In this document: in pieces, positions 1 to 29,313 of the stretch
Layout: each line of letters begins with the position of its first letter
Numbering within the stretch: the stretch's first letter is position 1
Origin: a virus
Strand: one strand, 5' to 3'
Virus record (IMG/VR): IMGVR_UViG_3300037497_000094
Location: 1 to 29,313 of that record
DNA length: 29,313 bases
Notes under the pieces: model-generated
The model's input: the letters and a program-made list of their open reading frames with translations, nothing else
What the model was told of the DNA's origin: nothing
Database searches by the model: none
Position numbers and translations under genes: made by a program

Positions 1-243
1 CTCTTGATCAGCTTGCATTCCCTTTTGATTTTTTCCCCAATACGTTGGGATGAATGGATCTTCTTCAACTTTTTTTAACATTTTTTCAACAGGAATCGCC
101 CTGCTTGAGGCACTGTTTCGAGAAAACATCCTATGCGTGTTAAATTCAGCCAAAACTATCCTGGGAAAGGTCACCTCCATCGTCGTCAATCTCGCACCAC
201 GAGGTGATAAGCTATCTTCAAGAATTTTTGCAGCATATGCCAT
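1..243 (-). CDS. thyX: Flavin-dependent thymidylate synthase ThyX (3' part cut off by window edge)
   Basis: ThyX converts dUMP to dTMP using methylenetetrahydrofolate, FAD and NADPH. Only the first 81 residues are inside the window. Residues 36-49 read THRMFSRNSASSRA, which matches the ThyX signature RHRxxSxNxxSxRY at the invariant spacing (H37, R38, S41, N43, S46, R48), with the first Arg replaced by Thr and the last Tyr by Ala. This looks like the divergent ThyX branch found in phages and some bacteria (from memory). The ATG at 243 has a GGAGG ribosome site 9 bases upstream, overlapping the end of the deacetylase gene, so the two are co-translated. With dUTPase and ribonucleotide reductase in the same window it completes a dTMP supply route. 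Family assignment is fairly sure; the substrate-binding C-terminal half cannot be seen. Confidence 0.85.
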   Translation of the reverse strand, partial: MAYAAKILEDSLSPRGARLTTMEVTFPRIVLAEFNTHRMFSRNSASSRAIPVEKMLKKVEEDPFIPTYWGKNQKGMQADQE

Positions 244-248
244 TTTCT

Positions 249-1121
249 TTATCCTCCATACACTCGAACACACTCACGCATCGTGTTATCATGGATCTCA
301 AGGACTTTTGGAATCGATCCATCACGCTCTGTCTGGTAACCACCAGCCAAATTCCAGGCAACGGGCACACCCTTTGTCTTAAAGGCTTCAAAAACAATCG
401 CATCACGAAGACGTAGTTGTTCTGTTGTCAACCAACCACCATAAGGATCATTGATGTGTGGGTCTGCCCCAGCTTGATACAACACGACATCACAGTCCGA
501 CATCCAGTCTAAGATGCCCGGTAGTTGTGAGAAGAAATCATCAACTTGGCTCACGTCAACAAACGTTCCTCCACCTGTGAAGTGTTTGATCCACTTGGAC
601 GCCTTTAACTTATGAATGATGTTATCCGTGCCGTTACCATAGTGCATGTCAAGGTCGAGAATCCCAACCCGTGAAGCACCTTCTTTTTGCAAGACGAGCG
701 CCGCAACCATCAAACCGTTAAACGTACAAAATCCCTGAGGGGTATGATGTTCAGCGTGATGAAAACCAGAGCATGGAGCACAAGCAACGGCTCTTGTTTT
801 GATCGCATGTCGAGCCGCAGATAACATCGCACCAGAAGTAAATGGTAGTGACATAGCAACGTCTGGCGAACGGTTTCCAAATCCGTTGTTGCATCGCCCC
901 GCCAACACATCTTCTACGTATGTCCTGTCGTGCGCGAGCGTGAGTTCATCAACCGTAACCGGCTCAGGTTCTTTGACATCGATCACAAATTTCTCTTGCC
1001 ATGATTCAACAACTTTTGCTGGCTTGGCCGCGCTGGGCGAAAGACTTTGGCTGTCAGCCACCATCTTGGGTGTATAGAAAACAACGATAGGTTTGATAAC
1101 TGTTGACACCATCTTTAACAT
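249..1121 (-). CDS. HDAC-family zinc-dependent deacetylase (histone deacetylase / acetylpolyamine amidohydrolase fold)
   Basis: A 290-residue protein with the full catalytic set of the arginase/HDAC-fold deacetylases. The His dyad is H121-H122 in GFHHAEHH; GFCTFN follows at 130-135; the zinc ligands are D158 and H160 in ILDLDMHYGNGT and D220 in YQAGADPHINDP; the transition-state Tyr is Y262 in NLAGGY. Such enzymes remove acetyl groups from lysines, polyamines or related small molecules; which of these applies cannot be told. Length is close to the usual catalytic core, with no extra domain and no signal peptide. The start is ATG at 1121 or 1112; neither has a strong ribosome site. It lies upstream of thyX in the same direction and just after the group of small unknown proteins, so it is expressed with the nucleotide-metabolism genes. 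Fold and chemistry are secure; the biological target is unknown. Confidence 0.88.
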   Translation of the reverse strand: MLKMVSTVIKPIVVFYTPKMVADSQSLSPSAAKPAKVVESWQEKFVIDVKEPEPVTVDELTLAHDRTYVEDVLAGRCNNGFGNRSPDVAMSLPFTSGAMLSAARHAIKTRAVACAPCSGFHHAEHHTPQGFCTFNGLMVAALVLQKEGASRVGILDLDMHYGNGTDNIIHKLKASKWIKHFTGGGTFVDVSQVDDFFSQLPGILDWMSDCDVVLYQAGADPHINDPYGGWLTTEQLRLRDAIVFEAFKTKGVPVAWNLAGGYQTERDGSIPKVLEIHDNTMRECVRVYGG

Positions 1122-1145
1122 GAAGGTTTTTCTTATGTCATTCTA

Positions 1146-1475
1146 TCACTGTTTAAGCAACTGTTCACGTGCCCTACCCAAAGCAGCAGCTTTGAAGATC
1201 TCTGACCTTGAAAACAGGTCTCTGAGACGATCGTAATCGTGTTCACGTAACAATGTCGTATCGAACTCATACCTCTGTGGATTACAACGACCAAACACAT
1301 ACGAAACAGCGATCCAGATCCTTCGATACCAAGGCCAGACGTCATTTAACCGTGTTTCCATCCACATCTCACCATCAGTCGGATCAAGCGAAAACCTGAT
1401 CACATGATCTGGATGGTCACACTGACACTCTACATACACATGTTCGTTATCGAACGATTGCATGAAACATAACAT
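1146..1475 (-). CDS. Conserved-looking phage hypothetical protein, 109 aa
   Basis: I do not recognise a named family. The N-terminal half has the pair VECQCDHPDH (Cys and His spaced CxCxxxxH, a possible metal site or just a beta hairpin). Residues around 36-65 are aromatic-rich (MWMETRLNDVWPWYRRIWIA), followed by VSYVFGR, giving a short amphipathic stretch. The pattern resembles small hypothetical proteins I recall from T4-like and marine phages, but I cannot name a function. The ATG at 1475 is chosen because nothing longer is open; an in-frame ATG at 1463 is equally possible and neither has a clear ribosome site. It sits between the small N-terminal-motif proteins and the deacetylase. Confidence 0.7.
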   Translation of the reverse strand: MLCFMQSFDNEHVYVECQCDHPDHVIRFSLDPTDGEMWMETRLNDVWPWYRRIWIAVSYVFGRCNPQRYEFDTTLLREHDYDRLRDLFSRSEIFKAAALGRAREQLLKQ

Positions 1476-1496
1476 ACTACATCTAGTTGAACGTGT

Positions 1497-1763
1497 TTAC
1501 ACTTTTTGGATGAACGACCAGATCTGATCCTCAAGCAAGTCATTGGCTTTTTCTTCAAGTTCATCCAACACTTCATTTGCAGCAGCGATCGCTGATCGAC
1601 TGTCGATATCAGTGACCGATTTGTTCATCAAGATGAAACGCTTGATGTGTTGCCTGATCTCATCAACATATCGCTCTGTCGCTTGACGTAGGACAAACGT
1701 CGGAACACCACGAAGGTATTCTTCACGGATAACACGCCTGACGTCACCAACACGTACCTTCAT
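1497..1763 (-). CDS. Small protein with candidate capsid-targeting N-terminus, 88 aa
   Basis: Function unknown. The N-terminus MKVRVGDVRRVIREEY is basic and amphipathic and contains I12-R13-E14, the (I/L)-x-E pattern cut by T4-type prohead proteases. The rest is predicted mostly helical by eye, with an acidic, coiled-coil-like C-terminal half (NEVLDELEEKANDLLEDQ). It starts three bases after the stop of the preceding gene, which has a related N-terminus, so the two are surely co-translated. The ribosome site is weak (AAAAG), which fits coupling. It could be a packaged internal protein, a scaffold-core component or another virion protein; this is inference from the motif only. Confidence 0.75.
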   Translation of the reverse strand: MKVRVGDVRRVIREEYLRGVPTFVLRQATERYVDEIRQHIKRFILMNKSVTDIDSRSAIAAANEVLDELEEKANDLLEDQIWSFIQKV

Positions 1764-1766
1764 TGA

Positions 1767-2135
1767 TCAAGCTTTTCGATAGTATTCGCCTTCAATCAAC
1801 TTGTTTTCAATCTTATAGATCAGGTTCTGGACCTCGTTATACAACTCTTCACTTGCTTCATCAACCTGATATTCCCAAGCTTCAACACCTGTCAACTCGA
1901 TAGATGGATCATCTGCACCCGCAAGATCATGCCAAGAATTACCAACCACCATACAAAGATTGTCGATGGCGTCAATGGGTCTACGTCCTGCAATACCCGC
2001 GCCCAACGTTTCAACGGTTGGTTTTTTTTCAACGGGGGGGGTCCACAATGGTGAACCAGGCTGGCGTCCCTCAATGGCTTCCTTGATTAGACTTCTAACT
2101 TGACGCTTATCAAGCTTAACAACTTTATTCTTCAT
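1767..2135 (-). CDS. Small protein with candidate capsid-targeting N-terminus, 122 aa
   Basis: Function unknown. The N-terminal peptide has a Lys/Arg-rich helix ending in VRSLIKEA, with I17-K18-E19 followed by Ala, an ideal T4 gp21-type cleavage sequence. A flexible Pro-rich linker follows (about residues 25-40), then a mixed region and an acidic helical C-terminus. The linker is encoded by two homopolymer runs, eight A and eight C on the coding strand (window 2022-2029 and 2034-2041), which could slip. Start ATG at 2135 overlaps the upstream stop as ATGA and has a good AAGGTGG ribosome site. It is third of four adjacent genes sharing this N-terminal design. Confidence 0.78.
   Translation of the reverse strand: MKNKVVKLDKRQVRSLIKEAIEGRQPGSPLWTPPVEKKPTVETLGAGIAGRRPIDAIDNLCMVVGNSWHDLAGADDPSIELTGVEAWEYQVDEASEELYNEVQNLIYKIENKLIEGEYYRKA
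2022..2041. repeat. Paired homopolymer runs T8 and G8 in coding sequence
   Basis: Eight T (2022-2029) and eight G (2034-2041) lie four bases apart, on the coding strand eight C and eight A, within the gene at 1767-2135. Such runs can slip during replication or sequencing. The intact frame encodes a Pro-Pro-Val-Glu-Lys-Lys linker. Confidence 0.6.
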
Positions 2136-2476
2136 GATCCACCTTTTATCTGTTTATGTGCCTGGACCCACGCCGTCTTCACGGTATCGTTGATCTTAGC
2201 AACGACCTGCTCAACCGCGGCATTTGCGACTTTTTCAATCTGCTGATAAGCTGCGTCATCGAACTCTCGTGTCTCAGAGTTATACTTGTCTGCGCTCGCC
2301 AATGTCAAGTTCATCACAAGTCCACTCTTAAATGAGTTTCCAATATCTTTCATCGCCGAAGCAACGCCCTTTTTGTCAACTGGATCTTGAACAGGTTGGT
2401 TGTTCTTAAACACGGACGGTGAGACAGCAACCTCACGTAGCAACTTTCTTAATACGCTATATCTGATAAACATCAT
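2132..2476 (-). CDS. Small protein with candidate capsid-targeting N-terminus, 114 aa
   Basis: Function unknown. It begins MMFIRYSVLRKLLREV, where L13-R14-E15 fits the (I/L)-x-E prohead protease rule, and RYSVLRKLLRE closely parallels RYGVLKVAIRE of the protein at 26584-26877. A short Pro/Asn linker is followed by a soluble helical body. The start is ATG at 2476 or the next ATG at 2473: a GGGAAGG ribosome site lies 3 or 6 bases upstream, so a GTG further upstream at 2488 is less likely. The stop of the previous gene overlaps as TAATG. Its end overlaps the next gene by ATGA. The neighbours share the same architecture. Confidence 0.77.
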   Translation of the reverse strand: MMFIRYSVLRKLLREVAVSPSVFKNNQPVQDPVDKKGVASAMKDIGNSFKSGLVMNLTLASADKYNSETREFDDAAYQQIEKVANAAVEQVVAKINDTVKTAWVQAHKQIKGGS

Positions 2477-2964
2477 TAACCTTCCCACTCTTCATTTGCC
2501 GGATCGACGATTTTCATCAAAACTCGTGCAGCATTCTTTGCATACTCATCAGCGGCATGCATTACACTGTTATGAAATTCCATCTCTGCATCTTGCATGT
2601 CATCATTGCTCGATCCATCGAGAATAGATTGAACTTCTTTTAAGGAAATCCATCCCAGGCCATATTTTTGTGTCTCTTTATATAGCCTATCGACGACATA
2701 ACGATGAAGCTTCATATTCATCTTGAAGATTGATTCATCAAACATGTCAATGTTCTCTTCAACGAGATCTGTCATCGCTTTTTCAAGCACGTTGACATTG
2801 ACTCGACCTTCCATCCCACGAAGAGAATCATGATCAACGTCTGCTTCATTCAAAGAAGACAATTGAAGGTTTTCTTCACGAGAACGACGAGCTCGCGATG
2901 CGAGCTCCATCTCTTCTTTGATCACTTGGTTTATGAATGATACTTGACGTCCAGAAAGTTTCAT
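2476..2964 (-). CDS. Small protein with candidate capsid-targeting N-terminus, 162 aa
   Basis: Function unknown. It begins MKLSGRQVSFINQVIKEEM; I15-K16-E17 matches the (I/L)-x-E cleavage pattern. Further on there is a Ser/Arg/Glu-rich stretch and then a helical region with many acidic residues (for example VEENIDMFDESIF). I place the start at ATG 2964 because AGAAGG lies about eight bases before it; a GTG at 2973 would put the ribosome site inside the coding region. It is the first gene of the four-gene group and follows nrdJ after a 53-base gap, which holds nothing I can recognise. Confidence 0.77.
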   Translation of the reverse strand: MKLSGRQVSFINQVIKEEMELASRARRSREENLQLSSLNEADVDHDSLRGMEGRVNVNVLEKAMTDLVEENIDMFDESIFKMNMKLHRYVVDRLYKETQKYGLGWISLKEVQSILDGSSNDDMQDAEMEFHNSVMHAADEYAKNAARVLMKIVDPANEEWEG

Positions 2965-3017
2965 AGATGACACCTTCTGTAATTAGGTCACTCAAACGAA
3001 GTTTAATGACAACAAAA

Positions 3018-5498
3018 TCATCCACACTTGCTTGCACCACAATCACCACACGTAGAGCACCCTTGTTGATAGTATACATTTGTGCTACCACACTGGGCAC
3101 ATGTCTTTTCTGTGGTCACTTTTGTACCGTCGGGTATGTAGCTCTTGCTCAAGACACGAGCAATGACGTTTGAGAATGACGTGATGTCACTATGCTTATC
3201 TTTCTTTAATTGTTCACAGAGATACTGCACTGGGACGCCATGACGTAAAGCTAACGATATCGTCCTTGTGAATGCACCATACACTGGACTGTCAAACAGA
3301 TTGACGATGTCCTTAAACAGCAACACATCATCGTCTCCAATTGGAATCTTCAGGTTATACGTTGCAATTCCATCTTTATTTTTGCCGTTCTTGATGAGGG
3401 TCCCTTCTTTTGCTTTTCTTGGGACTTCAACGTGTTCCTGTAGACCTGCAAAGATCTCATATGGATGACCGTTCAACAAACCTATCAAGACAAGGTACGT
3501 TTCTCCTTGAACTGTTGCTCGTTGTATGTCGCAGGGAAGCTCACGTGGACGTTTTGGTGCGTGGGTCTCAACAATCATGATAGGTTGACCACGTGAATCA
3601 GATTCTTTCACGATCACAGCATCACGTGAACCTATCCTATAGATCGTTACGCCCTTACAACCGGTTTCCCAAGCGTGCATACACAGCTTTTCTACGGTTT
3701 CAGTCGTTACATCTTCTGGCAGGTTTGTTGTGTTTGAGACGCTGTGACACAACCACTTTTGGGCTGCTGCTTGAATGTCTATCTTCTTTAACCAGTCGAT
3801 GCTTTCAACCGTTGAACCAAAATAGGGTGACTTCGATTCATCATGCTCACCAGTAACCTCTGACCACTTTGCTACACCGTGATGAGAGATATCATAATGT
3901 TGCCACTTATCACCTGACTTATCAACTTCGTCAACGCGAGCTTGTTTATCGCTTGGGTTGACTTTTCTCTTTCTTCTTGCCTTTAGAAATAACACTGGTT
4001 CACACCCAGACGTTGTTTGTGTCAATAATGACGTAGATCCGGCTGGCGCAGTTGTTGTGTTAGCGATGTTTCGCCTACCGTGTTTTTCATACATCATCCT
4101 CAATTCACGATCTTCAGACATGATTTGTTCAATGAACACGTGATTCTTTTCAACCTCGAGCGAAAAGATCGGAAATGGACCTCGATCACGAGCCATCATA
4201 ACTGACGATCTATACGAATTAAGCGCTAACGCCTTGTAAACTTCTTCAGTGAGTTTAATGCTATCGTTAGAGCCATACTGAAGATTGAGATATGCAAACG
4301 TATCACCAAGTGCAGTTATTCCCAAACCAGTTCGTCGACCGTCTATGGCAACTTTTTTGATCTTTTTCCATAGGTTTAATTCAACAGTTTTGATGTCTTC
4401 TGGTTCTGGATCGTGCTCAATTTTATTGATGATTTTATTGATCGCTTCTAACTCAAGATCAACGAGATCGTCCATCAATTTTTGTGCTTTTTGTACAACA
4501 TTTCCATATCGTTGATAATCAAATCTTGCGCTTGTTGTAAATGGATCAATCACAAACTTTGACAAATTTATCAACAATAACCGGCAACTATCCGCCGGTG
4601 GTAGTGGCAGTTCGCCGCAAGGATTTGTTGATGATGTTTTAAAACCAAACTTAGCATATGCATCAGCAGGTGAACGATCGATGACTTGATCCCAAAACAG
4701 CATACCTGGTTCAGAACAATCACGCATCGCTTTTACGATGTTTTGCCAGACTTCACGTGCATTGACCATCTTTGAAACAATGTGTTTGACATCTTTATCA
4801 ACTGGGAACCTTTGTTCATACTCTTTGTTGTCTTTTACTGCCTGCATGAATTCATTCGTCATGCGAACAGACACGTTGGCACCAGTTACTTTTTTACGAT
4901 CACGTTTTATGTTTGCGAACGTCAACACGTCTGGGTGATGAACAGAGATCGTCAACATCAAAGCCCCTCTACGACCCTCTTGTGCAACTTCACGACACGA
5001 ATTTGAATATCGTTCCATGAAGATGCCGCTGCCGTCTGTCGTCCTCGCGGCATTTGCTGCTGCAAGACCCTTTGGTCGGATCGTAGAGATGTCAAACCCA
5101 ACGCCCCCTCGGCGTTTCATGATCTGCACCTGTTCTTGGTCGGCCTTCATTATGCCACCATATGAATCATAGGGTGACTCAATGACAAAACAGTTTGATA
5201 ACGACTGAACCTGAAACTTGTTTCCGATCGCCGACATTGGACCGCCTTGCGGCACAACCTGCCAATCAGATAACATCTCATAGATCTCATCTTCTGACAA
5301 CGGGTTAGGATAGTTTGCTTCTATACGAGCAAACTCACGAGCTAACCGACGGTGCATGTCAGTTGGCGTCTGTTCATACAGGTTTCCTTCAAGATCTTGA
5401 AGAGCGTACTTTCCCGAAAAAACATCCGCGGCGAGCTCGTCGCCTTTAAAATAATTTATCGAAGCACTCCGTACGTGATCATACGAATACGTCCTCAT
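3018..5498 (-). CDS. nrdJ: Adenosylcobalamin-dependent (class II) ribonucleotide reductase
   Basis: Reduces ribonucleotides to deoxyribonucleotides using a B12-derived radical. 826 residues. The active-site residues are C103 (SLSNCFV), the N292-P-C294-G-E296 motif with the radical Cys C294, and C305 in PADSCRLLLIN. The 11-residue spacing between the radical Cys and the second redox Cys is that of class II enzymes such as the Thermotoga one, not the longer spacing of class I. GRRNIANTTTAPAGS is the phosphate-binding region. The C-terminus carries a Cys-rich zinc-ribbon-like tail, CAQCG...GCSTCGDCGASKCG, whose last Cys pair would reduce the active site. No NrdB-like small subunit is seen. ATG at 5498 follows the previous stop directly and has GGAGAA upstream. 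It depends on host cobalamin. Confidence 0.93.
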   Translation of the reverse strand: MRTYSYDHVRSASINYFKGDELAADVFSGKYALQDLEGNLYEQTPTDMHRRLAREFARIEANYPNPLSEDEIYEMLSDWQVVPQGGPMSAIGNKFQVQSLSNCFVIESPYDSYGGIMKADQEQVQIMKRRGGVGFDISTIRPKGLAAANAARTTDGSGIFMERYSNSCREVAQEGRRGALMLTISVHHPDVLTFANIKRDRKKVTGANVSVRMTNEFMQAVKDNKEYEQRFPVDKDVKHIVSKMVNAREVWQNIVKAMRDCSEPGMLFWDQVIDRSPADAYAKFGFKTSSTNPCGELPLPPADSCRLLLINLSKFVIDPFTTSARFDYQRYGNVVQKAQKLMDDLVDLELEAINKIINKIEHDPEPEDIKTVELNLWKKIKKVAIDGRRTGLGITALGDTFAYLNLQYGSNDSIKLTEEVYKALALNSYRSSVMMARDRGPFPIFSLEVEKNHVFIEQIMSEDRELRMMYEKHGRRNIANTTTAPAGSTSLLTQTTSGCEPVLFLKARRKRKVNPSDKQARVDEVDKSGDKWQHYDISHHGVAKWSEVTGEHDESKSPYFGSTVESIDWLKKIDIQAAAQKWLCHSVSNTTNLPEDVTTETVEKLCMHAWETGCKGVTIYRIGSRDAVIVKESDSRGQPIMIVETHAPKRPRELPCDIQRATVQGETYLVLIGLLNGHPYEIFAGLQEHVEVPRKAKEGTLIKNGKNKDGIATYNLKIPIGDDDVLLFKDIVNLFDSPVYGAFTRTISLALRHGVPVQYLCEQLKKDKHSDITSFSNVIARVLSKSYIPDGTKVTTEKTCAQCGSTNVYYQQGCSTCGDCGASKCG

Positions 5499-5621
5499 CT
5501 ATTGACATTCTCCACTTGCATTGATAACGTGTAATTCACCGATCTTCACGTCATAACTATGCGTGTCACGGTATGCAATAACTATTCCGTCAAGACGTTG
5601 GGTTTGATGTCTCGTTATCAT
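5499..5621 (-). CDS. Very small protein between helicase and nrdJ, about 40 aa (start uncertain)
   Basis: Function unknown. The frame is open without an ATG-linked ribosome site; ATG candidates are at 5621 (40 aa), 5645 and 5681 (60 aa). I chose 5621 because it overlaps the helicase end by only 32 bases. The C-terminal part, with RLDGIVIAYRDTHSYDVKIG followed by a short beta-like segment, reads like real protein with alternating hydrophobic residues, suggesting a small beta-barrel. It ends with a TAG directly abutting the ATG of nrdJ, so it would be translated with nrdJ, whose ribosome site lies inside this frame. It may also be a non-coding spacer. Confidence 0.5.
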   Translation of the reverse strand: MITRHQTQRLDGIVIAYRDTHSYDVKIGELHVINASGECQ

Positions 5622-7029
5622 CACGTTTCGGTTGTAACCCAACATCTGATTGAAGTTCACGCCACTTTGCACGAAGAGCATTTTTAAACGCTTTATCGTC
5701 TTCTTTGTGCGCTTCTTCAAGGTTGCCAGCAGTTCCTGCAATCTCAAACTTGCTACGTGCGGTGTCTATCTTGATCGGATAAACAATTCCATCGCGGCCG
5801 GCACGATTTTTGGCGATATATAACCGACCCCAACCGGTCGATTTTTCATGTGCTTTCCTTGATATGCTCAAGACAACATCAGCGACCATTGCTTTACCAT
5901 ATGCTTCACTCATGTTTCCCAAATCAACGATGTCAGTCGTGGATCCTTCCTTATTTGCCTGGGAGGCGCTCCAGACCGGGAGCTGTTTCTCTGTTGCAAA
6001 TCCTCGAAGCTCTTCATAGATCAATTTAAGTTCATGACGTAGAGAATCATATTGTCGAGTTGAACGCATGATATCAGCATAATCTATGATTATGATGCCA
6101 GGCCTGAATCCCTTTAGATCGAGTCTCTCAATGTGACTACGAATCGTATAGATCGTAGCTGAGTTTGTTGGGAACTCTTTGATCATCAGACGACCCAACT
6201 TCATCGACTTGTACTTGCTAATGATGTTGTCCTTGTCATCAATGACGTCATTGGAATCGATGTCACATAGATTAGAGTCGTAGCGACGTCCAACCGCGGC
6301 CTCTGACAGTTCCATCGTGTAGTGAAGAACGTCAACACCATGACGCAACGCATTTGCACCTAAAAACGTCAAAAAATGTGATTTGCCAACTCCCGTCGGC
6401 GCGCAAATTATCCCAAGTTCACCGCTACCAAGACCACCATACATTATATCTTTACGATCAAGCTCATCTAAGCCTGTCGGAACACAGTTGCGCTGTAGCC
6501 TCGTAAACCTTGATTCATAATCAGAAAAGAAATCATGACCCAATCCCGGCGTCGTGCCGACACAAACGGCTTTCTTTATTCCCTCAACGATCTGTTCGTA
6601 TTTTTCAGCTTGCATCTGATCGACGGCAACCTCTAACGCTTGTTTTAGAGCTTGCTTTCTGCAAAAATCAAGTGCTTTTTCTTTGACATACTGAAGATCA
6701 CCAGGGTCTGGATTCATACGCATCCGTTGAAGGTAATCAATTATCTGATCCCTCAATACGATGTCTGTACCAACTTTTAGTTCATCACGAACGATGGTAA
6801 CAAGCAATTGCAACGTCGGAAACACCTTATATTTCTTAGCATGACCAAAATACCTGTCGGCCAAAAAAACAAGATACTTTAGCTCAAGATAGTTGACATC
6901 AAACACCTCAACCATCTGATCTGCCCATGCACGGTCTGACAACAAAGCCTGCACGATCTTTTCTTGAAAACTCTTCCCATACTGTCCAAATGTCACACGT
7001 GTTGACGTTGTCAACGCTTCTTCACTCAT
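5590..7029 (-). CDS. Replicative DNA helicase, DnaB / T4 gp41 type
   Basis: Hexameric 5'-3' helicase that unwinds DNA at the fork. 479 residues: an N-terminal helical domain (about 1-150) and a RecA-like ATPase core. Visible motifs are Walker A APTGVGKS at 210-217, the H1a Glu in YTMELSE (E240), Walker B IIIIDYAD with D316, and H3 SASQANK with Q357; a basic finger candidate is the SISRKAHEK region near 390. No intein is present. Its ATG overlaps the stop of the exonuclease gene as ATGA and has GGAGA seven bases upstream. No primase domain is fused, and no primase gene is visible in the window. Sits in the replication cluster with exonuclease, recombinase and SSB. Confidence 0.93.
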   Translation of the reverse strand: MSEEALTTSTRVTFGQYGKSFQEKIVQALLSDRAWADQMVEVFDVNYLELKYLVFLADRYFGHAKKYKVFPTLQLLVTIVRDELKVGTDIVLRDQIIDYLQRMRMNPDPGDLQYVKEKALDFCRKQALKQALEVAVDQMQAEKYEQIVEGIKKAVCVGTTPGLGHDFFSDYESRFTRLQRNCVPTGLDELDRKDIMYGGLGSGELGIICAPTGVGKSHFLTFLGANALRHGVDVLHYTMELSEAAVGRRYDSNLCDIDSNDVIDDKDNIISKYKSMKLGRLMIKEFPTNSATIYTIRSHIERLDLKGFRPGIIIIDYADIMRSTRQYDSLRHELKLIYEELRGFATEKQLPVWSASQANKEGSTTDIVDLGNMSEAYGKAMVADVVLSISRKAHEKSTGWGRLYIAKNRAGRDGIVYPIKIDTARSKFEIAGTAGNLEEAHKEDDKAFKNALRAKWRELQSDVGLQPKRDDNETSNPTS

Positions 7030-8006
7030 CGCTTGTCTCCGGTCTTATATTCAATGTTCTCGATGCAATTGAACGCATAATAAAAATTTTCGACATCAAA
7101 ATCACCAATCCCCTCTTTTATCAGCTGCTTGATGAGACCCATCTTATCAACTGTTGGTTTGAATGAAGAGATCAGGTGATCGACTTGTGACGCTTGTGTT
7201 GCAGATAACATAGACCCGTCAAGATACACTAAGTCCCAGTTACGTTTTACGTCTGACCAACTGTCAACGATTCGCTTGTACATCGTTGACTCATCTAAAT
7301 GAGAATGAGCATAGTCATGTACGTCTTGTAACAAGATCTCTTGTTCTAACCCAAGAAATGGAAACCTTTTTGCGACAGTCTTAAACCCAAGTCCCTGTAT
7401 TCCAGGAACATTGTCGCCGGGATCTCCACACAATGCTTTTGCGATCGCAAAGTTCTTTGCAGTTACCCTAAATTCGTCTAAAACATCAGGTTCCATGACG
7501 TATGTTTTTTTGTGTAAGCTATAGATCTTTGTCTTATCATCCAACAACTGATACAGATCTTTATCTGACGATGCAATCACTTTATGAACAGCTCTCATCG
7601 GTCCGCGTGATAGGTATGCAACGACGTCATCTCCTTCACAATCTGAAACGTAGATCTGACAAATAGGCACACATTTTAACATGCCAAGGAGCGCAATGAT
7701 CTGATGTTTTCTATTTTCGTCAGTGTCTGGGATGTCGTCAGCGTAGAATCGATTCAATTTTTCTGGTCTTCTGTTCAACTTGTACTCTGGGTACAACTTT
7801 CGACGACGAGAGCTTCCCCCTCCCTCCCAACACACATAGACTGCACTTGGTTGTTGTTCTAAAACAAGTCGCCGCAGCGTCTTCAAAAATCCAATGCTAC
7901 CACCCATCTGATAGCCATGAGACGACATGGTGGGATACGCTGCCCAACTGCGCACGAACGCGTTCATCGCATCCACAATCAACACCGGACGCTGTTGTAT
8001 TGACAT
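7026..8006 (-). CDS. 5'-3' exonuclease / flap endonuclease (T4 RNase H-like, FEN family)
   Basis: Removes RNA primers and 5' flaps during lagging-strand synthesis. 326 residues with the metal-ligand series of the family: D12 in LIVDAMNAF, the acidic cluster DCEGDD at 122-127, SSDKD at 146-150, and GDPGDNVPGIQGLGFKT at 194-210, which carries D195, D198 and the helix-hairpin-helix DNA-binding motif. The RRRKLYPEYK segment near 67-76 corresponds to the helical arch entry. The length suits a stand-alone phage enzyme, as in T4 Rnh or T5 D15. It could serve as the exonuclease partner for the short polymerase encoded upstream. The ATG at 8006 lacks a clear ribosome site. It is four-base coupled to the helicase gene. 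Confidence 0.93.
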   Translation of the reverse strand: MSIQQRPVLIVDAMNAFVRSWAAYPTMSSHGYQMGGSIGFLKTLRRLVLEQQPSAVYVCWEGGGSSRRRKLYPEYKLNRRPEKLNRFYADDIPDTDENRKHQIIALLGMLKCVPICQIYVSDCEGDDVVAYLSRGPMRAVHKVIASSDKDLYQLLDDKTKIYSLHKKTYVMEPDVLDEFRVTAKNFAIAKALCGDPGDNVPGIQGLGFKTVAKRFPFLGLEQEILLQDVHDYAHSHLDESTMYKRIVDSWSDVKRNWDLVYLDGSMLSATQASQVDHLISSFKPTVDKMGLIKQLIKEGIGDFDVENFYYAFNCIENIEYKTGDKR

Positions 8007-8046
8007 GTCAGTTACATTAATCTATGTCTGACAAGCTGTTCAGAAA

Positions 8047-8568
8047 TCAGGCTTTTCGACCATTTTCAGGCATGTCTAAGATCATGATTCTACCAAACGT
8101 CACCTGTGGAGCACCTTCTTCAATATCAAATGTTGCCACGATCTTTACGTAATCATTCGTTTGAAGGCTATCTTCATAAACCACAAATCCCCCACCACAC
8201 TTGAGGACACCAATTTGTCGAGAAGCTATGTCAAGTTGTCCTTCAATTGGATCTACTGGAGAAAACAACACTGTCGCCTGAAGAACACAACATAAATCGG
8301 GTGAAGCATAAACTTTCACCTCATGTCGTATAGCTCTACCGTTCTTACTAAACGTAAGCTCTTGTAGTTTGTTAACACAATCGACCATCGCTTCAATGAG
8401 CGTTTCATACCATTCACGAACAGTTCCGGTAAACCTTGGTCCATGTTGTTCACCTTCTTTTAACTTACCTTTTGCCTTGAGATCTTTGACAATAGCATCC
8501 ATCACCTCACCGGTGTTCTTGTTGACAAATTTACCGGGAAACCGCGACCAATACATCGTTATGTCCAT
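8047..8568 (-). CDS. Hypothetical protein, 173 aa, in the replication cluster
   Basis: I do not recognise a family. It begins MDITMYWSRFPGKFVN and contains about 50 polar residues followed by a mostly beta-like C-terminal half with alternating hydrophobics (VKVYASPDLCCVLQATVLF; ASRQIGVLKCGGGFVVYED). No catalytic motif, membrane segment or signal peptide is visible. I chose ATG 8568 because GAGGTGA lies directly upstream and overlaps the dUTPase stop; the longer reading from 8601 would place that site inside the gene. Its position between dUTPase and the 5'-3' exonuclease suggests a replication-phase or nucleotide-related role, which is guilt by association only. Confidence 0.75.
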   Translation of the reverse strand: MDITMYWSRFPGKFVNKNTGEVMDAIVKDLKAKGKLKEGEQHGPRFTGTVREWYETLIEAMVDCVNKLQELTFSKNGRAIRHEVKVYASPDLCCVLQATVLFSPVDPIEGQLDIASRQIGVLKCGGGFVVYEDSLQTNDYVKIVATFDIEEGAPQVTFGRIMILDMPENGRKA

Positions 8569-8572
8569 GATA

Positions 8573-9007
8573 TCACCTCTTTCCTGTCGAACCAAATCCA
8601 CCGACCGACCTCAACGTTTCAGACAGGCTCTCAACGATCTCAAACGTAGCACGAGAAACTGGTGCAAAGACGAGTTGGGCGATGCGATCGCCCTCACAAA
8701 TCGTTACAGGATTCATTCCCAAGTTGATCAACAATACTTTGACTTCACCCCGAAAGTCACTGTCAATCGTGCCCGGAGCGTTCAGCACCGTCAGTCCATC
8801 TCTAACTGCTAAGCCAGACCGAGGCCTGACCTGACACTCGTGGCCCTCAGGAAGCTCGAGATAAATTCCCGTTGAGATTAGGTGGCGTTCACCAGGTCTG
8901 AGGATACAATATTCTGTTGAACAGACATCAGCGCCAGCCGAACCAGGCGTCTGATACGTTGGGATGTTCTTTGTGTACTCTAGTTTGACGTTGATAACAT
9001 CATTCAT
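8573..9007 (-). CDS. dut: dUTP pyrophosphatase (trimeric dUTPase)
   Basis: Hydrolyses dUTP to dUMP and pyrophosphate, keeping uracil out of DNA and supplying dUMP to thymidylate synthase. 144 residues, the usual trimeric length, with all five motifs: PGSAGADV (21-28), RPRSGLA (61-67), LNAPGTIDSDFRGEV (75-89; catalytic D82), GDRIAQLVF (106-114) and the C-terminal RSVGGFGSTG (133-142), which closes over the active site. Start ATG 9007 has GAGGTG seven bases upstream, inside the end of the recombinase gene, which it overlaps by eight bases. Cytosolic, working with NrdJ and ThyX encoded downstream. Confidence 0.96.
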   Translation of the reverse strand: MNDVINVKLEYTKNIPTYQTPGSAGADVCSTEYCILRPGERHLISTGIYLELPEGHECQVRPRSGLAVRDGLTVLNAPGTIDSDFRGEVKVLLINLGMNPVTICEGDRIAQLVFAPVSRATFEIVESLSETLRSVGGFGSTGKR

Positions 9008-10235
9008 CAGGTATCACCTCATCAGATTCAGACGTCTCGCCTTCATCTGATTTTTTGTCGTTGACAACTGTGTAAGCCTGATCGATGATCTTATCAACAA
9101 ACTGCTTATAAGCAGGATCTTTCATGATCTCATCGAACTTGCTCTTATTAAAACTCTTTTCGATCAACACTTCACCAGTCGTTGCATCAGAGACAGTCAA
9201 CAGTCTCCATGCAGATGTCCCGGAGATCTTTGCTTCGACTTTTGTTGAATTTCCCTTTGTGTCAACATAATCAACGAAGACTTTGTTTGATTCGCAGTAT
9301 GAACGAACTTCATCAAAGATGTATTCATGCTCTACGATGCCCTTTCCAAAGATGATATCGAACTCATGCTTACGAAACGGCGCTTCAACCTTATTCTTTT
9401 TGATCGTAAAGATGACATGGATCCCAATGATGTTACCCGTCTTTGGATCTTTGACTTGCGTACCGGAACTCAAACGAATCCTGACGCTTGCATGAAATGG
9501 GATAGCCTTCCCACCTGGGGTTATCTGAGGATCACCATGCATCACACCGATGGCGTCCCTGAGTTGGTTCAAGCACAGCAACGTAACGTTATTTTGACCC
9601 ACCACACCGGTGATCTTACGCATTCCCTTACTGATCACGCGAGCCTGAAGACCCATCGTTGAATCTTCATAGTCACCGTTTAGTTCTGCCAATGGCGACG
9701 TGGCGGCAACTGAATCCCATATGACGACGACAGGCACGTCTTTTTTCAGTGCTTTCGCTTTAAGGATCGTGTCCTCAATTGCCTTGAAGACGTGTTCTGT
9801 TGCGTGCATATCCATATAGACGAATCCACGTTTGATGTTGATCCCCATCTGACCAAGCTTCTGGATGGGTGTGGCGTTCTCTGTATCTACGTAAACAACT
9901 ATGCCACCCATCGCTTGGGCATTGGCTGCGGCATGATATGCGAGGTGGGACTTACCGATAGATGGTGGTCCTGCGATCTCGATGATCCGACCTTCAGGAT
10001 AACCACCCCCAGCTGCATTCCTGATCGCATAATTGAGTTGAATTGATCCGGTGTCTAGCCAACGTTTGACAACGGTCGGTGCTTCAGTTTCAGCAAGATT
10101 GTACGCAACGCGCATTCCGAACTCTTTATTGACGTCGCGTATCAAAGAGGCAGTGAGATCATCGATCTCACTGCCACCCTTACTCGACTTAGTCGAAACG
10201 TCGGCTGCGGTGACTTTATTCGCCGCTTTTGCCAT
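9000..10235 (-). CDS. RecA/UvsX-type recombinase
   Basis: Strand-exchange recombinase for recombination-dependent replication and repair. 411 residues: an N-terminal polar region, then an ATPase core with Walker A GPPSIGKS at 89-96, the catalytic Glu E119 in YVDTENA, and Walker B VVVIWDS with D174. The L2-like segment around NQLRDAIGVMHGDP and ITPGGKAIPFH binds DNA. The C-terminus is strongly acidic (SDEGETSESDE), as in RecA/UvsX tails that tune DNA access. Start ATG 10235 has a strong AAGGAG site seven to eight bases upstream, in the gap after the SSB gene. Adjacent to SSB and dUTPase, as expected for a recombination-replication cluster. The choice between the labels RecA and UvsX is nominal. 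Confidence 0.95.
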   Translation of the reverse strand: MAKAANKVTAADVSTKSSKGGSEIDDLTASLIRDVNKEFGMRVAYNLAETEAPTVVKRWLDTGSIQLNYAIRNAAGGGYPEGRIIEIAGPPSIGKSHLAYHAAANAQAMGGIVVYVDTENATPIQKLGQMGINIKRGFVYMDMHATEHVFKAIEDTILKAKALKKDVPVVVIWDSVAATSPLAELNGDYEDSTMGLQARVISKGMRKITGVVGQNNVTLLCLNQLRDAIGVMHGDPQITPGGKAIPFHASVRIRLSSGTQVKDPKTGNIIGIHVIFTIKKNKVEAPFRKHEFDIIFGKGIVEHEYIFDEVRSYCESNKVFVDYVDTKGNSTKVEAKISGTSAWRLLTVSDATTGEVLIEKSFNKSKFDEIMKDPAYKQFVDKIIDQAYTVVNDKKSDEGETSESDEVIPDE

Positions 10236-10246
10236 TGTTTATCTCC

Positions 10247-11131
10247 TTACTCGTCGTCTTTCATCAGTTCAGCAAACGCATCATCAAGGCTCTTTTTTTC
10301 AACTGGTGTCTCGCTATCAACATCAGATGCTTTCTTTGCCTTAGGCTTTGCACCCTTCTCGGGCTTCACTGTTGACACATCAAGCTTGACATCACTCTTG
10401 ACCTCATTGACAAGCTTATCAAGCTCATCATCACCATGAACGGGACCCTTGCTTGTGCCATCGCCGGATGTTGCTTCACCACCGCTCAACCAATTGTTGA
10501 GGATTGTTTCAATCTCCTGCGTTGATTTCAAACGATACATGTCGTCAAGGTTTGGCACGCCTTCCAACCAGGCTTGTGCCTGCTTCGAATCATCTGACAG
10601 TTTGGTTGGTCTACGGGCAGCATCAACGGTCGTGTCCATGAACTGCTTCCCTGGCGCTTGTGACAGCGTTACCTTGAGATCAAATCCCTCAAGAGGATCG
10701 AGGATGTCACCGATCTCTTCTTCGGTGAAGAAACCAAGCAAACGTTGGTAGACCAACTTGCCGAACGACCATACCTGAACGCCCTTATCTTCTTGACCCC
10801 TGATCACAACGGGCATGTATGCCCTCATCTTGGGTTGTAGTTTCTTTGCGACCAGACGGTCGTCTGGTTTACCTGAACTGTAAAGCTTTCGAATCAGATC
10901 GTTGATGGGATCTGGTTTTCCAAACTGGTGTGGTGCCAAGATGCCCGGGTTATTTCCGATGTAATAGAACCACTTCTCAAGAAATGGCATCCCGTCGGGG
11001 GCACTCTTCCACGGAAGACCCCTCACCTTGTGTTCTCCAACGGGTGGTTTCCACAGTTGGATTGATGAATTCTTTCGAAGACCGCTTAATTCCTGAACGC
11101 GTCTCCTGATCGCTTCTAAATCGATTGCCAT
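10247..11131 (-). CDS. Single-stranded DNA-binding protein, T4 gp32-like
   Basis: Coats single-stranded DNA at the fork and recruits replication proteins. 294 residues. The N-terminal basic segment (IRRRVQELSGLRKN) resembles the cooperative-binding region of gp32. The middle has aromatic-rich strands (FLEKWFYYIGN, VQVWSFGKLVYQRLLGFF) typical of the gp32 OB-fold core. The C-terminus is a long Lys/Asp linker ending in an acidic tip, DDAFAELMKDDE, the protein-interaction tail of phage SSBs. No zinc-binding Cys cluster is visible, unlike T4 gp32. Start ATG 11131 has GGAG nine bases upstream in a purine-rich leader that may be its own translational operator. It heads the SSB-RecA-dUTPase run. Confidence 0.88.
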   Translation of the reverse strand: MAIDLEAIRRRVQELSGLRKNSSIQLWKPPVGEHKVRGLPWKSAPDGMPFLEKWFYYIGNNPGILAPHQFGKPDPINDLIRKLYSSGKPDDRLVAKKLQPKMRAYMPVVIRGQEDKGVQVWSFGKLVYQRLLGFFTEEEIGDILDPLEGFDLKVTLSQAPGKQFMDTTVDAARRPTKLSDDSKQAQAWLEGVPNLDDMYRLKSTQEIETILNNWLSGGEATSGDGTSKGPVHGDDELDKLVNEVKSDVKLDVSTVKPEKGAKPKAKKASDVDSETPVEKKSLDDAFAELMKDDE

Positions 11132-11245
11132 GATAATATTCTCCTATTTCCGTTTTCCTATTTCTCACATATAGAACGGACGTTCCACCATGGAACAGTC
11201 TGATCATAATGCCAGAGTTCTAAAAGTTCAACGCACAACTAGACG
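11132..11245 (-). promoter_or_regulatory. SSB mRNA leader with hairpin and repeated purine words (candidate autogenous operator)
   Basis: The 114-base gap before the SSB gene is the longest in the window. On the coding strand it has a hairpin with six-base arms (11182-11187 and 11191-11196, loop of three), then two copies of GAAATAGGA 14 bases apart (11142-11150 and 11156-11164), the second overlapping the GGAG ribosome site. T4 gp32 represses its own mRNA by binding cooperatively from an upstream structured element into an unstructured leader over the ribosome site; the layout here is similar. That is inference: no binding data, and the pairing was only judged by eye. Confidence 0.4.
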
Positions 11246-11479
11246 TTAGCGTCTATGGCGTTTTTTGTTCTTTTTACGTCCAAGCTTGTCAGGATCCATT
11301 CCCAGCGGAGCAACATAACCCGCGACAGATCCACAACCTGAAAACTCATTGACTTCTTCAGTTCCTTCATCATCTTTATCCTCGTCCGAATCCGTTGGTG
11401 ACAACAGCTGTTGCGGGACCCTTGCAAGGTGCGCTTCTGCCAGTGCCAATTTTATGTACCTCACGAGCAAGTTGCTCAT
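11246..11479 (-). CDS. Small protein with candidate capsid-targeting N-terminus, 77 aa
   Basis: Function unknown. The N-terminus MSNLLVRYIKLALAEAHL is an amphipathic helix in which L13-A14-E15 followed by Ala fits the (I/L)-x-E prohead protease rule, as in the other small proteins of this window. A highly acidic middle (DSDEDKDDEGTEEVNEF) leads to SGCGSVAGYVAPLG, a Gly-rich motif followed by a very basic C-terminus (KLGRKKNKKRHRR). The SG-G-VAG-PLG pattern is one I recall from small phage proteins of unknown role. The ATG at 11479 has no evident ribosome site; the 56 bases upstream are AT-rich. Confidence 0.68.
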   Translation of the reverse strand: MSNLLVRYIKLALAEAHLARVPQQLLSPTDSDEDKDDEGTEEVNEFSGCGSVAGYVAPLGMDPDKLGRKKNKKRHRR

Positions 11480-11535
11480 GCCAATAAATATATGACATCA
11501 AAGCAAATATGATGATTAAACATCAATTAAGTTTT

Positions 11536-11808
11536 CTAATCGGTGACTGGTTGTGTGCCAACAAAAGCATCATCAAGAGGATGACGTGTTTCAATTATGA
11601 CAAGCGTAGAACTAACGAACGGCGCTGTCGAATAATCAAAATAAGCACCCGTCTCATTAGAAGTAAACCACCCGCAGACAAACTCTTCATGATCACGCTT
11701 GCTGATGACTGTCATGTCAGGTCCGCCACTTCTCAAACGAACAACGTCACCAATCTTGACATCTCCCAACGTATATCTCTTCATAACATTATCAATTAAT
11801 CTATTCAT
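11536..11808 (-). CDS. DUF2158-like small protein (YodC type), 90 aa
   Basis: The central stretch DVKIGDVVRLRSGGPDMTV followed by CGWF matches the DUF2158 pattern (KIGDVVxLKSGGPxMTV...CxWF), a small SH3-like beta-barrel family of unknown function found in bacteria and phages. There is an extra N-terminal dozen residues before the domain and about 35 residues after it. ATG 11808 overlaps the stop of the HD-domain gene by ATGA, with AAGGGA about nine bases upstream; a second ATG at 11784 would give a shorter form starting at the domain. No catalytic residues are apparent. Its placement in the replication cluster does not define a role. Confidence 0.72.
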   Translation of the reverse strand: MNRLIDNVMKRYTLGDVKIGDVVRLRSGGPDMTVISKRDHEEFVCGWFTSNETGAYFDYSTAPFVSSTLVIIETRHPLDDAFVGTQPVTD

Positions 11809-12398
11809 GGCAACAGTCCCTTTTCTTGTTTTGTTGAAATCACGTCGGCAATGTGAACCAAGTCTGCGAGCATCGGCTCTTTCAGCTTATACGGCGCGTT
11901 TTCATCAGCATATTGACCATCATTTAGCTTGATCGCCAACAACTCATCTTGTGTCAACTTAAGACCAAAGTGTTGACATAGAAAGATGCCACGATCTGGG
12001 ACAGTCATGTACTGCATGTCCTTGTTATACGTGTATTCTTCTCCCAATTTCTCAACACGCCATGAATCTGTCTGGGCAACGTAATAATCACGTTCATGGT
12101 CACCAACTTTACCTAAATCGTGGAAAAGTGAAGCGATGATCAACGAGTCTTTAGACACTTTCCATTCAAATGCTTGTGACAGCCTCATCGCGTTGCCCAA
12201 GACCCTCAGCGAGTGATCAACTAATCCCCCTGGGAATGCACTATGGTAATCGCGCTTTGCTGAAGCAGGAGCGAGACACAACCGTTCGCCGAGCGAATCA
12301 ACCATTTTCAGGGCAACTTCTGACCTATCACCAAGTTTTTCACATAACGAACGAAACTTGTTCCAGTTTTTTTCAATTTCCTCAGGTGTCAATGACAT
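11805..12398 (-). CDS. HD-domain phosphohydrolase
   Basis: 197 residues with the HD metal-binding pattern: H62 in PGGLVDHSLRVLGN, then the HD pair in SLFHDLGKVGDHE, and a distal Asp in LVHIADVIS near residue 186. HD enzymes hydrolyse phosphoester bonds in nucleotides, cyclic nucleotides or RNA 3' ends. The region before the HD box (SAKRDYHSAFPGGLVDHS) resembles the YhaM-like and phage HD proteins, which act on nucleic acids or nucleotides, but the substrate here is not determined. It follows the DNA polymerase gene after a 32-base gap and overlaps the DUF2158-like gene. The ATG at 12398 lacks a strong ribosome site. Confidence 0.83.
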   Translation of the reverse strand: MSLTPEEIEKNWNKFRSLCEKLGDRSEVALKMVDSLGERLCLAPASAKRDYHSAFPGGLVDHSLRVLGNAMRLSQAFEWKVSKDSLIIASLFHDLGKVGDHERDYYVAQTDSWRVEKLGEEYTYNKDMQYMTVPDRGIFLCQHFGLKLTQDELLAIKLNDGQYADENAPYKLKEPMLADLVHIADVISTKQEKGLLP

Positions 12399-12430
12399 GA
12401 TGATATCTTACAGTACGTACATAACGTTGT

Positions 12431-13648
12431 TCACGACAATTGTTCTATCGTAACGGGAAACTTTTGAACGTAACCTTTGACTTGAACGTGTTTAATGTTG
12501 TGCAACTGATCTAGGTGCTTCTTTTGAACATCAAGAAACAACCCATCGTGTAAGATGAATAACGGCCTGGCGCTTGGGGCACTCTTTGCTAACATTTCAA
12601 CGATCGTTGAGAATCCCATCAATGATACGTCCACACCGGTTGATTGCGCATAATAATTGATCATGACGTGATCAAGTGGTTCATCGATCGTCACATGACG
12701 ACCGTAACGATTGACAATCTTTCCCGTTGCAATGAATTGCTGCTTGATGCGTTTTAGTAACGACTTTGTGCCAAAATACGATTTTACGCTGCGAACGAAG
12801 TCATTTAGCTCTTTTCCGCTCAATCCCAACACTTTTCCCAACGCTTGTTTTGAACTTCCATACAGCTCAGATATCACGGCGGCTTTTGCTGCTTTCCTTG
12901 TGATGTTTACACCCATCTCTCTTGCGATCATTCCATACAGATCGTGCTCTTCACACCGACGACCTGCTTCATAAAGCAAGATACGAGCTTCAAGTGCAGC
13001 AAAATCGATTGTGACTATGACACCATCATCACCATATTCTGACGAAATGATGTTTCTGTATTCCCTTTTCAACGTTTGAATGTGTGGTCCGTTGAGAACG
13101 GTCAAACGACCAGTTATAGAACCAAACCTGTCATATGTTATCGGATCAGCATATCCTCTTACGTCTGGCATGAACGTCTTTACGGTATGAACGTTACCAA
13201 CGTTAGTTGACACCAAACGTTCCCACTTGTCATGACATACCTTTGCACGTTGCAACGACCGGAGGACACCATTTCCAGGCACCCATGTGTCACGATAATA
13301 ATTCAAGGGAAGAAGCTGTTGGACGTTGGTTAGTTGATCAACGAGTTTTCTAATGAAGTCACGATGACACGATGCAGGCATCACTTTTTGCCATGGAACA
13401 GCCATTGACTTATCGGGTAACAGTGTCTCCATCATCTTTACGAATTTTTCTTGTGGACGAACATCAAACTCGACGCCAGACAATCGTAGGAGCGTGTCAA
13501 GGCACCAGTCGCTGTCAACTTTAACGTGACCACTGAGATGATATGCACCGTTAGGAACGTTTGTCAACCACGAATATTCGCCACTTCTGCTGCATAGGTT
13601 CAACTCTGTTCCCAACACACATGAATCTATACAGAAGTCAAATGACAC
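12431..13648 (-). CDS. Compact family A DNA polymerase (polymerase domain only)
   Basis: 405 residues with the palm and fingers motifs of Pol I-type polymerases: GSITGRLTVLNGPHIQ (176-191), motif A VTIDFAALEARI with metal ligand D215, motif B RKAAKAAVISELYG (251-264; R251, K255, Y263 aligned to the O helix), GRHVTIDEP near 316-324, and motif C LFILHDG with D368. Two positions depart from the usual pattern: motif C reads HDG in place of HDE, and the residue matching E. coli F762 is Ile259. There is no 3'-5' exonuclease domain and the N-terminal 170 residues are not recognised. The start is GTG at 13648 because a TAG lies upstream with no ATG between; no ribosome site is obvious. It lies directly after the baseplate genes and before an HD hydrolase. 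Polymerase identity is firm; whether it is the main replicase is unknown. Confidence 0.87.
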   Translation of the reverse strand: MSFDFCIDSCVLGTELNLCSRSGEYSWLTNVPNGAYHLSGHVKVDSDWCLDTLLRLSGVEFDVRPQEKFVKMMETLLPDKSMAVPWQKVMPASCHRDFIRKLVDQLTNVQQLLPLNYYRDTWVPGNGVLRSLQRAKVCHDKWERLVSTNVGNVHTVKTFMPDVRGYADPITYDRFGSITGRLTVLNGPHIQTLKREYRNIISSEYGDDGVIVTIDFAALEARILLYEAGRRCEEHDLYGMIAREMGVNITRKAAKAAVISELYGSSKQALGKVLGLSGKELNDFVRSVKSYFGTKSLLKRIKQQFIATGKIVNRYGRHVTIDEPLDHVMINYYAQSTGVDVSLMGFSTIVEMLAKSAPSARPLFILHDGLFLDVQKKHLDQLHNIKHVQVKGYVQKFPVTIEQLS

Positions 13649-13666
13649 GAATTGAATCGTACACTC

Positions 13667-13678
13667 AACAACGTTGTT
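13667..13678. promoter_or_regulatory. 12-base perfect palindrome upstream of the polymerase gene
   Basis: AACAACGTTGTT is perfectly self-complementary and falls in the 43-base gap between the 960-residue structural gene and the GTG of the polymerase. Its right part, AACGTTGTT, recurs at 12423-12431 in the gap after the polymerase gene. It could be a protein-binding site or simply chance in a genome rich in CAACG words. Confidence 0.25.
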
Positions 13679-13691
13679 CTACAAACATACG

Positions 13692-16574
13692 CTATTTCTT
13701 GGGATCATCAGTTGACATGTTTGTCAGCCAATCGATGATGTTTGGAGCGCCTTCAAACACGCCGTAAGCATCTGCAAAACCAAACGTCCACTGTGTTTCA
13801 AACTTACCTGGAGTGAAGACGTGGTTCAGTGCGGTGCAGATATAGAGGTTGTCCAACGACGTACCCGTGTTAAAGTCTAAAAAGTACATCTGTGCCAACG
13901 TTGCGAGTGGGCAACCCAACGTCGACATCGTCATCTGAGCAGGGATCACCCGTAAAGGTATCCCACCCTCGCCAGACCCGTTTGGTTGTGCGGTATTTCT
14001 GATGGAATTGCTACGTTGCATGTTCACAGTGCTCAACAATGGTTCAGCCTTAGATGACAAATTTGCCGCCGACACAATCGTTCCATTTGCACCATACGTG
14101 ATCGTTGGTACGAACTTTGAAACGAGGTCTTTTACCTGTCGACCGTTGACAAATTCATTGAACTGAACACCACTTTTCTTATCATCTGCGTCTTTTTGAA
14201 TTGCGTTTGATGTGCCGACAACCGCAAGATATTTTTTGAGCTCCGGGCTTATGTTAGAAATTGAATTTTGTTGCAATTTTTCCTTAGCATAATCCGTTGA
14301 TGGAACTTGAACAAAACCACGACCGTCTGACGATCTCAACATCTGCGACGCGGCAAGGTGAGGGTTTACTTGTTTGTCATAGATATGAATTCTCATGATC
14401 CGACGAAGGTTTTTTTCCTTTATGTCTGACGAAAACTGTGAGGCTCCATCTTTTGCAGAATACGATAGCCTCATCAAGATATCACTGGTACCCTCATCAT
14501 TAGCTTTTTCATGTGATGTCTCGATGTACATCTCGATGTGAGGTTTTTTAAACGAACCATATTGCGTCATCAAGTTTGATTGTGCGGATTCAAATTCTTT
14601 TTGTTTGTTTTTGCTGACTTGTGCATCTTTATTTTTCGGATCGTATGGTTCATAGTATTGACGAAGTCCATAGCCAATTGCGCGGTTATCAAGTACTTGT
14701 GCATTGATGACAAGCTGCAAGAATTCCTCCAATGTGACCTTTTCTCCACCTCGACTGACAACGTGATCACGATATTGATCTTGAAACGTTGCAAGGTCAA
14801 CTGGAAAATCAGCAATGCTATGACCACTGACGGGTCCACACTGTTCGTTCAACGAATAAAAGAACACCTGAAGTTCGTCGACAACATTTGTCGACACTAT
14901 TGACTGGACTGCAAACACAGAAAACAACTTACCAAACGACACAACATTCTTCTTAAAATCGGTGACTTTTGTCTGAGGTTGCTCATGAAATTTTTTGATC
15001 TCAGCGATCAACGGGCTTTCTGCTTTTTCTTTTTTCTTTGATTCGTCCACACAAAAAGGATCTGGACCTACTATCAATTCATCAAATTTTTTCTTTATTG
15101 TGTCGGTGACCCTTGTCTGAATTCGTTCTTTGAGACCAAACTTCGTCTTGTCGTTATCTTGCTTGTAAATTTCCTTCAATTCACTGATCAACTGTTTGAC
15201 AATTGCATTATCTGCTTTCGTGTTGTTCTTAAACTGTGCCTCGAGTTTGTTGATCGTCTCCAACGCTTCGTTTGCTTTCATGTTTGGAAATTCACCGACC
15301 TCGGCAGCATCTAACACCTGAAAGACCCTCACTTCTTTGTTGACACCCTCGGGCGAATCTAATTTTAGCTGTTTTCTGTGTTTTGCGATCGACTCGCCGA
15401 CTCGCTTTAAACGCTCAATTGTGTGCGCTGCGTCACCAATAGTGTCAGACACTTTGAGGTTACGAAGCTCAGAAAGTCCTTTTGTCGCAAGTTCTAGCGT
15501 TATGACAACCTGACCAACTTGGTCAAAGCTAAAGCTAGAGTTAACCAAACCATACGCTTCTCGAGCTAACATCGTGTTATTGATGTACTCAAAATAAGGG
15601 TTGTTATTTGATGTTGGGGCGCGCCAACCATATGTCAGCCAAACTGTCGTATTTGAATACGATTGTGGTCTGATCAGATCGCTGATCTCTGCAAGACGAG
15701 ACCTATCATGTAACTTAATGACGAGTGACGCTTTTTTATATGTCATTATACCGACCGTTGGAGTCACCTTTATGTTCAATGACTCGATGGACGCAAACGG
15801 TCGAAAAGGATCTAAGACCTCTGTGTAACGAACACCACCGGTTCCAATGTCAATGTTGGGCAATGGGTTCACAAGAGTCTGTGGACTTGTGAACATCTCC
15901 ATCCCTGCAAAACTTAGCTCTTTATTATCTTTAACAAGTGTCGTACCGTCAAGAATTGCCTTGTTTGGACCGTCTTGTGGTTTATTGACACCGCCCAACA
16001 AAAAACGCAACTGACCAGTTTGTTGAACATGATCGCTTGGGTTACGCAACGTTTGAAACTCAACATCAAGGTATGCTGACATCTGTGACAAGACGATCGA
16101 TGGCATCGAATTCAAAAACAACTCGATCCGACGCGTGTTACGCATTGCCGGATGAAAAAACGGTGAGCGTGATGACATCAACATCACATCAAAGTCTTTG
16201 GGAATAGAAAAAGCCTTTCCTATCACCTCATTGATCCCGCTGATCTTTTTTATGCCATCTTTTGTCTGATACGACTTTACGTCATCTGACACATCAGACG
16301 TAAATCCTAACGTACTGTAGAGGTCAAAATACTTGTTTGCGTCATTAACTTGATCACTGCTTAACTTTTTAACGTTATCATTCAAGTGTTGCAAAAAATT
16401 TTTGACTGACCAAACACCCCTAGCATCATTTTCTAACAACGTCGAATATGCTGAATAAAGGCTATTGAACTTGTCGGCTGGACCACCGAGATTCAACCTG
16501 ACCTTTCCAGCAAGATCTGCCGGCGTTGTCATGTTAAAGATCTGTTCTAATTTCGTAAATTCAGCTTCAGCCAT
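13692..16574 (-). CDS. Large virion structural protein, probably baseplate, 960 aa
   Basis: I cannot name a specific T4 counterpart. The N-terminal third is soluble and mixed; the region around residues 390-480 is Lys/Glu-rich and helical. The C-terminal stretch near 890-945 contains AQMYFLDFNTGTSLDNLY followed by LNHVFTPGKFETQW and FADAYGVFE, a pattern I recall from large baseplate-associated proteins of jumbo myoviruses, where it resembles hub or gp27/gpD-like domains. No enzyme motif or membrane segment is visible. ATG 16574 follows the LysM-type wedge gene after four bases, with GGGTGA close upstream. Its place at the end of the tape measure-baseplate series supports a baseplate role; hub protein is a guess. 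Confidence 0.68.
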   Translation of the reverse strand: MAEAEFTKLEQIFNMTTPADLAGKVRLNLGGPADKFNSLYSAYSTLLENDARGVWSVKNFLQHLNDNVKKLSSDQVNDANKYFDLYSTLGFTSDVSDDVKSYQTKDGIKKISGINEVIGKAFSIPKDFDVMLMSSRSPFFHPAMRNTRRIELFLNSMPSIVLSQMSAYLDVEFQTLRNPSDHVQQTGQLRFLLGGVNKPQDGPNKAILDGTTLVKDNKELSFAGMEMFTSPQTLVNPLPNIDIGTGGVRYTEVLDPFRPFASIESLNIKVTPTVGIMTYKKASLVIKLHDRSRLAEISDLIRPQSYSNTTVWLTYGWRAPTSNNNPYFEYINNTMLAREAYGLVNSSFSFDQVGQVVITLELATKGLSELRNLKVSDTIGDAAHTIERLKRVGESIAKHRKQLKLDSPEGVNKEVRVFQVLDAAEVGEFPNMKANEALETINKLEAQFKNNTKADNAIVKQLISELKEIYKQDNDKTKFGLKERIQTRVTDTIKKKFDELIVGPDPFCVDESKKKEKAESPLIAEIKKFHEQPQTKVTDFKKNVVSFGKLFSVFAVQSIVSTNVVDELQVFFYSLNEQCGPVSGHSIADFPVDLATFQDQYRDHVVSRGGEKVTLEEFLQLVINAQVLDNRAIGYGLRQYYEPYDPKNKDAQVSKNKQKEFESAQSNLMTQYGSFKKPHIEMYIETSHEKANDEGTSDILMRLSYSAKDGASQFSSDIKEKNLRRIMRIHIYDKQVNPHLAASQMLRSSDGRGFVQVPSTDYAKEKLQQNSISNISPELKKYLAVVGTSNAIQKDADDKKSGVQFNEFVNGRQVKDLVSKFVPTITYGANGTIVSAANLSSKAEPLLSTVNMQRSNSIRNTAQPNGSGEGGIPLRVIPAQMTMSTLGCPLATLAQMYFLDFNTGTSLDNLYICTALNHVFTPGKFETQWTFGFADAYGVFEGAPNIIDWLTNMSTDDPKK

Positions 16575-16577
16575 AAA

Positions 16578-16874
16578 TCACCCAATTAAGCTAGCAATAT
16601 CACCAAGAACTGGGACAGTTAACAGCGTTCCGACTGGTACTTGAAGACCCCATCCGACATCGCTCGCGGCTGCCAAAATCCACCAATATCTAGCATCACC
16701 ATACAAGTCACCCGCAAGCGTATCAAGGCGCTCAGCACCCCTGACAACGACTTGTTTTGAGACTTTTATCTGACCACTCGCGATACCTTTTCTGATCGCT
16801 TCTATTGCACGAGACGTTCCAAACTGTGTCCCAAGATTTAACACTGATGTTCTTGCGTATCTGCTAAATGTCAT
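16578..16874 (-). CDS. Baseplate wedge protein with LysM-like domain (T4 gp53-like)
   Basis: 98 residues. The C-terminal half has the LysM-like pattern of gp53-type wedge proteins: GAERLDTLAGDLYGDARYWW, then IAAASDVGWGLQVPVGTLLTVP. In T4, gp53 joins neighbouring baseplate wedges. LysM-like modules also appear in small tail proteins of Mu-type phages, so the exact position in the baseplate is inferred. The N-terminus is short and basic. ATG 16874 has a strong AGGTGAGGT ribosome site six bases upstream, overlapping nothing. It lies between the two largest baseplate-type genes, consistent with assembly in the same structure. Confidence 0.82.
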   Translation of the reverse strand: MTFSRYARTSVLNLGTQFGTSRAIEAIRKGIASGQIKVSKQVVVRGAERLDTLAGDLYGDARYWWILAAASDVGWGLQVPVGTLLTVPVLGDIASLIG

Positions 16875-16887
16875 TTATAGACCTCAC

Positions 16888-19800
16888 CTAGATTTTCTTA
16901 CGAGGTGCTTGACGACTGACGGGATATATTGGTGCCCTATTGATTCCAAAGTGATCAAGTCCAGGTGTGATATCATGGATTGGTGAGAACGTCAACGTCA
17001 CCTTACACATACGAGGTGCAACGCTGTTCACGTCACCTGTTTCCCACGTCACCTTGTCATGCCAATCAAAGTTCATCGTGTCAATGAAACCAGCAAGACC
17101 TTTTCCGCCAGTGTCACGAAATGATTTGGCAACGGCATTTGCATTGTTTCCCGTGTCTTCCATGAAAATGCCCAATTCTTTAGCAAAATCGCTGCTTTCA
17201 ACAGACTCAGCAACGACTTCAAGCGCCTGATCTCGAGTCTTCTGCGTGGGCCGGAGCGTATTCTTCAAAAAAAGATATTCACCGCCAATGTATCTTTGGT
17301 TCAATTTGTTTGCGTTATCATAATCTTGTTTTATATTTGCAATGATATCTTGCAATGATTCAAGCGATTCAGGATCCGTGGTTAATTGAACTTTACCGAT
17401 AACAGACCTCGGATCTGACGGGTTCTCTTTAACGATCTTAATTTCAAAAAAATCAGGGTTTCCAGTTGGCACAAACTGTGACGCAAACTTTGGTTTGGCA
17501 CCCGAGCTTGAAGCACCAGGAGTATTAGGGGGTGATATACTCACACCGCCCGCTGAAGATGCAGGCGCGGCTGGATATGCGTAACCTTGTGAAACTTTAA
17601 ACGTCTTTCCTCCAACTTTTTTAAACTCTTCTAACTTAGCAGGAAGCTTCACATTTATAATTTTCTGATCAAACTGTTTAAAAAACTGTGCAGACTTTAT
17701 CTTGTTCAACGTAAAGTCAGCATTTCCCAATCCAAACAATCGAGCAAGACCAAACCTCGAATAGTTTGAACGTATCAAATCACCCAATCTGATCCTGATC
17801 AATGGAGATGCGCCGATCAGTTGGCTAAACGGTTGAGTGAACACAAAATCTGCAGGATTTTCTCCAGAGACGACTTTCTTACCTGACGTAAACTGTGGGT
17901 AAACGAGCGTGACGAGTTTGTTTATCTTCGTCCACATGTCATCAAAATCTTCACGTGACGTTGATGCAACGTAGAAGCTCATCCCTATCCTTCTTGTTGT
18001 TCCCTTATATAACTTGACTGGTTCGACTCGACCGTATGCATCGACAGAATCATAGTTTGCTGTGTAATCGTCATTCAATGACGCTAAAAACGCATGAAAT
18101 CCGACCATCTCATTCGTTCTCACGTCGTGGAAATAGAAGGGAACGTATTCTGCATCAAACGTTTTTTCCATCTGTTCGACGATCTCGGTGCTGATCCTAA
18201 ATCCGTTCTCTGACTCAGCAGAGATAACCGTTCCACGTGTACGACCATATATGTTTTCACTTGTGGCTTCGGTATCATACGATCCGAGCTTCTTTGCATA
18301 CTTTGAAACAGTGACGATTGGTTGTGAAATCAACATGCTTGCAGGCGCCCTGTTGTTTGCCCACGCAAGTTTGAGAGTGCCTGGTAACCTGTTTCTACCC
18401 GCTGCGTTGAGGTCAAGCTTAGCATCCATCTGAGAGACCCTTGGTTCACCCTCAGAATTTTGATCTACCCACTCAGCCGGTAGTGTTAGGATCGAATCAC
18501 CCAATTGTGCAAAGACGTTGCATGCAGAGATGATCTTTGACGATCGCAATACATCGATCAGTGACAATAATTGCTTTATGACATTGATCGGGTTTCCACC
18601 GATTTTCTTGATCTGATCAATGATCGTCAAAGTGGACCTGATTATTGTTCTCGCAACGATGGTATTGAACCCAGCATCTGGGCCTAACGCCTTCGTGACA
18701 GCACCAGACAATTGTCCCAACACACCACCAGAATCATCGATCCCAAAGAACGCATTTGAACCTTTTTTCAAAGCTGATGCAAATGGGTAATTTGTAGGTT
18801 GAATTCCCAACAAGCTACCGATATCAAGCGACAACAACGCTGTCGCGGCACCTAAGAGTCCGCCTTCATTCTTTTTCTTTGCAACGACGCGAGATCGTCC
18901 AAGCGCATACCGACCGATAACATCACGTGTCGGAGAGACAGGACCCGCCTGAACAAGGCTCAATATGAGGCTCAATCCATCGATCAATAATAACAGACCC
19001 GCAACGAGTGCCGCAGAGAGTGCCGCAGCTCCAAGTGCAGAAACACCCGACCATTGATCTTCTGTGTTATTGAGCGCGCCCCATGATAACGAACCTGGAC
19101 TGATGAACTTTTCGTCTGGTATCACTTCTTCTGTTGTCAGAGTTTCCAACACACTTTTCGCGTTCAATGCGGTATGTGTGACTCTGCTTATCGCTAACTG
19201 AGCAACACCAGGCAACAAGGCTGATGCTTGACCAGGTCCAGAGTTTGCATTGAAGCCCTCATCGCTAGAATTGAGTTCAATGCCCGCTTTCATTGTGAGG
19301 ATTGAGCCAACCTGTGCAAGGCGACCCATCGTAATCGATGGAGCATCTTTGTCATATAGACCCAATTTCTTCTGATCTGTCAATGAAGGATTGAACGTTG
19401 CAGATGGTTGAGACACATCATTTGCATTCCATGCATTCGCAGCGTCAGTAAATCTATTATGACTCATGATCGCAGAAACGTAAGGAGAAACCCTACGAAA
19501 GGTATCTGGATGACCGGCAACAGGACCGACGACTAGAGGTTTATCACCGACCAACGTACCAAGAGGCGAGACAAAAGTACTGTCACCAGATATTCCCGGC
19601 AACAGATCGTTACCGTCAGGTCTTGGCGCTGAAGACTTACCTTTTTTAAATTCTGTCTTTATGACCGACCACGATTCACTCAGCGAGTCTGGTGGTGTTG
19701 GCGCAAATGATGTTGAGTTTGGTGGTGATACACTGAGCGATGATGGATTTCCCCTGTCATCAGACAACCCAATTTCAGTTGCCGTCGGTGGGCTGCCCCT

Positions 19801-20061
19801 TGGAGGATCGATCGGATACTTGTTCGCAAGTCCCTTTGACGATCCCTTCTTTCCCATCGTGACATCGCTCAAATATTGAGCAAGCGTCACCTTAGTCGCC
19901 TTTGAAATATCTTTTACGTCGGTGTCAACTTTGACATTTCCATGATCAACGTTTCCCTGTGCGCCACCTTCAGACTCTGGGACACCGACGTCAAAAGTGT
20001 AGACTTTTCCATCAATTTCAAATCCACCCGTTCCAGTGTCAATCTTTGGTTTATCAGCCAT
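16888..20061 (-). CDS. Large baseplate/tail structural protein with internal hydrophobic segment, 1057 aa
   Basis: Function assigned by context and remembered family pattern. Residues 1-330 are low-complexity, rich in Gly, Ser, Pro and Asp. A strongly hydrophobic segment lies at about 339-372 (ALGAAALSAALVAGLLLLID within it). The central region near 640-740 contains EYVPFYFHDVRTNEMVGFHA, then DAYGRVEPVKLYKGTTRRIG and a MWTKINKLVTLVYPQF segment, which I recall as a common domain of large structural proteins in jumbo myoviruses. A Gly/Ser/Pro linker follows, then a C-terminus with MCKVTLTFSPIHDITPGL and NRAPIYPV. ATG 20061 has only a weak ribosome site. The hydrophobic stretch is unusual for a baseplate protein and could insert into a membrane or pack in the structure. 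Confidence 0.72.
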   Translation of the reverse strand: MADKPKIDTGTGGFEIDGKVYTFDVGVPESEGGAQGNVDHGNVKVDTDVKDISKATKVTLAQYLSDVTMGKKGSSKGLANKYPIDPPRGSPPTATEIGLSDDRGNPSSLSVSPPNSTSFAPTPPDSLSESWSVIKTEFKKGKSSAPRPDGNDLLPGISGDSTFVSPLGTLVGDKPLVVGPVAGHPDTFRRVSPYVSAIMSHNRFTDAANAWNANDVSQPSATFNPSLTDQKKLGLYDKDAPSITMGRLAQVGSILTMKAGIELNSSDEGFNANSGPGQASALLPGVAQLAISRVTHTALNAKSVLETLTTEEVIPDEKFISPGSLSWGALNNTEDQWSGVSALGAAALSAALVAGLLLLIDGLSLILSLVQAGPVSPTRDVIGRYALGRSRVVAKKKNEGGLLGAATALLSLDIGSLLGIQPTNYPFASALKKGSNAFFGIDDSGGVLGQLSGAVTKALGPDAGFNTIVARTIIRSTLTIIDQIKKIGGNPINVIKQLLSLIDVLRSSKIISACNVFAQLGDSILTLPAEWVDQNSEGEPRVSQMDAKLDLNAAGRNRLPGTLKLAWANNRAPASMLISQPIVTVSKYAKKLGSYDTEATSENIYGRTRGTVISAESENGFRISTEIVEQMEKTFDAEYVPFYFHDVRTNEMVGFHAFLASLNDDYTANYDSVDAYGRVEPVKLYKGTTRRIGMSFYVASTSREDFDDMWTKINKLVTLVYPQFTSGKKVVSGENPADFVFTQPFSQLIGASPLIRIRLGDLIRSNYSRFGLARLFGLGNADFTLNKIKSAQFFKQFDQKIINVKLPAKLEEFKKVGGKTFKVSQGYAYPAAPASSAGGVSISPPNTPGASSSGAKPKFASQFVPTGNPDFFEIKIVKENPSDPRSVIGKVQLTTDPESLESLQDIIANIKQDYDNANKLNQRYIGGEYLFLKNTLRPTQKTRDQALEVVAESVESSDFAKELGIFMEDTGNNANAVAKSFRDTGGKGLAGFIDTMNFDWHDKVTWETGDVNSVAPRMCKVTLTFSPIHDITPGLDHFGINRAPIYPVSRQAPRKKI

Positions 20062-20067
20062 CAGTCA

Positions 20068-20337
20068 TCAACCGATCGAACCCGATTGAGAAACGGATTC
20101 AGTAACGCTAAGTACATCTTCGTTTCCTTCTAACGCCCGCTTGAACTTATCAATGAATGACGGATCGGACTCGGCTTGGGAGATGATCGGTGTCAATATG
20201 TCAGCAAGATCACCAACAAATCCCTCAACAAACGTTGAGATTGCTTTTCTCTCATTTTCATCTTTTGCTTTTGACAACGCGTGTTTATAGAAAGAATCAT
20301 CACGCAACCGATCGATAAACTCTTTTTTGTTTTTCAT
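20068..20337 (-). CDS. Small tail-module protein following the tape measure gene, 89 aa
   Basis: Function unknown. The N-terminal half is highly charged and helical (KNKKEFIDRLRDDSFYKHAL, then SKAKDENERKAI), followed by an amphipathic helix around EGFVGDLADILTPII. No cysteines or enzyme motifs are seen. I recall similar short proteins next to tape measure genes in large myoviruses, so a tail assembly or baseplate role is likely but unproven. The start is ATG 20337 or the in-frame GTG 20340; GGGGA lies about eight bases before the ATG, inside the end of the tape measure gene, so translation is coupled. Confidence 0.75.
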   Translation of the reverse strand: MKNKKEFIDRLRDDSFYKHALSKAKDENERKAISTFVEGFVGDLADILTPIISQAESDPSFIDKFKRALEGNEDVLSVTESVSQSGSIG

Positions 20338-23300
20338 CACCTTGTTCCCCTGTTAAAAGGAACCTGAACTGGCGATTCACGTGTTTCAGGTAGGGAACCT
20401 TCTTTTGCGCCTACACCATCAAGCGCGATGTTGATCCTGTCCCTGAGGAATGACTCTTTCCTCAAGATCATGACCTTTTCAACTTCATCAACGTTCATTG
20501 TGACATGAAAGTTAACGTTTAGCACAATATCCTTGTTCTTGATCGTCCAGTTTCCCTTTGCACCGAGACCCGCGGCTTTTGCAACAGCTCCCAACTTTGT
20601 ATTGATGTCAATCTTTGGAAGACCTTCAAGTGCTGAATTCAAGTCTATTATCGTTGACACCATCTTTTCGATTGCATCTAGCGCGCCGCCGGCGCCTTTT
20701 GTACCGATGCTCTTTGATGCTTCTGCAACAGAAATTGCCATCTTAGAATAATCATTTGATGCACTGTTGATGAGTCCGAGGATCGTTTTTAGCGTGGTGA
20801 ACGTATTTGTGATACCTGCTGTTCCAACACCACCTGACAACGTCTGACTAACAAGACCCACATAAGACATCAGACGACCCAATGGATTAAATCCATCATC
20901 ATTCACTAAACGACCCATAAAGACACGTGCTGCATTGATCGCATCAATGGGAGCTTGCGTTACGTTACCCCCGGGCATTTCTTTGATAGAACCGAACAAT
21001 TTAGCGACTTCACCAATGAATCCAAACATTGATTTCGCAACGTTGATGTTGCCCATCAATTTTGCATCGTCCGTCGGTAGGCCTTTAATCACATTTGCAA
21101 ATGTCAAGATCAAAGGTTGAATGGTTTCTTTCAAACCATTCAACGTTCTAGTGATGTCTGGGACTAAGTTTAGAACAGAATTGTCGCCAACAGCGATGTT
21201 CTTTAGCTCGCCTTTTGGTACACCTGAGTTTATCGCTGACACGAGGTCGATGATCATTCTCATGACGTCTGAAACAATTTTTATGCCGTTGAGCTTACTT
21301 TCGGGTATCGTCTTCACTGCCTCTAAGACTGATTGAAGCGGTCCAGTCGTGATTGCACCGATTATTTTTTGCAGCGCTTCAGATTTTTCTTTTATGAACG
21401 TTGCGATCTTTTCTGATGTCGCTCCAGTCGTCTTCTTTTCTGATAAAACTAATCCTGCGACGTTACTTCTTTCGCTCGTGTCCTTCATCAATTCAAGCGT
21501 CTTTGCATCAGGCGTGAGGATCGAAGCCGCGCTCGCAAGCGCGCTGATCAGTTCGGCGATGGCCTTTGCGCGCCCGACGTCTTCTGGACGTATCAGGCTT
21601 GGAAGGCTCTTGACCATTTCTTTTATCTGCGCTGACACGTCTCTTACGTTGTCCATCATGACAGTCATGTATGCCTTCATCGTTTGACCAAGGCTACGTC
21701 CGACGGCAGGATCGAGGATATTGATGAAATCAGTCTGTGCAGAGAAGTACTCCGGAGGCGGTGTCATCGCCTTCATGACTTCTGTGACAGCGTGCAAGAC
21801 AGAAGAAAAGATGTTTGCGGACTCCGCTAAACCTGGTCCACTTATGTTCAATTCTTTTATCTTCTCAACGACAAGTTCCACGAGACCTATGATACCCACG
21901 CCAGAGCCCTTCCTGCCGATCATCTCTCTGATGAGTTCAACCGTCTTATTAACCTTCTCTGGAAACGTCGTGACCTTTCCAGTCAACATCTCAGCAAATG
22001 ACGGGGCCATCAGACCCACAAGCGTGACCATCGTGTCTGCAAACGACTGAATTGACTTCATTATTCCAAGGAACGCATCGATCTTTACCTGAAAGCCTGC
22101 GTCGATCTTAAGCTTAGCCAACGCCTCAACGATTCCCATTGCGATGATAGCCATCTGACCGACGGCGACGCCGATAACGCCCAAACCCACGGCAGCAGCA
22201 CCCAAAGCAATTGCCTGAGGACCAGATGCAAGCGCACCGATGGCCATCGACGCAAAGATCAGAGGGACCATCGCAAGAAAGACAACCGACATCTTCAACA
22301 TCAAATTTCCCGCTGACTCAAGCTCGGCAGGAGTTCCAGCCTTAGACATTGCAAATGCCAACAACGCGCCGACACCACCAACAATTCCGACAGCGGTGCT
22401 GATAATCAAGCCACCAACCAAAACGTCTTTCATAGAACCTGCTTTTGCAGCGATCTTAAGCGCCAAAGCCAACGGGACTGCGGCAACGACCATCGCGCCC
22501 AATACCGTAAGAGGCGCGACGACGTCATTGATTCCCTTGATGCCACCCGCATCGAGCGTCTTCTTCATCACAACAATGGCACCCGCCATCATCACTCCGC
22601 CGACGGCAAGAGCCGTAGCCATAGCAATGAGCTTCAGACCGAGCTTGACAGCGTCCTGAGCGCCCCATTTGTCGCCCTTTCCACCCTTGTCAACAGCTTC
22701 ACCGCTAGCTTTGTTAGCAGCACTAATTTGATCAAGTCCCTTCGTATCTGCACCCTTGCTGGCGACTGTCTTTGATGCTGCAAGGACTTTTTCAGCAGCT
22801 GACATTGCAGCTTGTTCAATCGCTTTTTTACCGCCCCCGGTCAACGCTCCCAACGCTGACTTTGCAATCGTTGCTGTCAATGTGCTCAACATCGCTCGTC
22901 CCAACGTTGGACCAAATATGATCGCAGCGATCACTGGAATGGCTGGTTTAACCATGTCAATAAACTCCGATGACGTCAGATAACCATATAACTTCTTACC
23001 CAACGTGCGGACGAGTTCTAACAAGGCTGGAGCAATCGTCACCCATGCATGTTTAAGCGCTCCAACGAGTGGTTCTAGAACACCTGCGAGAAATCCAAGA
23101 GCACCCGAACCGCCTGAGGCAGCTTGTTTCAATTTTTCTGGATGCAAGATCATATCAGTAATAAATTTTATGCCAGAACCGATCTGATCTGACACCCACT
23201 TGATTCCTTCAGCTACAATCTTTGTGATTGTTTTAAAAATTGTCTTAAACCCATCCAACACTTTTTTTCCAGCGGGAGCTTCACGATCAAAGAAGTCAAA

Positions 23301-25019
23301 AAACTTTTTCTGAAGCTGTTTCATCAGCTCTGGAAAAGAGTAAACACCGGATGTCAGCTTTTTGAAAAAATCAGTAAAAACATCTGATACACCTGAAGCC
23401 AATGATTTGAATTTTGCAGGCTGAAAAAAATCAGCAATACCTTGAAGAAAATCTTGCATGCCTGGAAACAGTTGGACGAACGCACGACCGAGCTTGACTC
23501 CCTCCATCGTGACTTGCATCAATGCCCATCTTATATTCATCATGATTTCGCGGAATTCCTTTGATGCTTGGATGCCACCTAAAAATCCGTGAATAAAATG
23601 ATCGAAGAACCCACCGCCTGGGCCGCTGCCTGACAGGACAAGTCGCTCAATCGCATCAGCTAGCTTTCCCATCGCGGCAGCTTGCGTTAACGTTTTCTTT
23701 TCAGCTTCGGCACCTTTTTTCTTGACTTCGTCCAATGACAAGCCTTGGTTTTTTGCAGAAAATGCCATCTTTGCCGTGGCTTCATCTAGACCCGTCGTCT
23801 GTGCCAAAAGTTTAAGTTCCTGACGTGACATCTGATCGGCAGATTTTCCAGCAGCGAGAAGCGATTTCCTCAACATGTCGACCTGCGACGCAGGATCTTG
23901 TGCTTCCATCAGCTTAAACGCATCAACAGTCACCCCGAATGATTGCGACAATTTTGCAGCATTTTCAGCAGCCGAATCAAACGTTTCAAACGCATCAAGC
24001 GTGCCAGTGATCTTTTCTAACTCAATCCCAAGCTTTCGTGCATACGTTGACGCTTCGGCGATCTGTTTCACTGTTGCACCAGCAAAGTGTTTGACGTCCA
24101 TCAACGCCTTGGCCATATCTTTGCTAATCAGTTTAGCATCAAGTTTGAATGCGTTACCAAGCTCGAGCGTGTACTTTGTGGTATCTTTCAAGACGTCAGA
24201 AAGCTTGCTTCCAGTCGCCGTGGCAAGCTGTCCAAATCCCTGCATCTGCTCTGCAGAAATGCCAAGGCCTTTCTGGTATGCAAGTAACGCACCACCGTTT
24301 GCTTCAAACTCTTTTGTGAACTTGTTGAATGTTGCACCCATTCCCTTTGCAATCTCAACCATATATTCCATACGTTGGGCAAGGTTTCCAAAGACGTGCC
24401 ATGCACTCAAACCAGTGTCAGAAAATCCAGTCAGGGATTTTGATGTCTCAATGATAGCTTTGTTTGTCGGACCAGTAAGGTGTCCGAACTCCATTCGCAT
24501 CTTGCGCAAAGCTTCAGCAAGTTCGTTCATTCCCCCGGCATTTTGTGCAAGGCCAACGAGACCATCAAACATTTTGAAAGGTATCGATATGATTGAAGCA
24601 GCAACGTTTACCAAACCATCAACGAGGCTTCCAAAAAATCCAGTCACGCCTTTTCCCAGTGAGAAAAGGTTAGATAAACCCTGTGAAAAACCATCAATGG
24701 CGCCGATGGCTGTCGCACCGGCGACTGGAAACTTATTCGCCATCCACTGACCAAGGTCTTTTAGCTTGCCAGTCAATGTGATCGATTGTTTCTCTGTGTC
24801 TTTAAATTCCTTCTGAAGAGCATCAAGCTTCGTGTTATTGAGCTGTGACAGATCAACGTCCTTCAATTGATCCATCACCTGGATCAATTTTTGCGTTGCG
24901 GCGATCTGCGTGTCATATGACGCTTCAACACGTGACATCGACTTCGCCATCATGTCAATGGTGGACGCAAGCTTCTGTGTGATCGCTAGCTGTTCACTTA
25001 ACTCGTCTTTTGATGCCAC
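20337..25019 (-). CDS. Tail tape measure protein, 1560 aa
   Basis: Sets tail length and is ejected ahead of the DNA. It is the longest gene in the window. Residues 1-80 are coiled-coil-like. Repeated hydrophobic segments follow at about 100-165, and a dense series between about 680 and 990 (for example TALAVGGVMMAGAIVVMKKT, GLIISTAVGIVGGVGALLAF and IGVAVGQMAIIAMGIV), separated by Ala/Lys-rich helical stretches and long predicted helices. This is the usual tape measure composition. At roughly 0.15 nm per residue, a family rule of thumb, the tail would be about 230 nm. The start is GTG 25019 because an in-frame TGA is two codons upstream; GAGG lies nine bases before it. No lysozyme or peptidase motif was seen. 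Confidence 0.88.
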   Translation of the reverse strand: MASKDELSEQLAITQKLASTIDMMAKSMSRVEASYDTQIAATQKLIQVMDQLKDVDLSQLNNTKLDALQKEFKDTEKQSITLTGKLKDLGQWMANKFPVAGATAIGAIDGFSQGLSNLFSLGKGVTGFFGSLVDGLVNVAASIISIPFKMFDGLVGLAQNAGGMNELAEALRKMRMEFGHLTGPTNKAIIETSKSLTGFSDTGLSAWHVFGNLAQRMEYMVEIAKGMGATFNKFTKEFEANGGALLAYQKGLGISAEQMQGFGQLATATGSKLSDVLKDTTKYTLELGNAFKLDAKLISKDMAKALMDVKHFAGATVKQIAEASTYARKLGIELEKITGTLDAFETFDSAAENAAKLSQSFGVTVDAFKLMEAQDPASQVDMLRKSLLAAGKSADQMSRQELKLLAQTTGLDEATAKMAFSAKNQGLSLDEVKKKGAEAEKKTLTQAAAMGKLADAIERLVLSGSGPGGGFFDHFIHGFLGGIQASKEFREIMMNIRWALMQVTMEGVKLGRAFVQLFPGMQDFLQGIADFFQPAKFKSLASGVSDVFTDFFKKLTSGVYSFPELMKQLQKKFFDFFDREAPAGKKVLDGFKTIFKTITKIVAEGIKWVSDQIGSGIKFITDMILHPEKLKQAASGGSGALGFLAGVLEPLVGALKHAWVTIAPALLELVRTLGKKLYGYLTSSEFIDMVKPAIPVIAAIIFGPTLGRAMLSTLTATIAKSALGALTGGGKKAIEQAAMSAAEKVLAASKTVASKGADTKGLDQISAANKASGEAVDKGGKGDKWGAQDAVKLGLKLIAMATALAVGGVMMAGAIVVMKKTLDAGGIKGINDVVAPLTVLGAMVVAAVPLALALKIAAKAGSMKDVLVGGLIISTAVGIVGGVGALLAFAMSKAGTPAELESAGNLMLKMSVVFLAMVPLIFASMAIGALASGPQAIALGAAAVGLGVIGVAVGQMAIIAMGIVEALAKLKIDAGFQVKIDAFLGIMKSIQSFADTMVTLVGLMAPSFAEMLTGKVTTFPEKVNKTVELIREMIGRKGSGVGIIGLVELVVEKIKELNISGPGLAESANIFSSVLHAVTEVMKAMTPPPEYFSAQTDFINILDPAVGRSLGQTMKAYMTVMMDNVRDVSAQIKEMVKSLPSLIRPEDVGRAKAIAELISALASAASILTPDAKTLELMKDTSERSNVAGLVLSEKKTTGATSEKIATFIKEKSEALQKIIGAITTGPLQSVLEAVKTIPESKLNGIKIVSDVMRMIIDLVSAINSGVPKGELKNIAVGDNSVLNLVPDITRTLNGLKETIQPLILTFANVIKGLPTDDAKLMGNINVAKSMFGFIGEVAKLFGSIKEMPGGNVTQAPIDAINAARVFMGRLVNDDGFNPLGRLMSYVGLVSQTLSGGVGTAGITNTFTTLKTILGLINSASNDYSKMAISVAEASKSIGTKGAGGALDAIEKMVSTIIDLNSALEGLPKIDINTKLGAVAKAAGLGAKGNWTIKNKDIVLNVNFHVTMNVDEVEKVMILRKESFLRDRINIALDGVGAKEGSLPETRESPVQVPFNRGTR

Positions 25020-25035
25020 GTATCAATGCCTCATT

Positions 25036-25323
25036 TCACAGCGGCCAACGCACGCCTGTCAGGCGTTCAAACTCGTAAGCAGACGCATTCTTTAGGCCCA
25101 AACGATTGATGACAGATTCAACTGTCGCGCCCGGACGCCGTAACTCTTCTTGAAATTTTCTAGATGCCATCAGTGCATTTGCAACGGCTTGAACTTCATC
25201 ATGTTCACCACGAATCTTTACATTCGTTGCTTTACCGACCAACCACGCGCCGACTGCCGTGAAAAACAACTTTCCAAGCAAGTTGAGTTGCAATTCATTC
25301 AAAGGTCCTTTTGTGTCGCTCAT
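25036..25323 (-). CDS. Small conserved-looking tail-module protein, 95 aa
   Basis: Function unknown. One hydrophobic helix (LLGKLFFTAVGAWLVGKA, residues 15-32) is followed by a charged helical region with KIRGEHDEVQAVANALMASR and RRPGATVESVINRLGL. I recall the pattern of a short membrane-like helix followed by an ALMASRKFQ-like helix in proteins encoded just before the tape measure in jumbo myoviruses. That position is where tail assembly chaperones usually lie, so a chaperone or tail-initiator role is possible. ATG 25323 has GAGGA a few bases upstream. The gene ends 16 bases before the tape measure start. Confidence 0.75.
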   Translation of the reverse strand: MSDTKGPLNELQLNLLGKLFFTAVGAWLVGKATNVKIRGEHDEVQAVANALMASRKFQEELRRPGATVESVINRLGLKNASAYEFERLTGVRWPL

Positions 25324-25368
25324 GTTCCTCAGAATTATGTATGCAACACCAACAATAGAAAAACCAAA

Positions 25369-25650
25369 TCAAGTGAATCGACGTAACCTTGAAGGCGATT
25401 TTGATCTGATCCTTCCTTGCATCTCTCTGACATCTGGCGAGTTCTGGTGCAGGGCCCTTGACTGGTTTTGACCCTGCTCACTTCCTTTGTTCAATTCTTT
25501 GACTATTCGTTCAACGAACCAACGTTTGTAAGCAGTTGGCAACTGAAGCGTCTCGCTCCACAAGAAACCACCATAATAGATCAGCAAAAACGCTGGTTCT
25601 AGGATGAGTTGTTCTTTATCTTCCGGCCGAAGGCCAAAGAAACGAAGCAC
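25369..25650 (-). CDS. Small tail/baseplate assembly protein with non-ATG overlapping start, 93 aa
   Basis: The body reads LRPEDKEQLILEPAFLLIYY, then GGFLWSETLQLPTAYKRWF and VERIVKELNKG, ending in Gln/Ser/Arg-rich sequence with SRALHQNSPDVREMQGRIRS and a basic tail. I recall this family from T4-like and jumbo phages, always just after the gp26-like gene; its role is not known to me. There is no ATG in frame: the options are GTG 25650 or TTG 25653, both inside the end of the gp26-like gene, and no ribosome site is well placed (AGAGG is about 14-16 bases away). The frame stays open back to a TGA at 25708-25710. It may therefore be made by coupled re-initiation or by a +1 frameshift from the gp26-like gene. 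Confidence 0.78.
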   Translation of the reverse strand: MLRFFGLRPEDKEQLILEPAFLLIYYGGFLWSETLQLPTAYKRWFVERIVKELNKGSEQGQNQSRALHQNSPDVREMQGRIRSKSPSRLRRFT

Positions 25651-26500
25651 CAAACGGCATACCGACCTCTGCGGTATTTCCGCAGGCTGGGCACGACGTC
25701 TCCTGCTTCATCTTTAGACCAGGTTCATGGTCACGAATGTAGTTTCGTAACGCAAGTGAATCTCGAGCTGGCATCGCCCTCACGAACCCAGCGAGCTTTG
25801 CACGGTCTTGTTCGCCTTCAACAGACACGATGCTATATAACAAATTTGTCGTGACGTTTGCTTCATTCGAAAGCCCGAGCTTCTTTGATTTCTCTGCGGT
25901 TGCGACCATCTCTTCTTCGTTACGTCCAGTCAGAAACCTAAATCTGATCGTCTTCTGAGAATATGGAAGCTTGAACTCGAACAGGTTCATTCCTGCTGTG
26001 ACAGGTTCGATGTCTAGCCTTTGAACAGGCAACTCGGCGAGGTTAAACTGATGAGGGGCTTTGACCCCACACTCGTTGTTTGCACACTCGACCTCAGCAT
26101 CATACTCCGCACCATAACCAGTGATCCTAATCGCGACCATCAACGCATTCCTGTCACCCATCAACATATCAACGGGATCTACGGCCCTATCGACAAGACA
26201 TGACTTGATCAATTCGCTGATGACAGTTCCCTTTTTGAGGTAAACTTTGTTGGTCAGGACGTCTTCTTCACGAGCAGTCATCGACCTGATCTCAACCGTT
26301 TCTTTTCCATGCAACGGATGGTTTGTTGGATATGCCTTGCCGCCCGAGGGCAGGGGAACTGTCTCAACTGGAATGTCGAGGTTAAATTCTGCTTTCACCT
26401 TATCGAGTGCTGACACCTGTGGGATCCTCGGATCTACTCCTGTGATCGGTCCGCTTGGGGGTCCAAAGACCTGATTTCGTTGTTCGCGTTCTTCTGACAT
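25616..26500 (-). CDS. Baseplate hub-type protein, T4 gp26-like
   Basis: 294 residues. An N-terminal polar segment is followed by the gp26 family signature: VPLPSGGKAYPTNHPL, VEIRSMTAREEDVLTN, then SCLVDRAVDPVDMLMGDRN and VAIRITGYGAEYDAEVEC. Two Cys pairs, C139/C144 and C270/C273 (CPACGNTAEVGMPFG), suggest a zinc-stabilised fold. gp26 in T4 is a baseplate hub assembly protein. The start is ATG 26500 because AGGAGA lies five bases upstream; a longer reading to 26644 adds 48 residues that run back over the next gene upstream. Upstream of it lies an 83-base gap with no gene. Its 3' end overlaps the following gene out of frame by about 35 bases. Confidence 0.85.
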   Translation of the reverse strand: MSEEREQRNQVFGPPSGPITGVDPRIPQVSALDKVKAEFNLDIPVETVPLPSGGKAYPTNHPLHGKETVEIRSMTAREEDVLTNKVYLKKGTVISELIKSCLVDRAVDPVDMLMGDRNALMVAIRITGYGAEYDAEVECANNECGVKAPHQFNLAELPVQRLDIEPVTAGMNLFEFKLPYSQKTIRFRFLTGRNEEEMVATAEKSKKLGLSNEANVTTNLLYSIVSVEGEQDRAKLAGFVRAMPARDSLALRNYIRDHEPGLKMKQETSCPACGNTAEVGMPFGASFLWPSAGR

Positions 26501-26583
26501 ACATTCTCCTGTTAGAAGCAATATTAAACCATGCCCCTTCGGACGTAAATGTAACAGGTTAACAATATTCGAGCCGTTTTTGA

Positions 26584-26877
26584 TCAGTTGGTCATCGAGC
26601 GTAGCCTGGGAGGAACAGCACGCATCTGATCGATATAGTCCCAACGCCTATCAATCTCGGCCTCATATTGGTCGCTCGTCCAACCAAATGTCCGTAGAGC
26701 GTCGTTCCACTCTCTGTCATACTCCCGCCGAGATAACAGGCCAGATTGCAACTTTACGTCAAGATCGTCTTGGACGTTCATCAGATCTTCGAGCGATCGG
26801 ATGTTCATACGTAACACGCCAGTCGCTAGCGCTTCTCTGATCGCAACTTTCAAGACACCGTATCGTAGCTTCACCAC
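26584..26877 (-). CDS. Small protein with candidate capsid-targeting N-terminus, 97 aa
   Basis: Function unknown. It begins MVKLRYGVLKVAIREALATG, with I13-R14-E15 followed by Ala, the (I/L)-x-E pattern, and the RYGVLKVAIRE part parallels RYSVLRKLLRE of the protein at 2132-2476. The rest is charged and helical, with YDREWNDALRTFGWTSDQYE. It has a GTG start at 26877 (a second GTG codon follows) because a TAG is two codons upstream; there is no strong ribosome site. It sits among tail genes between a winged-helix-like protein and the gp26-like gene. An internal ATG near 26811 would give a shorter form without the motif, but it has no ribosome site either. Confidence 0.68.
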   Translation of the reverse strand: MVKLRYGVLKVAIREALATGVLRMNIRSLEDLMNVQDDLDVKLQSGLLSRREYDREWNDALRTFGWTSDQYEAEIDRRWDYIDQMRAVPPRLRSMTN

Positions 26878-26892
26878 GATCTAAGTATGTCG

Positions 26893-27267
26893 TCAGACGT
26901 ACGCTTTACTGGGATGTGGGCGTTCAATCAAGACATATACGTTTGCCCTGACATCAATCTTCATCGCTTTCTTGTCGTCTTCAGACAGTCGCCTGATGAT
27001 CTTTTCATCAACGAGCGTGTCGAGCATCAGCTGAGTACGCTCAAGGCTAAACCCGATCTCGGCTGAGACAAACCCCATGTAGACGGGTTTGGTTGCCCTG
27101 TGAAAGTACCTGATGATTTTTTCAAGGGCCGTCTGTGGGACAGGAAAGCCATCGTTCGACCTGTTCATCGTGGTGGTCACTTTCTTCGCGAGACGCTTGA
27201 TCCACGGCTCGAGTTCATATACGATATGTAGGTTCGATGTGACGTTCATCGGTCGACAAAACATCAT
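26893..27267 (-). CDS. Small winged-helix-like protein, 124 aa
   Basis: Function unknown. After a short N-terminus, the region LEKIIRYFHRATKPVYMGFV, then SAEIGFSLERTQLMLDTLVD and EKIIRRL, has the spacing of a winged helix-turn-helix: helix, helix, recognition helix, then a strand pair (ANVYVLIERP). A DNA-binding or structural role is possible; being in the tail module does not favour either. ATG codons occur at 27267 and 27264, with only GATGG as a weak ribosome site; a third in-frame ATG at 27249 is also possible. It follows the homing-endonuclease-like gene after about 32 bases. Confidence 0.65.
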   Translation of the reverse strand: MMFCRPMNVTSNLHIVYELEPWIKRLAKKVTTTMNRSNDGFPVPQTALEKIIRYFHRATKPVYMGFVSAEIGFSLERTQLMLDTLVDEKIIRRLSEDDKKAMKIDVRANVYVLIERPHPSKAYV

Positions 27268-27299
27268 ATAACCATCATGTCAGATGGACAACACGCGCT

Positions 27300-28961
27300 T
27301 CAATTATTAGGCATTGTTCGAACTAAAAACAAATTTGGGCTGCCCCAAATTTTAACAACACCTGCATCATCTGCAACGTCGGCTTGTGTACGATTGTTTT
27401 TTACATCGGCTCTATACTTGAACCTGTCATAACGATTAACATAATCAGTCCACCAAAATCTTGGTTTCGTGACATGATCTATCACAAATCCAGCTTTCAT
27501 ATAACCGGATGCAGATCCAAGGCGCCGATCAACATATGTCACCAAATTTTTTGCTTTATTTGAAACTACCCACTCAGATGCATATGAAAGCAATTTAGAC
27601 AATGCACCTGGAATGTTTCGTGATGAGCAGAATCTTGCTACTTCCCAAGATCCATCGTATTTTTTGTGAAAGGGACGACGTAATGACAACGCTGCCACGA
27701 TCTCATCATTCAATGATAGACCCCAAGACTTTGTTGCTATTACATCACCATCAAGATGATTTTCGTTCATGAATTTTCGACGTTGAGCGCCGGCGAGTTC
27801 GACAATTTTACAAGCACGAGCACCAAACTTTGCTACATTAAAACCAAGACGATGTTTGATCATCTTTTCAACGATGGGACGTTTGTCGCGCCATTCATCT
27901 TCAAAAATTCTAAACATATTGATCCCATTTGAATCACATGTTTGCATCTTTTTAAGAACACGGTCGCTTGATGGATAAAACACATCTGAGTGATAATATA
28001 AGCCATCATACTCAATTCCGACGCGCTTGTTTGGGATCCAAACATCAAGTTCCAGTGGATAGATCGCAGTTCTATCAGACAGCACAGCATCTGAACAAAG
28101 TGATTTCACAAATTCAAATATTTCAAGCTGACACTTTGAAGCTTTTGTCTTAGGGTGACACGTAAAACACGTGGGCGTGTTCATGATCATCATTAGGTTT
28201 TTTTCTTGAATTGTGTCACAACATGTACATCGAAAATTGAACCGTTGGTATTTGTTTTTATATGGTTCATTTCCCAATATTTCTAGTGTTGAAGTAGCTT
28301 GTTTAATCTTAGCCAAGAACTCTTCTTGAGAAAAACGTCTAGACGAAGCACACGGATTGAACGCATAATTTTCTTTGATAGCACATGCTGACTTATAAAC
28401 GCTTTCGTTGGTGTATTTTGTCAATCCTTTGTTCCACGGAACAAATTCACCTGACATAAATTTCATGCGTTTTGTTTCAGAGGATTTTTTTGCAGCCGCC
28501 GCAGCCTTCTGAGGATCTTTAGCGTGCCAATCTGTGATTGCTCCAGATCGATAACCATCATTTAGTGATTGTGATATTTTAACAGACGCCACTCTCACTT
28601 TTTCATCAGTTTCTTTTGTCAGACCATCGTTCCACACCTTATATTTTCCGCTTTGAAACGAAGCTTTTCGTTTCTCTGCAAATTCGCTCTGACGATCTTT
28701 GTCAAAGTATATGCTATCGATCCTTGCGTTGTGACCGCGAGCATACTTTGAAAGAAATCCCTTCTTCCAACCTGCCCATGGAAGTTTTACGTTGCACTCA
28801 TTTGAACAGTTGCATGTAGGATGTATGCCGTCATGATTCAGAGAAACGTAATAATCGAGGTGATTGCTGATTCCATGCACGTCTGTGATGTGATCAAGGA
28901 AACGAACCTCTTGTCCAAAATCGCTGTCACACTGCGGGCACTTTAAACGTTCGTAAGCCAT
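27300..28961 (-). CDS. Freestanding homing-endonuclease-like protein (zinc fingers, NUMOD3 repeats, Vsr-like nuclease)
   Basis: 553 residues, a composite of DNA-binding and nuclease parts. A C2H2 zinc finger is at C8, C11, H24, H29. A Cys cluster CNCSNEC is at 50-56. Two NUMOD3-type motifs are VWNDGLTKETDE (109-120) and PWNKGLTKYTNE (175-186). A zinc ribbon is C245/C248 with C265/C268. A Vsr/EDxHD-like nuclease core is near 302-326: YPLELDVWIPNKRVGIEYDG, then LYYHSD, with E304, D306, E317 and H324 as candidate catalytic residues. The C-terminal 160 residues resemble a GNAT-like domain often fused to such nucleases. Local base composition is lower in GC than its neighbours (19 of 60 at 27541-27600 against 31 of 60 at 27001-27060), as expected for a mobile gene. 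The tail tube gene beside it ends normally, so it is freestanding rather than in an intron. Confidence 0.82.
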   Translation of the reverse strand: MAYERLKCPQCDSDFGQEVRFLDHITDVHGISNHLDYYVSLNHDGIHPTCNCSNECNVKLPWAGWKKGFLSKYARGHNARIDSIYFDKDRQSEFAEKRKASFQSGKYKVWNDGLTKETDEKVRVASVKISQSLNDGYRSGAITDWHAKDPQKAAAAAKKSSETKRMKFMSGEFVPWNKGLTKYTNESVYKSACAIKENYAFNPCASSRRFSQEEFLAKIKQATSTLEILGNEPYKNKYQRFNFRCTCCDTIQEKNLMMIMNTPTCFTCHPKTKASKCQLEIFEFVKSLCSDAVLSDRTAIYPLELDVWIPNKRVGIEYDGLYYHSDVFYPSSDRVLKKMQTCDSNGINMFRIFEDEWRDKRPIVEKMIKHRLGFNVAKFGARACKIVELAGAQRRKFMNENHLDGDVIATKSWGLSLNDEIVAALSLRRPFHKKYDGSWEVARFCSSRNIPGALSKLLSYASEWVVSNKAKNLVTYVDRRLGSASGYMKAGFVIDHVTKPRFWWTDYVNRYDRFKYRADVKNNRTQADVADDAGVVKIWGSPNLFLVRTMPNN

Positions 28962-28987
28962 GACTTGATTGTATCATGGCTTACGAA
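28950..28987 (-). promoter_or_regulatory. 14-bp perfect inverted repeat covering the endonuclease start codon
   Basis: Arms 28950-28963 (TTCGTAAGCCATGA) and 28974-28987 (TCATGGCTTACGAA) are exact reverse complements around a ten-base loop. The ATG of the homing-endonuclease-like gene, at 28961, lies inside one arm, so an RNA hairpin would bury the start codon and the first three codons. In T4, I-TevI translation is blocked from early transcripts by a hairpin over its initiation region; a similar delay is inferred here. No late promoter was recognised in the loop. Confidence 0.7.
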
Positions 28988-28992
28988 GTTGT

Positions 28993-29011
28993 ATAATCCA
29001 GTTTGGATTAT
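28993..29011 (-). terminator. Hairpin just after the tail tube gene (possible weak terminator)
   Basis: Arms ATAATCCA (28993-29000) and TGGATTAT (29004-29011) pair perfectly around a three-base loop, five bases after the tail tube stop codon. The eight-base stem is AT-rich and is not followed by a T run on the coding strand, so it is not a typical intrinsic terminator; it could equally be an RNA stability or processing site. Confidence 0.35.
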
Positions 29012-29016
29012 TATTG

Positions 29017-29313
29017 TTAGAATTGCAATATATATTGATCCGCTTGAACAGTCAGAGAGATTTCCGTGGGAAGTCCTTCCTCATACGACAATTCTCCAAA
29101 GTTTGCCTCAGTGATTATAGCACCTTTTACGTCCCATAACTCTATTACGGTGCCGACCGGATCAAGGAGTTTGAGTTGGATATCTCTCTTATAGAAGTCA
29201 GCGTAACCCGAACGGCCAGAGACAGACTCAAAGTGAAGTCTGACCCACTCCATGACCTGTTGGGCACCTGAAGGTGCAATCGGATCATGTAGCGTGATCG
29301 CAATCGTGCCAAA
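29017..29313 (-). CDS. Tail tube protein, T4 gp19-like (N-terminus outside window)
   Basis: The last 98 residues of a gene whose frame is open to the window edge. IAITLHDPIAPSGAQQVMEW near the start of the visible part, and the C-terminal series PVGTVIELWDVKGAIITEAN, then FGELSYEEGLPTEISLTVQA and DQYILQF, are the closing strands of the gp19 family (from memory). The gp19 tube forms the inner channel of contractile tails. An internal ATG at 29253 should not be taken as the start. It is followed by a hairpin and then by the inserted endonuclease gene. The sheath gene would be expected beyond the window edge. Confidence 0.85.
   Translation of the reverse strand, partial: FGTIAITLHDPIAPSGAQQVMEWVRLHFESVSGRSGYADFYKRDIQLKLLDPVGTVIELWDVKGAIITEANFGELSYEEGLPTEISLTVQADQYILQF

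Follow-up and report, generated by a model that had tools for sequence, protein, structure and literature searches.

The window analysed here, a viral fragment of 29.3 kb, carries on its minus strand four small adjacent genes, all open, which form an overlapping operon downstream of a ribonucleotide reductase gene. Gene 1 (1497..1763, 88 amino acids) begins with the peptide MKVRVGDVRRVIRE, encoded at 1722-1763, and continues into a two-helix body (YLRGVP...), gene 2 (1767..2135, 122 amino acids) begins with MKNKVVKLDKRQVRSLIKE (2079-2135) and gene 3 (2132..2476, 114 amino acids counted from its ATG) with MMFIRYSVLRKLLRE (2432-2476); the predicted cuts fall before E15, A20 and V16, respectively. 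The N-terminus of gene 4 (2476..2964, 162 amino acids) reads MKLSGRQVSFINQVIKEE. The original prediction held that all four share an N-terminal peptide with an (I/L)-x-E site, and the sites that it quoted, VIRE (I12-E14), LIKE (I17-E19), LLRE (L13-E15) and VIKE (I15-E17) in genes 1 to 4, were confirmed. Comparison of the four genes with PHROGs gave only weak, chance-level matches. Their neighbours are nucleotide-metabolism genes and not a head cluster, which counts against a destination in the prohead; the ip genes of T4 are likewise found outside its head cluster. Gene 1 is adjoined, here and in many other contigs, by an untagged 109-residue ORF (1146-1475, minus strand) similar to PHROG 12660, annotated as a virion structural protein (E 3.7e-10). 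The window also encodes a phage-borne histone-deacetylase-family protein (249-1121, minus strand; PF00850, E 1.3e-31) and a tail protein (13692-16574) for which comparison with phages gave no match.

Relatives were found via RecA, among them records of 340, 369, 216 and 127 kb (G001, G002, G003 and G004), and ORFs were called mechanically, most of these genomes being metagenomic records. In the relatives, a tag of the approximate form M[KR]xxxGxL(R/K)xΦΦxE|(A/E), typically 14-19 residues long, stands at the start of about 8-19 genes per genome record. An initial search with a strict regular expression recovered only a minority of the tags and none in the window, and tblastn of the short tag peptide against phages, with a query that was too short, gave no match. 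A 13-column N-terminal weight matrix converged on (I/L/T/V)(T/S/R)(L/V)Gx L(R/K)x(L/I/F)(I/L)xE|(A/E/V), in which conservation peaks at the Glu (98%, 4.1 bits), with A, E or V after it. I, L or V occupies position -2 (2.4 bits), and conservation is also marked at -5 (2.9 bits), -6 (2.8) and -3 (1.7). Two matrix matches that lack the Glu (G002 166132 and G003 98212) were discounted as ligase-like by eye (KxDG).

When trained on two other genomes, and hence out of sample, the matrix scored genes 1, 2 and 3 at 22.0, 15.5 and 14.3, while no other window ORF rose above 6.0. Gene 4 scored -2.9, and its Glu, retained in contigs L113 and L108 and in the 369-kb genome (where the orthologue is 27% identical), is replaced by Asn in L103 and by Asp in L107. 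Because of this score and the change of the Glu in two of five orthologues, we leave gene 4 as a doubtful or divergent member, so that the sharing proposed for four genes holds for genes 1-3. Orthologues of gene 1 occur in 16 contigs, and tagged orthologues were found for gene 2 in L101-L103 and for gene 3 in the 369-kb genome and L116. In L103 (3192-3991), gene 2 is present as two tandem copies whose bodies have diverged and whose conserved start extends beyond the tag (EAIMSRSPGDPLWSPP).

The bodies behind the tag are, as had been predicted, unrelated to one another: the 56 genes scoring at least 10 correspond to 38 body families by BLASTP, among them NUDIX, a phosphoribosyltransferase domain and DnaJ plus WGR, together with weak kinase-like matches. 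In the gene 1 family (13 sequences), the body motif YL(H/N/R)GVPE(W/F)xLR is conserved and the tags vary, length changes fall at the junction of tag and body, and (I/L/V)xE lies beside that junction in nearly all members; the L114 orthologue has lost the canonical tag and kept VLDE. The predicted structure of gene 1 has a loose helix at residues 5-15, a break and a two-helix body, with a mean pLDDT of about 73-87 per block. The L113 orthologue (3824-4234) contains a Cys-rich, zinc-ribbon-like CxxC...CxxC insertion between tag and body. Of the tagged bodies in the 340-kb phage, two (334855 and 311525) had seemed by eye to be ADP-ribosyltransferases; neither Pfam nor PHROGs supported this, PDB sequences gave no support for 334855 either, and no other contig yielded a relative of either. 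Proteins of about 1035 residues with a tag-like start are encoded in G002 (187200-190313) and G004 (16123-19224; L083); they have a C-terminal domain in common with tagged proteins of other genomes, and the L083 protein contains leucine-rich-variant repeats.

Since the window is itself a genome fragment, with neither protease nor intact head module, and a search of the window with PF03420 gave no match, evidence on the protease and the head was drawn from relatives. Peptidase_S77, the gp21 family, was detected above the Pfam cut-off in the 340-kb (G001 318682-319347), 369-kb and 127-kb relatives, and it is also present in the phages LR756508 (484 kb) and LR756511 (595 kb). In these three relatives it belongs to a T4-like head module, which runs from terminase through a tagged protein, portal, a functionally unassigned protein, protease, a tagged core protein and scaffold to the Gp23 capsid protein and in which tagged genes thus adjoin terminase, portal, protease and scaffold. 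The scan did not call the tagged core protein of this module in the 127-kb record, and the 216-kb relative has tags on a contig from which head genes are absent. In T4, gp23 sheds a 65-residue propeptide, gp21 cutting after L/I-x-E (PMC9026906). The Gp23-type capsid proteins of the three relatives show VLKE in alignment with T4 gp23 FLTE65, and the aligned site is LLKE in the 484-kb phage and IVSE in immuto, a cultured Flavobacterium phage (NC_055915, 34% GC).

Two further ORFs of the window touch on head proteins. A 184-residue ORF among replication genes (8047-8601, minus strand) resembles part of the relatives' Gp23-type major capsid protein (tblastn, 38% identity over 149 residues, E 4e-20) and, judged by this alignment, would be either a displaced capsid-domain paralogue or a fragment. 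A 77-residue protein (11246-11479, minus strand) starts with a different helix, ending LALAE|AHLARVPQQL; its family, widespread in related contigs, shows LLxxYIxxVxE with a (V/L)xE-type junction, then ARVPNQL, an acidic middle and an AGYTAPLG..GRKKNK end. As a lead, it is possibly another class of head-core propeptide.

The genome-wide tag, the unrelated bodies, the head genes that flank it and the relatives' S77 protease and Gp23-like site together support the idea of an address to the prohead. We consider it probable, at about 0.8 from the sequence evidence, that genes 1-3 start with removable prohead-address propeptides similar to the capsid-targeting sequence (CTS) of T4, specific to this lineage and borne by many more proteins than in T4. 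Against this count also the loss of the canonical tag in the L114 orthologue of gene 1, the negative matrix scores of the T4 internal proteins and the lack of a protease and an intact head module in the window fragment. At the level of sequence, the proposal that one removable peptide sends unrelated proteins to the prohead is well supported, with the reservation that gene 4 does not clearly belong to the set. In the mechanism that we propose, the basic amphipathic helix would dock on the prohead core and bring its protein into the assembling head, where the phage Peptidase_S77 would cut after the Glu of (I/L/V)-x-E and free the mature body, which would remain with the DNA in the head and be delivered at infection. 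The predicted cargo would comprise enzyme-like bodies (NUDIX, phosphoribosyltransferase-like, DnaJ plus WGR and kinase-like) as well as core proteins whose genes adjoin that of the protease.

The alternative that fares best, which we nevertheless judge unlikely, is that the tag addresses another place, such as the host membrane, a replication compartment or a common partner, and stays on, the Glu being part of a docking helix. A basic amphipathic helix would suit such a role, and much of the tagged set is encoded at a distance from head genes. This explanation does not account for a Glu that is the top column and is followed by A, E or V, nor for the same ending at the T4-type processing site of the capsid protein; it is also disfavoured by the position of tagged genes next to protease, portal and scaffold, and by the gene 1 family, which keeps the site beside the body despite insertions.

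Much less probable still is a generic likeness, in which N-terminal amphipathic helices contain (I/L)xE by chance. The bare site indeed behaves in this way: across the four related genomes and the window, 225 of 1695 genes have it among their first 20 residues against 212 expected from internal segments, so that it has no statistical weight, and in a set of 28 non-overlapping ORFs from the window, 9 have it within 22 residues. Taken alone, the site rule of the original prediction would consequently not find the cargo, and an extended motif is needed instead; gene 4 may itself be a case of chance likeness. The extended motif, L(R/K)x-hydrophobic-hydrophobic-xE, is about 15 times enriched at N-termini (35 against 2.3 expected). 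At a matrix score of at least 17 there are 53 genes, whereas internal segments of these proteins lead one to expect 0.9, an in-sample figure, and in cross-validation, with two genomes for training and the two others for testing, 22 genes scored at least 12 against 1.2 expected per 556 genes. These internal-segment controls match N-terminal composition inexactly, and the N-termini of other phages give none: the matrix scan found no tag in the tested parts of phiKZ, Bask21, T4, RM378 and Microcystis phage Mel-JY01. For genes 1-3, the enrichment and cross-validation contradict a generic likeness. Last, the position of the tags at gene starts and the tandem copies of gene 2 might suggest a DNA-level element (a promoter or translation signal) or recently copied 5' ends, which we reject as highly improbable because tag codons vary freely at identical residues (agreement 0.31-0.43 against 0.34-0.42 expected from codon usage), so that what is conserved is the peptide and not a DNA motif or a recent copy.

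The tag was also sought in further phages. Without retraining, the matrix identified six genes in immuto, with tagged proteins at 81525, 102294 and 113188 among them, and, in the 200 kb scanned of LR756508, 15 genes against 0.3 expected, which mostly lie no more than about 25 kb from the protease or capsid gene. A matrix-free comparison of N-termini recovered the T4 MKTYQEFIAE pair as positive control; its excess over internal controls was clear in immuto, T4 and LR756508 and modest in the others, which makes pairwise comparison weaker than the matrix. The comparison also revealed a different tag in LR756511, MK(T/S)FxxW(L/M)E, which is close to the T4 CTS and starts about 20 of its proteins (22 against 4.9 expected by regular expression). 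Immuto has two more N-terminal peptides shared by different proteins, MENFDLKKFLVENKLTxNSxLLxE and MKKQILSEQFxRMQxLAGIITES; no virion proteomics of this phage was found in the open-access literature. With at least three different shared N-terminal peptides in one phage, a single tag cannot find every packaged protein, as had been hoped.

These observations suggest a broader scheme, to which we give roughly even odds as a whole, in which phages with T4-type heads would have a general address system, each lineage with its own tag that co-diverges with the scaffold core, and cargo genes would be recruited or exchanged by tag swap. In such a scheme, the lineage tags would be L(R/K)x-hydrophobic-hydrophobic-xE here, MKTFxxWLE in the 595-kb phage and MKTYQEFIAE in T4, and immuto would employ the FDLKKFLVENKLT and RMQxLAGIITE peptides alongside the present tag. 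If this is true, the proteins that an uncultured jumbo phage injects could be predicted by reading its tag. The jumbo-phage proteins that enter the host with the DNA are largely unknown and normally need virion proteomics, and a tag readable from sequence would narrow the predicted head cargo of uncultured phages to a short list open to test, and extend the T4 targeting rule to distant phages. The list would include predicted enzymes that likely act on the host very early. Since the internal proteins of T4 are anti-restriction factors (PMC12373910), the tagged set offers promising candidates in a search for new anti-defence proteins.

Among known systems, the closest likeness is with T4, whose CTS is found on IPI, IPII, IPIII and Alt and is removed by gp21 (PMC9026906, PMC12373910). 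The T4 internal proteins have the leader alone in common, and T-even ip genes have been found by it (PMC12373910). As in T4, a short N-terminal peptide ending in (I/L)xE precedes unrelated bodies in genes 1-3, and the relatives have an S77 protease and a Gp23 head. In the IPIII tag, targeting involves residues 4 and 7, and processing residues 8 and 10 (PMC9026906); when aligned on the Glu, these become positions -6, -3, -2 and 0, all of them conserved columns in the present tag. A Glu-to-Asp change in T4 IPIII allows packaging but leaves the protein uncut. Unlike the 10-residue T4 CTS, however, the present tag is longer and more widely used, and it is not a homologue of MKTYQEFIAE, with T4 IPI-III scoring -0.9 to -5.6 on the matrix. 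LR756511, also an S77/Gp23 phage, resembles the window's group in repeating an N-terminal peptide across different proteins, but its MKTFxxWLE is near the T4 sequence and unlike the window tag.

In the giant Salmonella phage SPN3US and in phiKZ, inner-head proteins carry propeptides that the prohead protease cuts after Glu, and gp53 and gp54 have 15 N-terminal residues in common (PMC5694885). The present tag would likewise form a propeptide ending in Glu on inner-head proteins, but the sites in those phages are AxE or SxE, their propeptides are mostly longer than 100 residues and about eight proteins are processed (PMC5694885); the phiKZ segment tested is without the present tag. The N-terminal capsid targeting signal of P1 DarB is enough to package a reporter, and, in contrast to the tag described here, there is no consensus among Dar proteins (PMC9024508). 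We found no description of the present tag, or of such use on so many proteins, in the open-access literature, the scope of our search. The rule itself is already known in T4, and what appears to be new is the sequence of the tag and the breadth of its use.
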